From NCBI GenBank assembly GCA_015066565.1, contig SVOB01000001.1:1-64000 (forward strand): DNA of 64,000 nt. Reading direction: 5' to 3'. A model generated the notes under the pieces. The model ran no database searches, had not been told where the DNA came from, and worked only from the letters and a program-made list of their open reading frames with translations. Of this stretch, positions 1 to 64,000 are shown in pieces. Made by a program: the position numbers and the translations under genes. The DNA is from Oscillospiraceae bacterium. Its GTDB lineage: Bacteria > Bacillota > Clostridia > Oscillospirales > Acutalibacteraceae. Every line of letters begins with the position of its first letter. Within the stretch, counting starts at the first letter, position 1.

Positions 1-46
1 AGTGATGTGTTCAGCTAAGCGATACTAATAGGTCGAGGGCTTGACC
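1..46 (+). rRNA. 23S ribosomal RNA, 3' end (partial)
   Basis: The first 46 bases match the conserved 3' terminus of bacterial 23S rRNA, including the block ACTAATAGGTCGAGGGC followed by TTGACC. The rest of the gene lies upstream of the window. No 5S rRNA gene is recognisable in the following 167 bases, so 5S is either unlinked or elsewhere in this operon. Confidence 0.93.
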
Positions 47-134
47 ATATTTCTTGGTTTCTTTTTTCTCTCTTTCTTCTTTTCTTGCTCCACTTTGTTC
101 AGTTTTTTGGGTGCGATTGACAAACCTAAAAATA

Positions 135-163
135 TACCTCCTGATTTTCAGGAGGTTTTTTAT
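135..163 (+). terminator. Intrinsic terminator downstream of 23S rRNA
   Basis: ACCTCCTGA and TCAGGAGGT form a 9-bp hairpin followed by a T-rich tail. It would end the rRNA transcript ahead of the NYN-LOTUS gene. The stretch between 47 and 134 holds a pyrimidine-rich tract and no gene. Confidence 0.85.
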
Positions 164-213
164 TTGTATTTATTGTTATTTTATGCTATATTATATTAAA
201 AAGGAGGTTTTAT

Positions 214-1134
214 ATGTCTGTTTCTAATATGAAAATAGCTTTGCTTATCGACGCAGATAATATTTCCGCTAAATATATAAAAACGATTTTTGACGAGCTT
301 GCAAAGAAAGGCACTGTTACATACCGTAGGGTCTATGCCGATTGGTCGTCAACAAGAACTAACGAATGGCAAAAGGTTCTTGTTGACCACAGTTTAACTG
401 CAATTCAGCAGTTCCCGTTTACAAAGGGTAAGAATGCTACCGATTCCGCTATGATAATTGACGCTATGGATATTCTTTACAGAAACGATTATCTTGACGC
501 TTTCTGTATTGCAACGAGCGACAGCGACTTTACTTCAATAGCAAATAAGCTTCGAGAGGCGGGAATGTATGTTATCGGTATGGGCGAACAGAAAACACCG
601 ATTTCCTTTGTTAACGCGTGTAGCGAGTTTAAATGGCTTGACGCGATTGAAACTGAAGATGACTCTGACGACAGCGATACGGATTCAGTTGTTACAAGTA
701 AGAAGAAAATCGCTCAGGCAGTTGAAGATTATATCCGTTCCGAAAGCGGAGAGGTTTATACAAGCGCATTAAAGAATTTTCTTAAAAATAAGTATCCCGG
801 TTTTGACGAAAGAAACTACGGTTATTCAAAATTCTCAAAATTCTTAAATGATTTTGATAATATTGAGACCTATGAAAAGGATATGAAGGTTCAGGTTAAA
901 GGCTCAAGGGTTGACAGCTCGGAAATCTATAATTATATTGATTCTCAGCGCCTTGCAACCAAGGATAAAACTATCAATATCGGCTTGCTTAAAAGCAATA
1001 TAGTTAAGATGTATCCTCATTTTAACGTAAAGGATTACGGTTACAGCTCAATGAAAAAGTTTTTGCAGAGTATTCTCGGCATTACTATTGAAGGCGACTA
1101 TGCCGTTCTACATAAGAAAAGCAGAAAACAGTAG
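214..1134 (+). CDS. NYN-domain putative RNase with two OST-HTH/LOTUS domains
   Basis: This is a 306-residue protein. Residues about 6-145 form a NYN/PIN-like nuclease domain with the expected acidic positions in LLIDADNIS, KNATDSAMIIDAMD and IATSDSDFTSIA. Two winged-helix OST-HTH/LOTUS modules follow (about 163-232 and 238-300), each ending in a similar YGYSKFSKFL / YGYSSMKKFL motif. LOTUS domains bind RNA, so the likely role is RNA-targeted cleavage or binding in the cytoplasm; the substrate is unknown. The start is set by AAGGAGG at 201-207. An acidic linker (EDDSDDSDTDS) joins the nuclease to the LOTUS part. Confidence 0.85.
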   Translation: MSVSNMKIALLIDADNISAKYIKTIFDELAKKGTVTYRRVYADWSSTRTNEWQKVLVDHSLTAIQQFPFTKGKNATDSAMIIDAMDILYRNDYLDAFCIATSDSDFTSIANKLREAGMYVIGMGEQKTPISFVNACSEFKWLDAIETEDDSDDSDTDSVVTSKKKIAQAVEDYIRSESGEVYTSALKNFLKNKYPGFDERNYGYSKFSKFLNDFDNIETYEKDMKVQVKGSRVDSSEIYNYIDSQRLATKDKTINIGLLKSNIVKMYPHFNVKDYGYSSMKKFLQSILGITIEGDYAVLHKKSRKQ

Positions 1135-1144
1135 GGGTTAAAAA

Positions 1145-1639
1145 ATGAATGAGATATTTCACAGAAGAAGCATAAGAAAATATCAGGACAGACCCGTTGA
1201 AAAAGAAAAGCTCGAAATGCTTTTGAGGGCTGCTATGGCGGCTCCGTCGGCTAAAAATCAGCAGCCGTGGGAGTTCTATCTTGTTACCGATAAAGAAAAG
1301 ATAGTTCAGTTATCGAAAACCAGCCCCTACGCTTCTTTTACCGATAAAGCGGCGGCGATGATAGTTCCCTGTTTTAAAAAGGATTGTATGATTCCCGAGT
1401 ACGCTCAGATTGACTTGAGTATTGCAACCGAAAATATCCTTCTCGAAGCCGATTCGTTAGGGCTCGGCGCGTGCTGGATAGGCACCTGCCCTCAGGAGGA
1501 GAGAATGACAGCAGTCGAAAAAGTCCTTGATATTCCTGAAAATCTCAGGGCATTCAGTATAGTTTCAATCGGCTATCCCGCTGAAGAGAGAAAGCAGCAG
1601 GACAGATTTGATAAAAACAGAATTCATTTTATTAAATAA
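1145..1639 (+). CDS. Nitroreductase family protein (FMN-dependent)
   Basis: A 164-residue protein of the short nitroreductase class. The N-terminal FHRRSIRKYQDRPV motif and SAKNQQPWEF are FMN-binding signatures, and LEADSLGLGACWIG is the usual glycine-rich segment. It probably catalyses NAD(P)H-dependent reduction of an unknown substrate using bound FMN. It begins ten bases after the NYN gene and is followed eleven bases later by the zinc-ribbon gene, so the three are probably co-transcribed. Confidence 0.88.
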   Translation: MNEIFHRRSIRKYQDRPVEKEKLEMLLRAAMAAPSAKNQQPWEFYLVTDKEKIVQLSKTSPYASFTDKAAAMIVPCFKKDCMIPEYAQIDLSIATENILLEADSLGLGACWIGTCPQEERMTAVEKVLDIPENLRAFSIVSIGYPAEERKQQDRFDKNRIHFIK

Positions 1640-1650
1640 GGAGATATATT

Positions 1651-2145
1651 ATGAAGTATTGTGCAAAATGCGGTAATATTATTGAGTCAGGCGTTGACGT
1701 TTGTCCCGAATGCGGTTATCCCGTAAACGAACCTGCGTCTCAGCCCGACGGAGTTTATCAGCAGGCAAACAATCAGCAGCAGGGCTATTATAATAACGCC
1801 TATCAACAGCCCTATTATCCTCAGCCAAATCCTGCCGCCGCGATGAACAGCGAAATTGAATCGGCTAATACGCTCGGTATTGTTTCGCTTGTGCTTTCGA
1901 TTATCGGCGGAACATTTCTTACGATTGCAGGTCTTGTTACGGGCATAATCTGTATGAACAAAATAAAGCCCTTTAAAAACGGCGATATTTTCCCGAATAA
2001 TCAGGCAAAGTCAGCTTACAGCCTCGGCAAAGCGGGAATGATTATTTCAATCGTTAAGCTCGCACTCGGCGTGATTATCGCAATAGCCTGGATAGTATTT
2101 ATAGTTGTTATGGGCGCAGGCGCAATGGGCGAATTTCTTTATTAA
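1651..2145 (+). CDS. Zinc-ribbon membrane protein, DUF4190-like
   Basis: 164 residues. The N-terminus is a zinc ribbon with paired CxxC motifs (YCAKCG and VCPECG, residues 3-21). A Q/P/Y/N-rich low-complexity linker runs to about residue 66. Two hydrophobic segments (about 74-97 and 130-156) flank a loop containing MNKIKPFKNGD, as in DUF4190-type proteins. No enzymatic function is evident. AAGGAGAT lies just before the start, and the terminator at 2164 closes this unit. Confidence 0.75.
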   Translation: MKYCAKCGNIIESGVDVCPECGYPVNEPASQPDGVYQQANNQQQGYYNNAYQQPYYPQPNPAAAMNSEIESANTLGIVSLVLSIIGGTFLTIAGLVTGIICMNKIKPFKNGDIFPNNQAKSAYSLGKAGMIISIVKLALGVIIAIAWIVFIVVMGAGAMGEFLY

Positions 2146-2163
2146 ACAATAACAAACAATAAA

Positions 2164-2208
2164 AAAAGGTCTGATGTGAATTATCACATCAGACCTTTTA
2201 TTTTTTTT
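2164..2208. terminator. Bidirectional intrinsic terminator
   Basis: A 16-bp perfect stem (2164-2179 with 2184-2199, loop ATTA) has A-rich and T-rich flanks on its two sides. It lies between the convergent zinc-ribbon and aquaporin genes and can serve both. Confidence 0.93.
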
Positions 2209-2211
2209 CAA

Positions 2212-2904
2212 TTATTCTTTTGAGCTTTCAAGGAACTTGTAGCAGAGAGCTGCGAGCGCAGCGCCTACAAACGGACCTACAATGAATACCCAGAGTGAAG
2301 CGAGAGCGTCGCCGCCTGCGAAAACAGCGGGAGCAATACTTCTTGCAGGGTTAACTGATGTGCCTGTAAGACCGATTCCGAGAATATGAACAAGTGTAAG
2401 CGTAAGACCTATAATGAGACCGCCGAAGGAACCGTGGTTGCCTTTTTTGCTTGTAACACCGAGAATGGTGAGAACAAACGCAAAGGTAAGAACGATTTCA
2501 ACAATAAGACCTGCAACTGCGCTGCCGTTTACTCCGCCGAGACCGTTAGCGCCGAAACCGCCCGTCTTGTCTTCAACGCCGCCGAGAGTGAAAATCGCAT
2601 AAAGGATTCCGCTTCCCGCGAAAGCGCCGAGGCACTGGGAAATAATGTAGCCAATAAAATCTTTAACGCTCATGCCGCCGCTGATGAGAACTCCGAGGGA
2701 AACAGCAGGGTTGATATGACAACCCGAAATGTTACCTACGCAGTAAGCCATACCGACGATAACAAGACCGAACGCAAGAGCGGTAAGGATATATCCGCCG
2801 CCGTTTGCCGCGTCACAGCCAACGAGCATCGCGGTTCCGCAACCGAAGGTTACAAGAACGCATGTGCCGATAAACTCGGCAATGTACTTTTTAATTGAAG
2901 CCAT
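2212..2904 (-). CDS. Aquaporin / MIP family channel
   Basis: 230 residues with six hydrophobic helices. Both MIP signature loops are present: GCHINPAVSLGV (first NPA) and TSVNPARSIAPAV (second NPA, followed by R). The N-terminal KKYIAEFIGTCVLV is typical of the AqpZ branch. It forms a membrane channel for water or small neutral solutes; the selectivity filter cannot be assigned with confidence by eye. AAAAGGAGTG precedes the start. It is monocistronic between its own promoter and a bidirectional terminator. Confidence 0.93.
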   Translation of the reverse strand: MASIKKYIAEFIGTCVLVTFGCGTAMLVGCDAANGGGYILTALAFGLVIVGMAYCVGNISGCHINPAVSLGVLISGGMSVKDFIGYIISQCLGAFAGSGILYAIFTLGGVEDKTGGFGANGLGGVNGSAVAGLIVEIVLTFAFVLTILGVTSKKGNHGSFGGLIIGLTLTLVHILGIGLTGTSVNPARSIAPAVFAGGDALASLWVFIVGPFVGAALAALCYKFLESSKE

Positions 2905-2940
2905 AATAACACTCCTTTTAATTAATATTATTACATTTAT

Positions 2941-2968
2941 ATTATAGCACTTTTGAAAAAGAATACAA
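2941..2968 (-). promoter_or_regulatory. Aquaporin gene promoter
   Basis: On the minus strand, TTGTAT (2963-2968), a 16-bp spacer and TATAAT (2941-2946) preceded by TGC form an extended -10 promoter about 37 bp before the start codon. Confidence 0.65.
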
Positions 2969-3002
2969 TATGTTTGTTAACACTATATATTTAAATATTA
3001 TT

Positions 3003-3282
3003 GTAGGGGACGGCGTCTCGACGTCCCGTTATTATTATCAAATTCAAAACGGACGAGCAATGCTCGTCCCTACGGTATAATATAAAAAATGAAACCGTAG
3101 GGGCGACCTGTGGTCGCCCGCAAACCAGCCTCCCTTGTGCAAAGGGAGGTGTCACGCAAGGCGTGACGGAGGGATTGTCAAAGCCCGCAAAATTAGATAT
3201 TATTTTTTTGGAGCGTCGAGGTCGCCGCTCCCTACAAAAGCCTATTGATAGTTTTTTCGTAGGGGCGACCTTTGGTCGCCCG
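3003..3282. repeat. Cluster of five REP-like palindromes plus one two-hairpin repeat
   Basis: Five short palindromic units occur at 3003-3028, 3049-3073, 3095-3120, 3210-3235 and 3258-3282. Four carry a GTAGGGG or CCCTAC end followed by a GC-rich hairpin, for example GGGGCGACC with GGTCGCCC. Units differ in their stems but keep self-complementarity. A different repeat at 3129-3180 sits in the middle (CCTCCCTTG with CAAAGGGAGG, then GTCACGC with GCGTGAC, then GGAGGGATTG); related copies lie at 43525-43577 and 43670-43720. They look like dispersed non-coding repeats. No gene is seen in 2905-3521. Confidence 0.85.
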
Positions 3283-3322
3283 TTTTTTATTGACTTATTA
3301 ATTATTAAATGATAAAATAAAA

Positions 3323-3463
3323 TTGCCAAATAATTATACAAATGAATAATATGTTTTTTTCGCACCAATAATAGCGGCGTACTTTTTTATATTGATAAAA
3401 ATGTATGCTCTATAAATATTGCTGCTATATTGGTGTGCGTATTTGTATAATTGTTTGGCGACA
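3323..3463. repeat. MITE-like long imperfect inverted repeat
   Basis: The left arm (about 3323-3343, then 3361-3378) and the right arm (about 3421-3439, then 3441-3460) are inverted copies: GCCAAATAATTATACAAAT on the left matches the complement of ATTTGTATAATTGTTTGGC on the right, and CGCACCAATAATAGC pairs with GCTATATTGGTGTGCG. The roughly 45-bp centre has no ORF. The size and terminal inverted repeats suggest a decayed miniature element. Confidence 0.5.
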
Positions 3464-3481
3464 GTTGGAGCAACGTTTTTT

Positions 3482-3513
3482 GTGCGTAGCTTCGGCTACG
3501 CACTTTTTGTTTT
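3482..3513 (+). terminator. Leader terminator abutting a ribosome binding site
   Basis: GTGCGTAGC and GCTACGCAC form a 9-bp stem capped by TTCG (3482-3503), followed by TTTTTGTTTT. The AAGGAGA ribosome binding site of the next gene begins at 3514, directly after the T-tract. Transcripts reaching that gene from upstream must read through this hairpin. Confidence 0.8.
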
Positions 3514-3527
3514 AAGGAGATATGCCT

Positions 3528-3998
3528 ATGAATGTATGGATTATTAATCTTAAAGATAATAGCGGTGATGGCTCAAAAAAGAATACACCATATAAATTTG
3601 AATTTTGCAAAGATAAATCTATAATCGGGATTGGCTGGCGTGATCCAATTGATAATAATAACAAGGATTATCAAAATGCTTTACAATGCCTTGAAAAAAT
3701 GAAAAAAGATGATCTTGTATGGACAAGACATCCGCAAGATAAGGATTATTATTTGTGCAAGGTTATTGGTGATTTAGTTATCTTACATAAAAATATTCCT
3801 ACTGGTATTAATGAGCAAGAGTATTTTATTCAAGATATTTCAGCTTATCGCAAAGTCAAATTTTATAAATTAAAGTGTAATGTTAAAAACTTAATTGATT
3901 ATAAAAAATTGATTTCAAGGTCAACAGCAAGAGCCGTTTTTGACACAAAAATAATTGAACTTACAGAAGATATTATTACGAGAGAAGGTATACAATGA
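3528..3998 (+). CDS. EVE/PUA-like domain protein, unknown function
   Basis: 156 residues from the ATG at 3528, chosen because AAGGAGA (3514-3520) is 7 bases from it and only 1 base from the earlier ATG at 3522. The opening MNVWIINLKDN, the GIGWRDP segment and LVWTRHPQDKDYYLCKVIG resemble the EVE/PUA-like domains attached to some modification-dependent restriction enzymes, which bind modified bases. There is no nuclease motif. It overlaps the next gene by four bases (ATGA), so the two are translationally coupled. Base composition is markedly AT-rich. The family assignment is tentative. Confidence 0.5.
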   Translation: MNVWIINLKDNSGDGSKKNTPYKFEFCKDKSIIGIGWRDPIDNNNKDYQNALQCLEKMKKDDLVWTRHPQDKDYYLCKVIGDLVILHKNIPTGINEQEYFIQDISAYRKVKFYKLKCNVKNLIDYKKLISRSTARAVFDTKIIELTEDIITREGIQ

Positions 3999-6900
3999 AA
4001 AAGTTATTATCAATACTACTTGTGTTGATTATTATATCAACATCTTCATTAACGACAATAATCTCTTTTGCAGATACAAGTGGTGATTGGGAATATACAG
4101 TTTCAAACAACACCGTTACAATAACAAAATACAAGGGTTCCGCTCAGGAATTAACTGTTCCTGCAACACTTGGAAGAATAAGCGTTGCAACCATTGGAGC
4201 AAGAGCATTTGAGGGCTGTGAATCTTTAACAAGTATAACTATTTCAAATGGTATAACAGAGATAAAAGAAAATGCGTTTTCAGAATGTAAATACCTTACG
4301 AATATTTATATTCCAGAAAGTGTTACAAGCATAGGAAATTCAGCGTTTTATAAATGTACTTCTTTAACGAGCGTGAATATTCCAGGGAATGTAAATAATA
4401 TAAGTAATTCGATGTTTAATAACTGTACAGCCCTTTTGAGTGTTGATATTCCATCGGGGTGTAAAACAATAAACAACCGTGCATTTTATAAATGCGAATC
4501 ATTGAAAACAATAGTAATTCCTGATGGAGTAACATCTATTGGGGAGTATGCATTTTATAATTGCACTGCGTTGTCAAGCATAACTATCCCGGACAGTGTA
4601 ATAAGTGTTGGGGAAAACGCAATGTATGGTTGCAATATTGAAAAAGTTTTCTTATCGAGTGTTTCAATTTTATGCAATGAGAATATGAGAGATAACCTTT
4701 TTGCTAGAGCAGGATACTCTTCTTCAAAATATGATTTATACATTAACAATCGATTGGCTACTGAAATCGTAATTCCAGCTAGTGTGGGAACTATAGCGAG
4801 AGGAGCGTTTTATAATTGCAAATCTATAAAAAATGTTATTATAGAGAATGGAGTTTCAAGTATAAATGATTATGCATTTAATAGTTGCAAATCACTTGAA
4901 AGCATTATAATCCCTGAAAGCGTTGTATCTATAGGGGAATTTTCGTTTAGCGGATGTGAATCACTTGAAAGCATTAAAATTCCAAATAGTATAACAACTA
5001 TCGAAAATAATTCATTTGTTAATTGCTCTTCACTTTCAAGTGTTACTATTCCAAATAGTGTAAGAACTATTAGCGATTCTGCATTTAGAGATTGCACATC
5101 ACTAAAAAACATAGATATTCCAAATGGTGTTACTGATATTGGGAAGTTTGCATTTGCTGGGGCTGGACTTACAAGTATAACTATTCCAGATAGTCTGAAG
5201 ACTATTGGTCAAGGAGCATTTGCATGCGATAATGTTTATAAGATTGATATACCGGATTTAAAATATTTTTGCGATAGTGAATTGAGAGCAGCATTTTCTA
5301 GATTCACTAGTTATTATTTATACATTGCAGGCGAACTTGTCACAGATTTAATAATTCCCAATGAAATAACCAGCATTGGAGAGGATGCATTTCGAAACTG
5401 CATTTCATTAAAAAGTGTAACTATTCCGAATACTGTTACGAGTATTGGTGCATATGCTTTTTATAGTTGCAAATCCTTAAAAAGCGTAGCAATCCCTGAT
5501 ACTGTTACAAGCATAGATGACTATGCTTTTTGCCATTGCACAGAATTAACTGATATTAATATTCCTTATGGGGTTGTAAGTATTGGTGATTGGGCCTTTT
5601 GTGAGTGCTCAAAACTAGCAGAATTAAATATCCCAAACAGTGTTACAAGCATTGGTAACTATGCATTTGATAAATGTTCATCGCTTACAAGTTTGACAAT
5701 ACCCAATGGAGTAACAACTATTGGCGATGAATCATTTAGGGATTGCACATCAATGGCAAGTATATCGATTCCTGATAGTATAACAAGTATGGGCAATAAT
5801 GTTTTTGGAAATTGTCCATCACTTTGCAAAATAAATCTTAACCTTGAAAGCGTAAAAATACTCTGTGATGAAAACACATTTTTATATCCTAATAATTCTA
5901 TTCCCAGAAATTTTTACGCTGACTATTTAAGCAGTTTATATTCAATAGATTATTACATCAATGGAGAACTTGTAACGAATGTCATAATTCCTTATGACAT
6001 GGCTGGAAATGGTTTTATTAATTGTAAATCTTTAAAAAAAGCAACAATATCTGAAGGTGTAAAATCTATATATGGAAGAGGATTTCAAGGATGTTCAGCA
6101 TTAGAAAGCGTAACCATCCCAAGTAGTTTGAAAAATATCGGTGGAAGTTCTTTCAGCGGATGCATATCACTTAAAAACATAACACTTCCAGAAGGGTTGT
6201 CAAGTATTGGTTATCACGCTTTTTATGATTGTAAATCGCTCACGGAAATAACGATTCCCTTTAGTTGCACATACATTGGAGAAGGAGCATTTGATGCTTC
6301 CGGAATACAAATTATATATGGATATCTTAATTCATATGCACAAACATATGCCAATGAAAATGGTTATACTTTTATAGCCCTTGATTGCGAACAGCACGAA
6401 AACAATCATTGGGTAGTAACGAAGGAAGCAACCTGTACGGAAGATGGAACAAAAGAATGTGTGTGTAATAATTGTTTGACTGTGCTCACAAGTCAAACAA
6501 TACCAGCTCTGGGCCATAATTATACAACAGAAATAGTTGCGCCTACTTGCACAGAGCAGGGATATACGCTTCACACCTGTTCGCGTTGTGATGACAGTTA
6601 TATTGATAGTTACGTTTCAGCTATCGGACATTCAATAGGAAATTGGGTAACTACAAGAGCTGCAACTTGTACCCAAAACGGTGAAAAAGTTAAATATTGC
6701 ACAGAATGTGGCGAGATTGTTGCAACCGATTCAATTCCCGCAAAAGGACATCATTTCAACGATTTAGTTGTTGAACCGACATGTACTAACCAAGGCTTTA
6801 CAAGACATATGTGCTCTGTTTGTGGTTATGAATACATAGATGCATATGTTTCTGCCATCTGCCACACTCCGGGCGAATGGGAAGTAATCAAAGAAGCGAC

Positions 6901-7618
6901 TTATGATGATAACGGAGAAAAAGTCATTAAGTGTTTAACTTGCGGTGAAATACTTGAGACAGAATCAATATCTAAGCTTGTTAAAAATGGTTGGTTTACT
7001 TATGACAACAAAACCTATTACTATATTAACGGTGAAATGATGACAAACAGGCTTATGGAAATTGACGGAAAGAAGTATTATTTCGGCAAAGACGGAGCTA
7101 TGTATACAAAGAGGCTCATCTCCGTCAGCGGAAAGAAATACTATATGGGAGCCGACGGCGCGGCTTATACAAAGAGATTAATTTCAGTCAGCGGCAAAAA
7201 GTATTATATGGGTGCTGACGGTGTTGCCTATACAAGCAGACTTATTTCCGTAAACGGTAAGAAGTATTATATGGGAAAAGACGGAGTTGCTTATACGAAA
7301 CGTCTAATCTCAGTTGACGGAAAGAAATATTATATGGGCTCTGACGGCGTAGCCTACACAAGCAAGCTCATATCCGTAAACGGCAAGAAATACTATATGG
7401 GTAAAGACGGCGTAGCATACAAGTCAAAACTCATTTCCGTTAGCGGTAAAAAGTATTATATCGGTTCCGATTGCGTTGCTTATAAGAGTAAGTTTGCTTC
7501 ACTCAGCGGTAAGAAATACTATTTCGGCTCGGACTGCGTAATGTATAAGAGCAAGACATTCTCCGTAAATGGCGTTAAGTGGAAAGCAGATTCAAAAGGC
7601 GTTTGTAAAAAAGCGTAA
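3995..7618 (+). CDS. Large surface protein: BspA-like LRR_5 repeats, CxxC repeats and YG-type wall-binding repeats
   Basis: 1207 residues. A signal peptide covers about 1-27. Residues about 35-790 contain many roughly 23-residue BspA-type leucine-rich repeats of the form SIGxxAFxxCxSLxxIxIP. Residues about 800-990 contain four repeats with PTC/ATC, a CxxC pair and a GH motif. The last ~210 residues are ten 21-residue units (RLISVNGKKYYMGKDGVAYTK type), like wall- or glucan-binding repeats, ending in a Cys-containing cap. There is no LPXTG motif, so the C-terminal repeats probably hold it in the wall. A role in adhesion is an inference. The LRR part is AT-rich while the C-terminal repeats are GC-richer, suggesting a mosaic gene. 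Confidence 0.85.
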   Translation: MKKLLSILLVLIIISTSSLTTIISFADTSGDWEYTVSNNTVTITKYKGSAQELTVPATLGRISVATIGARAFEGCESLTSITISNGITEIKENAFSECKYLTNIYIPESVTSIGNSAFYKCTSLTSVNIPGNVNNISNSMFNNCTALLSVDIPSGCKTINNRAFYKCESLKTIVIPDGVTSIGEYAFYNCTALSSITIPDSVISVGENAMYGCNIEKVFLSSVSILCNENMRDNLFARAGYSSSKYDLYINNRLATEIVIPASVGTIARGAFYNCKSIKNVIIENGVSSINDYAFNSCKSLESIIIPESVVSIGEFSFSGCESLESIKIPNSITTIENNSFVNCSSLSSVTIPNSVRTISDSAFRDCTSLKNIDIPNGVTDIGKFAFAGAGLTSITIPDSLKTIGQGAFACDNVYKIDIPDLKYFCDSELRAAFSRFTSYYLYIAGELVTDLIIPNEITSIGEDAFRNCISLKSVTIPNTVTSIGAYAFYSCKSLKSVAIPDTVTSIDDYAFCHCTELTDINIPYGVVSIGDWAFCECSKLAELNIPNSVTSIGNYAFDKCSSLTSLTIPNGVTTIGDESFRDCTSMASISIPDSITSMGNNVFGNCPSLCKINLNLESVKILCDENTFLYPNNSIPRNFYADYLSSLYSIDYYINGELVTNVIIPYDMAGNGFINCKSLKKATISEGVKSIYGRGFQGCSALESVTIPSSLKNIGGSSFSGCISLKNITLPEGLSSIGYHAFYDCKSLTEITIPFSCTYIGEGAFDASGIQIIYGYLNSYAQTYANENGYTFIALDCEQHENNHWVVTKEATCTEDGTKECVCNNCLTVLTSQTIPALGHNYTTEIVAPTCTEQGYTLHTCSRCDDSYIDSYVSAIGHSIGNWVTTRAATCTQNGEKVKYCTECGEIVATDSIPAKGHHFNDLVVEPTCTNQGFTRHMCSVCGYEYIDAYVSAICHTPGEWEVIKEATYDDNGEKVIKCLTCGEILETESISKLVKNGWFTYDNKTYYYINGEMMTNRLMEIDGKKYYFGKDGAMYTKRLISVSGKKYYMGADGAAYTKRLISVSGKKYYMGADGVAYTSRLISVNGKKYYMGKDGVAYTKRLISVDGKKYYMGSDGVAYTSKLISVNGKKYYMGKDGVAYKSKLISVSGKKYYIGSDCVAYKSKFASLSGKKYYFGSDCVMYKSKTFSVNGVKWKADSKGVCKKA

Positions 7619-7634
7619 AACAAATAAATAAAAA

Positions 7635-7660
7635 ACAGCCACCTCGTTTGAGGTGGCTGT
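7635..7660. terminator. Terminator between convergent genes
   Basis: ACAGCCACCTC and GAGGTGGCTGT form an 11-bp stem with loop GTTT. The minus-strand side has a good T-run (for the SUF pair). The plus-strand tail is weak (TACTTTAATAA). Confidence 0.8.
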
Positions 7661-7674
7661 TACTTTAATAACCT

Positions 7675-8601
7675 TTATTTCAAAAATCCGTTGATAATCT
7701 GTTCTTCGGCTTCCTGTTCGGTGAGTCCGAGGGTCATAAGTTTAATTATCTGTTCGCCTGCGATTTTACCGATTGCCGCTTCGTGAATAAGGGCGGCGTC
7801 AAGGTCATTCGCTTCAAGCTGGGGAACAGCAAGAATTTTCGCATTGTCCATTATAATTGCGTCACATTCCGTGTGGCCGTTGCACTTTGCGTTACCGACT
7901 ATTATCGAATCAAATTTCTGATATGAATTATCTCTCGCAACGCTTCTTGAAACAACGTCAGCGCTTGAATCCTCGCCGTTAAGACGGGTTGTGTAAACGC
8001 TCTCGGCTCTCTGGTCGCCGTGGGTCATAAGACGTTCTCTTACAACAAGCTTAGCGCCCTTGTCAAGCTCGGAAACTGTTGTGCGTACGGTACTGTCAAC
8101 GCCTTTAATCTGAACCATTTCCATTTCAACCGAGCTGTTTTCCTTCTGGTAAACCTCGGTCTGAGGGTTGAGAATTCTTTTGCCCGTACCCGTACCGCTT
8201 CCGTAATGCTTTTCAACATATTTTACCTTTGAGTTTTTACCGACAAAGAAGCGGTGAATACCGTCGTGCTGGCTGTCGTGTGCGCCGCAGTTGTCAATTC
8301 CGCAACCCGCGACAATTGTTACGTCACAGTTTTCGCCGATATAAAAATCGTTGTAAACCGTTTCTTTTATACCGCTTTCGCTGACAACAACGGGAATATG
8401 AACCGTTTCGCCGATTGTTCCGTCCTTGATGGTAATGTCGATTCCGGGTTTGTCGGTTTTTGACTGAATGTCAATGTTCGGCGTTGTGTTTCTCGCCGCG
8501 AGAGCCGAGTTCGCCCTGATATTATATGCGCCCGTAGGAATAGTATAGAGGTCTGCAATTTCCTGTAAGAGCTTCGCCTGAATATCGTTAACAAATTCCA
8601 T
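7675..8601 (-). CDS. SufB/SufD-family Fe-S scaffold (SmsB-like)
   Basis: 308 residues, much shorter than classical SufB (about 465) and matching the compact form found beside SufC in minimal SUF (SMS) systems. The beta-helix core contains a Cys-rich stretch (GCGIDNCGAHDSQHDGIH), NAKCNGHTECDAI, and the C-terminal LIHEAAIGKIAGEQI typical of SufB/SufD. It should form a complex with the SufC ATPase on which Fe-S clusters are assembled in the cytosol. The start overlaps the sufC stop by one base. No sufS, sufU or second sufB/sufD copy lies next to it. Confidence 0.85.
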   Translation of the reverse strand: MEFVNDIQAKLLQEIADLYTIPTGAYNIRANSALAARNTTPNIDIQSKTDKPGIDITIKDGTIGETVHIPVVVSESGIKETVYNDFYIGENCDVTIVAGCGIDNCGAHDSQHDGIHRFFVGKNSKVKYVEKHYGSGTGTGKRILNPQTEVYQKENSSVEMEMVQIKGVDSTVRTTVSELDKGAKLVVRERLMTHGDQRAESVYTTRLNGEDSSADVVSRSVARDNSYQKFDSIIVGNAKCNGHTECDAIIMDNAKILAVPQLEANDLDAALIHEAAIGKIAGEQIIKLMTLGLTEQEAEEQIINGFLK

Positions 8602-9338
8602 TACAGCGTACCTCCCTGTTCCATTTTAATACAAGCGCCGACAGCCGAAGCAGTTCCGAGCAAAGAGGGGAGTATATCGTCCTTTTTGCCGTGCTTCGAT
8701 ATTTTTCCGCTTTCAAGAACAATGATTTCGTCGGCAATATTAAGTATTCTTTCCTGATGGGAAATAATAATTATAGTGTTGTTTTCGCTTCTCATTTTCT
8801 CAAAAACGGTTATTAAATTATTGAAACTCCAAAGGTCAATTCCCGCTTCCGGCTCGTCAAAAACGCAAAGACGTGTTCCGCGGGCAAGAACAGTAGCGAT
8901 TTCAATACGCTTTAATTCACCGCCCGAAAGGCTCGCGTTTACCTCACGGTTAATATAATCCTTTGCGCAAAGACCGACCTTTGAAAGATATTCGCAGGCG
9001 TCGGCGATTGACAAATCCTTTTTGGAAGCGAGTCTTAACAGGTCAACAACCTCAATGCCCTTGAAGCGGACGGGCTGCTGAAAAGCGAAACTGATACCGA
9101 GGTTTGCCCTTTCGGTAATGCTTTTTTCGGTAATGTCCTCGCTGTCAAAATAAATCTGACCCGCAGTCGGCTTTTCAATACCCGCAATCAGTTTTGCGAG
9201 TGTACTTTTACCGCCGCCGTTGGGACCCGTAATGACAACGAGCTTGCCGTCGTCAATATTAAGTGAAATATCTTTGATTATTTCCTTCTGACCGTTATCC
9301 TGGGGAACGTCAAAGGAAAGGTTTTTAAGTTCAAGCAT
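8601..9338 (-). CDS. sufC: SufC-type Fe-S assembly ATPase (SmsC-like)
   Basis: 245 residues, an ABC ATPase with no membrane partner. Walker A is GPNGGGKSTLAKLIAG, the signature is LSGGELKRIEIA and Walker B is RLCVFDEPEAGIDLW, the E-A-G-I-D form typical of SufC. It powers conformational changes in the SufB/SufD-like partner during Fe-S cluster assembly. It is the first gene of a two-gene minus-strand operon with sufB. AAAGGAAT precedes the ATG. Confidence 0.92.
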   Translation of the reverse strand: MLELKNLSFDVPQDNGQKEIIKDISLNIDDGKLVVITGPNGGGKSTLAKLIAGIEKPTAGQIYFDSEDITEKSITERANLGISFAFQQPVRFKGIEVVDLLRLASKKDLSIADACEYLSKVGLCAKDYINREVNASLSGGELKRIEIATVLARGTRLCVFDEPEAGIDLWSFNNLITVFEKMRSENNTIIIISHQERILNIADEIIVLESGKISKHGKKDDILPSLLGTASAVGACIKMEQGGTL

Positions 9339-9373
9339 TTTTTAATTCCTTTGCTAATTTTTTTCAATAATAT

Positions 9374-9402
9374 ATATTATAGTATTTGACAGTATTTTTC
9401 AA
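9374..9402 (-). promoter_or_regulatory. Promoter of the sufCB operon
   Basis: On the minus strand, TTGAAA (9397-9402) and TAATAT (9374-9379) are separated by 17 bp. The divergent csoR promoter is about 35 bp further on. Confidence 0.6.
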
Positions 9403-9436
9403 GTTTTTAATAAAGAAAAATTTTTTTATTTTCCTC

Positions 9437-9465
9437 TTGAAATATACCCATAGGGGGTATATAAT
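9437..9465 (+). promoter_or_regulatory. csoR promoter with overlapping CsoR operator
   Basis: TTGAAA (9437-9442), a 17-bp spacer and TATAAT (9460-9465) form a canonical sigma-A promoter. The inverted repeat ATATACCC (9442-9449) and GGGTATAT (9455-9462), with centre ATAGG, fills the spacer and touches the -10. Its sequence matches CsoR-type operators (TACCC-GGGTA), so copper-free CsoR would block RNA polymerase directly. Confidence 0.85.
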
Positions 9466-9490
9466 GTTATATGTAAAGGAAGTGAAGAAA

Positions 9491-9784
9491 ATGCCCGAAT
9501 GTTGTGAAAGAAAAAAGCACAGAGACGAGAAGGAATATAAGGATTTAATAAACAGGCTCAACCGTATTGAGGGTCAGATAAGAGGAATTAAGGCTATGGT
9601 TGAAAAGGACGCTTATTGCCCGGATATTCTTACTCAGGTTTCGGCGGCTAACGCGGCGCTTAACAGCTTTAACAGAGTTCTTCTGTCAAACCATATTAAA
9701 TCCTGCGTAAAAAACGACGTTCTTGAGGGCAGGGATGAAACACTTGACGAGCTTGTTGCTACAATGCAAAAGCTAATGAAATAG
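9491..9784 (+). CDS. csoR: Copper-sensing transcriptional repressor CsoR
   Basis: 97 residues from the ATG at 9491, with AAAGGAAG 10-16 bases upstream. An earlier in-frame ATG (9464) lies inside the promoter -10 and cannot be the start. The protein is the all-helical CsoR/RcnR fold (NRLNRIEGQIRGIKAMV) with the Cu(I) ligands C43, H68 and C72 in the expected C-H-C spacing. Copper binding releases it from the operator at 9442-9462. It is followed 8 bases later by copA, its presumed target along with itself. Confidence 0.95.
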   Translation: MPECCERKKHRDEKEYKDLINRLNRIEGQIRGIKAMVEKDAYCPDILTQVSAANAALNSFNRVLLSNHIKSCVKNDVLEGRDETLDELVATMQKLMK

Positions 9785-9792
9785 AGGTATTT

Positions 9793-12288
9793 ATGGAACA
9801 GTTCAATGTAACGGGTATGAGCTGCGCCGCCTGCAGCGCAAGGGTTGAAAAGGCGGTTTCGGCGGTTGAGGGAGTTTCCTCAGTCTCGGTCAGCCTTCTT
9901 ACAAATTCAATGGGCGTTGAGGGTAACGCTTCGATAGAAAGCATTATTTCGGCGGTAGAAAAGGCGGGCTACGGCGCTTCGTTAAAGGGCGAAAAAAAGA
10001 ACAACGCAAGTGAGCCTGACGAATTAAAGGACACTCAGACGCCGCTTCTTATTAAGAGGTTTGTCGCGTCGCTTGTCTTTTTGCTCGTGCTTATGTATTT
10101 TTCAATGGGGCATATGTTTCACCTGCCTCAACCAATTCTTTTTCACGAAAACAAGGCGGCTTTAGGGCTTGTCGAAATGCTTTTGTCGGCGGTTGTTCTT
10201 GTTATCAATCAACGGTTCTTCATAAGCGGAACGAAGGGACTTATTCACCGCGCGCCGAATATGGACACGCTTGTTGCTCTCGGCTCGGCGGCTTCATTCG
10301 GCTGGAGTGTATATGTTCTTTTCAGAATGGTTGTCAACCCCGCTTTTACAGACCATTTTTATTTTGAAAGCGCCGCTATGATACTGGTGCTTATAACCGT
10401 GGGAAAAATTCTTGAATCCAAAAGCAAGGGCAGAACTACGGACGCGCTCAAATCTCTAATGAAAATTGCGCCTAAAACGGCTGTGATTATAAAGGACGGG
10501 GTTGAGCAGACCGTTCCTGCGGAAAAAGTCAGGGTAGGCGATATATTCGTAGTCCGTCCGGGTGATAATATCCCGGTTGACGGCGAGGTAATTGAGGGCA
10601 GTTCAGCCGTTGACGAATCTCACCTGACCGGAGAAAGTATTCCCGCAGACAAAAAAACGGGCGACAGCGTTTATGCCGCTTCGTCAAATAAATCGGGTTA
10701 TCTTAAATGCCGTGCGGTAAGGGTAGGCGAGGACACCTCGCTTTCACAGATTATAAATATGGTTTCCGACGCGGCGGCGACAAAAGCGCCGATAGCAAAA
10801 ATCGCCGACAGGGTTTCGGGCGTGTTTGTTCCGGTCGTTATTTCAATTGCGGTTATTACTTTTATAATCTGGATGATACTCGGTAAGGAAATATCGTTTT
10901 CTTTGGCGAGGGCGATTTCGGTGCTTGTTATAAGCTGTCCTTGCGCTCTCGGACTTGCAACCCCCGTTGCGATTATGGTCGGTAACGGCGTAGGCGCAAA
11001 AAACGGAATTCTTTTTAAAACCGCAGCCTCGCTTGAACAGACAGGCAAAACCCGGATTGCCGTCCTCGATAAAACGGGAACAATCACACTCGGTCAGCCT
11101 AAGGTTACGGATGTTTTTACTGCCGACGGCGTAAGCGAAAGCGACCTATTAAGTCTTGCTTATTCGCTTGAAAATAAGAGCGAACATCCGCTGGCAACTG
11201 CCGTTACCGAATATGCGAAAGAAAACGGGGCGTCACTTCTTGAAATAACCGACTTTGAAAACAAGGCGGGTAACGGAGTAGAGGGCGTTTATAACGGCGA
11301 AAAAATAATCGGCGCAAGCCTAAAATACGTTGAAGGTCTTGTTTCGGTTCCCGGCGAAATAAAAGAAAAATGCAACGACTTTTCTTCAAACGGAAAAACA
11401 CCGCTTCTGTTTTTGAAGAACGATATGCTGTTAGGTGTTATAGCGGTTGCCGATGTTATTAAGGAAGACTCTCCCGAAGCGATTAAACAGATGCAGAATA
11501 TGGGTATAAGGGTTATAATGCTCACGGGCGATAATCCGGTTACTGCGAACGCCATAGGCGAAAAGGTCGGTGTTGACAAGGTTATAGCGGGCGTTCTTCC
11601 CGACGGAAAGGAAAATGTTATTCGCTCTCTTAAAAACAGCGGACAGGTTATGATGGTCGGCGACGGAATAAATGACGCGCCTGCGCTTACAAGAGCCGAT
11701 ATAGGCGTAGCTATGGGCAGGGGAGCCGATATTGCTATTGACGCGGCTGACGTTGTTATAGTTCACGGAAGCCTTACGGATGTCGCTTCGGCAATTAGGC
11801 TGAGCCGTGCAACGCTTCGCAATATCAAGCAAAATCTTTTCTGGGCGTTCTTTTATAACGTAATCGGTATTCCGCTTGCCGCAGGCGCTTATATCGGTCT
11901 TTTCGGCTGGGAATTAAACCCGATGTTCGGCGCGGCGGCTATGAGCCTTTCAAGCTTTTTCGTTGTTTCAAACGCTTTGAGGCTGAATTTATTTAAGTTA
12001 AAAGACCCGAAAGGGGATAAGAAAATAAAAGCGGTTGAATTATCCTTTGATAACAAAACCGAAACGGAGGAAAAGAAAATGACAAAAACACTTTTAATCA
12101 ACGGTATGATGTGCGCTCACTGTGAAGCGGCGGTAAAAAAGGCGCTTGAAGAGGTTGACGGCGTAACCGAAGCTCAGGTAAGTCACGAAAAGGGAACTGC
12201 TGTAGTAACTCTTTCAAAGGATGTTGAAAACAGTATTCTTAAGACGGCTGTCGAAGATAAGGACTACGAGGTAACAGACATAAAATAA
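9793..12288 (+). CDS. copA: Cu(I)-translocating P1B-type ATPase with N- and C-terminal HMA domains
   Basis: 831 residues. An N-terminal HMA domain (CAAC, residues 11-14) precedes eight membrane helices and the P-type core: TGES (actuator), SCPCALGLATP (Cu-binding CPC), DKTGT (phosphorylated Asp), SEHPLA (nucleotide domain) and GDGINDAPAL (hinge). It exports cytosolic Cu(I). Unusually, a second HMA domain (GMMCAHCEA) is fused at the C-terminus, residues about 763-831. That segment has its own in-frame ATG with a good ribosome binding site (see the separate entry). It is co-transcribed with csoR. Confidence 0.96.
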   Translation: MEQFNVTGMSCAACSARVEKAVSAVEGVSSVSVSLLTNSMGVEGNASIESIISAVEKAGYGASLKGEKKNNASEPDELKDTQTPLLIKRFVASLVFLLVLMYFSMGHMFHLPQPILFHENKAALGLVEMLLSAVVLVINQRFFISGTKGLIHRAPNMDTLVALGSAASFGWSVYVLFRMVVNPAFTDHFYFESAAMILVLITVGKILESKSKGRTTDALKSLMKIAPKTAVIIKDGVEQTVPAEKVRVGDIFVVRPGDNIPVDGEVIEGSSAVDESHLTGESIPADKKTGDSVYAASSNKSGYLKCRAVRVGEDTSLSQIINMVSDAAATKAPIAKIADRVSGVFVPVVISIAVITFIIWMILGKEISFSLARAISVLVISCPCALGLATPVAIMVGNGVGAKNGILFKTAASLEQTGKTRIAVLDKTGTITLGQPKVTDVFTADGVSESDLLSLAYSLENKSEHPLATAVTEYAKENGASLLEITDFENKAGNGVEGVYNGEKIIGASLKYVEGLVSVPGEIKEKCNDFSSNGKTPLLFLKNDMLLGVIAVADVIKEDSPEAIKQMQNMGIRVIMLTGDNPVTANAIGEKVGVDKVIAGVLPDGKENVIRSLKNSGQVMMVGDGINDAPALTRADIGVAMGRGADIAIDAADVVIVHGSLTDVASAIRLSRATLRNIKQNLFWAFFYNVIGIPLAAGAYIGLFGWELNPMFGAAAMSLSSFFVVSNALRLNLFKLKDPKGDKKIKAVELSFDNKTETEEKKMTKTLLINGMMCAHCEAAVKKALEEVDGVTEAQVSHEKGTAVVTLSKDVENSILKTAVEDKDYEVTDIK
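12079..12288 (+). CDS. Probable internally initiated CopZ-like copper chaperone (in frame within copA)
   Basis: Codon 763 of copA is an ATG (12079) preceded by GGAGG at 12066-12070, 8 bases away, which is ideal initiation spacing inside a coding region. Translation from here gives a 69-residue protein, the normal CopZ length, containing a complete HMA domain (GMMCAHC, then a beta-alpha-beta-beta-alpha-beta pattern ending KDYEVTDIK). CopZ carries Cu(I) to CopA. The sequence supports a dual product: full-length CopA with a C-terminal HMA, plus a free chaperone. That free product is made is an inference. Confidence 0.6.
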   Translation: MTKTLLINGMMCAHCEAAVKKALEEVDGVTEAQVSHEKGTAVVTLSKDVENSILKTAVEDKDYEVTDIK

Positions 12289-12292
12289 TCGG

Positions 12293-12328
12293 TAATGCGG
12301 CGAAAAATTTCGCCGCATTAATTTTTTC
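12293..12328 (+). terminator. Intrinsic terminator after copA
   Basis: TAATGCGGCGAAA and TTTCGCCGCATTA form a 13-bp stem followed by ATTTTTT. Confidence 0.92.
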
Positions 12329-12349
12329 TAAAAAAGTTATTTATTCTTA

Positions 12350-12378
12350 TTGATTTTTTATTAAAAATGCAATAAAAT
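12350..12378 (+). promoter_or_regulatory. Promoter of the M28 peptidase gene
   Basis: TTGATT (12350-12355) and TAAAAT (12373-12378) with a 17-bp spacer, 35 bp before the start codon. Confidence 0.65.
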
Positions 12379-12412
12379 ATAAAGGTATATTAAAAACTCA
12401 GGGGGTATTGTT

Positions 12413-13819
12413 ATGAAAGAAGAAAACAGAAAATACGCCAAAGAAGCCTTTGATATAGTTGAACATGCCGCTCTTAATATCGGCTCGCGTTTGCCCGGTT
12501 CCAAGAACGAGCGCAAATTCCACGACTATATGGCTGATAAGCTTCGTGAAATCGGAATTACTCCTAAGCAGGAAGAATTTGCCGTTTCTCCCCGTTCGGG
12601 TATCGGCGGACTTCCCTATGCAGGCTATTTCGGAATTATTATGAGCTTGCTTATTTATTTTGCGCTTGATAATACTTATCTCTGGTATTTAATGGCGTTT
12701 GCAGGAATTATCTTTGTTGTATGGCTTGTTTCCTGCTGTTTCCTTTATAAGACATGGCTCGATATGTTCTTCCACAGGGAGATTTCAACGAATACATACG
12801 GCGAGCTTGTTCCCGAGGACGGCAAGTACGATTATACTATTATACTTTCCGGTCATACCGATACTTCCTGGTGCTGGAAACACTCTGAGCACGCTTCGCT
12901 TGATAAGGATAAGCCTTTAAAGGGCGTTATTGCAACTTACGGTAAAGTCGGCTTCGGCGCTGTTTGCGTATTTCTTGTTGTAGGAATTGCTATCGCTATG
13001 GCGGTTATTTACGGCGCGGCTCAGATTCCCGTTACTCTTGCCTATGAGCAGTCTGCTTTCGGCGGCGGCTTTACAGCCGATTGGGCGAGCAATATGTATA
13101 AATGGGCTGAAGCCATAATGAACAGAAACTCGTTTAAGATTTTCCACGTTGTTCTTTATGTTCTTCCGATTATTACCGCTATCGGCAGCAGCTTCGTTGC
13201 TATGTGGAACGATAAGAACGAGCAGAACGCTTCAAGAGGCGCTATGGATAACGCTACGGGTATCGCTTTAAGCTATGAGGTTATTAAATACTTTAAAGAG
13301 AATCCCGATAAAATGCCTAAAAACTGCCGTATAGTTGACCTTAACGTCGGTTCCGAGGAACCCGGACTTCGCGGCTCAATGGCGTTTACAAGAGCTCATA
13401 AGAACGACGATTTGACCGAGAACGCCTGGAATATCAATATCGACTCTGTTGCCGATAAGGATTATTTCGAGGTCGTTATTAAAGATGACTGGCAGGGTTG
13501 CCGCTTTGACGCAGACCTTGAAAGAATGTTTAAAGAAACCTTTAACGAGCTTGAAATCCCGTCAAAGAGCAAGAACCACTGTATCCATAATCCCGTCGGC
13601 GGTTGCGACTCAACGCCTATGACAAGAGCAGGCATCAAGTCCGTTACCTTTGCGGCTCAGAATCCAATGCTTACTTATTATTATCATACCTTCCACGATA
13701 TGCCCGACCGTTTTGACGTTGATACTGTAGGAACCGGTTTTGACGTAGTTCTCGGCGTAATCGAGAAGATTGACAAGTTCCAGCAGGAGATTGGATTTAA
13801 CGGTCCTCAGAAGAAATAA
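12413..13819 (+). CDS. Membrane-associated M28-family zinc aminopeptidase
   Basis: 468 residues. The M28 zinc ligands are visible in order: SGHTDTSW (His/Asp), GAMDNATGIA (bridging Asp), GSEEPGLRGS (catalytic and ligand Glu), NIDS and YYYHTFHDMPD (final His). Hydrophobic segments at about 63-110, 180-205 and 242-262 interrupt the peptidase fold, which is unusual for M28 and implies membrane attachment. It probably removes N-terminal residues from peptides; the substrate is unknown. Strong own promoter and CAGGGGGT ribosome binding site; it is monocistronic. Confidence 0.85.
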   Translation: MKEENRKYAKEAFDIVEHAALNIGSRLPGSKNERKFHDYMADKLREIGITPKQEEFAVSPRSGIGGLPYAGYFGIIMSLLIYFALDNTYLWYLMAFAGIIFVVWLVSCCFLYKTWLDMFFHREISTNTYGELVPEDGKYDYTIILSGHTDTSWCWKHSEHASLDKDKPLKGVIATYGKVGFGAVCVFLVVGIAIAMAVIYGAAQIPVTLAYEQSAFGGGFTADWASNMYKWAEAIMNRNSFKIFHVVLYVLPIITAIGSSFVAMWNDKNEQNASRGAMDNATGIALSYEVIKYFKENPDKMPKNCRIVDLNVGSEEPGLRGSMAFTRAHKNDDLTENAWNINIDSVADKDYFEVVIKDDWQGCRFDADLERMFKETFNELEIPSKSKNHCIHNPVGGCDSTPMTRAGIKSVTFAAQNPMLTYYYHTFHDMPDRFDVDTVGTGFDVVLGVIEKIDKFQQEIGFNGPQKK

Positions 13820-13838
13820 TTGGCAAAATAAACAAACC

Positions 13839-13880
13839 AAGCACCGCATTTTTGTGCAAAAAAATGTGGTGCGTTTGTTT
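13839..13880 (+). terminator. Intrinsic terminator after the M28 peptidase gene
   Basis: GCACCGCATTTTT and AAAAATGTGGTGC pair across GTGC, followed by GTTTGTTT. Its tail overlaps the -35 region of the next promoter. Confidence 0.8.
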
Positions 13881-13906
13881 ACTTTTCACGGAAAATGTGC
13901 TAATAT
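13878..13906 (+). promoter_or_regulatory. Promoter of the 47-residue peptide gene
   Basis: TTTACT (13878-13883), 17 bp, then TAATAT (13901-13906) preceded by TGC, giving an extended -10. Confidence 0.55.
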
Positions 13907-13964
13907 GAGTATGGTGAAAACCAATTTGAATTCAAATTTTCCAAAAAAAGAGGTGCACTAAACA

Positions 13965-14108
13965 ATGGATATGTCTTCAATCATCAAAACAATTACTGAT
14001 GTTCTCGTTGGTATTCCGGTAATCGGCGATATCGTCAAGATGATTATGGGTATGTTTGATAAGGGCGGCGACGATCAGCCCGCAGACGAGACTACAGACG
14101 GTGAGTAA
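13965..14108 (+). CDS. Small 47-residue amphipathic peptide, unknown
   Basis: This short frame has its own promoter, an AGAGGTG ribosome binding site (13950-13956) and an immediate intrinsic terminator, so it is a complete single-gene unit. The peptide starts MDMSSIIKTITDVLVGIPVIG, has a hydrophobic amphipathic stretch to about residue 31, and ends in an acidic tail (DKGGDDQPADETTDGE). It has no Cys and no obvious leader cleavage site. It could be a membrane-surface peptide or a small regulator; I do not recognise the family. An alternative start is the ATG at 13971. Confidence 0.65.
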   Translation: MDMSSIIKTITDVLVGIPVIGDIVKMIMGMFDKGGDDQPADETTDGE

Positions 14109-14124
14109 TTTTTAAAAATTGCAA

Positions 14125-14155
14125 AAGGGCGGTGTTTTCACCGCCTTTTTGTTTT
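14125..14155 (+). terminator. Intrinsic terminator after the small peptide gene
   Basis: GGCGGTG and CACCGCC with a TTTT loop, followed by TTTTTGTTTT. Confidence 0.9.
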
Positions 14156-14168
14156 ACGGGATATGTGT

Positions 14169-14774
14169 ATGAAAAGGTTTATTTCTTGTTTTCTTATTAT
14201 TTTATTTTGCGTTGCTCTTTTCCCGTCCTGTTCTAATCGGAAACAGGAAGGACCTACGATTTCGGTGACTCAGCCGATTACCGTTCCGGGTACAACCCAA
14301 AATACCGAACCTGCGTCGGAGCAGGTGAACGATAGTACAGACGAAGCTGTATCTCAGACAACTACAGTTCCTGCCGAAACCCCTACCGAGCAGGTAACCT
14401 CCGGTACGGAGAAAAGCGACAGAAAAATGGTTTTCAGTTCGGACCCGAATAACATTTTTATTTCGGCTGTTGTTAAAAAATATTCCGTAAACGCTTCAAA
14501 TCTTGTTGCCTATTATCTTGCGAGCGAGGATTCAAACGGAAATCTGGTTTACGAGTTCGACGGTACAATCGGTTCTGACGGCAGGCCTGTCAGAACAATA
14601 GAAACGCTTAAAAACATTTATGCTGTTTCCGCGCCGCCCGAGCTTATGGCAAAAAAAGCTTCCGGAACAGCGGCGGAAGGAAACGAATACGACGAAAGAG
14701 ATACAAGGCTCTGTCGCTATTTTACCGAATTTGTTGTGTTCAGGTTTTTCTCCGAGGAGCTTCAGAACGCGTGA
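14169..14774 (+). CDS. Putative lipoprotein, unknown function
   Basis: 201 residues from the ATG at 14169, since ACGGG (14156-14160) fits it better than the ATG at 14163. The N-terminus is a lipoprotein signal (KRF, hydrophobic stretch, then FPSC with Cys at about residue 20). A T/E/P/V-rich linker covers about 28-85. The C-terminal domain (about 87-200) contains YSVNASNLVAYYLA and an FDGTIGSDGRPVRTI segment. It is probably anchored outside the membrane. No family is recognised. Confidence 0.7.
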   Translation: MKRFISCFLIILFCVALFPSCSNRKQEGPTISVTQPITVPGTTQNTEPASEQVNDSTDEAVSQTTTVPAETPTEQVTSGTEKSDRKMVFSSDPNNIFISAVVKKYSVNASNLVAYYLASEDSNGNLVYEFDGTIGSDGRPVRTIETLKNIYAVSAPPELMAKKASGTAAEGNEYDERDTRLCRYFTEFVVFRFFSEELQNA

Positions 14775-14784
14775 AATTATTTTA

Positions 14785-14816
14785 AGGACGGATTCAAGTG
14801 AATCCGTCCTGTTTTC
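14785..14816 (+). terminator. Intrinsic terminator after the lipoprotein gene
   Basis: AGGACGGATTC and GAATCCGTCCT with loop AAGT, followed by GTTTTC. Confidence 0.85.
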
Positions 14817-14858
14817 ATATTTGTCCATTTTTATCCATATATTTTATTGGTGATAAAA

Positions 14859-15689
14859 ATGAATGAAAATGAATACGGCTTTAAAAGCTTTTCTTCCTTT
14901 GAGGAGAGAGAAAACCGAAGAAATCAGCAAAAAATCGGTGAAAACCGGAATGTCAGAAACGAGTTTCTTTTTAAAACTGTTGCTACTCAGTTCGTTGTCG
15001 GCGCTTTGCTTGTAGCCTCGCTTTTTGCCTTGAGAAGTCTCAGCCCGAACACTTTTGAGTATTTTAAAAATAAATATAATTCCCTTATGAAGCGGGATAT
15101 TACCTTTGAAGAGATGGCTTCGGCTTTTAAGAATATATCTTCTGTTCCGGAGAAAAAAGACGACAATATAGAAGAAAAAGCGGAAAAAGAAAAAGCGGAA
15201 ACAACTCAAGCAGGTACTCCCGAAGCCGCGGGCGGCGAGGATTTATTACAGGCGCAGGATAAAACTACCTTTTCGCCGGTTGTGGTCAGTGAAAACCTTG
15301 TTTCGCCGCTTGACAGCTTTACCGTTACAAGCAGGTTCGGTTACCGTGAAAACCCGATTTCAGGCAAATACGGCTTTCATACGGGGCTTGATATGGCGGC
15401 TGACGAGGGAACTGCAGTAAAGGCGGCTTATGCGGGCGTTGTAACTGAAACGGGCTTTAACGAAATACGAGGGAATTATGTCGTTATTGAACATTCCGAC
15501 AATACCGTCACCGCTTATTATCACTGCAAAAAGATACTCTGCGAGATAGACCAGAATGTAAGGCAGGGTCAGGTTATCGCCCTTGTCGGCTCTACGGGTT
15601 GGTCAACGGGACCGCATCTTCATTTTGAAATAAGAATAAACGGGGTCAACTGCAACCCCGAATATTTACTTAATGAAATTTCGGACTAA
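14859..15689 (+). CDS. spoIVFA: SpoIVFA-like M23-domain sporulation membrane protein
   Basis: 276 residues. An N-terminal cytosolic region rich in E/R/N precedes a single membrane helix (about 44-63), a linker with an E/K-rich coiled-coil-like stretch, and a C-terminal M23/LytM domain (about 154-270). The position just upstream of and overlapping a spoIVFB-like gene by 17 bases identifies it as SpoIVFA, which scaffolds and regulates SpoIVFB in pro-sigma-K processing. Unlike a purely degenerate LytM domain, it keeps FHTGLDMA and GPHLHFE, the usual zinc ligands. The ATG at 14859 follows GGTGAT; an upstream TTG/GTG is possible. Confidence 0.78.
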   Translation: MNENEYGFKSFSSFEERENRRNQQKIGENRNVRNEFLFKTVATQFVVGALLVASLFALRSLSPNTFEYFKNKYNSLMKRDITFEEMASAFKNISSVPEKKDDNIEEKAEKEKAETTQAGTPEAAGGEDLLQAQDKTTFSPVVVSENLVSPLDSFTVTSRFGYRENPISGKYGFHTGLDMAADEGTAVKAAYAGVVTETGFNEIRGNYVVIEHSDNTVTAYYHCKKILCEIDQNVRQGQVIALVGSTGWSTGPHLHFEIRINGVNCNPEYLLNEISD

Positions 15690-16275
15690 ATATTTTTTGC
15701 TTGTAATAAGTCCGCTTTTCTTTGCCGTAATTACCGTTGTTCTTACTTTAATCAGTGAGCCGACGGTTATTATTGCCCTTGTTTCAAGCGTGCTTCACGA
15801 ATGCGGTCATCTTTTCGTTTTATTAAGATTTAAAAGCGAAATTAAAAGCGTAACCCTTTCGTTTTACGGAATGAAAATCATAAGGCAAAACGAAATCGGC
15901 CTTTCGCTGAAAAAGGAAATTGCGGTTTGCTTTGCGGGAATAACAGTAAATTTTATTATTTGTGTTCTTTTCTTTTTAGTTTATCAATTTTATAAATACG
16001 AATTATTATTAAAAATATCCGCTGTCAATTTCATTCTCGGATTTTTTAACGCCTTACCCGTTTATTCTCTCGACGGCGGCAGGGGACTTAACTGTTTTCT
16101 TAATACAAGGTTTGATATAATTAAAAGCGAAAAAATTTCAAAAATGATTTCTCTTTTCGTAATATCGCCTATGATTGCTTTGAGTGTTTATTATTTAGTT
16201 AAATATTCAAATTTTACTCTTCTTATCTGCTGTATTTATCTTTTAGCGTCCTCTTATTGTCAGATTCAGGTATAA
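15673..16275 (+). CDS. spoIVFB: SpoIVFB-like intramembrane M50 metalloprotease
   Basis: 200 residues, mostly hydrophobic with about six membrane segments. The zinc site is visible as HECGH (residues about 41-45) and the third-ligand motif NALPVYSLDGGR (about 126-137). This is the M50 site-2-protease family. With SpoIVFA next to it, the substrate is expected to be a pro-sigma-K protein at the mother-cell/forespore membrane. It is shorter than Bacillus SpoIVFB (about 288) and lacks the C-terminal CBS domain. The start overlaps spoIVFA, so translation is coupled. Confidence 0.85.
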   Translation: MKFRTKYFLLVISPLFFAVITVVLTLISEPTVIIALVSSVLHECGHLFVLLRFKSEIKSVTLSFYGMKIIRQNEIGLSLKKEIAVCFAGITVNFIICVLFFLVYQFYKYELLLKISAVNFILGFFNALPVYSLDGGRGLNCFLNTRFDIIKSEKISKMISLFVISPMIALSVYYLVKYSNFTLLICCIYLLASSYCQIQV

Positions 16276-16322
16276 AAAAGTTATAAAAATGCAAAAAAAC
16301 ACGAAATATATTGTTTACTATC

Positions 16323-16351
16323 TTGACTATATACTATATTTATGGTAAAAT
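16323..16351 (+). promoter_or_regulatory. Promoter of the DUF5684 gene
   Basis: TTGACT (16323-16328), 17 bp, then TAAAAT (16346-16351) preceded by TGG, an extended -10 promoter. Confidence 0.8.
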
Positions 16352-16398
16352 ATCTTCAGTACTGTAAAGTACAATAAAAGTTTTTGGAGGATTTTATT

Positions 16399-16830
16399 AT
16401 GTATGATAGTTACGATGTAGCTACAACAGCAGCTGCTGCCAGCTTCTCAATTACTTACCTTATCGTAGGTCTTGCTGTATGTATTTTCTCCATTGTTGTA
16501 ATGTGGAAAATATTTGCAAAAGCAGGCAAACCCGGTTGGGCAGCTATTATTCCTTTCTATAATCTCTATATTCTTTTTGAGATTACATGGGGAAAAGGCA
16601 TTATGTTCCTTACGCTTTTAATTCCGATTGCTAACTTTGTTATTTTGCTTATCACTTATGTTAAGCTTGCAAAGGCTTTTGGTAAGGGTGGCGGATTTGC
16701 AGTAGGACTTATTTTCTGCTCAATTATTTTCCTTCCCATTCTTGCATTCGGCTCAGCTCAGTACATTGGACCTAACGGTGAGTCCGCTGCTGCGCCTGTT
16801 GCTTATCAGGAACCCCCTGTACAGCAGTAA
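16399..16830 (+). CDS. DUF5684-like small membrane protein
   Basis: 143 residues from the ATG at 16399, fixed by GGAGG at 16386-16390. Four hydrophobic helices are evident, with the family-typical segment KAGKPGWAAIIPFYNLYILFE between the first two. A short polar C-terminus (PNGESAAAPVAYQEPPVQQ) follows. It is an integral membrane protein of unknown function, with its own strong promoter and a terminator, so it is probably well expressed and independent of the neighbouring spo genes. Confidence 0.8.
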   Translation: MYDSYDVATTAAAASFSITYLIVGLAVCIFSIVVMWKIFAKAGKPGWAAIIPFYNLYILFEITWGKGIMFLTLLIPIANFVILLITYVKLAKAFGKGGGFAVGLIFCSIIFLPILAFGSAQYIGPNGESAAAPVAYQEPPVQQ

Positions 16831-16843
16831 AAATCAGTTTTTT

Positions 16844-16875
16844 AAGAAAGCGTCGAAAGACGCTTTCTTTTTTTA
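16844..16875 (+). terminator. Intrinsic terminator after the DUF5684 gene
   Basis: GAAAGCGTC and GACGCTTTC with a GAAA tetraloop, followed by a T-run. Confidence 0.93.
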
Positions 16876-16939
16876 TTCACTTGAATATAAGCTCATTTTA
16901 TTGTATTATATTAACGACTTAAATCTATCGGAGTATTAT

Positions 16940-18784
16940 ATGAAAAGAGAAGTAGAAAAACTGTTACAAAGAGTACAGAAGCCGGGAAGATACACCGGCG
17001 GAGAGTTAAACAGCGTTGTTAAGGATAAAAACAGCGTTTCGCTTCGTTACGCGTTCTGTTTTCCCGACGTCTATGAAATAGGAATGTCCCATCTCGGCAT
17101 TAAAATCCTTTATTCGCTTTTAAATAACCGTGAAGACATCTGGTGCGAGCGCGTCTTTGCGCCGTGGGTCGATATGGAGGATGAAATGCGAAAGAACAAC
17201 GTTCCTCTTTTCGCCCTTGAAAGCGGCGACAACGTTAAGGATTTCGATATGATAGGCTTTACTCTTCAGTATGAGATGAGCTATACAAATATTTTAAATA
17301 TGCTTGACCTGGCGGGTCTGCCCATAAGGTCAAAGGACAGAAAAGGTCTTACCCCGATTGTCGTTGCGGGAGGTCCCTGCGCCTGCAATCCCGAGCCTGT
17401 TGCCGATTTTATTGACCTTTTTTCGCTCGGCGACGGCGAAGATGTTACGCTTGAAATTGCTGATTTACTTATTTACCATAAGAAAAAAGGCTCTTCTAAA
17501 GAAGAGTTTCTGCGTGACGCGGCTAAAATTGAGGGCGTTTATGTTCCCGCGTTTTATAATGTCGAGTATAACGAAGACAATACAATAAAGTCGGTTACAC
17601 CGACTGTTCCCGAGGCAAAGGAAACAGTAAAAAAACGGGTTGTACCCGATATGGATAAGGCGTTTTATCCCGATAAATTCGTCGTTCCGTCAATTGAGGT
17701 TGTTTTTGACAGGGTAATGGGCGAACTGTTCAGAGGTTGTATCAGAGGCTGCCGCTTCTGTCAGGCGGGCTTTATTTACAGACCTATAAGAGAAAAAAGC
17801 GCCGACACAGTAAACGAACAGTGCAGGGCGCTTTGTGAGTCAAGCGGATATGACGAAATTTCGCTGTCGTCTCTGAGCACGAGCGACTACACCCATCTCG
17901 AAGAGCTTTTGCCGAAAATATTTGACTGGGCTTTGCCTAAAAAGATTAATGTCGCTTTGCCGAGCCTGAGAGTTGATAATTTCTCGGACGAGCTTATGAA
18001 ACAGATTCAGCAGGTCAGACGAAGCGGTCTTACCTTTGCGGCGGAAGCAGGAACTCAGAGGCTTCGTGACGCAATTAATAAAAATGTAACCGAAGAATCC
18101 GTCCTCAAAACCTCCGTAAAGGCTTTTGACGGCGGCTGGACAGCGGTTAAGCTCTACTTTATGCTCGGACTTCCGACCGAAACTATGGAGGACGTCGAGG
18201 GAATTGCAGACCTTTCTCAAAAGGTCGTTGATGCGTTTTATAACAATCCTAACAGACAAAAGGGGAAAAGCGTAACAGTTAGTATCAGTGTTGCTTCGTT
18301 TGTTCCGAAGCCTTTCACGCCTTTCCAGTGGGAGCCTCAGGATACAATGGAAATGCTAAAAACAAAGCAGGAGCATCTAAAGGCGTCAATTAAATCAAGG
18401 AAGATTACCGCTTCCTGTCACGAGGCGGATATGAGCTTTATGGAAGCCGTGCTTGCCCGTGGTGACAGAAGACTTTCGGTTCTTCTTGAGGCGCTTCATA
18501 ATAAGGGCTGCCGTTTTGACAGCTGGGACGAGTTTTTCAGCCTTGAAAAATGGCTTGAAACCTTTAAGGAATGCGGTCTTGACCCTGCGTTCTATGCGAA
18601 CAGAAGAAGGGAATACAGCGAGGTTTTACCCTGGGATATGTTCGATTTCGGTATAAGAAAGAGCTTTTTACAAAAGGAAAACGAAAAGGCAAAGAGAAGC
18701 GAAACAACGTCAAACTGCCGTGAAAAATGCTCGGCTTGCGGCGCAGACAGGCTTTGGGGAGGTAAGTGCGATGCAAGAAATTAG
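16940..18784 (+). CDS. TIGR03960-family radical SAM protein
   Basis: 614 residues from the ATG at 16940, just after CGGAG (16929-16933). The longer open frame upstream runs through the previous gene and its terminator. A B12-binding-like Rossmann region (about 30-200) precedes the radical SAM core with the cluster motif FRGCIRGCRFCQAGF (CX3CX2C). A Cys-rich tail (CREKCSACGADRLWGGKC) ends the protein. It should bind a 4Fe-4S cluster and SAM; the substrate is not known. It overlaps the DUF2344 gene by 14 bases. This pair typically lies near spoIVFB and ribosomal genes in Clostridia. Confidence 0.88.
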   Translation: MKREVEKLLQRVQKPGRYTGGELNSVVKDKNSVSLRYAFCFPDVYEIGMSHLGIKILYSLLNNREDIWCERVFAPWVDMEDEMRKNNVPLFALESGDNVKDFDMIGFTLQYEMSYTNILNMLDLAGLPIRSKDRKGLTPIVVAGGPCACNPEPVADFIDLFSLGDGEDVTLEIADLLIYHKKKGSSKEEFLRDAAKIEGVYVPAFYNVEYNEDNTIKSVTPTVPEAKETVKKRVVPDMDKAFYPDKFVVPSIEVVFDRVMGELFRGCIRGCRFCQAGFIYRPIREKSADTVNEQCRALCESSGYDEISLSSLSTSDYTHLEELLPKIFDWALPKKINVALPSLRVDNFSDELMKQIQQVRRSGLTFAAEAGTQRLRDAINKNVTEESVLKTSVKAFDGGWTAVKLYFMLGLPTETMEDVEGIADLSQKVVDAFYNNPNRQKGKSVTVSISVASFVPKPFTPFQWEPQDTMEMLKTKQEHLKASIKSRKITASCHEADMSFMEAVLARGDRRLSVLLEALHNKGCRFDSWDEFFSLEKWLETFKECGLDPAFYANRRREYSEVLPWDMFDFGIRKSFLQKENEKAKRSETTSNCREKCSACGADRLWGGKCDARN

Positions 18785-19445
18785 GCTTTACTTCAACAAA
18801 ACCGACACGGCGAAATATATTTCTCATCTTGATTTGATGAGAACCCTGTCCCGTGCGCTTGTCAGGGCGAATATACCTCTCTGGTACACCGAGGGCTTTA
18901 ATCCCCACCCGTTTCTGACCTTTGCTTTGCCGTTGTCACTCGGGATTGAAAGCTACTGCGAGAGCTTTGATATTCGAATTGAGGGCGAATATAATCCCGA
19001 AGAAATAAAGAACTCGCTCAACGCCGTTCTTCCTCAAGGGCTTGAAATTACGGGCGTTTCGGATTCATTTATGAAATGTAACGACATAGCCTTTGCCGAA
19101 TACGAAGCTGTTTTCGAGTTTGACGAAGAGGGAACAGGCGAAGCGTTTTTTAATGAAATCCAACCGCTTCTCGAAAGCGACGAATTAATCACGACCAAAA
19201 AAGCTAAGCAGAGGGGACGTAAAATTGACGTTGAGGTCAATTTAAAGGAATACATAAAATCCTTTGAATTTAAAAGTGAAAACAGTAATCTTAAGCTTTA
19301 TATAACCCTTGCGGCAGGTAACAGCAAAAACCTTAATCCGACTGTCCTTTTTGAAAGACTTATGAGGGATTCGGCGGTTGTTCCCGACCTTACGAGAATA
19401 ACTAAAAAAAGGCTTTTAACCGTTGACGGCAAAGAATTCAAATAA
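18771..19445 (+). CDS. TIGR03936-family (DUF2344) radical SAM-associated protein
   Basis: 224 residues from the ATG at 18771, behind GGGGAGG (18757-18763). The N-terminal LYFNKTDTAKYISHLDLMRTL and the WYTEGFNPHPFLTFALPLSLG motif are diagnostic for DUF2344. In many genomes it is fused to or follows the TIGR03960 radical SAM protein, as here, so the two probably act together; the reaction is not established. The open frame before 18771 is only overlap with the preceding gene. Confidence 0.85.
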   Translation: MQEIRLYFNKTDTAKYISHLDLMRTLSRALVRANIPLWYTEGFNPHPFLTFALPLSLGIESYCESFDIRIEGEYNPEEIKNSLNAVLPQGLEITGVSDSFMKCNDIAFAEYEAVFEFDEEGTGEAFFNEIQPLLESDELITTKKAKQRGRKIDVEVNLKEYIKSFEFKSENSNLKLYITLAAGNSKNLNPTVLFERLMRDSAVVPDLTRITKKRLLTVDGKEFK

Positions 19446-19459
19446 AATTAAAATAATGC

Positions 19460-19488
19460 TTGCATTTTAAATATCTTTGTGTTAATAT
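19460..19488 (+). promoter_or_regulatory. rplS promoter
   Basis: TTGCAT (19460-19465), 17 bp, then TAATAT (19483-19488) preceded by TGT. It is nearly identical to the rpmE promoter at 48838-48866. Confidence 0.8.
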
Positions 19489-19494
19489 ATTTAG

Positions 19495-19609
19495 GCATTT
19501 TGTGTGCGTTTGCTCTTCCGCAAACGGCAGTTAATGGCAACATTAAAGCGGGCGGTCCTCTGTATCAATAATGATTTTCACGAACGCTTGAAAAAAATTG
19601 GAGGTTCTT
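19495..19609 (+). promoter_or_regulatory. Structured 5' leader of rplS (L19 leader-like)
   Basis: The roughly 110-base untranslated leader folds into at least two stable hairpins: CGTTTGC/GCAAACG (19507-19526) and TTAATG/CATTAA with a GCAA tetraloop (19531-19546). Leaders before rplS in Firmicutes are known autoregulatory elements; the match to that family is by position and structure only. Confidence 0.5.
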
Positions 19610-19954
19610 ATGGACGCATTAAAACTTATGACTGAGGGCATGATTAAGGAAGACAAGCCCGAAATCAAAATCGGTAGCACTGTTCGCGTTTCCGTTAAGA
19701 TTCGTGAAGGCGAAAGAGAAAGAATTCAGATGTTTGAAGGCACTGTTATCGCTAAAAAGGGCAGCGGTGTTTCTGAAACATTTACAGTTCGCCGTGTTTC
19801 CTATGGCGTAGGTGTTGAAAGGGTATTCCCCGTAAATTCACCTAACGTAGCCAAGGTTGAAACAGTTCGTGAAGGTAAGGTTCGCAGAAGCAAGCTCTAT
19901 TATCTTCGTGACAGAGTTGGTAAGGCAGCTAAGGTTAAGGAATTGGTTAAATAA
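19610..19954 (+). CDS. rplS: 50S ribosomal protein L19
   Basis: 114 residues from the ATG at 19610, with GGAGG at 19600-19604. The conserved core [23 protein letters not shown] and the [17 protein letters not shown] segment identify L19, which sits at the 30S/50S interface. It stands alone here, without trmD/rimM, behind its own promoter and structured leader and before a strong terminator. Confidence 0.97.
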
Positions 19955-19971
19955 TCCATATAGACCAACTG

Positions 19972-20003
19972 ACAGCATCCGAAAGGGTGCTGTTTTTCTT
20001 TTT
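19972..20003 (+). terminator. Intrinsic terminator after rplS
   Basis: ACAGCATCC and GGGTGCTGT with a GAAA tetraloop, then TTTTCTTTTT. Confidence 0.92.
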
Positions 20004-20010
20004 ATAAATA

Positions 20011-20050
20011 AAAAACCCGCCTTCAGATTTTGCTGAAAGCGGTTTTTGTT
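20011..20050. terminator. Terminator after pheT (bidirectional form)
   Basis: CCGCCTTCAG and CTGAAAGCGG pair with one mismatch across ATTTTG. T-runs are present on both strands; its main role is ending the minus-strand pheST transcript. Confidence 0.8.
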
Positions 20051-20058
20051 TTGTTATT

Positions 20059-22443
20059 TTACTGCCTTAAAGAAGCGCCGATTTTTTCAAGAGCCGAAAT
20101 AGCCTTCTTCATAGCCGAATCGGCTTCCTCGTCTGTGAGAGTCTTTTCCTTTGAACGAAGTTTCAAACTGAACGCAACGCTCTTTTTGCCCTTTTCAATC
20201 TGAGCGCCCTCATAAACGTCAAAGAGGGCAATATCCTCAAGAATCTTTCCGACTGCCTGGGAGATTTCTTTTTCAAGCTTGAGAACGGGCAGTGACTTTT
20301 CGCAAACGAAAGCGAGGTCACGGGTAACCGCAGGGAACTTCGGAAGCGGGGAATAAACCTTATCCTTCATTCCGAACATAAGAAGCGCTTCCATTGAAAT
20401 CTGCGCTATATAGCAACGTGTGCCGATTGAATAGTTTTCAAGAACTGCCGGGTGAACTTCACCCAAAATGCCGAGCGTCTTTCCCTCAACGGAAATCTCA
20501 GCGGCTCTTCCCGGGTGTAAGAACGGGCAGGTAACAATTCTTTCAATGTCATATTCGTCAATGCCTACCGCGCTTAAAAGCTCTTCGACAACGCCCTTGA
20601 GAGTGAAGTAGTTACATTCGGGCGAATACATACCGATAACAACGTCCTGCTTTTCGTCGGGCAATTCTTCGGTGCCGTTTGACTTGAAGCGAACTGCGAT
20701 TTCATAAAGCGAAGCGGCTTCGTTGCGGTTGTTATAGTTCTTTGAGAGAATGTCGAGCATTGAGGGAACAGCGGTTGTTCTCATAATGCTTGTATCCTCG
20801 CCTAAGGGATTTGAAATAACAACGCTGTTGCGAAGAGGGCTGTTTTCGTCGAGCCTTATTTTATCGTAAGCCTTCGGGCTGATGAATGTATAAGTGCAGA
20901 TTTCCGAAACGCCCTGAGCCGTAAGAACGGCGCTGACCTTGTTTTCGAGCTGCTGAACGGGAGTGTATCTGCCGTCGGCAACGCCCGAAAGCGCTCTGTC
21001 GGGGATTTTATCGTAGCCGTAGAAACGGGCGATTTCTTCCGAAATATCAGCCTGATGCTCAATATCGTTTCTGAATGAGGGCGAAATAATCATTCCGTCC
21101 TTAATCTCAAAACCGATTTTTTCAAGAATTTTCTTCTGCTCATCGGCTGAGAGGTCAATACCGATAAAGTTGTTAACCCATTCGGGCTTGAAGGGGAGGG
21201 TAACGGGTGTTTTATCGCTGTAATCGCAGTCAACTACGCCGTCAACTATATCGCCCGCGTCAAGCTCTTCAACGAGCTGTAACGCCCTTGTCAGCGAACG
21301 AAGACAGCCTGTAGCGTCAAGCTCTTTTTCGTATCTTGCCGAAGCTTCGGTTCTCATGCCGAGGGCCTTTGCGGTACGTCTTACCGAAACGCCGTTGAAC
21401 ATAGCTGATTCGAAAACAATAGTTGTTGTGTCGTCCATAATTCCCGAGTATTCGCCGCCCATAACGCCTGCAACTGCGACGGGCTTGTTTTCGTCGGCAA
21501 TAACGAGCATATTGCTGTTGAGTTCTCTGTCAATTCCGTCGAGAGTAGTAATCTTTTCACCGTTTTCGGCGCGACGTACGATTACCTTGTTGCCGTCAAG
21601 ATATCTCAGGTCGAAGGCGTGCATAGGCTGACCGAATTCAAGCATAACGTAGTTCGTAATATCAACAATGTTATTAATAGGTCTTACGCCCGAAGCGCGG
21701 AGTCTTTCTCTCATCCAGCGGGGTGAGGGCTTTATTCTTACGTTTTCAACAACTGCGCCTGCATATCTGTAACAGAGCTTTGGCTCTTTAATTTCAACCG
21801 AAAGAATTGAATTCACGTCGCCGTGAGTTTTTGTAACCTTAGGCTCGGGGAGCTTCAATTCCTTATCGAATGTAGCCGCCGCCTCGCGTGCAAGACCTGT
21901 TACCGAAAGACAGTCAGCGCGGTTAGAGGTGATTTCAAATTCGGTTACAAGGTCATTAAGACCGATTGCCTCGTGAATATCAAGGCCGAGAGTTCTGTCG
22001 CAGTCGTCGCCGAGAACGAAAATGCCATCTTCAATAGCGTATGGGAAATCGTGAACGGTCAGACCCAATTCGCCGAGTGAGCAGAGCATTCCGTTTGATT
22101 CAACGCCTCTTAGCTTGCCCTTTGTAATCTTGTGTCCGCCGAAAACCGTTGATTTATGCATGGCAACGGGAACAATATCGTTTTCCTTTAAATTCTGGGC
22201 GCCCGTGACAATCTGGATATTTTCGTCCTGACCGACGTCAATCTGACAAACCCATAAATGGTCTGAGTCGGGGTGCTTTTCAAGAGAAACAACCTTACCG
22301 ACTATAACGTTTTCAATGCCTTCGCCTTCGTAACTGAAAGACTCAACCTTGGAGCCTGTCATAGTAATAGCCTCGGCAAATTCCTTCGGGGATACGTCGC
22401 CTATATCAACGTAATCCGAAAGCCATCTTTTCGATAAATCCAT
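20059..22443 (-). CDS. pheT: Phenylalanine-tRNA ligase beta subunit
   Basis: 794 residues, the usual PheT length. An N-terminal tRNA-binding (EMAP-like) domain (about 40-150) contains HPDSDHLWVCQIDVG, followed by B3/4 editing and B5 domains (NRADCLSVTGLARE; MHAFDLRYLDG) and a C-terminal ferredoxin-fold anticodon-binding domain (PAVTRDLAFVCE to the end). With PheS it charges tRNA-Phe as an alpha2-beta2 enzyme. It follows pheS after 13 bases, with AAGGAGGTG before the ATG, and is controlled by the T-box upstream of pheS. Confidence 0.97.
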   Translation of the reverse strand: MDLSKRWLSDYVDIGDVSPKEFAEAITMTGSKVESFSYEGEGIENVIVGKVVSLEKHPDSDHLWVCQIDVGQDENIQIVTGAQNLKENDIVPVAMHKSTVFGGHKITKGKLRGVESNGMLCSLGELGLTVHDFPYAIEDGIFVLGDDCDRTLGLDIHEAIGLNDLVTEFEITSNRADCLSVTGLAREAAATFDKELKLPEPKVTKTHGDVNSILSVEIKEPKLCYRYAGAVVENVRIKPSPRWMRERLRASGVRPINNIVDITNYVMLEFGQPMHAFDLRYLDGNKVIVRRAENGEKITTLDGIDRELNSNMLVIADENKPVAVAGVMGGEYSGIMDDTTTIVFESAMFNGVSVRRTAKALGMRTEASARYEKELDATGCLRSLTRALQLVEELDAGDIVDGVVDCDYSDKTPVTLPFKPEWVNNFIGIDLSADEQKKILEKIGFEIKDGMIISPSFRNDIEHQADISEEIARFYGYDKIPDRALSGVADGRYTPVQQLENKVSAVLTAQGVSEICTYTFISPKAYDKIRLDENSPLRNSVVISNPLGEDTSIMRTTAVPSMLDILSKNYNNRNEAASLYEIAVRFKSNGTEELPDEKQDVVIGMYSPECNYFTLKGVVEELLSAVGIDEYDIERIVTCPFLHPGRAAEISVEGKTLGILGEVHPAVLENYSIGTRCYIAQISMEALLMFGMKDKVYSPLPKFPAVTRDLAFVCEKSLPVLKLEKEISQAVGKILEDIALFDVYEGAQIEKGKKSVAFSLKLRSKEKTLTDEEADSAMKKAISALEKIGASLRQ

Positions 22444-22456
22444 TTAAAGCACCTCC

Positions 22457-23476
22457 TTAAAACTGACCTAAGAAACGCATATCGTTTTCGTAAAGCAAAC
22501 GCATATCGTCTATATTGAAACGGAACATTGTAAGTCTTTCAAGACCAACGCCGAAAGCGTAGCCCGAATATTTTTCGGGGTCAATTCCGCCGTTTTTAAG
22601 CACCTTCGGGTGAACCATACCGCCGCCGAGAATTTCGACCCAGCCTTCACCCTTGCACATCGGGCAACCTTTGCCGCCGCATTTAAAGCAGGTAACGTCC
22701 ATTTCACAACTCGGCTCGGTAAACGGGAAGTGGTGGGGACGGAGTCTTATCTGAGTCTGCTCGCCGTAAAGACGTTTGGCGAACTGCATAAGATTTCCCT
22801 TAAGGTCGCCCATAGTAATACCCTCGTCAACCACAAGACCCTCAATCTGATGGAAGAACGGGGAGTGGGTAGCGTCAACAGCGTCCGAACGGTAAACACG
22901 TCCGGGAGCAATAATGCGGATAGGCGGCTGCTGCTTTTCCATAACCCTTATCTGTACGGGAGAGGTCTGTGTGCGAAGAAGCATTTTTTCCGTGATATAG
23001 AATGTGTCCTGAGTATCTCTTGCAGGATGGTCGGGCGGAAGATTAAGCGCCTCGAAATTGTAGTAATCCCATTCAACCTCGGGACCGGTTGCAATCTGGA
23101 AGCCCATTCCTATAAATATGTCCTTAACCTCGTCAAGAACGATTGAAAGCGGGTGCTTATGACCGAGCGAATGCTTTTCGCCGGGAAGCGTTACGTCAAT
23201 CGTTTCGCTCGCAAGCTTAAGCTCGCTTTCTTTAGCCTTGAGTTCCGCCTGCTTTTCGGCAATTTTACTTTCAATAAAAGCTCTTACCTCGTTCGCTTTC
23301 TGACCCATTACAGGTCTTTCCTCGGGTGAAAGCGAACCCATCTGCTTCAAGATAGAGGTCAGTTCGCCTTTTTTACCGAGAATCTGCACTCTGAGGTTTT
23401 CCAACTCCTGACGGGAGGTGGTGTCGAGCAACTGCTGTTCGGCAAGCTTTCTTATTGCTTCAAGCTTTTCCTTCAA
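22457..23476 (-). CDS. pheS: Phenylalanine-tRNA ligase alpha subunit
   Basis: 339 residues from a TTG at 23476, chosen because AAAGGA lies 8-9 bases upstream and the protein then has the normal PheS length. The open frame upstream runs into the T-box leader. An N-terminal coiled coil (about 1-85) precedes the class II catalytic core with motif 2 ([12 protein letters not shown]) and the FGVGLERL motif 3. An insertion with four Cys ([12 protein letters not shown]) is present, as in many Firmicutes PheS. Confidence 0.95.
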
Positions 23477-23511
23477 AAAAATCAATCCTTTCTGAATGTG
23501 TTTGTCGGTCA

Positions 23512-23776
23512 GGGCAAAAAAATAAATGCCCCGTCCCAAAGGGACGAAGCATATTAACTCCGCGGTACCACCCTGATTTTTGCTTTTGAGCAAACACTCT
23601 TGTTTCTGTAACGGGAAAGCCCGTCCCTGCCTACTTGTTGCCTTTGAGCAAGGCCGCTCGGAAGTGAACTTCATTTTTTCATTATGCTGACCGTTCTTAC
23701 AGCCGATGAAACAGTCTCTCTTGAACAACCGAAAAAACTACTCTCTTCGTCAATGCGTTTGATTTTTACTCAAACA
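23512..23776 (-). promoter_or_regulatory. T-box riboswitch (tRNA-Phe) controlling pheST
   Basis: On the minus strand the leader contains the T-box sequence GGGTGGTACCGCGG (23560-23573) and a terminator hairpin GCTTCGTCCC with GGGACGGGGC, then a T-run (23512-23550). Stem I begins with GACGAAGAGAG. The probable specifier is TTC (23666-23668) in AAGTTCACTTCC, a Phe codon. Uncharged tRNA-Phe would favour the antiterminator and allow pheST transcription. Confidence 0.93.
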
Positions 23777-23804
23777 GTTTAACACAACTGAATTTAAAAA
23801 TCAA
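23777..23804 (-). promoter_or_regulatory. pheST promoter
   Basis: On the minus strand, TTGATT (23799-23804) and TTAAAC (23777-23782), 16 bp apart, with TGTG before the -10. This is placed just upstream of the T-box stem I. Confidence 0.45.
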
Positions 23805-23838
23805 GTTATAATTAAAGTATTTATTATAAGGAAGCCGA

Positions 23839-24573
23839 TTAATTATTATTTACAAGATAAATCGCAAGTCCGAAAAGCATTTGAGCAATAAAATATGTTC
23901 CGAGGTTTACTATTCTTATCGGCATAACCTCAAAGCGTTCCTTGTCAAAAAACCTTAAAACTATTGTTGTATCGGAAATTACAAAGAACAGCGGAGCGAC
24001 AATCATAGCGATTTTAAAGAATATTCCGCCCGTAGTGTTAGTAACTGCAACGTTAAGAGAAAGGGCGAACATTGATGTTATCGCGATTGCGTAAATGACA
24101 ATGGGAACGGTAAATCTTCCCATTTTTACTCTGAATAAAAGGAAGGTCAACGCTAAACCTATTACTCCGCCGACAACTCCGAAATATAAGGCGGGGATAA
24201 ACGAGGAGGTTCTCGAAAGCTCTTTAACAAAAGCTACAATATAAAAAATATGACCTATAAAGAAAATAACTCCGCCGCAGGTTACGGCTATTGTATTACG
24301 CTTCTTTTTCTTTTCGTCATCCTTTATGAACGGCTCAAGAGCGATTACTATGTCGCCGAGACAGCCGAAAATCAGGCCGACAAGAACCCATTTGGAAAAC
24401 TCGCTGTTATTAAAGAAGGAATAAGCGATTACGCCGTTGAGTACAAAAACTCCGGCGGCTATCAATTTATAAACATAGCTCTTTTTTGTAACCTTCGGAT
24501 GACCGAATTTGATATACATGGCGGCGAACACCATATCGATAGCAAAAAGACAGCCGAAAATAGCCCAACCCAT
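23839..24573 (-). CDS. YhhN/TMEM86-family membrane protein (lysoplasmalogenase-like)
   Basis: 244 residues with about eight hydrophobic helices. The family signatures are visible: FGCLGDIVIAL, FFIGHIFYIVAF, FFVISDTTIVL and FIAQMLFGLAIYL. Characterised YhhN relatives hydrolyse the vinyl-ether bond of lysoplasmalogen; many anaerobic Clostridia make plasmalogens, so that activity is plausible but not proven here. GGAGGTG precedes the ATG. It is monocistronic. Confidence 0.8.
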   Translation of the reverse strand: MGWAIFGCLFAIDMVFAAMYIKFGHPKVTKKSYVYKLIAAGVFVLNGVIAYSFFNNSEFSKWVLVGLIFGCLGDIVIALEPFIKDDEKKKKRNTIAVTCGGVIFFIGHIFYIVAFVKELSRTSSFIPALYFGVVGGVIGLALTFLLFRVKMGRFTVPIVIYAIAITSMFALSLNVAVTNTTGGIFFKIAMIVAPLFFVISDTTIVLRFFDKERFEVMPIRIVNLGTYFIAQMLFGLAIYLVNNN

Positions 24574-24694
24574 AAGACACCTCCAAAATCATCCAATCTC
24601 CTTTCTATAATTCTATCATTGTTTTTTTGTTTGTTCAATTAGTATTCTTTATAAAAATTAAGGGGAAAATATGAATAACATTACCATAAAACTG

Positions 24695-24723
24695 GTGACA
24701 ATTGTAACATAATATGATATAAT
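24695..24723 (+). promoter_or_regulatory. Promoter of the phoH-mutS2 operon
   Basis: GTGACA (24695-24700), 17 bp, then TATAAT (24718-24723) preceded by TGA, an extended -10 promoter 34 bp before the start. Confidence 0.75.
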
Positions 24724-24756
24724 TAAAACAATTATAAGAAATTTGGAGGCATTTCG

Positions 24757-25716
24757 GTGTTTGAACAAATTATCAATGTCGACAGAATGGAACAGGCTGT
24801 CAGTCTTTTCGGCTCGTTTGACGAAAACATCCGCCTGATTGAAAAGGAATTTTCCGTTAACGTAATCTCACGCGGCTCCGAAATAAAAATCACGGGCGAG
24901 GCTGAAAACGTAGCCAAGGCGTCAAGGGCGGTCAACGGACTTCTCACTCTTGTCAATAAGGGCGAAATCCTTTCAGACCAGAATGTGAGGTATGTTCTCT
25001 CGCTTGTCAATGACGGAAACGACGACAAGCTTACAACCATGGTCGGCGACTGTATTTGCATAACCTCGAAGGGCAGACCCGTAAAGGCTAAAACCCTCGG
25101 TCAGAAAAAATATATTGAGGCTATGAAGGAAAACACAATAACCCTTGCCGCAGGTCCTGCGGGTACAGGTAAAACCTATCTTGCCGTTGCGATGGCGGTT
25201 ACGGCTTTCAGAGCGAAAGAGGTTAACCGTATTGTCCTTACCCGTCCTGCCGTAGAAGCGGGCGAAAAATTAGGCTTTTTGCCCGGCGATTTACAACAGA
25301 AGGTTGACCCGTATTTAAGACCTCTTTACGACGCGCTTTTCGATATGCTCGGGGCTGAAAGCTTTCAGAAATATCAGGAGAGGGGAAGCATTGAGGTCGC
25401 GCCGCTTGCCTATATGCGAGGAAGAACGCTTGACGACAGCTTTATTATTCTCGACGAAGCCCAGAATACGACGGGCGAACAGATGAAAATGTTTTTAACC
25501 CGTCTCGGCTTCAATTCAAAAATGGTTGTCACGGGCGACGTTACCCAGATTGACCTGCCAACGGGTAAGAAAAGCGGCCTTGTTGAGGCTATGAGAATAC
25601 TCAAGAATATTGAGGGTATAGGTATTGCTTCGTTTAACGAAAAGGACGTAGTCAGACATAAACTCGTCCAGGATATAGTAAAAGCTTATGAAAAGAAGGA
25701 GAGTGGAAGAAAATGA
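24757..25716 (+). CDS. phoH: PhoH-like P-loop ATPase
   Basis: 319 residues starting with GTG at 24757, with GGAGG at 24745-24749. A small N-terminal KH-like region (about 15-95) precedes the PhoH helicase-like core with Walker A AAGPAGTGKTYLA and Walker B SFIILDEAQNTT. Members are RNA-associated ATPases usually encoded beside ybeY, as here. It leads a tightly packed operon of RNA, envelope and repair functions and overlaps ybeY by four bases. Confidence 0.93.
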   Translation: MFEQIINVDRMEQAVSLFGSFDENIRLIEKEFSVNVISRGSEIKITGEAENVAKASRAVNGLLTLVNKGEILSDQNVRYVLSLVNDGNDDKLTTMVGDCICITSKGRPVKAKTLGQKKYIEAMKENTITLAAGPAGTGKTYLAVAMAVTAFRAKEVNRIVLTRPAVEAGEKLGFLPGDLQQKVDPYLRPLYDALFDMLGAESFQKYQERGSIEVAPLAYMRGRTLDDSFIILDEAQNTTGEQMKMFLTRLGFNSKMVVTGDVTQIDLPTGKKSGLVEAMRILKNIEGIGIASFNEKDVVRHKLVQDIVKAYEKKESGRK

Positions 25717-26222
25717 CCGACAATAAATTGAAAGTCAATATTTTAAATCAGCAGAACAAGGTAAAGGTACCGACGGGCGTCAGGATGTTAATCCGCCGTT
25801 GTTGCCACGCTGTATTGGAGCTTGAAAAATTTGACGGCCCCGCCGAAATCAGCGTTTCGTTTGTCGATAACGAGCAGATTCATTCGCTCAATAAGGAATA
25901 CCGCAATATCGACAAGCCCACCGACGTTCTTTCTTTCCCTCTCGGAGAAAACGGCGAGTATGACAGGAATCCCGAAACGGGCGCCGCGCTTTTAGGCGAT
26001 ATTGTTATTTCTATGGAAAAGGCCATTGAGCAGGCAGAGGAATACGGTCACACGCTTCAGCGTGAAATCGGTTACCTTACGGTTCATTCAATGCTTCATC
26101 TTATGGGTTATGACCACGTTGACGGCGGCGTTGAAGCTGTCAGAATGCGCGAAAAGGAAGAAAACGTGTTGACTAATCTCGGCTTAAAGAGAAACGGGAG
26201 TTATTATTTTGACGAAGAGTAA
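25713..26222 (+). CDS. ybeY: Endoribonuclease YbeY (rRNA maturation factor)
   Basis: 169 residues. The zinc-binding motif HSMLHLMGYDH (H-x3-H-x5-H) is complete, preceded by RNIDKPTDVLSFPL. YbeY processes 16S rRNA 3' ends and takes part in ribosome quality control. AAGGAGAG precedes the ATG, which overlaps the phoH stop. The dgkA start lies inside its 3' end. Confidence 0.96.
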   Translation: MTDNKLKVNILNQQNKVKVPTGVRMLIRRCCHAVLELEKFDGPAEISVSFVDNEQIHSLNKEYRNIDKPTDVLSFPLGENGEYDRNPETGAALLGDIVISMEKAIEQAEEYGHTLQREIGYLTVHSMLHLMGYDHVDGGVEAVRMREKEENVLTNLGLKRNGSYYFDEE

Positions 26223-26709
26223 AAACGGCTATAAAAAGCTATTTATGAGCTTTGTTTATGCCTTTAAGGGCATATACAGAACAATTAAAAATGAACAGAA
26301 TATGAGGGTACATATTGTCTGTATGGCTTATATGTATTCTTATCTGTTCCTGTTCGATTTCTTTAAAATAACGAGAACCGAGCTTGCGATTATTCTTATA
26401 GCGAACGCCCTTGTTATCGCTTCGGAGGTTATAAACACGGCCATTGAAAACGCCGTTGACGCCGCAACCGACGAATTTAATAAAAAGGCTATGCTTGCTA
26501 AGGATGCGGCGGCGGGCGCAGTTCTTGTTTTCGCTATCTTTGCGGTGCTTGTAGGTATTGTAATCCTTTGGCAACCCGACGCATTCAGACAGCTTTTCGC
26601 ATATTATCTTGAAAAACCGATACGCATAGGCGGGTTTGTTCTGAGTGTCGTAATCTTTTCTCTGTTCATTTTCAAGGGCTTACCGCCGTACAGAAAAAAT
26701 CAGGAGTAA
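26209..26709 (+). CDS. dgkA: Diacylglycerol/undecaprenol kinase family protein
   Basis: 166 residues from a TTG at 26209 overlapping ybeY by 14 bases, with ACGGGAG upstream. Three main helices and the active-site motifs NEQNMRVHIV and ASEVINTAIENAVD are those of the DgkA family; in Firmicutes the usual substrate is undecaprenol (UdpK). It recycles lipid carrier or diacylglycerol at the inner membrane. A fourth hydrophobic segment at the C-terminus (about 142-160) extends it beyond the typical ~125 residues. Confidence 0.9.
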   Translation: MTKSKNGYKKLFMSFVYAFKGIYRTIKNEQNMRVHIVCMAYMYSYLFLFDFFKITRTELAIILIANALVIASEVINTAIENAVDAATDEFNKKAMLAKDAAAGAVLVFAIFAVLVGIVILWQPDAFRQLFAYYLEKPIRIGGFVLSVVIFSLFIFKGLPPYRKNQE

Positions 26710-26712
26710 TTT

Positions 26713-27606
26713 ATGCAAACAAAAACCTCATTCATATCAATAGTCGGCAGACCTAATGTCGGTAAAAGCACGATACTCAATTATCTGTTGGGTGTCAAAA
26801 TTGCCGCCGTTTCATCAAAGCCGCAGACAACAAGAACAAAAATTATGGGTGTTCTGACCGAAAAAGAAACCCAGCTTGTTTTTACCGATACTCCCGGTTT
26901 TCATAAGCCTAAAAACAAACTCGGCGAAAAAATGATAAATGCCGTCGGCGAAAGCCTTTCGGGCATGGATGCAATCCTTTTCGTTATTGAGCCTACGGCT
27001 GAATTAAGGGAAAACGAGCTTGAACTCATTAAACGCTTTAAAAATGTTAAAGTTCCCGTAATTCTTGCGATTAATAAGATTGATACGGTCAAGGATAAAA
27101 CCGAATTAGCCCTTGTTATAGCAAAAATGATGAGCCATTATGATTTTGCGGCTGTTGTTCCGGTTTGCGCAACTGACGGCAGAGGAATGGACGATCTTCT
27201 TGAAGAACTCAAAAAAACTGCGGTTGAAAGCATCCACTATTTTCCCGACGACACGCTTACAGACCAGCCCGAAAAGGTAATCGCCGCCGAAATGATAAGG
27301 GAAAAGTCCTTAAGGCTTCTCGATAAGGAAATTCCTCACGGAATTGCCGTCGGAATTGAAAGAATGCGCTATCGCGAGGACGGAAGCGATATTATGGATA
27401 TTGACGCTACTATCTATTGCGAAAGAGAAAGCCACAAAGGAATAATTATCGGTAAAAAGGGCGCTATGCTTAAAAAAATCTCAACTTACGCCCGTCAGGA
27501 TATGGAGGCATTTTTCGACTGTAAAGTCAATCTTCAGTGCTGGGTCAAGGTTAAGGAGGACTGGCGTAACCGCGAGGGATTAATTCACAATTTTGGCTTA
27601 GATTAA
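26713..27606 (+). CDS. era: GTPase Era
   Basis: 297 residues. The G motifs are GRPNVGKST (G1), DTPGFH (G3) and NKID (G4), followed by a C-terminal KH domain (IIGKKGAMLKKI) that binds the 3' end of 16S rRNA. Era assists 30S assembly. The ATG is three bases after dgkA, with CAGGAG upstream, so the operon continues. Confidence 0.97.
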   Translation: MQTKTSFISIVGRPNVGKSTILNYLLGVKIAAVSSKPQTTRTKIMGVLTEKETQLVFTDTPGFHKPKNKLGEKMINAVGESLSGMDAILFVIEPTAELRENELELIKRFKNVKVPVILAINKIDTVKDKTELALVIAKMMSHYDFAAVVPVCATDGRGMDDLLEELKKTAVESIHYFPDDTLTDQPEKVIAAEMIREKSLRLLDKEIPHGIAVGIERMRYREDGSDIMDIDATIYCERESHKGIIIGKKGAMLKKISTYARQDMEAFFDCKVNLQCWVKVKEDWRNREGLIHNFGLD

Positions 27607-27631
27607 CATTAATAAAATAAAAAAACCTTCA

Positions 27632-27660
27632 AACACTCTTAACAGTTAGGAGTGTTTTTA
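27632..27660 (+). terminator. Hairpin with T-run between era and yqzL (attenuator-like)
   Basis: ACACTCTTAAC and GTTAGGAGTGT pair with one G-T wobble, followed by TTTTT immediately before the next ATG. It contains the AGGAG ribosome binding site of yqzL in its right arm, so folding could reduce both transcription and translation downstream. Confidence 0.6.
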
Positions 27661-27854
27661 TGGATACCAACGCTTTATGGGAAATATTTGCAAAAACAGG
27701 TAAGGTCAGCGATTACCTTAACTATTCAAACGCAATTAATCAAAGAGTAGAAGAAAATGCGAACAAATACGGACGGAATAATTCTCAAGGAACAGAATAT
27801 CGGCGAGAAGGACAGGCTCGTAACGGTGCTCACACGCCGCCTCGGGCTTATTAA
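27660..27854 (+). CDS. yqzL: YqzL-family small protein
   Basis: 64 residues. The opening MDTNALWEIFAKTGKVSDYL matches the short YqzL proteins that precede recO in Firmicutes (about 47 residues). Function unknown. The last 98 bases overlap recO in another frame, so residues about 33-64 are encoded by recO DNA and are polar and R/G-rich; the conserved part lies before the overlap. Confidence 0.7.
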   Translation: MDTNALWEIFAKTGKVSDYLNYSNAINQRVEENANKYGRNNSQGTEYRREGQARNGAHTPPRAY

Positions 27855-28494
27855 AGCCTTTGTCAGAGGAGCTAATTCCCTGAAGGATAAAAAGCACTCG
27901 GCGACGGGGCTTTTATGTTATTCCGATTTTTCCGTTTATGAGGGCAAGGACAGTTACATAATCGACTCCGCCGAGCCTAAAGAGGTTTTTTTCAATCTCA
28001 GAAGCGATATTATAAAGCTCTCGCTTGCTCAGTATTTTTGCGAAATAAGCTGTGAACTCGCTCCCGACGGCGAGGACGCCGAGGATTTTCTCAGGCTTCT
28101 TCTCAACTGTCTTTATATGCTGGCGAATGACAAAAGAAAGCCCGAACAGTTAAAGGCGATTTTTGAGCTTCGTGCCGTTTCTCTCGCAGGCTATATGCCT
28201 AACCTTATCGCCTGTGATTTCTGCGGCGAATTTGAAACAAAGAAAATGTATTTTGATATAGGAAAAGGGCTTTTATACTGCGAAAACTGTGTTGAATACG
28301 CAACTCTTTTTGAACTCGATTTAGCCCTTGTGAGAGCTTTGAGGCATATCATCTTTGCCCCGTTGGAACAACTTTTTAATTTTAGCCTTTCCGACGAAAA
28401 TTACGAGGAACTGTCTTTTGTAACCGAAAGGTATCTCATTTCCCATACCGAAAAAAACTATAAGACGCTTGATTTTTATAAATCAATCAAGTAG
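27757..28494 (+). CDS. recO: DNA repair protein RecO
   Basis: 245 residues. The N-terminal OB fold begins MRTNTDGIILKEQNIGEKDRLV, the normal RecO start, which fixes the ATG at 27757 despite the overlap with yqzL. A zinc site (CDFC and CENC, about 157-180) is in the C-terminal helical domain. RecO loads RecA onto SSB-coated DNA with RecR. It is followed by mutS2 after 10 bases. Confidence 0.94.
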   Translation: MRTNTDGIILKEQNIGEKDRLVTVLTRRLGLIKAFVRGANSLKDKKHSATGLLCYSDFSVYEGKDSYIIDSAEPKEVFFNLRSDIIKLSLAQYFCEISCELAPDGEDAEDFLRLLLNCLYMLANDKRKPEQLKAIFELRAVSLAGYMPNLIACDFCGEFETKKMYFDIGKGLLYCENCVEYATLFELDLALVRALRHIIFAPLEQLFNFSLSDENYEELSFVTERYLISHTEKNYKTLDFYKSIK

Positions 28495-28504
28495 GTGAAT
28501 ACAT

Positions 28505-30889
28505 ATGGAAAACAAACATTTTAATACGCTTGAATTACCGAAGGTGCTTGAAATGGTTGCGTCCTTTACGGCTTGCCCCGACGCGAGCGAAAAGGCGCTT
28601 GCCTTAACGCCTAATTCGGATTTATATATGGCGCGTCTTCTGATGAGCGAGACCGAAGCGGCTTTTATTCTGCTCGCAAAATTCGGCGGACCTCCTTTCG
28701 GAGGTCTTAAAAACGTAAACAATCCGCTTTTCAGGGCGGCTTCCGGCGGCGTGCTTTCAATGCGTGATTTACTCGATATTGCTTCAACTCTTAATGCCAT
28801 CCGTTCAATAATCTCCTGGCGGGAAAAAAGCGAGGGTGTTAAAACTGCGATTGACGGGCTTTTCACGTCGCTTACTGCTAATAAATATCTTGAAGAAAAG
28901 ATTACAAGCGCAATAATTTCAGAGGATGAAATGAGCGATAACGCTTCGCCCGAGCTTAATTCAATCAGAAGAAAAATCCGTTCTCAGACTGCCGGAATAC
29001 GTGAAAAGCTTGATAAAATGCTTTCAAGTCAGTATTATCGCAATTACCTTCAGGAAAACATTGTAACCCAGCGTAACGGAAGATTTGTTGTTCCCGTAAA
29101 GCTTGAACACAGAGCCGACGTTCCGGGTATGGTTCACGATACGTCTTCGAGCGGCGCTACTGTGTTTATTGAGCCGTCGAGCGTTGTTGAAGCTAATAAC
29201 GAGATAAAAATACTTGAGAAAAAAGAACGCGACGAAATAGAGCGTATTTTATATGAACTTTCCGCTGAAGCGGGTTCCTTTGCGGAGACAATAAAATTAA
29301 GCTATGAAAACGCGGTCGAATTAAACCTTATTTTCGCTAAGGCTTCGCTTGCATATAAAATGAAAGCAAATGTTCCCGAAATAAACGACGAGGGAATAAT
29401 TGACCTTAAAAAAGCCCGCCATCCCCTGATTGACGAAAAAAAGGTAGTGCCTATTGATATTCGTCTCGGCGAGGAGTTTGATACTCTTGTCATTACAGGT
29501 CCCAATACGGGCGGCAAGACGGTTTCGATTAAAACGCTCGGTCTGTTTACGCTTATGGCTGAATGCGGGCTTATGCTCCCGTGCGCCGAAAACAGCCGTA
29601 TTTCCGTGTTTAAAAATGTTCTTGCCGATATCGGCGACGAGCAGAGTATTGAACAGTCGCTTTCAACCTTCTCGGCTCATATGACGAATATCGTTGATAT
29701 TATGAAAACAGTCGACGACAGCTCGCTTGTTCTTATCGACGAGTTGGGCGCGGGAACCGACCCCGTTGAGGGCGCGGCGCTTGCGACGAGTATTCTTGAA
29801 AGCATACGCCTTAAAGGCGCTAAAACAGCGGCTACGACGCATTATTCCGAATTAAAGGAATATGCTTTAAGAACTCCGCTTGTCGAGAACGCTTCGTGCG
29901 AGTTCGATGTTAAAACGCTTAAACCAACTTATAAGCTTTTAATCGGTATTCCCGGAAGAAGTAACGCTTTTGCGATTTCGCTTCGTCTCGGAATTGACGA
30001 GGGAGTTATAGAAAGGGCGAAGGAGCTTGTTTCAAGCGAAAATTCACGTTTTGAGGATGTTGTCGAAAACCTTACCCGCACCAAGCAGGAAATGGAAAGG
30101 GAAAAGGAATCGGCTGAACAGTTAAAGCTTGAACTTTCCAAAACCAAGGAAAAGACAGACGCCGTAATGGAAGAAACCAAGAAAAAGGCTAACGAGGAGA
30201 TTGAAAAGGCGAGAGGCGAGGCGTTGAGAATAGTCGAAAACGCCAAGCGCGCCGCGAACACTCTTCTGCTTGAGGTTGAAAAGCTCAAAAAGGAAGAAAA
30301 GAATACAAGAGACGCAGCCGAGCTTGCCAGAAAAGCTAAGGCGGCTATGAAAAAACAGCTCGGAGCTCTTGAAGAGTCTACAGACAGTGATTTTGAAGCA
30401 TTTGACGAGGATGACGAAAACTATGTTCTTCCAAGAGAGCTTAAAATCGGCGATACGGTTTATGTCCGCTCGATTTCGGGTAACGCCGAGGTCGTTTCGC
30501 TACCCGACAAGAACGGTATGCTTGAGGTTCAGGTCGGAGTTATGAGAATGAAAACCACGCTGTCTTCCGTAAGGCTTGTCAGTGAAAAGAAAAAGCCCCA
30601 GCCCCATAAGGGCAGAACTGTTCCCGAAAGGCGAAACGAAACTCCCGTCAAGACCGAAATCGACTTAAGAGGAAAAACCGTTGACGAAGCGCTTCTTGAC
30701 CTTGATTATTTCATTGACGGCGTTCTGAGAATGGGACTTAACGAGTTTACGGTTATTCACGGCAAGGGAACGGGCGCTCTGAGGGCGGCTGTTCAGGATT
30801 ACCTGAGAAAGCATCCTCATATAAAATCGTTCAGGCTCGGAACCTACGGCGAGGGCGAAAACGGAGTAACAATTGCCGAGGTGAAATAA
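28505..30889 (+). CDS. mutS2: Endonuclease MutS2
   Basis: 794 residues. A MutS-like core without mismatch-recognition domain has Walker A ITGPNTGGKTVSIKT and Walker B VLIDELGAGTDP. A long E/K-rich coiled coil (about 515-625) precedes a KOW-like segment, and the C-terminal Smr domain has IDLRGKTVDEAL and VIHGKGTGALR. MutS2 acts against recombination and, in Bacillus, rescues collided ribosomes. AGGTGA precedes the ATG. Confidence 0.97.
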   Translation: MENKHFNTLELPKVLEMVASFTACPDASEKALALTPNSDLYMARLLMSETEAAFILLAKFGGPPFGGLKNVNNPLFRAASGGVLSMRDLLDIASTLNAIRSIISWREKSEGVKTAIDGLFTSLTANKYLEEKITSAIISEDEMSDNASPELNSIRRKIRSQTAGIREKLDKMLSSQYYRNYLQENIVTQRNGRFVVPVKLEHRADVPGMVHDTSSSGATVFIEPSSVVEANNEIKILEKKERDEIERILYELSAEAGSFAETIKLSYENAVELNLIFAKASLAYKMKANVPEINDEGIIDLKKARHPLIDEKKVVPIDIRLGEEFDTLVITGPNTGGKTVSIKTLGLFTLMAECGLMLPCAENSRISVFKNVLADIGDEQSIEQSLSTFSAHMTNIVDIMKTVDDSSLVLIDELGAGTDPVEGAALATSILESIRLKGAKTAATTHYSELKEYALRTPLVENASCEFDVKTLKPTYKLLIGIPGRSNAFAISLRLGIDEGVIERAKELVSSENSRFEDVVENLTRTKQEMEREKESAEQLKLELSKTKEKTDAVMEETKKKANEEIEKARGEALRIVENAKRAANTLLLEVEKLKKEEKNTRDAAELARKAKAAMKKQLGALEESTDSDFEAFDEDDENYVLPRELKIGDTVYVRSISGNAEVVSLPDKNGMLEVQVGVMRMKTTLSSVRLVSEKKKPQPHKGRTVPERRNETPVKTEIDLRGKTVDEALLDLDYFIDGVLRMGLNEFTVIHGKGTGALRAAVQDYLRKHPHIKSFRLGTYGEGENGVTIAEVK

Positions 30890-30901
30890 GAATAATGAGT
30901 T

Positions 30902-30930
30902 AAGCCGACTTTTTTAAAGTCGGCTTTTTT
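30902..30930 (+). terminator. Intrinsic terminator of the phoH-mutS2 operon
   Basis: AAGCCGACTTT and AAAGTCGGCTT with a TTT loop, then TTTT. Confidence 0.92.
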
Positions 30931-30989
30931 GATTATTTGAAAGATATTTACCAATACTAAAATAATAAATATTTTATGAGGTGAATAAC

Positions 30990-33257
30990 TTGAAAGCAGT
31001 GATTTTGGCGGGTGGCAGGGGAACAAGGCTCAAGCCCATGACTGAAACTGTTCCCAAGCCTTTAGCTATTCTCGGAGACAAGCCGATTATTTTTCATATT
31101 CTCGACCAAATAAAAAATCAGGGAATAACAGAGGTTATAATTACGCTCGGTTATTTAGGCGCTAAGATTGAAGAAAAGGTCAGGGAATATAAAACTGATT
31201 TACAAATATCTTTTTCCTATGAAAACGAGCCGTTGGGAACAGCGGGAGCTGTAAAAAACGCCTTGAAATCATTTGAGAAAGCAGACGAAGATTTTTTCGT
31301 TTTAAGCGGTGACGCCTACTGTGAATTTGACTTGAATAAGGCTCTTGATTTTCATAAAAAGAATAATTCATCGGCAACCTTAATTTGCACAAGAGTAAGT
31401 GACCCGAGGGAATTCGGCCTTGTTGTGAGTGACAAAAGCGGAAGAATAACACGCTTTATTGAAAAACCCGGTTGGTCACAGGCTGTAACTGATTTAGCTA
31501 ACACGGGAACTTATATTTTAAACGGAAAAGCGCTTTCGCTTATTCCCGATAACAGAGAATTTGATTTTTCAAAGAATCTTTTCCCGCTTATAAAAAACAA
31601 AAATCTTCCGCTTTATTCATTTGAAGAAAAAGGCTATTGGTGCGACATAGGCGACCTTGAATCATACCTTAAATGCAACGGTTACGTTCTTAAAAAGACA
31701 AGAAAAAACGACTCTGTTCCGAGGGGTAATTTCACCATTTCCGATTGCGTTTATATAGGAAATAATGTTAAAATCGGTAACGGGGTAAAAATCGGAAAGG
31801 GAACAGTTATCTGCGACAATGTCGAAATTGAAAACAACGCCGAAATCACGGGGTCTGTTATTTTTGAAAACGTAAAAATCGGCGAAAAATGTAAAATCGA
31901 AAACTCGGTTATCTGCTCGGACGTTGTTATAAAAAATGATACAAGAATATATCCGAACTGTTGCGTCGGCGCTTTTGCTTCGGTCGGGAGTGAGTGTGTT
32001 ATTGAGCCTGACGTGAATATAGGTTGCAATGTAAAAATTAAGGACGGAATTAAGATAAGAAGAAGCGTCTTTTCGAGCGTTGAAAGCGATTGTTCCGATT
32101 ATCTTACAAGTAATGTTGACTGCTTTACCGCGCTCGAACTCGGTTGCGCTCTCGGAACTGCTCTTAAGGGCGGTAAAATTGCCGTAGCAACCGATTCAAA
32201 TCAGAAATCCAAAGCCATTCTTTACGCGTTTGTATCAGGGCTTGAGCTTACCGGAACGCAGGTCTGGTATTTCGGCGACGCTTTTTCGGCTCAGGTTTCG
32301 TTTTTCACTTATTTCTGCTCTCTTCCCATAGGCGCTTTTATAAAAACGGAAAAGGAAAGGGTAAATATCAGCTTGTCCTCGCTCGGCGGGTTGCCTCTTT
32401 TAAGGGAGTTTGAAAGAGAGACTCGGTCTGTATTAAAAAGACGGTCTTATTCTTTTTCGCCTGCCGATAAAGTTAAGCATCCCGTTGAAATGCAGAGCGT
32501 TAATTCCATTTACAGTTCGGTTCTTTTCCGTCAGAGCGAAAGCTCGCTTTCAAAAATAAAAGTAAAAATTGATACCGATAACGAAAAAATAAGTATTCTT
32601 TTAGAGGATTGCATAAGACGGCTTGAGGGCGAGGTCGGGGAGGGTATAACCCTTCATATAAACAATGACGGAACGGAAATTTTTGTTACGGAAAATAACA
32701 CTGATTATTCGTTTGAAAATCTTATGTCAGTTCTTGTTTATTACGAAACAAAGCTCGGACGGGAGGTTTCGCTCGATTATTTTTCTCCGCCCGTTTATTC
32801 TTCTGTTTCGTCGCTTAACAACAAAATTCTTTTCCGCTATTTTTCTTCCTGCGCCGATAAAGCCGACCTTGAAGCGAGACAAAAGGCTACGGGTCAGTTA
32901 TGGACACGGGACGCTCTGTTTATGGCTGTCCGCTTGCTGTCATTAATGCACGAAGAAAACTGTTCTCTTTCTTCTCTTATGCGTGATGTTCCGTCATTTT
33001 ACCTTTCTAAAGGAGAAACTGACATCGGCTATTCTCCGACAAGGCTGTTTGACATTTTTTCGGATATGGAATCGTTAAGCGTTGAAAACGAGGGAGTTTC
33101 GTTTGTGAAAAATAATTCAAAGGCTATTGTTTTACCTTCTTCCGACGGCAAAAAAATCAAGGTTCTCACCGAAAGCTTTGACACGGAAGCGTCGAAGGAT
33201 TTATATGACGAAATAATTGAAAAAATCAATTCGTTTAACAGAAGTGGGAATACTTGA
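30990..33257 (+). CDS. Sugar-1-phosphate nucleotidyltransferase fused to a degenerate phosphomannomutase domain
   Basis: 755 residues from a TTG at 30990, 6 bases after GAGGTG (30978-30983). Residues 1-230 are a nucleotidyltransferase (LAGGRGTRLKPMTETVPKPL; LSGDAY) resembling mannose-1-phosphate guanylyltransferase. About 249-357 is a left-handed beta-helix of hexapeptide repeats. About 375-755 has the phosphomannomutase fold but lacks the catalytic TASHNP serine loop (FIKTEKERVN stands there) and the DGDGDR metal loop. It probably makes an NDP-sugar for cell-surface glycans; the C-terminal half may be structural or regulatory. Confidence 0.82.
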   Translation: MKAVILAGGRGTRLKPMTETVPKPLAILGDKPIIFHILDQIKNQGITEVIITLGYLGAKIEEKVREYKTDLQISFSYENEPLGTAGAVKNALKSFEKADEDFFVLSGDAYCEFDLNKALDFHKKNNSSATLICTRVSDPREFGLVVSDKSGRITRFIEKPGWSQAVTDLANTGTYILNGKALSLIPDNREFDFSKNLFPLIKNKNLPLYSFEEKGYWCDIGDLESYLKCNGYVLKKTRKNDSVPRGNFTISDCVYIGNNVKIGNGVKIGKGTVICDNVEIENNAEITGSVIFENVKIGEKCKIENSVICSDVVIKNDTRIYPNCCVGAFASVGSECVIEPDVNIGCNVKIKDGIKIRRSVFSSVESDCSDYLTSNVDCFTALELGCALGTALKGGKIAVATDSNQKSKAILYAFVSGLELTGTQVWYFGDAFSAQVSFFTYFCSLPIGAFIKTEKERVNISLSSLGGLPLLREFERETRSVLKRRSYSFSPADKVKHPVEMQSVNSIYSSVLFRQSESSLSKIKVKIDTDNEKISILLEDCIRRLEGEVGEGITLHINNDGTEIFVTENNTDYSFENLMSVLVYYETKLGREVSLDYFSPPVYSSVSSLNNKILFRYFSSCADKADLEARQKATGQLWTRDALFMAVRLLSLMHEENCSLSSLMRDVPSFYLSKGETDIGYSPTRLFDIFSDMESLSVENEGVSFVKNNSKAIVLPSSDGKKIKVLTESFDTEASKDLYDEIIEKINSFNRSGNT

Positions 33258-33283
33258 CAATTTACAGCATTTTATAGTATTAT
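33254..33283 (+). promoter_or_regulatory. Promoter of the rnj-ftsH operon
   Basis: TTGACA (33254-33259) and TATTAT (33278-33283) with an 18-bp spacer; the -35 overlaps the stop codon of the previous gene. A hairpin CGGCTGA/TCAGCCG (33311-33329) lies in the leader. Confidence 0.55.
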
Positions 33284-33370
33284 TACAAAATAGCGTTACT
33301 ATGATTATTTACGGCTGATTTTTTCAGCCGAATACATATTGATTTGTCAGTAAATTAAGGAGAAAATTAA

Positions 33371-35143
33371 ATGCAGAAAAATAAAATCGGGTCTTCGGCT
33401 TCTCCGTCAAAAAAAACGGTGAAACGTCCGAGGACTAAAAAAACAGCTTCGGTAAATAACCGAAGAAGTAATAACATTGTTGACTCTCAGCCGAAATTAC
33501 CCGTAAGAATCGCTTTTCTCGGCGGTCTTAACGAGGTCGGTAAAAATATGACCCTTTACGAATACGGCGACGATATGTTTATTGTTGACTGCGGTCTTGC
33601 TTTTCCCGATACCGAAATGCTCGGCGTTGACCTTGTTATTCCCGACTTTACCTATGTTGAGCGTAATAAGGAAAAAATCAGAGGTATCGTCATTACCCAC
33701 GGCCACGAGGACCATATCGGAGGTCTTGTCTATCTTCTCAAAAGCGTTAATATTCCCGTTTACGCCACAAGGCTAACGGCGGGTCTTATTGAGGGGAAGC
33801 TCGCCGAACACGGCATTCTCAATGACGTAAGGGTAAACTGTATCGAAGCGGGCGACACAATAAAACTCGGTCAGTTTGAGGTTGAGGCTATTCACGTTAA
33901 TCACTCGATTCCCGATTCCATAGGCCTTGCAATCAAAACGCCCGCAGGCGTTATTATACAGACGGGCGACTTCAAAATAGATTCAACGCCTATTGACGGC
34001 GAGATTATAGACCTTGCCCGTTTTTCGGAGCTTGGCAAGCAGGGCGTTCTGTGCTTGCTTTCCGATTCAACCAATGCCGAAAGACCGGGCTACACCGAAA
34101 GCGAGAAAAAGGTCGGCGAAAGCTTTTCAAACCTCTTTGCCAAGGCGAAGGGCAGAAGAATAATTATCGCTACCTTCGCTTCCAATATTCACCGTGTTCA
34201 GCAGATTATGGATATTGCAAAGAACACGGGAAGAAAGGTTGCCCTTTCGGGAAGAAGCCTTGAATACGTTGTCGAAAAGGCGGCTACGCTCGGCTATCTC
34301 CGAATTCCCGACAATCTTCTTGTCAGCATTGACAGCGTAAACAGCTATCCCGCCGATAAAATGGTAATAATCACCACGGGAAGTCAGGGCGAGCCTATGT
34401 CGGCTCTTCACAGAATGGCTTTCAGCGAGCACAGACGCGTTTCGATTATCCCGAACGACTATGTTATCATTTCCGCTACTCCCATTCCGGGTAACGAAAA
34501 AACTGTCGGAAGGGTAGTTGATGAGCTTCTGAAACTCGGCGCCGAGGTAATTTACGAAAAAATGTATGACGTTCACGTTTCGGGTCACGCTTGTCAGGAA
34601 GAGCTTAAGCTTATGCTCGGCATTACTAAGCCGAAATACTTTATTCCCGTTCACGGCGAGCAGAAGCATCTAAGAAGACATTCGGCGCTTGCTCAGTCAA
34701 TGGGAATACCGAAAAGCAATATTATTATCGCCGATAACGGCAAGCAGGTTGAACTTACCGAAAACAGAATCAGCGTTGTAAACGAGGTTCCCGCAGGTAA
34801 GGTCTTTGTTGACGGTTACGGAGTCGGCGACGTCGGTTCGGTAGTTATCAGGGACCGAAAACGTCTCTCCGACGACGGTATAATTGTTGTTGCGGTTTCT
34901 CTGTCGCAGGGTCTTCTGATTAATGCAGACGTCATTTCAAGGGGCTTTGTCTATGTCCGTGAAAACGAGGAACTGATTGAAACAATTTCTTCCGCCTGCG
35001 AAAAGGTCATAAACGATTGCCTTTATGACGGAATAACGGACCATAACAGTATCAAAAACAGAATTCGTGACGAGGTTTCACGTCTTATATATGAACGGAC
35101 AAAACGAAATCCGATGATTCTTCCCGTGATTATGGAGGTTTAA
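33371..35143 (+). CDS. rnj: Ribonuclease J
   Basis: 590 residues. A basic N-terminal tail (about 1-35, K/R/S/T-rich) precedes the metallo-beta-lactamase core with THGHEDHIGG, the HVNHSIPDSIG segment, QTGDFKID, and the beta-CASP motifs (SGHACQEELKLML and PVHGEQKHL). It has 5'-3' exo- and endoribonuclease activity in mRNA turnover and rRNA maturation. It leads a seven-gene operon; AAGGAG precedes the ATG. Confidence 0.96.
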   Translation: MQKNKIGSSASPSKKTVKRPRTKKTASVNNRRSNNIVDSQPKLPVRIAFLGGLNEVGKNMTLYEYGDDMFIVDCGLAFPDTEMLGVDLVIPDFTYVERNKEKIRGIVITHGHEDHIGGLVYLLKSVNIPVYATRLTAGLIEGKLAEHGILNDVRVNCIEAGDTIKLGQFEVEAIHVNHSIPDSIGLAIKTPAGVIIQTGDFKIDSTPIDGEIIDLARFSELGKQGVLCLLSDSTNAERPGYTESEKKVGESFSNLFAKAKGRRIIIATFASNIHRVQQIMDIAKNTGRKVALSGRSLEYVVEKAATLGYLRIPDNLLVSIDSVNSYPADKMVIITTGSQGEPMSALHRMAFSEHRRVSIIPNDYVIISATPIPGNEKTVGRVVDELLKLGAEVIYEKMYDVHVSGHACQEELKLMLGITKPKYFIPVHGEQKHLRRHSALAQSMGIPKSNIIIADNGKQVELTENRISVVNEVPAGKVFVDGYGVGDVGSVVIRDRKRLSDDGIIVVAVSLSQGLLINADVISRGFVYVRENEELIETISSACEKVINDCLYDGITDHNSIKNRIRDEVSRLIYERTKRNPMILPVIMEV

Positions 35144-35146
35144 ATT

Positions 35147-37132
35147 TTGAGCTTTAAGTACATTATCAAAAGGCATTATGCGAATATTCTTGTGTTCCTG
35201 ATTGCTCTTGCGTCAAGCGCGATTGTTATGATGCATTACCCGAAAACGGGAATTGCGCTTTTAGTTGCAACGGGTCTTCTTGCCATACTCACCATTATCA
35301 CGGCGAGAAGGGGATTTCGCAAAACTCTTTCGGATATTGCGGCGGTTAACGCCTCGCTTGACCCGAGCGGAAGAGATTTGCTCGACAGCTTTCCCATGCC
35401 TGTTCTCGTAAGTGACGAAAACGGCGTTATCGTCTGGTATAATTCCCGTTTTGCAAACGAGATTATGGGTAAGGATATTGTAATCGAGGACACGACTATC
35501 GAGCAGTTTACCTCGGGCTTCGGCATTGATTCAATCAAGCGAAACCGAAGCATTGACGTTGAATATAACGGAAAAAAATATACCCTGTTCCAGAATCCCG
35601 TTGAAAGACGCGATGGCGACCTGTACGTTCTTTATTTCAACGAGGACACCGAGCTTAAAAATATAAAAATCGAATACGATATGGCTCATCCTGCCGTTAT
35701 GCTTATAAGCGTTGACAGTATTGAGGATTTGTATAACTCATATTCCGACAGTGAGCTTGCCGAAATCACAAGCGGCGTTGAAAAGCTCATTGAGAGCTGG
35801 TTTAATCAGTATTCGGGCTTCCTGAGAAGAATCGGTAACGGCAGGTTTATAGCCGTTATTGAAGAAAGATATATGAAAAAAATAATTGCCGACAGGTTCG
35901 CTATTCTTGAAGCTGTCAGGAATTATTCCTATAACGACCGTATTGTCGGCGTAACCCTTTCAATAGGCGTCGGCAGGACAGGCACCATTGAAGAATGTGA
36001 AAACGACGCCCGTCAGGCTATCGATATGGCTCTCGGACGCGGCGGCGACCAGGCTGTTCTCCGTACGGACGCAGGCTACGATTTCTTCGGCGGCGTTTCA
36101 AACGGAATTGAAAAACGGACTAAGGTAAGAACAAGGGTTGTTTCAAAAGCGATTACCGAGCTTGTGGCTGACTATAAAAAGGTCTTTATTATGGGTCACC
36201 GTTTTTCTGACCTTGACGCAGTCGGAGCCGCAATAGGACTTCACCGTATGATTTCTTCTCTCGGCGTTGAAACAAAAATAGTTGTCAATAAAAAGACCTC
36301 GCTTGCGTCGCTTCTTATTGAAATGGCTGAACAGAAGGGCTATGACGGGGCGTTTATAGAGCCTTCCAAGGCTGAAAACGAAATTGACGATAACACCGTT
36401 CTTTTTGTTATAGATACCCACAGACCCGATTATGTCGAAAGCCCCGAGCTTTACGAAAAGGCAAAAACGGTTGTTGTAATAGACCATCACAGAAAGACGG
36501 TTGACTACATACAGAACGCTGTTATTTTCTATCATGAGCCTCACGCTTCTTCAACCTGTGAAATGGTTGCCGAGCTTGCTCAGTATATTTCAAAGAAGCC
36601 CGTTATCGGTCAGTTTGAAGCTAACGCCATGCTTTCGGGTATAGCGCTTGATACAAAAAACTTTGTTTTAAGAACGGGAGTAAGAACCTTTGAGGCGGCG
36701 GCTTATCTCAGAGGCAGGGGCGCCGATACGGTCGAGGTAAAGCAGTTCTTCTCTAACTCGATTGAAACGAATAAACAGAAGAATGAAATCGTTTCAAAAG
36801 CCATAACATATAAGTCCTCTGCGATTTCTTATGTTGAGGACAACTCGATTAAGGATTTAAGAATCGTCGCTTCTCAGGCGGCGGACGAAATGCTGTATAT
36901 CAGCGATATAAACGCTTCCTATGTTCTTTATAAGCAGGACGGTGAAATTAATATCTCCGCCCGTTCAATGGGCAAGGTCAACGTCCAGCTGATTATGGAA
37001 AAGCTCGGCGGCGGCGGACATCAGACTATGGCAGCCTGTCAGCTCGAATGTGAAAGCTATGAGGAAGCGGCTTCTCTTCTTAAGGAAGCGATTGACAGTT
37101 ACGAAAATAATTCCAACGGAGGTAATAACTAA
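35147..37132 (+). CDS. gdpP: GdpP-type cyclic-di-AMP phosphodiesterase
   Basis: 661 residues from a TTG at 35147, after ATGGAGG. Two membrane helices (about 12-50) are followed by a PAS domain (about 70-150), a degenerate GGDEF domain (about 175-310, GGDQAVL in place of a GGDEF motif) and a DHH/DHHA1 phosphoesterase (GHRFSDLDAVGAA, DTHRPDY, DHHRKT and GGGGHQTMAA). It degrades c-di-AMP at the membrane. It overlaps rplI by one base, the classical gdpP-rplI-dnaB order. Confidence 0.96.
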   Translation: MSFKYIIKRHYANILVFLIALASSAIVMMHYPKTGIALLVATGLLAILTIITARRGFRKTLSDIAAVNASLDPSGRDLLDSFPMPVLVSDENGVIVWYNSRFANEIMGKDIVIEDTTIEQFTSGFGIDSIKRNRSIDVEYNGKKYTLFQNPVERRDGDLYVLYFNEDTELKNIKIEYDMAHPAVMLISVDSIEDLYNSYSDSELAEITSGVEKLIESWFNQYSGFLRRIGNGRFIAVIEERYMKKIIADRFAILEAVRNYSYNDRIVGVTLSIGVGRTGTIEECENDARQAIDMALGRGGDQAVLRTDAGYDFFGGVSNGIEKRTKVRTRVVSKAITELVADYKKVFIMGHRFSDLDAVGAAIGLHRMISSLGVETKIVVNKKTSLASLLIEMAEQKGYDGAFIEPSKAENEIDDNTVLFVIDTHRPDYVESPELYEKAKTVVVIDHHRKTVDYIQNAVIFYHEPHASSTCEMVAELAQYISKKPVIGQFEANAMLSGIALDTKNFVLRTGVRTFEAAAYLRGRGADTVEVKQFFSNSIETNKQKNEIVSKAITYKSSAISYVEDNSIKDLRIVASQAADEMLYISDINASYVLYKQDGEINISARSMGKVNVQLIMEKLGGGGHQTMAACQLECESYEEAASLLKEAIDSYENNSNGGNN

Positions 37133-37575
37133 TGGAACTCATTTTAAATCAGGACGTTAAAGGTCTCGGCAAAAAAGGCGAAAAGGTTAAGGCGAGCGAC
37201 GGTTACGCAAGAAATTTCCTTTTGCCGAAAGGGCTTGCGGTTGAAGTGAATGCTCAGACTTTGACCGAACTTAAAAACCGCGAGGCTTCAAATCAGCATA
37301 AAATCGACGTCGATATAGCTAACGCAAACGATACCAAGTCAAAGCTTGAGGGAAAGACCGTAAAGGTTAAGGCGAAGGCAGGCTCCAACGGACGTCTTTT
37401 CGGTTCGATTACCTCCAAGGACGTTGCCTCGGCTATTAAAGACCAGTTTAAAATTGATATTGACAGAAGAAAGCTTACGGTTGAGGATATTAAGCAGTTC
37501 GGCTCTTATCCTGCCGAAATCAAGCTTTATAACGGAATAAGCTGTAAAATTACCGTAATGGTAGGTGAAGAATAA
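37132..37575 (+). CDS. rplI: 50S ribosomal protein L9
   Basis: 147 residues. The N-terminal signature LNQDVKGLGKKGEKVKASDGYARNFLLP (positions 4-31) is that of L9, followed by the long linker helix and the C-terminal rRNA-binding domain (NGRLFGSITSKDVA). It is coupled on both sides by one-base stop/start overlaps with gdpP and dnaB. Confidence 0.97.
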   Translation: MELILNQDVKGLGKKGEKVKASDGYARNFLLPKGLAVEVNAQTLTELKNREASNQHKIDVDIANANDTKSKLEGKTVKVKAKAGSNGRLFGSITSKDVASAIKDQFKIDIDRRKLTVEDIKQFGSYPAEIKLYNGISCKITVMVGEE

Positions 37576-38948
37576 TGGCTGATAATTTCGATTTTGACGC
37601 TTCCTTGCTTCCGTTCAATCTTGATGCGGAGCAGGCGGTGTTAGGCGCAATTCTCATTGACCCGCCGTGTCTTAACACGGTAATGATGACAATTAAGCCC
37701 GATTCGTTTTATCTTCCTCAACACAGAGCGATTTATTCTGCGATTCTTGCCCTTGACGCGGCAGGAAATGCGATTGACCCGTTGCTTGTGCTTGAAAAAT
37801 TAAAACAGGATGAAACTTATGACGACGCTTCGGGTAAGGAATATCTTCTTCAGTTAGCCCGCAATCTGCCGTCGGCTTCAAATGTCGAAAGCTATTGCAG
37901 AATTGTAACCGAGAATTACCGTAAGCGTTCTCTTATTCTCGCCGCAAGGGATATTATTGAATCCGCTTCGGGCGAGGGCGGCGAAGCAGACACAATTCTT
38001 GACAAGGCCGAGCAGTCAATTTACGGCATACGTCAGGGTAAAACCACAACGGGACCCGTAAGAATCGGTGAAATAATTACGGGCGAGGTCTATGACAGCC
38101 TTCAGAAGCTCTCTTCGGCCGATAAAGAAAAATATATCGGTATTCCAACGGGCTTTACGGACCTTGACAGAATGATAGTCGGTCTTAATAAGAGCGACCT
38201 TGTGCTTGTCGGAGCCCGTCCTGCTATGGGTAAAACAAGCTTTATACTTAATATTGCAAGAAACGTTGCCGTTAAGGCGAAGAAAAAGGTTCTTTTCTTC
38301 TCGCTCGAAATGTCAAACGAGCAGATAGCGAAAAGAGTTTTTGCTACCGAAGCGAGAGTAAACAGCAAGAAAATGCGTAACGGCGAAATCTCTTCAAACG
38401 AGTGGCAGCGGCTTGCTCAGGCGGCCTCGTCGCTCAACGACTGCGAGCTTTATTTTGATGACAGCGCAGTTACATCAGTCAGCGAAATGAAAGCCAAGGT
38501 GCGTCGTCTTAAAAACGTTGACTGCGTTTTCATTGACTATCTTCAGCTGATGACGGGCGACAGCAACAGACGTTCCGACTCCCGTACAACAGAGGTCAGT
38601 GCAATTACACGTTCACTTAAGCTAATGGCCAAGGAACTCAATATTCCCGTCGTTGTCTGTTCCCAGCTTTCCCGTGCTACGGAAATAAGGGGTCAGAAGC
38701 ATAAGCCTCAGCTTGCCGACCTTCGTGAATCGGGTTCAATTGAGCAGGACGCGGATATTGTTCTTATGCTTTACAGAGACGATTATTACGATAAGGACGA
38801 GCCTGTTGACGCCGAAAACGTCGATGTAAACGAGGCTGAGGTATTAATCCGTAAAAACCGTCACGGCGATATAGGCGAGGTCAAGCTAAACTGGAACGCC
38901 GACTTTACTCTTTTCAGCAATAAGGAGAAAGTTAGAAATGATAGCTAA
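37575..38948 (+). CDS. dnaB: Replicative DNA helicase DnaB
   Basis: 457 residues. An N-terminal DnaG-interaction domain (LPFNLDAEQAVLGA) precedes the RecA-like hexameric helicase core with Walker A ARPAMGKTSF and Walker B VDCVFIDYLQLM, and the DLRESGSIEQDADIV motif. No intein is present. It unwinds DNA at the replication fork. The start overlaps the rplI stop, and tilS starts inside its last codons. Confidence 0.97.
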   Translation: MADNFDFDASLLPFNLDAEQAVLGAILIDPPCLNTVMMTIKPDSFYLPQHRAIYSAILALDAAGNAIDPLLVLEKLKQDETYDDASGKEYLLQLARNLPSASNVESYCRIVTENYRKRSLILAARDIIESASGEGGEADTILDKAEQSIYGIRQGKTTTGPVRIGEIITGEVYDSLQKLSSADKEKYIGIPTGFTDLDRMIVGLNKSDLVLVGARPAMGKTSFILNIARNVAVKAKKKVLFFSLEMSNEQIAKRVFATEARVNSKKMRNGEISSNEWQRLAQAASSLNDCELYFDDSAVTSVSEMKAKVRRLKNVDCVFIDYLQLMTGDSNRRSDSRTTEVSAITRSLKLMAKELNIPVVVCSQLSRATEIRGQKHKPQLADLRESGSIEQDADIVLMLYRDDYYDKDEPVDAENVDVNEAEVLIRKNRHGDIGEVKLNWNADFTLFSNKEKVRNDS

Positions 38949-40281
38949 AATCGTTTCTGCTATTGAAAAATATAATATGCTTTCCTACGGACAGACTGTT
39001 ATTGTCGGTCTGTCGGGCGGGGCAGATTCTGTTGCCCTTACTCACGCTCTTATTTCACTTAAAGAGGAGTACGGGATTAAACTTCTGGCGGCTCATGTCA
39101 ACCACTGTATAAGGGGCGAGGAATCCGACAGAGATGAAAAGTTCGTAACCGGGTTTTGCGAAAAATACGGAATTACGCTTAAAACGCTTCGTTTCAATGT
39201 TCCCGAAGAAAGTGAAAAAACCGGCGAAAGCGAGGAAGAGTGCGGCAGAAGAATCCGTTATGAATTTTTCAATTCTATTGCGGATGAAAACTCCGTTATT
39301 GCTACGGCTCATAATTTCAACGATTCGGTTGAAACGTTCTTTATTAATCTGACAAGGGGAACGGGACTCAAAGGGCTTTGCTCAATCCCTGCGAAACGGG
39401 GAAATATAATAAGGCCGCTTATTAACTGCACAAGGGATGAAATTGAGCTTTACTGTAAGGAAAACGGACTTTCCTTTGTGACTGACAGCACCAATCTTGA
39501 CGAGGATTACACACGGAATAAAATAAGACATTCCGTTCTTCCCGTTATGAGTGAAATCAACCCGTCGTTCTTTTCGCTTATGGAAAGGACGTTTGAGAAT
39601 TTACAGACTGACGAAGGCTATCTTTCGGCTCTGGCAAGCGGCTTTCTGACTCTCTATCTTGATGACGGAAAGGTTCCTGCCGACTCGCTGTTTGCAGAGC
39701 CCGAAAGCGTAAGAAACAGGGTTATTATTAAAATGTGCGCCGATTCTTCGGCGGGAATTCCCGACAGAAAGCATATTGAACTAATTTCCGATTTGCTTAA
39801 AAGCAAAAAAGGCGGCGCAGTTCAGCTGAATTACGAGTTTTATGCTGTATGCCGTGATAATTTCTTCTTCATTGAAAAAAGGAAGGAACAGACGCCCGCC
39901 TGGGAAATAAAGCTTTCTTCCTTTGACGGGGAAACCGAAACACCGTCGGGAAAATATATTTTTAAACATTTATCCGAAAAAGATTTACAGTTTGTTCAAA
40001 AAAACGTATTGGAAAACGCCTTTGATTGTGATAAAATCAGTGGCAGTGTTTTCATCCGTTCAAGAAAGGACGGCGACACGGTCCGCCCGAAGAACAGGGG
40101 AGTTACAAAAACTCTCAAAAAGCTTTTTCTTGAAGAAAGAATACCCGTTGAAAAAAGAAATGACGTTGCGGTTTTAAGCGACGACAACGGCGTGTTTTTA
40201 ATTGAAAATATCTGTGTCGACGAAAGAGTAAAAATTACTAAAGACACAAAAAACATAATTACAATGGCAAAAGGGGAATGA
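38938..40281 (+). CDS. tilS: tRNA(Ile)-lysidine synthase
   Basis: 447 residues. The PP-loop SGGADSVAL is near the N-terminus, followed by HNFNDSVETFF and TRNKIRHSVLP, then TilS substrate-binding and C-terminal domains (SRKDGDTVRP). It modifies the wobble C of tRNA-Ile(CAU) to lysidine, which is essential for reading AUA. It overlaps dnaB by 11 bases and precedes hpt, the classical tilS-hpt-ftsH arrangement. Confidence 0.96.
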   Translation: MIAKIVSAIEKYNMLSYGQTVIVGLSGGADSVALTHALISLKEEYGIKLLAAHVNHCIRGEESDRDEKFVTGFCEKYGITLKTLRFNVPEESEKTGESEEECGRRIRYEFFNSIADENSVIATAHNFNDSVETFFINLTRGTGLKGLCSIPAKRGNIIRPLINCTRDEIELYCKENGLSFVTDSTNLDEDYTRNKIRHSVLPVMSEINPSFFSLMERTFENLQTDEGYLSALASGFLTLYLDDGKVPADSLFAEPESVRNRVIIKMCADSSAGIPDRKHIELISDLLKSKKGGAVQLNYEFYAVCRDNFFFIEKRKEQTPAWEIKLSSFDGETETPSGKYIFKHLSEKDLQFVQKNVLENAFDCDKISGSVFIRSRKDGDTVRPKNRGVTKTLKKLFLEERIPVEKRNDVAVLSDDNGVFLIENICVDERVKITKDTKNIITMAKGE

Positions 40282-40283
40282 TT

Positions 40284-40829
40284 ATGAATGAGGATATAAA
40301 GGAAGTCTTACTTTCCGAAGAGGAGCTTGAAAAAATAGTTTCAAAGCTCGGCAAAAAAATATCGGAGGAATATGAGGGCAAAAACCTTGTGCTTGTCAGT
40401 GTTCTGAAAGGTTCGGTTGTTTTTATGGCTGACCTTATGAGACACGTAACCGTTCCCTGCGAAATAGATTTTATGTCGGTTTCAAGCTACGGAAAGGGTA
40501 CTAAAACCTCGGGAAACGTTAAAATCATAAAAGACCTTGACAGAAGCGTTGAGGATATGGATTTGCTCATAGTCGAGGATATCCTTGACAGCGGAAGAAC
40601 CTTAAGCTATCTTACCGAGCTTTTAAGACAGAGAAATGCGAGAAGCATTAAAATATGCACTCTTCTCGATAAACCCGACAGACGTGAGGCTAATATCAAA
40701 GCGGATTATTTCGGCGCCGTCATTCCCGACGCTTTTGTTGTCGGTTACGGACTTGATTATGCAGAAAAATACCGTAACCTGCCTTACGTCGGAATATTAA
40801 AGCCGTCAGTTTACGGCGCAGAAGAGTAA
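40284..40829 (+). CDS. hpt: Hypoxanthine phosphoribosyltransferase
   Basis: 181 residues from the ATG at 40284, which is 8 bases from AAAGGGG; an ATG at 40278 is too close to it. The PRPP-binding motif LLIVEDILDSGRTLSYL is complete, and the C-terminal VVGYGLDYAEKYRNLPYVG is typical of HPRT. It salvages hypoxanthine and guanine to IMP/GMP. The order tilS-hpt-ftsH suggests shared regulation. Confidence 0.95.
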   Translation: MNEDIKEVLLSEEELEKIVSKLGKKISEEYEGKNLVLVSVLKGSVVFMADLMRHVTVPCEIDFMSVSSYGKGTKTSGNVKIIKDLDRSVEDMDLLIVEDILDSGRTLSYLTELLRQRNARSIKICTLLDKPDRREANIKADYFGAVIPDAFVVGYGLDYAEKYRNLPYVGILKPSVYGAEE

Positions 40830-40846
40830 AGGAGTGAAAAACGGAT

Positions 40847-42838
40847 TTGAACAATAAAAAATTCAACTATAAGGCGTTAATTCCATATATCTTAATACCC
40901 GTGCTTTTTATCGGCTGTATTATGTTCTTTACCAATCAGCAGACAAAGGCTAAAACCGAGTATTATCAGATGATTCAGCTTTTTGACGAGGGAAAGGTTA
41001 CCGAATATGACCTTGACCTTTCAAACGGCAGACTCCGTTATAAGTTAAAGGGCGAAAAGGATAAGATTTACGAGTACAACGTTCCGAACGTTAGCTTGTT
41101 TATCGACGATATTCACTCCTCTGTTATGGAATACAACCGTAACAATCCCGATAATCAGATTAAGGCAAACTATATTTCGGGCTCGTCTAACTCCTGGTGG
41201 GTTTCGATGATTCCCTACGCCATCCTTATTCTTATGAGCGTAGTCGTCGTTTACTTTATGTTCAGGCGGATGAACCAGACAATTTCGTCCGAGAATAACA
41301 GGGCTATGAGCTTCTCAAAGGCGAGGGCGAAACTCAATTCCGAGGACAATAAGACTACCTTTGAGGACGTTGCGGGAGCAGATGAAGAAAAGGAAGAGCT
41401 TGCCGAGCTTGTTGATTTCCTTAAAAATCCGCTTGCGTTCAACGACCTTGGCGCAAGAATACCGAAGGGCGTTCTCCTTGTAGGACCTCCCGGCACGGGT
41501 AAAACATTACTCGCAAGAGCCGTTGCCGGCGAAGCGGGAGTTCCGTTCTTCTCGATTTCGGGTTCCGATTTCGTTGAAATGTATGTCGGTGTCGGCGCTT
41601 CGCGTGTCCGTGACCTCTTTGACCAGGCGAAGAAGAATTCACCTGCTATAGTATTTATTGATGAAATTGACGCCGTAGGCCGTCACAGAGGCGCAGGTAT
41701 GGGCGGCGGACACGATGAACGTGAACAGACCCTTAACCAGTTGCTTGTTGAAATGGACGGTTTCGGCAAAAACCAGGGAGTTATCATTATCGCCGCTACA
41801 AACCGTCCCGACATTCTTGACCCTGCTCTTTTAAGACCCGGCAGATTTGACCGCCAGGTAACAGTAGGAATTCCCGATGTAAAGGGAAGAGAGGATATTC
41901 TCAAGGTTCACGCAAAGGGCAAACCGCTTGCTCCCGACGTCGATTTGAATAAGGTTGCTCATTCAACAGTCGGCTTTACGGGCGCTGACCTTGAAAACCT
42001 TCTTAACGAAAGCGCTCTTCTTGCCGCAAGACGCAAGAAAAAGTCAATTACAATGAACGAAATTGACGAAGCGACTATCAAAGTAATGGTCGGTACCGAA
42101 AAGAAGAGCCATAAGATGACTCCCGAGGATAAGCGAATTACGGCTTTCCACGAGGCAGGCCACGCAATCGCTACCTACTATCTTGAGGGTCAGGACCCCG
42201 TTCAGCAGATTTCGATTATACCACGCGGTATGGCGGCGGGCTTTACGCTCTCGCGCCCCGAGAACGACAGCACCCATATTTCAAAAACTCATATGCTTGA
42301 CGATATTGTTGTTCTTCTCGGCGGACGTGTTGCCGAAAGCGTTGCAATCGGTGACATTTGCACCGGCGCATCAAACGATATTGAAAGAGCTACGAATATT
42401 GCCCGTAATATGATTACGAAATACGGTATGAGCGAAAAGCTCGGTCCGATTTCCTACGGCAAGGATAACGACGAGGTATTCCTCGGCAGAGATTATAACC
42501 ATATGCGCGATTATTCCGAGGCTGTTTCGGCGGCGATTGACGCTGAGGTCAACGAGATAATCACAAACGCATATAAGCGCTGTGAGGATATTATCAGGGC
42601 TCATTACGACAAGCTTGAAATCGTTGCGAACGAGCTTATCGAGGTCGAAAAAATTGAGGGCGAAAGGTTTAAAGCTCTTATGGCGGATGACTATGTTCCC
42701 GAAAATAAAGAAGAAAAAGAGACTGAAAAGGCCGAAGAAATTACAGAAAATACCGAAACCGTTTCAAATGAAAACGAGGCTTCCGACGTTATTTCTTCTC
42801 CCGATACCTCTGACGAACCAGAAGCGCCTGCCGAATAA
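40847..42838 (+). CDS. ftsH: ATP-dependent zinc metalloprotease FtsH
   Basis: 663 residues from a TTG at 40847, with AAAGGAG at 40828-40834. Two membrane helices (about 9-26 and 111-133) flank an extracytoplasmic domain. The AAA module has Walker [14 protein letters not shown] and the SRH region [19 protein letters not shown]; the protease site is [11 protein letters not shown]. The C-terminal ~40 residues are highly acidic (E/T/N/P-rich). It degrades misfolded membrane proteins and short-lived regulators, including in sporulation. Confidence 0.97.
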
Positions 42839-42851
42839 AAACAAATAATAA

Positions 42852-42892
42852 AAAGACGCAGTTATTTCGTTTAACTGCGTCTTTATTTTTTT
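42852..42892 (+). terminator. Intrinsic terminator after ftsH
   Basis: AAAGACGCAGTTA and TAACTGCGTCTTT form a 13-bp stem followed by ATTTTTTTG. It closes the rnj-ftsH operon. Confidence 0.93.
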
Positions 42893-42956
42893 GAATAAAA
42901 CCTGTCGGTATGTAAAAACTAATCTTGAAAAAATTATCTTTTAAGGGAAGTGTATT

Positions 42957-43496
42957 ATGAAAGCGACAGGAATTGTCAGAAGAATAGACGATCTCGGGCG
43001 GGTTGTTATACCTAAAGAAATAAGAAGAACCTTAAGAATAAGAGAGGGCGACCCGCTTGAAATATTTACGGCAAGCGACGGCGAGGTTATCTTCAAAAAA
43101 TATTCGCCGATAGGCGAATTGACTGAATTTGCCGTTCAGTACGCCGAGGTGTTAAGCAGGGCTACAAATCAACCGATAATTATTTGCGACCGTGACCACG
43201 TTATTTCCGCTTCGGGTTTACCTAAACGCGAGGTGCTTGAAAAAAGAATATCCGAGTCTGTTGAAATTCTTATGGAAAGCCGTTCAAGCTTTATCGCTTC
43301 GCCGAGCGCAAATGAAATATATCCCGTTGACGGGGTTGACAGGCAGGCGAGCGTAATTTACCCGATTATAGGCAGCGGAGATTTGTCGGGCGCGGTAATA
43401 ATGCTTTTCAGTGAAAAGGAAAACTATCCGTCACAAACTGATATAAAACTCGTTCAGGTCGCCGCAACGTTTTTAGGAAAACAGACGGAAGAATAA
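42957..43496 (+). CDS. spoVT: Stage V sporulation protein T
   Basis: 179 residues. The N-terminal AbrB swapped-hairpin DNA-binding domain (MKATGIVRRIDDLGRVVIPK) is followed by a GAF-like domain (about 58-175), the exact SpoVT layout. It tunes sigma-G-dependent genes in the forespore. GGGAAG lies upstream of the ATG. It stands alone between the ftsH terminator and the repeat island. Confidence 0.96.
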   Translation: MKATGIVRRIDDLGRVVIPKEIRRTLRIREGDPLEIFTASDGEVIFKKYSPIGELTEFAVQYAEVLSRATNQPIIICDRDHVISASGLPKREVLEKRISESVEILMESRSSFIASPSANEIYPVDGVDRQASVIYPIIGSGDLSGAVIMLFSEKENYPSQTDIKLVQVAATFLGKQTEE

Positions 43497-43524
43497 GATT
43501 GTTACAGAGTGGCGATTACAAAAG

Positions 43525-43577
43525 CCTTCCCCTTGAGGGGAAGGTGTATTGCCGAAGGCAAGACGGATGAGGTGTGT
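43525..43577. repeat. Two-hairpin dispersed repeat
   Basis: CCTTCCCC with GGGGAAGG (43525-43544) is followed by TTGCC with GGCAA (43549-43561) and then GACGGATGAGGTGTG. It shares its layout with the copies at 3129-3180 and 43670-43720, whose stems have different sequences. Confidence 0.75.
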
Positions 43578-43578
43578 A

Positions 43579-44056
43579 ATAACGCCCTCAACAACTGAGA
43601 TATAAATTAAACCACGGACTTGACATAAAATTGCTTTGCAATTTTATGCGTGCTCGTCGACCGAAACAGCCTCCCTTGTGCAAAGGGAGGTGGCAGCCGT
43701 CAGGCTGACGGAGGGATTGTAATAACGCCCTCAACAACTGAGATATAAACCAAACTACGGACTTGACAAAGAATTGCTTACACAATTCTTTGCGTGCTCG
43801 GCTTGCACCTTCGCACATTTAAGCTAAAAACAGTCCACCGGACTGTTTTCTTAACGCTTAAATCCTTCGGTTCAATACCCTCAACAACTGAGATATAAAT
43901 CAAACTACGGACTTGACAAAGAATTGCTTACACAATTCTTTGCGTGCTCGTCGACCGAAATCCTTGCGGATTTCAGTACCCGACTCACACATTTTTTCTA
44001 AAAATGCTTCACTGAAGCATTTTCTTAACGAAAAAATCCTTCGGTTCAAGTCCGTA
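43579..44056. repeat. Three copies of a structured repeat with covarying stems
   Basis: Copies begin at about 43579, 43723 and 43874 with CCCTCAACAACTGAGATATAAA, then ACGGACTTGAC. Copy 3 is complete: an 11-bp base stem (43906-43916 with 44046-44056) encloses hairpin A (43917-43942), hairpin B (43957-43974) and a two-part stem C (43991-43998 with 44030-44037; inner 44001-44010 with 44014-44023). Copy 2 has the same stems A and C with different bases but intact pairing; copy 1 keeps stem A and is interrupted by the repeat at 43670. No ORF is credible across it. Confidence 0.8.
43670..43720. repeat. Two-hairpin dispersed repeat inserted in the structured repeat
   Basis: CCTCCCTTG with CAAAGGGAGG (43670-43690), then CAGCC with GGCTG and GACGGAGGGATTGT. 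Its first 21 bases are identical to 3129-3149. It interrupts copy 1 of the structured repeat directly after GTCGACCGAAA. Confidence 0.8.
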
Positions 44057-44072
44057 ATCAAATTAATAAAAT

Positions 44073-44100
44073 AAAAACACCTGCCGTGGCAGGTGTTTTT
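44073..44100. terminator. Terminator for tRNA-Val (minus strand)
   Basis: AAAAACACCTGCC and GGCAGGTGTTTTT form a 13-bp stem with a 2-base loop. On the minus strand it lies 6 bases after the tRNA 3' end and is followed by a T-rich tail. Confidence 0.88.
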
Positions 44101-44106
44101 ATTTTA

Positions 44107-44179
44107 TGGACGTTAACGGACTTGAACCGCTGACCCTTCGCACGTCAAGCGAATGCTCTACCAACTGAGCTAAACGTCC
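44107..44179 (-). tRNA. tRNA-Val (anticodon GAC)
   Basis: On the minus strand, a 73-base cloverleaf: acceptor GGACGTT/AACGTCC with discriminator A, D-arm GCTC...GAGC, anticodon stem TTCGC/GCGAA with loop TTGACGT (anticodon GAC), and T-arm with TTCAAGT. No CCA is encoded. It is a single isolated tRNA gene. Confidence 0.95.
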
Positions 44180-44320
44180 GAGCAAAAGTCATTATACAGT
44201 AAACCCCGTGAAAAATCAAGAAGAAATTTTGGTTTTTAAAAATATAAATAAAATACTGGATTTTGCCAATAATAAAAAAGAACCTTGTTGCTTACATATT
44301 CGTTAAAAAGGAATGATATT

Positions 44321-45091
44321 GTGCATTATAACAAGGTCGAAATATGCGGAGTTAATACAAATAATCTTATTATTCTAAAGGAGAGTGAAAAAATCTCTCT
44401 TTTGAAAAAATACAGAGAGAATAAAGATTTATCAGCCCGTGAAAAGCTTGTTTGCGGAAATCTCCGATTAGTTTTGAGCGTTATCCAGCGGTTTTCCAAC
44501 AGGGGCGAGGAAATGGACGATTTGTTTCAGGTCGGGTGTATAGGTCTTATGAAGGCTATTGATAATTTTGATTTAAGTCAGAATGTCCGCTTTTCAACCT
44601 ATGCCGTGCCTATGATTATAGGCGAAGTCAGACGCTATTTGAGGGATAATAATTCTCTTCGTGTCAGCCGTTCTCTCCGTGACACTGCATATAAGGCGAT
44701 GCAGGTTAAAGAGGCGTTACAGAACGAGCTGAACCGTGAACCGTCTGTTGAAGAAATAGCAAAAAAACTTGATATTCCCGTTAGCCAGACTGTTATGGCG
44801 CTCGAAGCGATTGTCGAGCCTGTTTCGCTTTATGAGCCGGTTTATTCCGAGGGCGGTGATACGATTTATGTGCTTGACCAGGTTGCGTCGCACGAATCCG
44901 ATTCGGATTGGATTGACGAAATAGTCATAAAGCAGGGGATAGAAAATCTTTCAAAACGCGAGAAACAGATTTTATCTTTGAGGTTTATGCAGGGCAAAAC
45001 CCAGACAGAGGTCGCCGAGGAAATCGGGATAAGTCAGGCTCAGGTTTCAAGACTTGAAAAAAATGCAATAAAATCTATCAGAAACGGGTAA
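44321..45091 (+). CDS. sigG: RNA polymerase sporulation sigma factor G
   Basis: 256 residues from a GTG at 44321, with AAAAGGA 8-9 bases upstream. The opening HYNKVEICGVNT is the signature sigma-G N-terminus. Region 2 (DDLFQVGCIGLMKAIDNFD; RFSTYAVPMIIGE) and region 4 (TQTEVAEEIGISQAQVSRLEK) are intact. It directs late forespore transcription. Unlike in Bacillus, spoIIGA-sigE is not upstream; a tRNA and repeats are. An earlier in-frame start (44285) adds non-homologous residues. Confidence 0.95.
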   Translation: MHYNKVEICGVNTNNLIILKESEKISLLKKYRENKDLSAREKLVCGNLRLVLSVIQRFSNRGEEMDDLFQVGCIGLMKAIDNFDLSQNVRFSTYAVPMIIGEVRRYLRDNNSLRVSRSLRDTAYKAMQVKEALQNELNREPSVEEIAKKLDIPVSQTVMALEAIVEPVSLYEPVYSEGGDTIYVLDQVASHESDSDWIDEIVIKQGIENLSKREKQILSLRFMQGKTQTEVAEEIGISQAQVSRLEKNAIKSIRNG

Positions 45092-45108
45092 ATATACCCG
45101 TTTTTTTC
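45084..45108 (+). terminator. Intrinsic terminator after sigG
   Basis: ACGGGT and ACCCGT across AAATAT, then TTTTTTT. The sigG stop codon lies inside the hairpin. Confidence 0.85.
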
Positions 45109-45137
45109 TTGACTAAATTTTTTCGGCATTGTAAAAT
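45109..45137 (+). promoter_or_regulatory. Promoter of the ABC exporter pair
   Basis: TTGACT (45109-45114), 17 bp, TAAAAT (45132-45137). Confidence 0.75.
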
Positions 45138-45178
45138 ATAAGTTAATATTTTACTTCATAAATTGAAAGGAGGATTTG

Positions 45179-46921
45179 ATGCTCAGTCTGTTTAAATACG
45201 CAAGGAACTATAAATGGCAGGCGATTGCTTGTCCGTTCCTGATGATAGGCGAGGTATGGCTTGAACTGTCAATACCTAAACTTATGGGCGAGATTGTCGA
45301 TAACGGTATCGCAAACGCCGATATGAAATATATCTATATGACAGGCGCTAAAATGCTTTTGATGGCGTTCGGGTCGCTTATCTGCGGCGCTTTGGCGGCG
45401 AGGCTTGCGGCGGTTGCGGGCATGGGCTTCGGTACGGAACTCAGAAGAGTAATGTATTCCAATATTCAGACCTATTCTTTTTCCAATATCGATAAGTACA
45501 GTACCGCTTCGCTTGTTACAAGACTTACGACCGATATTACTATGGTTCAGAATACATTCCAGATGTGCCTGAGAATGTTGTTCCGTTCGCCCGTCCAGTT
45601 CGTTTTTGCGCTGTTTATGTGCTTCCGGATTAACACAAAGGTGTCGTCTGTTTTTCTTATTGTAATACCTCTTATAGTCGTCGGTATAGCGATTTTAGGA
45701 CCGATTGCTCTTAAACGTTTTAAGCGTATGTTTAAAATGTTTGACGGCTTCAACGGCTCAATCCAGGAAAATCTTATCGGCATAAGGGTTGTTAAATCCT
45801 TTGTCCGAGAGGATTTTGAAAAGGAAAAATTCAAAAAGGCGAACGACAGCTTAAAGGACGCCGCAATTTTTGCCGAAAAGATTATGATTACGACCGCGCC
45901 CCTGATGACGACAGTTATGTTTTCAACTTTTATTGCGGTTTATTGGCTCGGTTCAAAGCTTATTATCGGTAAAGAGCTTGAGGTCGGCGCCTTTTCTTCA
46001 ATAGTTACATACGTTTCGACTATTCTTCTTTCGCTTGTGTTTATAACCGTGTTTATTGTTCAGTTCGTTATGGCTCAGGCTTCGGTTTCAAGAATTAAAG
46101 AAGTAATAAACGAAAAGAGCGATATTAACGACGATAACGCAGACGAAAGTCTTAAGGTCGAAAACGGTGAAATCGAGTTTTGCAACGTTTGCTTTAAATA
46201 CGACAAGAACGGCGAAAAGAACGTTATTGATAACGCTAACCTGAAAATTGAGTCAGGTCAGACTATCGGTATAATAGGCGGAACGGGAAGCGCTAAAACT
46301 ACCCTTGTTTCGCTTATTCCCCGCCTTTATGACGTAACCGAGGGCGAGGTAAAGGTCGGCGGAAGAAACGTAAAGGACTATACGGTTTACGAATTAAGAG
46401 AAGCCGTAAGTATGGTTTTACAGAAAAATCTTCTCTTTTCCGGAACAATTATGGAAAATCTTCGCTGGGGCGATAAAAACGCAACCGACGAGGAAGTAGT
46501 TGAAATCTGTAAAGCGGCTCAGGCTCACGACTTTATAACGAGCTTCCCCGATGGATACAATACCGATTTGGGTCAGGGCGGAGTTAATGTTTCGGGCGGT
46601 CAGAAGCAAAGGCTCTGTATTGCGAGAGCTATGCTCAAAAAGCCTAAAATCCTTATTCTTGACGACAGCACGAGCGCGGTTGATACCTATACCGACTCGA
46701 AAATCCGTGAGGCTTTCAGAAATTATATCCCCGATACAACAAAAATAATAATTGCTCAGCGAATTTCGAGCGTTGAGGACGCCGACAGAATAGTCGTTCT
46801 TGACGACGGAAAGATAAACGCCGTCGGAACTCACGAACAATTGCTTGAAAATAACGAGATTTACAGAGAGGTTTATCTCTCACAGCAGCAAGGCTCAGTA
46901 AGCGAAGGGGGTGCTCTTTAA
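45179..46921 (+). CDS. Heterodimeric ABC exporter, subunit with degenerate catalytic site
   Basis: 580 residues from the ATG at 45179, after GGAGG (45169-45173). Six membrane helices (about 15-300) are fused to an ABC ATPase domain with Walker A GGTGSAKTTL, signature VSGGQKQRL and Walker B ILILDDSTSAVD. The usual catalytic Glu after Walker B is Asp, as in the degenerate half of TM287/288- and BmrCD-type exporters. It overlaps the next gene by one base and should pair with it to export an unknown, probably hydrophobic, substrate. Confidence 0.9.
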   Translation: MLSLFKYARNYKWQAIACPFLMIGEVWLELSIPKLMGEIVDNGIANADMKYIYMTGAKMLLMAFGSLICGALAARLAAVAGMGFGTELRRVMYSNIQTYSFSNIDKYSTASLVTRLTTDITMVQNTFQMCLRMLFRSPVQFVFALFMCFRINTKVSSVFLIVIPLIVVGIAILGPIALKRFKRMFKMFDGFNGSIQENLIGIRVVKSFVREDFEKEKFKKANDSLKDAAIFAEKIMITTAPLMTTVMFSTFIAVYWLGSKLIIGKELEVGAFSSIVTYVSTILLSLVFITVFIVQFVMAQASVSRIKEVINEKSDINDDNADESLKVENGEIEFCNVCFKYDKNGEKNVIDNANLKIESGQTIGIIGGTGSAKTTLVSLIPRLYDVTEGEVKVGGRNVKDYTVYELREAVSMVLQKNLLFSGTIMENLRWGDKNATDEEVVEICKAAQAHDFITSFPDGYNTDLGQGGVNVSGGQKQRLCIARAMLKKPKILILDDSTSAVDTYTDSKIREAFRNYIPDTTKIIIAQRISSVEDADRIVVLDDGKINAVGTHEQLLENNEIYREVYLSQQQGSVSEGGAL

Positions 46922-48813
46922 TGCCGGGACCTAACAGCAGAAATAAGTTTCAGAAACCCAAAAATGTAAAGGGCACGCTTTTGAGATTGCTTTCATATCT
47001 GGCTAAGAAAAAAGGCGTACTTGTTTTAGTAGTTATCTTTATTCTTCTTTCTTCGCTCGGTATGGTTGCTTCGTCTTTCTTCGTAAAGCCGCTTATAGAC
47101 AACCTTGTCGTTCCGCTGATCGGTCAGGAAACGACTAAGGAAAATATGATGCCGATTATAAAGGCGCTCGGCTTTATGGCTTCGCTTTTCCTTATAAGCG
47201 TTGTTTCCTCGTATGTTTATCAGCGTATAATGCTTTATATTTCTCAGGGAACAGTAAACGCAATAAGACGTGATTTATTTGACGCGCTTCAGGATTTGCC
47301 TATAAGCTTTTTCGACGGCCACACTCACGGCGAGCTGATGAGCCGTTTTACAAATGACGTTGAAACCGTAAGAAACTTTTTAAGCCAGACAATTGTTCAG
47401 ACAATTCAGTCAATGTTTACCGTGCTTGCGACCTTTGTCGCTATGCTGGTATTAAGCCGTTGGATGACGCTTTGGATTGTTATCTTTACAATTATGATGA
47501 TTCTTATCATCAAAAAGCTCGGCTCAAAAAGCTCAACCTATTTCAGAAAACAGCAAAAGGATTTAGGTGTAGCCAACGGCTATATCGAAGAAACGATTGA
47601 GGGTCAGAAGGTCATTAAGGTTTTCAATCACGAGGGTGAAACAGTTGAACGCTTTAACGAGCTTAACGGTAATCTTCGCCGTTCGGCTACAAGCGCAAAC
47701 ACCTTTGCGAGTATTCTTATGCCGATAATGGGTAACCTTTCCTATATTAACTATGCGATTCTTTCCGTTTTCGGCGGTTTTCTTGTAATTACGGGAAATA
47801 TCACTGTCGGCGCAATAAGCTCGTTTTTGCTTTATTCAAGACAGTATACCCAGCCTATCACCAACCTTTCTCAGCAGTTTAACAATATTCTCTCCGCCCT
47901 CGCAGGCGCTGAAAGAATTTTCGACATAATCGACGCCGAAAAGGAAGAGGATAACGGCTATGTAATGCTTGTCAACGCAGTGGTTGACGAAAACGGCGAA
48001 ATAAAAGAAAGCGACAAGCGGACTAATATCTGGGCCTGGAAGCATACTCACGGCGACGGAACGGTAACATATAAACGTCTTGAGGGCAAGGTTGAATTTG
48101 AAAACGTTGTTTTCAGCTATGACGGCAAGAAAACAGTTCTTAATGACATAAGTCTTTATGCCAAACCGGGTCAGAAAATTGCCTTTGTAGGCTCAACGGG
48201 CGCAGGTAAAACAACTATCACTAATCTTATTAACCGCTTCTATGAAATTCAGCAGGGTAAAATCCGCTATGACGGAATAAATATCAAGAAGATAAAAAAG
48301 ACGGATTTAAGACGTTCGCTCGGTATGGTTCTTCAGGATACCCATCTGTTTACGGGTACGGTTAAGGATAATATCCGTTACGGAAAGCTTGACGCAACAG
48401 ACGAAGAGGTTATAAAGGCGGCTAAAATTGCCAATGCCCATTCGTTTATTACAAGGCTTCCTCACGGCTATGATACCTTGCTTACAGGCGACGGCTCAAA
48501 TTTAAGTCAGGGACAGCGCCAGTTGCTTTCAATTGCAAGAGCCGCGGTTGCCGACCCGCCCGTGCTTATTCTTGACGAAGCGACAAGCTCAATTGACACG
48601 AGAACCGAAAGGCTTATCGAAAAGGGAATGGACGCTCTTATGGAGGGCAGAACGGTTTTCGTAATTGCTCACAGGCTTTCTACAGTCCGTAATTCAAACG
48701 CAATTATGGTGCTCGAGCACGGTGAAATAATTGAACGCGGCGACCACGACGACCTGCTTGAACAAAAGGGCAAGTATTATCAGTTGTATACAGGTCAGTT
48801 TGAATTGAGCTGA
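46921..48813 (+). CDS. Heterodimeric ABC exporter, catalytically competent subunit
   Basis: 630 residues. Six membrane helices (about 22-320), then an ATPase with Walker A GSTGAGKTTITN, signature NLSQGQRQLL and Walker B VLILDEATSSID, which retains the catalytic Glu. A ~40-residue insertion (ENGEIKESDKRTNIWAWKH region) precedes the nucleotide-binding domain. GAAGGGGGTG lies ahead of its ATG. It complements the Asp-containing partner at 45179. Confidence 0.92.
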   Translation: MPGPNSRNKFQKPKNVKGTLLRLLSYLAKKKGVLVLVVIFILLSSLGMVASSFFVKPLIDNLVVPLIGQETTKENMMPIIKALGFMASLFLISVVSSYVYQRIMLYISQGTVNAIRRDLFDALQDLPISFFDGHTHGELMSRFTNDVETVRNFLSQTIVQTIQSMFTVLATFVAMLVLSRWMTLWIVIFTIMMILIIKKLGSKSSTYFRKQQKDLGVANGYIEETIEGQKVIKVFNHEGETVERFNELNGNLRRSATSANTFASILMPIMGNLSYINYAILSVFGGFLVITGNITVGAISSFLLYSRQYTQPITNLSQQFNNILSALAGAERIFDIIDAEKEEDNGYVMLVNAVVDENGEIKESDKRTNIWAWKHTHGDGTVTYKRLEGKVEFENVVFSYDGKKTVLNDISLYAKPGQKIAFVGSTGAGKTTITNLINRFYEIQQGKIRYDGINIKKIKKTDLRRSLGMVLQDTHLFTGTVKDNIRYGKLDATDEEVIKAAKIANAHSFITRLPHGYDTLLTGDGSNLSQGQRQLLSIARAAVADPPVLILDEATSSIDTRTERLIEKGMDALMEGRTVFVIAHRLSTVRNSNAIMVLEHGEIIERGDHDDLLEQKGKYYQLYTGQFELS

Positions 48814-48837
48814 TTATAACTATTTTTTAAAAAATAC

Positions 48838-48866
48838 TTGCATTTTCATTTTCTTTATGTTAATAT
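48838..48866 (+). promoter_or_regulatory. rpmE promoter
   Basis: TTGCAT (48838-48843), 17 bp, TAATAT (48861-48866) preceded by TGT. Almost the same sequence as the rplS promoter. Confidence 0.82.
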
Positions 48867-48899
48867 ATACGGCGTTGTACAACGAAAGAGGTGACAGTC

Positions 48900-49103
48900 A
48901 TGAGAGATGGAATTCATCCGAATTACCAGCCCACAGTAATCAGATGTGCTTGCGGCGCTACTTACGAAACAGGTTCAACAAAGAAGGACCTTCGTGTTGA
49001 CGTTTGCGCAAATTGCCATCCGTTCTTTACTGGTAAGCAGAAGCTCGTTGATACAGGCGGACGCGTCGATAGGTTCAACAAGCGCTTTAATTTGGGTAAA
49101 TAA
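48900..49103 (+). CDS. rpmE: 50S ribosomal protein L31 (zinc-binding form)
   Basis: 67 residues from the ATG at 48900; AGAGGTGA (48887-48894) is its ribosome binding site, so the in-frame GTG inside that site is not the start. [12 protein letters not shown] and [14 protein letters not shown] are L31 signatures. CACG plus CANC supply the zinc ligands of the C+ form, which can act as a zinc store. It has its own promoter and terminator. Confidence 0.97.
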
Positions 49104-49115
49104 GAAAAAACATTT

Positions 49116-49147
49116 AAGACGATACGTTTTGTGTATCGTCTTTTTTG
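49116..49147 (+). terminator. Intrinsic terminator after rpmE
   Basis: AAGACGATAC and GTATCGTCTT across GTTTTGT, then TTTTGTT. Confidence 0.9.
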
Positions 49148-49166
49148 TTCTTTTTGAGGAAATTAT

Positions 49167-49787
49167 ATGAACTCATATTTTACTGTTGAAAAGGAAACAA
49201 ATGCCGAATACGAAATTAAACGCTCGCGCTTCATAGGTTATATCAAGCCCGTTAAAACAAAGGAAGAAGCGGAGAGCTTTGTTGCGTCAATAAAGCAGAA
49301 GCACTATGACGCAAGGCATAACGTTTTCGCTTACAAAATAAGGCAGGATAACTTCAAGCGCTATTCCGACGACGGCGAGCCTCAGGGTACGGCGGGAGTT
49401 CCCGTTCTTGACGTTATTGAAAAGAACGACCTGACTGATGTTTGTATTGTTGTCACAAGGTATTTCGGCGGTATTCTTCTCGGCGGCGGAGGGCTTGTAA
49501 GGGCTTATTCCCATACGGCTTCGCTTGCTGTTGAAGCGGGTAAAAAAATAGAAATGTCGCTTTGCGCCTGCTTTGAAATAAAATGCGACTACTCGTTTTT
49601 CGGAAAACTCAATTCCCTTATCGAAGAAAACGGCGGGATAATTGAAAATTTCGAATTTCTTGACGACGTCTGCGTTACGGGTTATATCCCCGAAGATTTG
49701 TTTTCGTCGCTTGACTCGAAAATAGTTGAGGCGTCGGCGGGGGATTATAAATTAACCGAAAAAGACAAAAAATTCGCTAAAATATAA
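49167..49787 (+). CDS. YigZ/IMPACT-family protein
   Basis: 206 residues. The N-terminal UPF0029 domain has KRSRFIGYIKPV, HYDARHNVFAYKI and YSDDGEPQGTAGVPVL, and the glycine-rich RYFGGILLGGGGLVRAYS is diagnostic. A C-terminal DUF1949 region follows (about 135-200). Eukaryotic IMPACT interferes with GCN2; the bacterial role is not settled. GAGG precedes the ATG. Confidence 0.92.
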   Translation: MNSYFTVEKETNAEYEIKRSRFIGYIKPVKTKEEAESFVASIKQKHYDARHNVFAYKIRQDNFKRYSDDGEPQGTAGVPVLDVIEKNDLTDVCIVVTRYFGGILLGGGGLVRAYSHTASLAVEAGKKIEMSLCACFEIKCDYSFFGKLNSLIEENGGIIENFEFLDDVCVTGYIPEDLFSSLDSKIVEASAGDYKLTEKDKKFAKI

Positions 49788-49863
49788 TTTTTTTCAGTTT
49801 TTAAAAGGAATTTTTAAACTTTTTTTGTATATATAATCGAAATGAATTTTCAGAGGTGAAAAA

Positions 49864-50877
49864 ATGTCAGACGAAATCCGTTTAAGGACTTTAAAGATTG
49901 AACAGAACACACTTTCTGAATATGCCTGCCTTTGTTCCGAAACCAAGGGCAGGGCGGTTGAGGAAAAGGAAGACCCCGTCAGAACTGCCTTTCAGCGCGA
50001 CAGGGACAGGATTATCCATTCCTCGTCATTCCGCAGATTGAAGCATAAAACTCAGGTTTTCCTATCTCCCGAGGGCGACCACTACAGAACAAGGCTTACC
50101 CATACGCTTGAGGTTTCCCAGATTGCGAGAACAATCGCTCGCGCTCTCGCTCTCAACGAGGATTTGATTGAAGCGATTTCCCTCGGTCATGACCTCGGGC
50201 ATACTCCGTTCGGTCATGCGGGCGAAAGGGCGCTCGACGAGGTCTTTGAACCGGGTTTCCGTCATTTTGAACAGAGTCTTCGTGTTGTGGACAGGCTTGA
50301 AAAGGGCGGTAAGGGACTTAATTTAACCTACGAAGTGCGTGACGGTATTCTCTGTCACACATACGGTAAGGAAGCCGATACCTTAGAGGGAAGGCTCGTT
50401 AAAATTGCCGATAAAATAGCTTATATCAATCACGATATTGACGACGCAATAAGGGCTAAGGTCATTTCAAACGACGATATACCTGTTGAAATAAGAAATG
50501 TTCTCGGTCAGACTAAATCGAACAGAATTAATACTCTTGTAACCTCGGTTATAAACAATACGGTTGAAGACGTTAAAATGGACAGTGAAATTGAACTCGC
50601 TTTCAAGGAACTGACCGAGTTTATGTTTAAGAATGTTTATACCAATCCCGTTTGTAAGGGTGAGGAAAGCAAGGCGGAAAACCTTATCAAAGAGCTTTAT
50701 TTCTATTTCTGCTCTCATCCCGAGGATTTGCCCGAGCTTTATAAGCCGATTGCTCTTGACGAGGGTGCTGACAGGGCGGCGTGCGATTACGTTGCGAGTA
50801 TGTCGGACGTTTATGTTCTGAGAGTTTATAACAAGCTTTTTATTCCGAACGGTTGGGACGATTCTTTGTCCCTATAA
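49864..50877 (+). CDS. dgt: dGTPase-like deoxynucleotide triphosphohydrolase
   Basis: 337 residues. HD-domain motifs are visible: HSSSFRRLKHKTQVF, RLTHTLEVSQIART, and GHDLGHTPFGHAGE with the metal-binding HD pair. It hydrolyses dNTPs to deoxynucleosides plus triphosphate. Its place immediately before dnaG-rpoD is the usual Clostridia macromolecular-synthesis operon. GAGGTGA precedes the ATG. Confidence 0.93.
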   Translation: MSDEIRLRTLKIEQNTLSEYACLCSETKGRAVEEKEDPVRTAFQRDRDRIIHSSSFRRLKHKTQVFLSPEGDHYRTRLTHTLEVSQIARTIARALALNEDLIEAISLGHDLGHTPFGHAGERALDEVFEPGFRHFEQSLRVVDRLEKGGKGLNLTYEVRDGILCHTYGKEADTLEGRLVKIADKIAYINHDIDDAIRAKVISNDDIPVEIRNVLGQTKSNRINTLVTSVINNTVEDVKMDSEIELAFKELTEFMFKNVYTNPVCKGEESKAENLIKELYFYFCSHPEDLPELYKPIALDEGADRAACDYVASMSDVYVLRVYNKLFIPNGWDDSLSL

Positions 50878-50923
50878 TGTCACAACGTTTATCTTATAAT
50901 TCTGCTGAAAGGAGGGGTTATAT

Positions 50924-52675
50924 ATGGCTATCAGCGACGCTTATCTTGAAGAATTAAGAAGCAAGAATGACGTTGAAAATGTAATTTCATCATATGTTAC
51001 CCTCAGAAGAAGAGGCAGAATTTTAACGGGACTTTGTCCGTTCCACAACGAAAAAACTCCGTCCTTTACCGTATATCCCGAAACTCAGTCGTATTATTGT
51101 TTCGGTTGCGGCGCAGGCGGAGATGTTATCACGTTTATTAAAAATATCAACAATCTTGATTATATCGAGGCTGTAAAACAGCTTGCCGATATGTCGGGTA
51201 TGGCTCCTCCCGAAAGCAATTTCGATAACGGGCTTACAAAGCAGAGACTCCGTATGTTTGAAATCAACAGAGAGGCGGCTAAATTCTTTTATAAGGCGCT
51301 GTATTCACCGCTCGGCAAAAACTGTCTTGCGTATTACCGTAAAAGAGGTCTGTCAGACGAAACTATTAAGCATTTCGGGCTCGGCTTTGCGCCCGAAAAC
51401 TATAACGACGGGCTTTATAAGCATCTCAAATCTCTCGGCTATAACGACCTTGAGCTATTTCAGGCGAACATCATTAGAAAAAATGAAAAAAGCTATTATG
51501 ACGCCTTTAAAAACCGTGCTATGTTCCCGATTATAGACATTCGTGGAAACGTAATCGCCTTCAGCGGAAGACGGCTTAACGAAGATGACCCGAGAAAATA
51601 TGTCAACACGAGCGACACGCTTGTTTTTAAAAAGGGAAGCAATCTTTTTGCTCTTAATTTTGCTAAAAGCTCGAAGCGTGAGGGACTTATCCTCTGCGAA
51701 GGAAATATGGATGTCATTTCGCTTCATCAGGCGGGCTTTGACAATGCGGTTGCAGGTCTCGGCACGGCTTTGACCGAGGAACAGGCTTCGCTGATTTCAA
51801 GATATGCCAACACCGTTTACCTTTGCTATGATAATGACGATGCGGGACAAAAGGCTGTTGATAAGGCTTTGAGGATTTTTTCAAAGACCGGAATAAAAAT
51901 CAAGGTTCTTCATCTTCAGGGCGGTAAAGACCCCGATGAAATTATTAAGAATTGCGGCGCTGACTATTTCCGTTCTATTATTGAAGGCGCGGCTAACGAT
52001 ATTGAGTTTAAACTTCTCAATGCGCAGCATAATTTCGATATAACGACCTCGGACGGAAAGCTCAATTACCTTAACGCCGCGGTTGATATTCTCGCTTCTC
52101 TTGACAACTCGCTTGAAAGGGATATTTATTCTTCAAGGTTAAGCGAGCTCGGCGTGAGCAAGACCGCAATTGACGAACAGATTGCGAGAAAACGCGCGTC
52201 AAACGACCGAAGAAAGAAAAAGGTCGATTTTGAAAATATAAGGCGGTCAACTGTTGCGCCTAAGGACAGGCATAACCCCGACAGAACGCTTCATCCTGCG
52301 GCTGTAAGAGCTGAGGAACAGCTACTTACGAATATTATTTTCAGCCCCGACTGCTATAAGTCGGTTAAAGAAAAAATAACCGCTGATGATTTTGTTTCGC
52401 TTGTAAACGGCCATATCTTTAAGGTTGTTTCAGAAAGAATTGAAAATGCCCGGTCACTCGATTTAACCGTTGTTTCACAGGAGCTTACCGACGACGAAGC
52501 CGCAGTTTATTCCAAGCTTCTGACCTCGTCGGACACTGTCGGAAAAACGGTAAAAGAGTGTGAGGACTGTATAAAAGCCATAATTTCAGAGAAACATAAG
52601 AACGAGCAAAAAAGAGCGAGTGATATGTCAAACGATGAATTTATGGAGGCATTTAAACAATTAGGTAATAAATAA
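50924..52675 (+). CDS. dnaG: DNA primase DnaG
   Basis: 583 residues. The N-terminal zinc finger ([11 protein letters not shown] and [11 protein letters not shown]), the catalytic core, the TOPRIM motifs ([13 protein letters not shown] and CYDNDDAG) and a C-terminal DnaB-binding helical domain (about 450-583) are all present. It makes RNA primers at the fork. AAAGGAGGGG precedes the ATG, and rpoD follows after 25 bases. Confidence 0.97.
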
Positions 52676-52700
52676 TTTACATAAAGGGGTAGGGAAGTAT

Positions 52701-53795
52701 ATGGAACAAAACGGTTCAAAAAACAATATGCTTGAAGCTCTGCTTAAAAAGGGCAAGGCTACGGGCAAGCTTACGACCCATGAAATCGACGATGTCATAG
52801 TCGAAATGGACCTTGACATTGAAGAGTGGGACAAGATTTACGACACCATTGAGGCTCAGAATATTCAGATTATTGATGACCTCGGTGACGCCGCTCTTGC
52901 CGACATTTCGTTTGAGGTTGAAAGCGAAAAGATTTCGGATTCAGGTTCGGCAGATTCTAAAAACGAGGGAATTGAAGATCCCGTCAAGGCTTATCTTAAA
53001 GAGATTGGCCGCGTTCCTCTTCTTACAAGTGAAGAGGAAATTGAGCTTGCAACCCGTATTGCGGATAATGACGAGCAGGCTAAAAAACGCCTTGCGGAAG
53101 CGAATCTGCGTCTTGTTGTAAGCATCGCAAAAAGATATGTCGGCAGGGGAATGCAGTTCCTTGATTTGATTCAGGAGGGCAACCTCGGTCTTTTGAAGGC
53201 TGTTGACAAGTTCGACTATACGAAGGGCTTTAAATTTTCAACCTATGCGACCTGGTGGATAAGACAGGCTATCACAAGAGCAATTGCTGACCAGGCGAGA
53301 ACAATCCGTATTCCCGTTCATATGGTTGAAACTATCAACAAGGTTAAAAAGACAATTACCTTACTGCTTCACGAAAACGGCAGGGATCCGACTGCTGAAG
53401 AGGTTTCTGAATACCTCAATATGCCCGTTGACAAGGTCCGTGAGATTATGCGTGTCGCCCAGGAACCCGTTTCGCTTGAAACACCCATCGGCGAAGAGGA
53501 AGACAGCCATCTCGGCGATTTCATCCCCGACGACGACGCTCTTGCCCCCGAGGAAGCGGCTTCGATGATGCTTCTTAAAGAACAGCTTGACGACGTTTTA
53601 AGCACACTTACTCCCCGTGAAAAGAAGGTTATTCAGCTTCGTTTCGGACTTGAGGACGGCAGACAGCGTACCCTTGAAGAAGTCGGCGAGGAATTCGGCG
53701 TTACAAGAGAGCGTATCCGTCAGATTGAGGCGAAGGCTCTTCGTAAGCTCCGCCACCCGAGCAGAAGCAAGAAATTAAAGGATTTCCTAGGTTAA
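52701..53795 (+). CDS. rpoD: RNA polymerase primary sigma factor (sigma-70/SigA)
   Basis: 364 residues. Region 1.1 (about 10-80) is acidic. Region 1.2 starts [20 protein letters not shown]. Region 2 has [22 protein letters not shown] (about 174-195), and region 4.2 ends [20 protein letters not shown]. It is the housekeeping sigma factor expected to read the TTGACA/TATAAT promoters in this window. It is followed by a strong terminator. Confidence 0.97.
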
Positions 53796-53802
53796 TATTT
53801 TA

Positions 53803-53834
53803 AGAGGATGCAATCGTTTGCATCCTCTTTTTTC
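53803..53834 (+). terminator. Intrinsic terminator of the dgt-dnaG-rpoD operon
   Basis: AGAGGATGCAA and TTGCATCCTCT with a short loop, then TTTTTTC. Confidence 0.93.
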
Positions 53835-53863
53835 TTGACTAAAAAAACACGCTGTGATATACT
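53835..53863 (+). promoter_or_regulatory. Promoter of the cobalamin operon
   Basis: TTGACT (53835-53840), 17 bp, TATACT (53858-53863) preceded by TGA. It directly follows the rpoD terminator and precedes the riboswitch. Confidence 0.85.
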
Positions 53864-53877
53864 GAAAAAGCAAATTG

Positions 53878-54117
53878 AATATACGCACTGCGGTCTTTTT
53901 GTACGTCGGTACAGAATGTAATAGGGAATCTCGGTGAAAATCCGTCGCAACAGCCATTACCGTAATCAGGGCTTGACCCTCTAAGTCGGAATACTTCCCG
54001 CAGGCGTGGTTTGAGCATTTGCTATGCCTTGGGCACTTGAAGGCGTAACCGTTGAAAGCCATTTTATATGGCTTTTTGGTGTTGCGTTTTTGTGTTAACA
54101 AAAACGCTTATTTTTTT
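53878..54117 (+). promoter_or_regulatory. Cobalamin riboswitch with terminator expression platform
   Basis: The aptamer core is recognisable from TCGGTAC, AGGGAATC (53923-53930), GGTGAAAATCCG (53933-53944), CGCAACAGCC, and AAGTCGGAATACTTCCCGC. After it come a weak hairpin (AAAGCCAT/ATGGCTTT, about 54055-54076) and a strong terminator: GCGTTTTTGT and ACAAAAACGC (54084-54107) with loop GTTA, then TTATTTTTTT. The terminator ends just before the AGGAAAGG ribosome binding site. Cobalamin binding should favour termination and shut the operon off when B12 is plentiful. Confidence 0.92.
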
Positions 54118-54137
54118 AGGAAAGGTTGGTATTAACT

Positions 54138-56354
54138 ATGAAAAACAAAAAAGTGCTTAAATTATTATCATTGTTTGCCTTGATTTGTATTCTGGCGAAC
54201 ACATTTGCCGTTGTCGGTTTTGCTTCGGACAGCGCAGAGGTAAACGTAACTATCGCTAATAACGGCGCTCCCGTTGTTTACAACGCTCCCGTTACCGTAA
54301 CGGACGTTGACGGCGATAACTCGCTTACAATTAACGACGCTTTGATTATCGCTCACACCGAGTATTATTCCGAGGGCGCCAAAGGTTATGAAACTGCAAC
54401 CACTCAGTACGGTCTCGGTATTAAAAAGCTCTGGGGCAACACAAATAACGGTAGCTTCGGCTACTATGTAAACGACGCTTCCGCCTGGAGCCTGACCGAT
54501 GCTCTTAAGGACGGCGACAACCTTTATGCCTTCTGCTATAAGGACGCTGCCTCTTATTCGGACAAGTATTCCTATTTCAATATCAAATCATTAGTTGGTA
54601 CCGAGGCGAGTGACTCATACGAGATTACCCTCAAAATGCAGGGCTATGATGAAAGTTGGAATCCTGTTGAGCTTCCCGTTGCAAACGCTGTTATCACTCT
54701 TGACGGCGTTGATACCGATTTCGTAACAGACGAAAACGGCGTTGCTTCGATAACAATTAATGATGAGTATAAACATATAATCAGCGCAAGACCCACGGAC
54801 GATTCACTGATTATTACTCCTGCCGTAATTGAAGTTAAAGGCAATGAAACAGACCTTGTTTGCGATTTCGGCGGAAACACATATTATTATTGTTATAATG
54901 CAGTTCAGAGCGGTTGGGTAGCATTTGACGGCATCAATTATTGCTTTGGTGCCGACGGCGCATTGACGACAAAAACAGTTGAAGCAAATGTTACTATCGC
55001 TAACAACGGCGCTCCCGTTGTTTACAACGCTCCCGTTACCGTAACAGACGTTGACAACGACGGCTCTTTAACAATTAACGACGCTCTGATTATTACTCAT
55101 GACGAATACTATTCGGACGGCGTAAAGGGTTATGAAACCGCAGTTACAGAATACGGTCTCGGCATTAAAAAGCTCTGGGGAAACACAAATAACGGTAGCT
55201 TTGGCTATTATGTGAACGACGCTTCCGCTTGGAGCCTTGCAGATACACTTAAAAACGGCGACGACCTTTATGCCTTCTGCTACAAGGACGCTGCCTCTTA
55301 TTCGGATAAGTATTCTTATTTCAATATCAAATCATTAGTAGGTACTGAAGCGAGCGACTCATGTGAAATTACTCTCAAAATGCAGGGCTATGACGAAAAC
55401 TGGAATCCTGTCGAGCTTCCCGTTGCAAACGCTGTTATCACTCTTGACGGCGTTGACACTGATTTCGTAACTGACGAAAACGGCGTTGCCGTAATTAAAA
55501 TTGAAGACGAAAATCAGCATATCCTCAGCGCAAGATCCATAACAGAGGGTCTTATCATTACTCCTGCTGTTATCGACGTTATCGGTGAGGAAAGGGATAT
55601 TGTCTGTGATTTCAGCGGCAACACATATTACTATTCCGATAATGCCGCACAGTCAGGCTTTAAGACCGTTGAAGGCAAAAAGTGTTATTTCGGCGCAGAC
55701 GGCGCTATGGTTAAAAAACAGCTTGTTACAATTGACGGCAAAAAGTATTATTTCGGCAAGGACGGAGATATGTACACTAAGAGACTTATCTCTGTCAAAG
55801 GTAAAAAGTATTATATGGGCGCAGACGGCGCAGCTTATACTAAGAGACTTATTTCCGTAAACGGCAAGAAGTACTATATGGGCTCTGACGGCGTTGCATA
55901 CACAAAGAGACTTATCTCCGTGAACGGCAAGAAGTATTACATGGGCAAGGACGGCGTTGCATATACAAAGAGGCTTATCTCCGTAAACGGCAAGAAGTAC
56001 TATATGGGCTCTGACGGTGTTGCTTATACAAAGAGACTTATCTCCGTAAACGGCAAGAAGTATTATATGGGTAAGGACGGCGTTGCTTATACAAAGAGAC
56101 TTATCTCCGTAAACGGTAAGAAGTACTATATGGGTAAGGACGGCGTTGCATATAAGTCAAAGCTCATTTCAGTAAACGGAAAGAAATACTATATCGGCTC
56201 TGACTGTACGGCTTACAAGTCAAAGTTCGCTTCACTCAGCGGAACAAAATACTATTTCGGTTCGGATTGTGTAATGTATAAGGGCAAGACCTTCTCGGTT
56301 AACGGCGTTAAGTGGAAGGCTGCTTCAAACGGCGTTTGCACAAAGGTTAAATAA
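54138..56354 (+). CDS. Wall-binding surface protein with two DUF4430-like modules
   Basis: 738 residues from the ATG at 54138. A signal peptide covers 1-29. Two nearly identical modules (about 34-250 and 281-500) each hold a DUF4430-like part (SFGYYVNDASAWSL, then LKDGDNLYAFCY) containing an EF-hand/dockerin-like loop (DVDGDNSLTINDA), then an Ig-like segment (ANAVITLDGVDTDFVTDENG). The last ~235 residues are eleven 21-residue YG-type repeats shared with the protein at 3995. It is the first gene after the cobalamin riboswitch, so it probably binds cobalamin or presents it at the wall. Ligand binding is inferred. Confidence 0.82.
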   Translation: MKNKKVLKLLSLFALICILANTFAVVGFASDSAEVNVTIANNGAPVVYNAPVTVTDVDGDNSLTINDALIIAHTEYYSEGAKGYETATTQYGLGIKKLWGNTNNGSFGYYVNDASAWSLTDALKDGDNLYAFCYKDAASYSDKYSYFNIKSLVGTEASDSYEITLKMQGYDESWNPVELPVANAVITLDGVDTDFVTDENGVASITINDEYKHIISARPTDDSLIITPAVIEVKGNETDLVCDFGGNTYYYCYNAVQSGWVAFDGINYCFGADGALTTKTVEANVTIANNGAPVVYNAPVTVTDVDNDGSLTINDALIITHDEYYSDGVKGYETAVTEYGLGIKKLWGNTNNGSFGYYVNDASAWSLADTLKNGDDLYAFCYKDAASYSDKYSYFNIKSLVGTEASDSCEITLKMQGYDENWNPVELPVANAVITLDGVDTDFVTDENGVAVIKIEDENQHILSARSITEGLIITPAVIDVIGEERDIVCDFSGNTYYYSDNAAQSGFKTVEGKKCYFGADGAMVKKQLVTIDGKKYYFGKDGDMYTKRLISVKGKKYYMGADGAAYTKRLISVNGKKYYMGSDGVAYTKRLISVNGKKYYMGKDGVAYTKRLISVNGKKYYMGSDGVAYTKRLISVNGKKYYMGKDGVAYTKRLISVNGKKYYMGKDGVAYKSKLISVNGKKYYIGSDCTAYKSKFASLSGTKYYFGSDCVMYKGKTFSVNGVKWKAASNGVCTKVK
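55670..56350 (+). repeat. Tandem 63-bp coding repeats
   Basis: Eleven 63-bp units encode 21-residue wall-binding repeats. Central units alternate KDG and SDG, which points to a higher-order 126-bp duplication. The same repeat family forms the 3' end of the gene at 3995 (about 6985-7615). Confidence 0.85.
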
Positions 56355-56380
56355 AACAGGTTTAAAGGTTAAATTGTTAT

Positions 56381-58264
56381 ATGAAAAGAAAAATATGTAA
56401 CAGTTTAATATGCGCAGTGCTGGCGATAATTTTTATCGTCGGCTCTGTGCCGTTTTATGCGAAATCCTCCGCTGATGAGGTTAATTCTCTTGTCAGCGGA
56501 GCTGTTTCCTATAAGGCTTCGTCTCTCGGCGTTACGGGAAAGCAGGGGATAGTTGATTATTATACCTCTGCGGGAATGGAATCCGGCGGAGAATGGTATG
56601 TTCTTTCTTTTCTTCAGAACGGAGATAAGCTGAATAATTCTTCCTATGAAAAAGCCTTAATTAATTATCTTAAGAACAATGAGGTTTATTCGGCAACCTC
56701 AAGAGAAAAATTCTCGTTAACTCTTATTGCCCTCGGAACAAAAGATAAATGGGCAAAGAATTACATATCCGAAACGGCAAATGAGGCTATAGGAAAGCAG
56801 GGTATAATGAGCCTTGTTTTCGGACTTCATCTTTTAAATAACGGGTGTAAAAGCGAGCTTTATTCCGCTTCCTCACTCGTTGAAAAAATCTTTTCTCTTC
56901 AGAATTCCGACGGCGGCTGGGCAAATTCGGGAACGGCAAGCGACGTTGACGTAACCTCGATGACGCTTCAGGCGGTTTCTTCATACAGAAAATCTTATTC
57001 GTCAAAAATAGAAAACGCTATAAACTTTTTATCTTCAAAGCAGAGTGATGACGGTGATTTTTTAAGTTACGGCGTTTATAATGCCGAAAGCACGGCGCAG
57101 GTTGTAATTGCGCTTTCTTCTCTCGGAATTGACTGTAATTCGGATTCAAGGTTTATTAAGAACTCCCATAGTGTTATTGACGGGCTTAAAAAGTTTAAGA
57201 ATTCGGACGGAAGCTTCTGCCACGTTATCGGCGGCGGAGCCAATAACAGCGCTACCTCTCAGGCTCATCAGGCTTTAGTTTCGTATTTGCGCTTTTTAAG
57301 GGGTAACGGTTCTTTTTATAAATTCAGTAATCAGTTTTCCGAAAAAACAACCTCGGATTCTGTTACGTCTACCGCTTCTCAAGGTGATTCCTCAGGCGGA
57401 AATACAAATAAAGACAAGGAAAAAACAACTTCTTCGTCAAGCGACAGACCCGAAGTTACCTCGTCGGTTGCAGTTGAAAACTCAACAGGCGTTACAAATA
57501 TGAACGGGAAGGCTTCCTCTCCGGGCGAAAACGGCGAAGAAATCAGTCAGAATGATAATGAAACCGCTTCTGACACAGGCGAAAACGAAAGCCCATCAGT
57601 TCTTTTAACCGACGAAAACGGTTCTCAGGTTGAAGAACAGAAAAACGAAAGCATAATAAGCGAAATTAAAGAGAGGGCAGGCACTCCCAAGGAACTGAAA
57701 ATAAAGCTTATAATTATATCTGTGATTGTTGCTGCGGCTGTAATTTTGTCTGTCATTCTCGTTCTTCTTAAAAAGAGAAATATCAAGAACTTTATTGTAA
57801 TCGGCGTTGCGGTAGTCATCTCGGTTACGAGCGTTCTTTTCATCAGAATACATACGGCTGAAGACTATTATAATTCTTCGGTTAATAAAAATAACACCGT
57901 CGGTCACGTTTATCTGACCGTCAGGTGCGACACGATTATGGGTAAGGACGGCGCGCCCGATAATCCCGTTATACTCGAAAAAGGCGAGTATGAGATAAAA
58001 GAGGGCGACACGGTTTATGTTGTTCTTGCCGAAGCGTTAAGAGAAAACGGTATTATGTTTGAGCATAATTCGTCATATTACATAAGCGGTATAAACAATT
58101 TATATGAATTTGAGTACGGCGACCTTTCGGGCTGGATGTACCTTGTCAATGGCGAAACCCCCTCGGTCGGTTGCGGGGAGTATGTTTTAAAGGACGGCGA
58201 CGATATTCAGTGGCTTTATACCTGCGATATAGGAAATGATTTAAAAACAGATGAAAAAAATTGA
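56381..58264 (+). CDS. Membrane-anchored intrinsic factor/transcobalamin-like protein (alpha-toroid plus DUF4430)
   Basis: 627 residues. A signal peptide covers about 1-30. Residues about 32-310 form an alpha/alpha toroid of the terpenoid-cyclase/transcobalamin type, with repeats such as LQNSDGGWANSGTASDVDVT and KNSDGSFCHVIGGGANNSAT. A S/T/E/N-rich linker (about 318-430) leads to two membrane helices (443-464 and 470-489) joined by a short basic loop. The C-terminal domain (507-616) is DUF4430, with GWMYLVNGETPSVGCGEYVL and KDGDDIQWLY. Both folded domains would lie outside the cell. The domain pair is that of animal cobalamin carriers. It follows the previous gene by 26 bases; the ecfT start overlaps its end. 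Confidence 0.85.
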   Translation: MKRKICNSLICAVLAIIFIVGSVPFYAKSSADEVNSLVSGAVSYKASSLGVTGKQGIVDYYTSAGMESGGEWYVLSFLQNGDKLNNSSYEKALINYLKNNEVYSATSREKFSLTLIALGTKDKWAKNYISETANEAIGKQGIMSLVFGLHLLNNGCKSELYSASSLVEKIFSLQNSDGGWANSGTASDVDVTSMTLQAVSSYRKSYSSKIENAINFLSSKQSDDGDFLSYGVYNAESTAQVVIALSSLGIDCNSDSRFIKNSHSVIDGLKKFKNSDGSFCHVIGGGANNSATSQAHQALVSYLRFLRGNGSFYKFSNQFSEKTTSDSVTSTASQGDSSGGNTNKDKEKTTSSSSDRPEVTSSVAVENSTGVTNMNGKASSPGENGEEISQNDNETASDTGENESPSVLLTDENGSQVEEQKNESIISEIKERAGTPKELKIKLIIISVIVAAAVILSVILVLLKKRNIKNFIVIGVAVVISVTSVLFIRIHTAEDYYNSSVNKNNTVGHVYLTVRCDTIMGKDGAPDNPVILEKGEYEIKEGDTVYVVLAEALRENGIMFEHNSSYYISGINNLYEFEYGDLSGWMYLVNGETPSVGCGEYVLKDGDDIQWLYTCDIGNDLKTDEKN

Positions 58265-59129
58265 GCAGTATAATCCGATAGTGTGTTTTCTGTACTTTAT
58301 GCTGACCTTTGCTCTGGCGGCGTTCGGTACGGACGTTATTATTACGCTCATTTCTCTTTTTTCCTCTTTGATTTTATTTGTTTTAAAATGTAAAACCGAC
58401 GCTAAGAAAAGACATATTTTTATTCTTGTTCTATTCTTTATAACCTCGTTTATAAATCCGATTACGAACCATAGGGGTGTAACGCCGCTTTTTGTTGTGA
58501 ACGATAACCCGATTACGCTTGAAGCCTTTCTTTACGGGGTTTGTATGGCGGGTACGATTTGCGGAGTGTTATATCTTTTCCTTACGTTTTCAATTGTTAT
58601 GACAAGCGAAAAGCTCATCTATGTTTTCGGGATTGTTTCGCCTAAAAGCGCCTTGCTGTTATCTATGGCTTTGAGATATGTTCCGCTTTTTATCGAACAG
58701 CATAAAAAGGTTAAAAAGGCACAGAAGGCTATGGGACTTTTCAAGGACGGAAACATCGTTGACCGGTTTAAAGGCAATATAAGAGTTTTTTCGATTATGG
58801 TTACCTGGGCGCTTGAAAACGGAATTGTTACAGCCGACAGCATGGGCGCAAGAGGCTACAGCGAAAAAAAGCGTTCGGCGTTTTCGTTTTATTCGTTTAC
58901 AAAAGCGGACGCATTTTATCTTTTAATAACGCTTTTACTTTTCGGAATTGTTTCGTTCGGAAAAATCAGGGGTGTTATAGGAACTGTGTTTTACCCCGAA
59001 TTTGTTGTAGCGGGGTTAAATATTAAATCGGCTGTTGTTTATTTCAGTTTTGCGTTATTGACGTTAATGCCGAGTATTTGTGAAGCAGAGGAGGAATTAA
59101 AGTGGAAATACTTAATGTCAAAAATTTAA
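58251..59129 (+). CDS. ecfT: ECF transporter transmembrane (T) component
   Basis: 292 residues of the CbiQ/EcfT family, with about five hydrophobic helices and the cytoplasmic coupling helices. The second coupling motif is intact (DSMGARGYSEKK); the first reads KKAQKAMGLF, so its ARG is changed to AMG. It links the S component to the ATPases. It overlaps the preceding gene by 14 bases and the ATPase gene by 28, so all are translationally coupled. Confidence 0.92.
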   Translation: MKKIEQYNPIVCFLYFMLTFALAAFGTDVIITLISLFSSLILFVLKCKTDAKKRHIFILVLFFITSFINPITNHRGVTPLFVVNDNPITLEAFLYGVCMAGTICGVLYLFLTFSIVMTSEKLIYVFGIVSPKSALLLSMALRYVPLFIEQHKKVKKAQKAMGLFKDGNIVDRFKGNIRVFSIMVTWALENGIVTADSMGARGYSEKKRSAFSFYSFTKADAFYLLITLLLFGIVSFGKIRGVIGTVFYPEFVVAGLNIKSAVVYFSFALLTLMPSICEAEEELKWKYLMSKI

Positions 59130-60730
59130 GCTTTAAATATCCGATGAATGAACTGAATACTCTAAAGAACGTGTCGTTTTCGCTTGAAAAGGGCGATTTT
59201 GCCGTGCTCTGCGGACAGACGGGAAGCGGAAAAACAACTCTTTTGAGAGCTCTTAAGCCCTCGCTTTGCCCGAGAGGTGAAAAAAGCGGAGAGATTATTT
59301 TTGAAAACAATTCGCTTTTTGACGCCGAAAAAAGCGTTGAGTTTAAAATAGGCTTTGTAATGCAGAATCCCGAACAGCAGATTGTTACGGATAAGGTGTA
59401 CCATGAGCTTGCCTTCGCTCTTGAAAATAAAAATACGCCTAAAAATGAAATAGGAAGAAGAATAGCCGAAACAGCCCAGTTTTTCGGAATTGCGGATTTG
59501 TTTGACGAGAATACCCACGTCCTGTCGGGCGGACAGAAGCAGATACTTAATCTCGCTGCGGTTTCGGTTATGCAACCCGACTTGATAATTCTTGACGAGC
59601 CTACGGCACAGCTTGACCCCGTTGCGGCAGTTGACTTTATAACCGTACTCAAAAAACTCAATACCGAAATGGGAATTACCGTTCTTATTTCGGAACACAG
59701 ACTTGAAGAGCTTCTCGGAATAGCGAATAAGCTCATAGTTCTTGAAAACGGTGAAATAAAGGTCTGTGACGAGGTTAAAAAGGCTGTTAAAGACCTTTCT
59801 CCCGAGGACAGAATTATCGAATATATGCCCGCCCCCGTAAGACTTTTCAAATCGGTCAAAAGCGAAAGCGAATGTCCGCTTAACGTAAACGACGGAAAAA
59901 GCTTTATTGAAAACAATTTCAAAAATGAAATCAATACGTTTCCCGTTGAAGAAAAGCCGGAATTAAAGGATAAGGCGATAGAACTCAAAAACGTCTTTTT
60001 CAGATATTCAAAGGAGTCGCCTGACGTTCTTTGCGACCTTTCTCTGACCGTTTATAAAAACGAAATATTTTCTGTTCTCGGCTCCAACGGAAGCGGCAAG
60101 ACCACGGCGTTAAACTGTATTTCGGGTCTATTAAAGCCATACAGCGGAAAGATTAAGATTTTTAATAAAAAAATCAGCGAATATAAAAATAATTCGCTTT
60201 ACATTAACTGCCTTTCAATGATGCCTCAGGATATAGGCACGGTATTTCTTAAAAACACTGTCAGGGAAGAGCTTGAAGAGGTTGGCGCGCTTAAAAATGA
60301 CTTGCCGTTTGATTTGAGCTATCTTTACGACAGACACCCTTACGATATAAGCGGCGGCGAACAACAGCTTTTAGCTCTTGCAAAAGCTCTTTCTTCAAAG
60401 CCCGAGCTTTTAATTCTTGACGAGCCGACAAAGGGACTTGATAACTGTTTTAAGAAGCAGTTCGCTTCAGTCCTTGAAAGCTTAAAGGAAAACGGCGTGA
60501 CGGTTGTAATTGTAACCCATGACGTCGAATTTGCTTCCGACGTTTCCGACAGATGCGCTTTTCTTTTCAGGGGCAGGGTAGTGTCCGAAGAAGCTTCTCA
60601 TAAATTTTTTGAAAGCAACAGCTTTTATACAACGCCTGCCAGCAGAATGACAAGGGGATATTACGACAGGGTAATAAGCGTAGAGGAAGCTGTTGAAATG
60701 ATTATAAAAAACGGCGGTGAAAGAGTATGA
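59102..60730 (+). CDS. ECF transporter ATPase, fused EcfA-EcfA' pair
   Basis: 542 residues from a GTG at 59102, after GGAGG (59090-59094). Two complete ABC ATPase domains are joined in one chain. Domain 1 has GQTGSGKTTLLRAL, LSGGQKQILN and LIILDEPTAQLDP; domain 2 (from about 297) has GSNGSGKTTALNC, ISGGEQQLLAL and LLILDEPTKGLD. Both keep all catalytic residues. The fused form suggests a dedicated rather than shared ECF energising module. Its TGA overlaps the ATG of the S-component gene. Confidence 0.94.
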   Translation: MEILNVKNLSFKYPMNELNTLKNVSFSLEKGDFAVLCGQTGSGKTTLLRALKPSLCPRGEKSGEIIFENNSLFDAEKSVEFKIGFVMQNPEQQIVTDKVYHELAFALENKNTPKNEIGRRIAETAQFFGIADLFDENTHVLSGGQKQILNLAAVSVMQPDLIILDEPTAQLDPVAAVDFITVLKKLNTEMGITVLISEHRLEELLGIANKLIVLENGEIKVCDEVKKAVKDLSPEDRIIEYMPAPVRLFKSVKSESECPLNVNDGKSFIENNFKNEINTFPVEEKPELKDKAIELKNVFFRYSKESPDVLCDLSLTVYKNEIFSVLGSNGSGKTTALNCISGLLKPYSGKIKIFNKKISEYKNNSLYINCLSMMPQDIGTVFLKNTVREELEEVGALKNDLPFDLSYLYDRHPYDISGGEQQLLALAKALSSKPELLILDEPTKGLDNCFKKQFASVLESLKENGVTVVIVTHDVEFASDVSDRCAFLFRGRVVSEEASHKFFESNSFYTTPASRMTRGYYDRVISVEEAVEMIIKNGGERV

Positions 60731-61413
60731 GCGCCTTGAACGAACAAAAACTGAAAAAGGCGCTGAGCATTATTCTTCCCTGTTTTGTAATGCCCGTTGT
60801 AATTGTTGTCGGCTCGCTTTATTCAAGAGAAAAGAGCTACGCCTTGTCAAGCCTTGTACTTGCGCTTTTGTCGCTCGTACTGTTTCTTTGCGGCTTTGAA
60901 AGCAAGAACACGGGTACAAGACGGCTTGTAATTATTGCGATTATGGTTGCGTTAAGCTCTCTCGGAAGATTAATTCCGATAGTCAAGCCCGTTACCTTTT
61001 TAGTTGTAATTACGGGTATCACTCTCGGACCTCAGGCGGGATTTCTAACTGGCGCTTTTTCGGCTGTAATCTCAAATATCAGCTTCGGTCAGGGCCCCTG
61101 GACGCCGTTTCAGATGTTTGCCTGGGGAATGCTCGGCTTTATAGCGGGACTTCTTGAAAAGCCTTTAAACAGGAAGAAAGCTTATTTATATCTCTACCTT
61201 TTCTTCGGCGGGGTTTTCTATTCGTTTATAATGGATATCTGGACTGTTCTCTGGTATGAACAGGGCTTCGTTCCGGAGCTCTATAAAGCGGCGATTATTT
61301 CGGCAATTCCCTATACTCTCGTCTATGCCTGTTCAAACGTTGTGTTTGCGGTTTTACTTGCAAAGCCTATGTGCGAAAAGCTTAACCGAGTGAAAATAAA
61401 ATACGGTGTTTAG
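60727..61413 (+). CDS. ECF transporter substrate-binding (S) component, probably for cobalamin
   Basis: 228 residues with about seven hydrophobic segments and the ECF S-component look: RRLVIIAIMVALSSLGRL (the first-helix coupling motif region), ITLGPQAGFLTGAFSAVISN and GPWTPFQMFAWGMLGF. The last gene of a B12-riboswitch operon next to a transcobalamin-like receptor, it most likely takes up cobalamin, as predicted for CbrT-type S components. Substrate assignment rests on context. Two extra N-terminal helices (about 15-55) precede the usual six. Confidence 0.85.
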   Translation: MSALNEQKLKKALSIILPCFVMPVVIVVGSLYSREKSYALSSLVLALLSLVLFLCGFESKNTGTRRLVIIAIMVALSSLGRLIPIVKPVTFLVVITGITLGPQAGFLTGAFSAVISNISFGQGPWTPFQMFAWGMLGFIAGLLEKPLNRKKAYLYLYLFFGGVFYSFIMDIWTVLWYEQGFVPELYKAAIISAIPYTLVYACSNVVFAVLLAKPMCEKLNRVKIKYGV

Positions 61414-61418
61414 CGGTT

Positions 61419-61444
61419 GGTTGATTATTCAATCAACCGTTTTT
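61419..61444 (+). terminator. Terminator of the cobalamin operon
   Basis: GGTTGATT and AATCAACC with loop ATTC, then GTTTTTAA. Confidence 0.85.
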
Positions 61445-61490
61445 AATGTTAAAACAGACAAAAAGACAGATATGTTTTTGTTAAAAATGC

Positions 61491-61519
61491 TTGCATATCT
61501 TAGTATATGGTGGTAAAAT
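61491..61519 (+). promoter_or_regulatory. typA promoter
   Basis: TTGCAT (61491-61496), 17 bp, TAAAAT (61514-61519) preceded by TGG. It has the same -35 and extended -10 layout as the rplS and rpmE promoters. Confidence 0.8.
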
Positions 61520-61553
61520 ATTAAAGTTTTAAATTGTATTTTCGGGTGAGAAG

Positions 61554-63374
61554 ATGAAAAAAAGAGAAGATGTAAGAAATATTGCTATTATTGCCCACGT
61601 TGACCACGGTAAAACAACGCTGGTTGACCAGATGCTCCGTCAAAGCGGTACTTTCCGAGAAAACGAGCAGGTGCAGGAAAGGGTAATGGACTCAAACGAC
61701 CTTGAAAGAGAAAGAGGAATAACAATCCTTTCCAAGAATACGTCCGTTCATTATAACGGCGTTAAAATCAATATTGTAGATACTCCCGGTCACGCTGATT
61801 TCGGCGGCGAGGTTGAGCGTATTATGCAGATGGTTGACGGCGTACTTTTACTTGTTGACGCTTTTGAGGGCTGTATGCCTCAAACACGCTTTGTTCTTAA
61901 AAAGGCGTTGAATTTAAGAAAAACCGTTCTCGTTGTAATTAATAAAATTGACCGCCCCGGCGCCAGACCCGCCGAGGTTATTGACGAGGTTCTGGATTTG
62001 TTTATCGAACTCGGCGCTGACGAAGACCAGCTTGAATTCCCCGTAGTTTACGCTTCGGCAAAGGACGGCTATTCTTCGCTTGACCCCGATGACAGACAGG
62101 GCGATATGGGACCGCTTCTCGATTCAATTCTCAAAAATATTGAACCGCCCGAGGGCGTTATCGAAGCGCCTGTTCAGATTCTTATTTCTTCACTCGGTTA
62201 TGACGACTATGTAGGAAGAATCGGTATCGGAAGAGTTGAGAGAGGAATAATAAAGAGAAATCAGCAGGTAGTTCTCTGTAAGACTGACGGAAATCAGGAA
62301 AACGTCAAGATTTCAAAGCTCTATCAGTTCGAGGGACTTAAAAGGCAAGAGGTCGAAGAGGCTTCGGCAGGCGATTTAATCGCGATTTCTGGAATTTCCG
62401 ATATAAATATCGGTGAAACAATCTGCGACAGCGAATGTATTGAACCGCTTCCCTTTGTTAAGATTGACGAGCCAACTCTGTCAATGAATTTCATTGTAAA
62501 CGACAGCCCGTTCGCGGGAAGAGAGGGTAAGTTTGTAACCTCCCGTAATCTTCGCGACAGACTTTTTAAAGAGGTTGAAACCAACGTCAGTATGCGCGTT
62601 GAAGAAACCGAAAGCACCGATACATTTAAGGTTTCGGGCAGGGGTGAGCTTCACCTTTCAATTCTCATTGAAACAATGCGCCGTCAGGGCTATGAATTCC
62701 AGGTTTCAAGACCCAAAGTTATTATGAAAAAGGAAAACGGAAAAACCCTTGAGCCTATGGAATTGTTGATAGTTGAGGTTCCCGAGCAGTACGTCGGCGC
62801 GGTAATGGAAAAAATCGGTTCACGTAAGGGCGAGCTTGAAAATATGGGCGCCCGCCAGGGCGGTGCAACCCATCTTGAATTCAAAATACCAGCAAGAGGA
62901 CTTATCGGCTACCGTTCGGAGTTTATGACGGACACAAACGGAAACGGTATTATGAACAACCTTTTCGCAGGTTATGAGGAATACAAGGGCGATATCCAGA
63001 CCCGTGAAAGAGGCTCGATCGTTGTTCACGAAACAGGAACTACAACGGGTTACGGACTTTTCAATACTCAGGACAGGGGACGTCTTTTCGTAGGACCCGG
63101 CGTTGATGTCTATGAGGGAATGATAGTCGGCGAATGCGCAAAGAACGAGGATATAACCTGCAACGTATGCAAATCAAAGCATCTGACGAACACCCGCGCT
63201 TCAGGCTCCGATGACGCTTTAAGGCTTGTTCCTCCGAGCAATCTCAGCCTTGAGCAGTGCATGGAATTTATTAAGGACGACGAATTGCTGGAGGTTACTC
63301 CCGTTTCGCTGCGTCTGAGAAAAAAGATACTCGCAAAGGACTTAAGACTAAAAGAACAGTTCAGAAATAAGTGA
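61554..63374 (+). CDS. typA: Translational GTPase TypA/BipA
   Basis: 606 residues. G motifs: AHVDHGKTTL (G1), RERGITI (G2), DTPGHADF (G3), NKIDR (G4). EF-G-like domains III and V follow, and the unique C-terminal domain (about 485-600) includes NVCKSKHLTNTRASG. It binds 70S ribosomes and assists 50S assembly under stress. GGGTGAG precedes the ATG. A thioesterase gene follows after 8 bases. Confidence 0.96.
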   Translation: MKKREDVRNIAIIAHVDHGKTTLVDQMLRQSGTFRENEQVQERVMDSNDLERERGITILSKNTSVHYNGVKINIVDTPGHADFGGEVERIMQMVDGVLLLVDAFEGCMPQTRFVLKKALNLRKTVLVVINKIDRPGARPAEVIDEVLDLFIELGADEDQLEFPVVYASAKDGYSSLDPDDRQGDMGPLLDSILKNIEPPEGVIEAPVQILISSLGYDDYVGRIGIGRVERGIIKRNQQVVLCKTDGNQENVKISKLYQFEGLKRQEVEEASAGDLIAISGISDINIGETICDSECIEPLPFVKIDEPTLSMNFIVNDSPFAGREGKFVTSRNLRDRLFKEVETNVSMRVEETESTDTFKVSGRGELHLSILIETMRRQGYEFQVSRPKVIMKKENGKTLEPMELLIVEVPEQYVGAVMEKIGSRKGELENMGARQGGATHLEFKIPARGLIGYRSEFMTDTNGNGIMNNLFAGYEEYKGDIQTRERGSIVVHETGTTTGYGLFNTQDRGRLFVGPGVDVYEGMIVGECAKNEDITCNVCKSKHLTNTRASGSDDALRLVPPSNLSLEQCMEFIKDDELLEVTPVSLRLRKKILAKDLRLKEQFRNK

Positions 63375-63382
63375 GGTAAAAT

Positions 63383-63778
63383 ATGGATTACACACAATGG
63401 GCGAGAGACACTTTTAAGGATGATACCTACGCTACCGAGATTACTGGCATAGTAATTGACAAAGCCGTTGACGGAACGTCCGTATGCAGTCTTGAAATCG
63501 GTGAAAAACATCTTAACGCCGACGACCATGTTATGGGCGGAGTTACGTTTACAATCGCCGACCTTGCGTTTGCGGTTGCGGCCAATGTCGGCGAGCTGAC
63601 AACGGTTTCAATAAACAGTTCAATCAGTTTTATCGGCGTTGCAAAGGGCAAAAAGCTCATAGCCGAGGGTAAAACTATTAAGTCCGGAAGAAGCACCTGT
63701 ACCGTTTCAGTAGATGTTCATGATGAAATAGGCACAAAGGTCGCCTATGCCGTATTTACCGGAATGAGAGTAAGATAA
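63383..63778 (+). CDS. PaaI-like hot-dog thioesterase
   Basis: 131 residues with the hot-dog fold. The motif LNADDHVMGGVTFTIADLAFA contains the helix-lining Asp and the HxxxGG-type turn of PaaI/YdiI thioesterases. It probably hydrolyses acyl-CoA thioesters; the substrate is unknown. GAGG precedes the ATG. It is co-transcribed with typA. Confidence 0.88.
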   Translation: MDYTQWARDTFKDDTYATEITGIVIDKAVDGTSVCSLEIGEKHLNADDHVMGGVTFTIADLAFAVAANVGELTTVSINSSISFIGVAKGKKLIAEGKTIKSGRSTCTVSVDVHDEIGTKVAYAVFTGMRVR

Positions 63779-63792
63779 GTGATAAATATTTT

Positions 63793-63822
63793 GAAGCCCT
63801 GCTTTGTTGCGGGGCTTTCACT
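63793..63822 (+). terminator. Probable terminator after the thioesterase gene
   Basis: AAGCCCTGC and GCGGGGCTT pair with one wobble across TTTGTT; the T-tail is weak (TCACTTTAAT). Confidence 0.6.
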
Positions 63823-63863
63823 TTAATAAGGCGGCAAGCATAAGATTAACTGAGGTGATTAAT

Positions 63864-64000
63864 ATGTATGCGCTTGCCGTAGGCAGTATTACGACTGCTC
63901 AAAGAGGAAAGAGTATTTTAAATAAAAACGGAATAAAATGCGGTATTCAACGCTACTACGGAGAAAAACAGATTGGCTGCGGCTACGTTCTGACGGTTTC
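63864..64000 (+). CDS. DUF3343 (putative Se/S carrier-like) protein, 5' part
   Basis: The ATG at 63864 follows GAGGTGAT (63852-63859). The 45 visible residues (MYALAVGSITTAQRGKSILN, then an IGCGYVLTV end) match the start of DUF3343 proteins, small ferredoxin-fold proteins often encoded beside cysteine desulfurase genes in Clostridia. The gene continues past the window edge. Confidence 0.7.
   Translation, partial: MYALAVGSITTAQRGKSILNKNGIKCGIQRYYGEKQIGCGYVLTV

Follow-up and report, generated by a model that had tools for sequence, protein, structure and literature searches.

The window analysed here, a stretch of DNA of 64,000 nucleotides, carries a real five-gene operon at positions 53835-61441, which is preceded by a riboswitch and followed by a closing terminator-like hairpin (Table 1). 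ORF calling recovered the gene arrangement of the original prediction, with five plus-strand open reading frames, the first two separated by 26 bases and the later junctions overlapping by 14, 28, and 4 bases. Terminator-like hairpins are present behind the riboswitch and at the end of the operon, as had been anticipated. The single promoter proposed earlier corresponds to a good consensus match, but such sites are no commoner in this region than in shuffled sequences (10 seen, 13.2 in shuffles), and the assignment of this promoter-like site rests on its position.

Table 1. Features of the operon and its leader region in the window.
Feature	Position	Strand	Evidence or remark
Promoter-like site, TTGACT-17-TATACT, TG ahead of second hexamer	53835-53863	+	Consensus match, 10/12
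Cobalamin riboswitch aptamer, compact, without long P6 extension; core 53912-54010	53874-54015	+	RF00174 and model R1
P13 hairpin TATGCCTT[GGGCACTTG]AAGGCGTA	54023-54047	+	Loop GGGC at 54031-54034, can pair with L5 GCC
Terminator-like hairpin, then TTATTTTTTT; presumed expression platform	54084-54107	+	Intrinsic-terminator pattern
Wall protein, 738 aa from ATG 54138 (ORF opens at TTG 54126)	54138-56354	+	Pfam, hydropathy, reading
Transcobalamin-like membrane protein, 627 aa	56381-58264	+	PF14478, PF13243, hydropathy
EcfT, CbiQ family, CbrV-like by role, 292 aa	58251-59129	+	PF02361, E 2.4e-10
EcfA-EcfA', fused ATPases, CbrU-like by role, 542 aa, GTG start	59102-60730	+	PF00005, two stretches
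ECF S component, CbrT-like, 228 aa	60727-61413	+	PF12822, E 1.2e-11; nearest solved relative 6fnp_A
Closing terminator-like hairpin	61412-61441	+	

Judged from its sequence, the leader RNA is a real cobalamin riboswitch. An Rfam scan had been named in the original prediction as a result that could overturn it. At gathering thresholds, the scan of the window did not report the aptamer (23.7 bits vs 31.5 needed), and a permissive scan placed RF00174 at 53874-54015 with E 3.8e-4. Model R1, which was built from 20 relatives with the window sequence left out of training, matched the window at 53912-54010 with 64.2 bits (E 3.9e-18), its sole match up to E 1, and this score rules out a chance match. 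The window aptamer and its bona fide relatives have in common the conserved core and the B12 box, and cobalamin riboswitch members accepted by Rfam occupy the same place at related loci. Since the gathering thresholds miss 8 of the 15 related loci tried, which were hand-picked among those with an R1 match, the low score in the window reflects a sensitivity gap for this form of the riboswitch.

The window form differs from RF00174 by its P6 arm, which on reading is short and consists of one hairpin, and by its L5 region, CAACAGCCATTACCGT, which departs from the family consensus. It shares the conserved core, the B12 box, and a candidate L5-L13 kissing loop with both RF00174 and RF01689 (AdoCbl-II); relatives match one or the other of these families, three of them RF01689. 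In the window, L5 GCC fits L13 GGGC; of the 42 hairpins that could be defined, 33 show L5-L13 complementarity vs 24.4 on shuffling, a comparison that leaves sequence kinship in. A downstream AUGGC hairpin was rejected as the L5 partner, being inconsistent among nine loci, unlike the hairpin whose loop starts with GG, which is consistent. In the window and in one relative (L129), CGCAACA could pair with TGTTGCG as an anti-terminator, a weak seven-base match that was given no weight.

The whole unit is widely conserved. Among the related loci, defined as the best 80 of 326 matches, 66 have all five genes in the same order and 63 have an R1 match (20 being the R1 training loci). R1 found nothing at 17 of the 80 loci, 5 of which begin at a contig edge. 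All 67 R1 matches lie on the operon strand with an operon gene next downstream. Among the Rfam cobalamin matches in relatives, 36 of 52 are located within 6 kb upstream, on the same strand, of a homolog of the membrane protein encoded at 56381 (chance upper bound, 0.6), and 16 of 53 have no same-strand homolog of this protein nearby. Coupling between the surface genes and the importer is not universal, because a second riboswitch separates the 56381 homolog from EcfT at four loci (L171, L174, L178, and L187) and no wall gene is detectable by blastp at two (L175 and L180).

The 56381 protein consists of a signal segment, an alpha/alpha toroid (residues ~40-325), a Ser/Thr-rich linker, two membrane helices predicted from hydropathy at residues 443-461 and 472-490 and joined by a KKRNIKN loop, and a DUF4430/SLBB domain (residues 542-614). 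Both domain assignments exceed the Pfam cut-offs, with 67.5 bits for PF14478 (cut-off 23.8; E 1.5e-18) and 29.1 bits for PF13243 (cut-off 26.1; E 6.4e-7), and no other PF14478 match turned up genome-wide at E 0.1 or better. Between the middle of the protein and its last 100 residues, 78 of the 79 homologs longer than 500 aa have two hydrophobic segments and one has three, and counting with a tighter window gave identical numbers. Since the toroid and the DUF4430 domain flank the two helices, both halves of this transcobalamin-like clamp should be outside the cell, where we infer that they bind a corrinoid. The toroid and SLBB parts, fused in the window, are encoded by separate adjoining same-strand genes in 9 of 20 family loci. 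A search of solved structures with the profile of this family returned mainly terpene cyclases and alpha-2-macroglobulins, transcobalamin not being among the matches listed.

Of the two surface DUF4430 proteins originally proposed, the 56381 protein is supported by its PF14478 score, but the wall protein had no match to this family in Pfam searches, nor among the families listed (25 of 76). It carries a hydrophobic segment at the N-terminus, a conserved unit that on reading occurs twice, and C-terminal choline-binding-type repeats (PF01473, E 9.6e-19). The unit is possibly a divergent SLBB domain plus an Ig-like domain. There is a substantial chance, somewhat short of even, that B12 uptake is the work of the importer and the 56381 protein, while the wall protein does another job, such as adhesion, scaffolding, or docking, and binds no corrinoid. 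Such a role would fit the missing DUF4430 match, the hhalign profile comparison of the unit with DUF4430/SLBB, which gave no match, the choline-binding-type repeats, the dockerins on the homologs at loci L115 and L130, and the two loci where no copy was detected. Against it, the wall gene is the first operon gene behind the riboswitch in 59 of 67 R1 matches, and in pairwise alignments evaluated by shuffling, the window pair of wall unit and SLBB domain reached z 5.08, the highest of 25 loci; the mean over these loci is 0.95 vs -0.08 for the toroid control, with 9 of 25 at or below 0.25. Participation of the wall protein in B12 capture is suggested by co-conservation, and corrinoid binding by this protein is the least certain part of our reconstruction.

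Pfam confirmed the complete ECF transporter of the original prediction by detecting CbiQ/EcfT, two fused ABC ATPases, and an ECF S component; the fused ATPases scored 310.9 bits with TIGR04520, whose curated cut-off is 315. The S component has ~60 extra N-terminal residues with two hydrophobic segments. Its best match among solved structures is 6fnp_A (E 1.4e-9), from the B12 transporter ECF-CbrT (PMC5997447), and a profile of 20 S components also ranked 6fnp_A first (E 1.6e-17), followed by 4hzu_S (1.1e-4) and a riboflavin uptake protein (0.0079). Among solved S components, CbrT is therefore the closest to that of the window, in agreement with the predicted B12-type importer, and the ECF genes most likely provide ATP-dependent cobalamin uptake.

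To place the operon in the B12 economy of its host, we searched its own genome, which is 99.25% complete. It encodes a MetH-like protein with the homocysteine, pterin, and both B12 domains, which is short, covering 204-858 of 1182 in TIGR02082 and scoring below the cut-off (622 of 788 residues compared). The genome search found no NrdJ, no FecCD/BtuC, and no adenosyltransferase of two Pfam families, CobS had no match up to E 0.1 in a search that recovered 11 of 14 controls, and TP_methylase had a single match. The earlier statement that the operon contains no B12 biosynthesis gene holds by Pfam, and the genome-wide picture of no CobS match and one TP_methylase points the same way, so that the host appears unable to make vitamin B12. 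These results bear on whether the imported substrate is instead an incomplete corrinoid, either cobinamide or cobyrinate diamide, or some other B12 precursor that is finished inside the cell. We consider this improbable, even though CbrT carries both cobalamin and cobinamide according to PMC5997447 and a review enters cbrUVT under cobyrinate diamide uptake (PMC8123684, as seen in part), because in a genome without a CobS match the lower loop would not be completable by the usual route; the single TP_methylase also counts against it.

It is more improbable still that the S component imports another vitamin, such as folate or riboflavin, or a different tetrapyrrole, with a corrinoid link that is regulatory only. 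Its match to the Pfam family ECF-ribofla_trS (E 1.5e-11) and a weak match to the folate family TIGR04518 (28.8 bits vs cut-off 60) point in that direction, but CbrT is far closer in the profile search, on which ground folate and riboflavin S components were rejected, and cobalamin riboswitches recur at this locus in related genomes. A CbiMNQO-type cobalt transporter, suggested by the CbiQ Pfam family of EcfT, is given almost no credence and was rejected because neither CbiM nor CbiN is matched among the five genes and no corrin synthesis that would use cobalt was found, while the S component is CbrT-like and the NCBIfam CbiQ equivalog scores 19.9 bits vs 111.8.

The form of cobalamin read by the riboswitch may not be adenosylcobalamin, the ligand originally suggested for probing, since the genome search detected neither of the two adenosyltransferase Pfam families. 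Across genomes that are related to one another and include that of the window, an adenosyltransferase was found in 2 of 10 with a compact aptamer (RF00174 span under 160) vs 27 of 37 with a long one (Fisher p 0.0037); 10 long-aptamer genomes are likewise without a detected adenosyltransferase. Pointing the other way, compact class IIb switches are described in PMC11260477, of which part was available, as binding AdoCbl, and three relatives match the AdoCbl-II family RF01689.

Taken together, the operon most likely functions in the scavenging of B12 (cobamides), and with high confidence we propose that it is a riboswitch-controlled system for the capture and import of complete cobamides in a Clostridia-type cell that is predicted to be unable to make them. 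Under corrinoid shortage, the terminator behind the aptamer would be read through; corrinoid bound to the compact aptamer would promote the L5-L13 kissing loop, and the terminator would then shut the operon, as in an OFF-switch. The wall protein would reside in the cell wall, and the 56381 protein would span the membrane twice, its external toroid and SLBB domain closing around a single cobamide in the manner of the two-domain animal transcobalamin. The ligand would be handed over to the CbrT-like S component, with EcfT and the fused EcfA-EcfA' powering ATP-dependent uptake, and the imported cobamide would chiefly serve the MetH-like methionine synthase. A more elaborate version, which we regard as tentative and rather doubtful, is a three-step surface relay of a wall-anchored SLBB-like scavenger (dockerin-bearing in some relatives), a membrane-hairpin transcobalamin closing outside, and a dedicated CbrT-type importer, under a compact riboswitch that would read a non-adenosyl cobalamin because the cell presumably cannot make AdoCbl.

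The importer resembles ECF-CbrT of Lactobacillus delbrueckii (PMC5997447) in its CbrT-like S component, EcfT, and EcfA pair, which are also the counterparts of the CbrTUV set named in PMC8123684 and PMC9306216. According to the available part of PMC5997447, eight S components of L. delbrueckii are predicted to share a single ECF module, whereas the window encodes EcfT, a fused EcfA-EcfA', and S together with surface proteins, and its S component has the N-terminal extension described above. The 56381 protein is similar to animal transcobalamin and intrinsic factor, as presented in PMC1796856, in combining a toroid and an SLBB/DUF4430 domain in one chain. It differs by the membrane tether between the two domains, and the likeness is one of domain content, with no B12 contact residue comparable. 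In Bacteroides, BtuG and BtuH are surface B12-binding proteins, as Wexler and colleagues, whose 2018 study is cited in PMC6593275, reportedly described. If the function proposed here is right, both systems capture B12 extracellularly ahead of an importer, a likeness of working only, since the Bacteroides proteins belong to a Gram-negative outer membrane with TonB-dependent import, unlike the window operon. The genes cbrV and cbrT are common in ruminant Clostridium and Ruminococcus genomes according to PMC9306216, in the available part of which surface capture proteins are not named.

The closest precedent is the work of Burroughs et al. 2007 (PMC1796856), which, in the part available, predicted that SLBB-CbiO-CbiQ operons scavenge B12 or its precursors, the SLBB domain occurring with an alpha/alpha toroid and often with a second extracellular paralog, in hosts usually without B12 biosynthesis. 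The idea that surface SLBB proteins of Gram-positive bacteria supply a CbiO/CbiQ transporter is thus prior art, and the concept is not new. The window shares with those operons, as described there, the SLBB and toroid protein, the CbiO-like ATPase, and the CbiQ-like membrane protein; beyond what that part mentions, it has the CbrT-like S component, the compact riboswitch, and the two-helix segment between toroid and SLBB, and its first gene is not recognizable as an SLBB protein. We found no experimental test of the 2007 proposal in the open-access literature, most subscription journals being outside the scope of the search. Newer here are the compact riboswitch, the CbrT-like S component, the wall-anchored first gene, and a host in which no AdoCbl synthesis was found. 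The locus is compact, complete, and conserved in many relatives, each of its steps can be assayed, and it readies the 2007 prediction for testing.

A riboswitch-controlled operon for B12 capture and import, the main idea of the original prediction, holds on analysis of the window, its genome and related loci. The five genes, all in one direction, sit between rpoD and typA, with a spacing of 26 bases between the first and second genes and overlaps at the remaining junctions. Elsewhere in the window, a T-box leader precedes a pheS-like and a pheT-like gene, which is an ordinary arrangement.

Features of the five-gene operon, its flanks and a separate T-box leader in the window
Feature	Position	Strand	Remark
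T-box leader	23537-23762	-	RF00230, 124.2 bits; precedes pheS-like and pheT-like genes (names by reading)
rpoD	52701-53795		upstream flank of the operon
Terminator-like hairpin	53802-53829		
RF00174 match	53874-54015		permissive scan
Terminator-like hairpin	54084-54107		
Wall protein gene	54138-56354	+	first operon gene
Gene of the transcobalamin-like membrane protein (56381 protein)	56381-58264	+	second operon gene
N-terminal extra part of the S component	60727-60900	+	about 60 residues, two hydrophobic segments
Terminator-like hairpin	61412-61441		
typA	61554-63374		downstream flank of the operon

At the curated Rfam thresholds, only T-box and tRNA families were reported in the window, and the cobalamin family was not. 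A permissive scan gave an RF00174 match of 23.7 bits (E 3.8e-4), below the gathering score of 31.5; at E values of 0.001 or less the genome has no other. The predicted cobalamin riboswitch was borne out by a covariance model trained on the cores from 20 relatives with the window left out, which matched it with 64.2 bits (E 3.9e-18) and found no second match anywhere in its 64 kb at E values of 1 or less. Among the 80 best public loci, the same model yielded 67 matches in 63 loci (20 of them its own training sequences), every one on the operon strand; the first operon gene on their 3' side was the wall gene in 59 cases, ecfT in six, and the 56381 homologue in two. Cobalamin-clan matches at the Rfam gathering thresholds were obtained in 7 of 15 loci picked from those that the model had matched. 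In four loci a second cobalamin riboswitch lies between the 56381 homologue and ecfT (L171 10704, L174 10684, L178 10480, and L187 10495).

A match to the 56381 protein occurs in 66 of 150 family genomes, the window's own included; the RF00174 scan covered these 66, leaving out the 84 genomes without such a match, and identified 53 riboswitches in 47 genomes. Thirty-seven of them precede a 56381 homologue by 229-5530 bases and share its strand, and 16 are not so placed; without the window the count is 36 of 52, versus a chance expectation of at most 0.6. The L5-L13 kissing loop was assessed in 68 aptamers (the 67 matches and the window), 42 of which were kept after dropping 26 with no usable L5 or P13 hairpin. 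The loops are complementary in 25 of the 42 when wobble pairs are excluded, and in 33 when they are permitted, versus 24.4 after shuffling (p 5e-5). Counting each distinct hairpin once gives 26 of 35 (p 2.5e-4); both p values are optimistic because of kinship among the sequences.

The complete ECF transporter was confirmed by clear Pfam matches for EcfT (PF02361), for the fused EcfA-EcfA' (two ABC_tran stretches), and for the S component (PF12822). The top solved relative of the S protein is 6fnp_A, both in a single-sequence search (E 1.4e-9) and with a 20-member profile (E 1.6e-17); with the profile, 4hzu_S (1.1e-4) came next, ahead of a protein for riboflavin uptake (0.0079). The 6FNP entry belongs to ECF-CbrT, which transports B12 (PMC5997447). 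The N-terminal extra part of the S component falls outside the CbrT match; an N-terminal stretch also occurs in the 20 aligned S proteins. Fusion of S to the ATPases occurs in 5 of the 16 EcfA-pair ORFs at 20 family loci and in 1 of the 75 at the 80 public loci, two sets that overlap by a few loci, and these fusions tie the S component to this ATPase pair. Single ORFs of 869-1172 aa (mechanical starts) joining EcfA, EcfA' and S were seen in L074, L075, L076, L081, L084, and L171. Since another CbiQ-family gene elsewhere in the genome points to a separate module, the ECF module of the operon is plausibly dedicated.

The genome (completeness 99.25%) encodes a short MetH-like protein, scoring under the cut-off of the MetH model, with homocysteine S-methyltransferase, pterin-binding, and both B12-binding domains; three further PF02310 matches, each below the family cut-off, sit in radical SAM proteins. 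Family searches with positive controls in each found one TP_methylase and no CobS, FecCD, NrdJ, or either of two adenosyltransferase families. The operon is therefore the only recognised B12 importer among the families searched. In Bacillus subtilis, loss of btuR reportedly left the btuF riboswitch unable to sense added CNCbl (PMC9600662); thus a cell lacking adenosyltransferase must import ready-made AdoCbl, or its switch reads another form.

Of the two surface proteins predicted to carry DUF4430, the 56381 protein does so by Pfam, and the twofold conserved unit of the wall protein was not recognised as this domain; the unit is a possible divergent SLBB domain. The wall protein bears choline-binding-type repeats (Pfam), matched by blastp among the 80 loci only in the closest relative, L129. 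In other relatives it is shorter, and in many of them the C-terminus consists of PKTGD, a hydrophobic run and basic residues; Gram_pos_anchor matches 13 of 42 members (E up to 1). Two relatives carry a dockerin (PF00404, E about 1e-9; L115 7417-8964 and L130 7397-8959), which would place them on a cellulosome-like scaffold.

In the 56381 protein, the toroid (PF13243 matches; PF00432 slightly below cut-off) is separated from DUF4430 by hydrophobic segments 443-461 and 472-490, joined by a KKRNIKN loop. Homologues above 500 aa have two such segments in 78 of 79 cases and three in one, and by the positive-inside rule the toroid and SLBB domain would both lie outside. Nine of the 20 family loci retrieved have them as separate, adjoining same-strand genes, which suggests that they work together. 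A different context for these domains appears at L191 4765-14801, on a plasmid of Vescimonas fastidiosa: genes for DUF4430 and for terpene-cyclase-like proteins adjoin those for MoxR, DUF58, transglutaminase and dockerin proteins, and the stretch viewed contains no ECF gene. The matches to solved structures listed for the toroid profile were mainly terpene cyclases and alpha-2-macroglobulins, with transcobalamin absent among them, so the likeness of the 56381 protein to transcobalamin rests on the shared pair of toroid and DUF4430/SLBB domains.

Scanning public genomes brought up 326 relatives. In the best 80, hosted mostly by rumen and gut Ruminococcus and further Clostridia, the five genes are complete and in order in 66; in 75, the wall gene adjoins the 56381 homologue when the detected operon genes are considered. 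Both rates are upper estimates because these loci are the best matches. A split version of the set is carried by a Latilactobacillus curvatus plasmid (CP117684.1; L190 6791-12433), where LPXTG (toroid match) and DUF4430 proteins each have their own gene, accompanied by genes for EcfT, an ATPase and an S component. The system is real and widespread and, as far as we could see, little studied; in the open-access papers searched we found no experimental test of DUF4430, transcobalamin-like or SLBB proteins with cobalamin. The concept was already put forward by Burroughs et al. 2007 (PMC1796856), who reported surface proteins combining SLBB and toroid domains, encoded in operons alongside CbiO and CbiQ genes by hosts that mostly do not make B12, and suggested that such systems scavenge the vitamin or its precursors.
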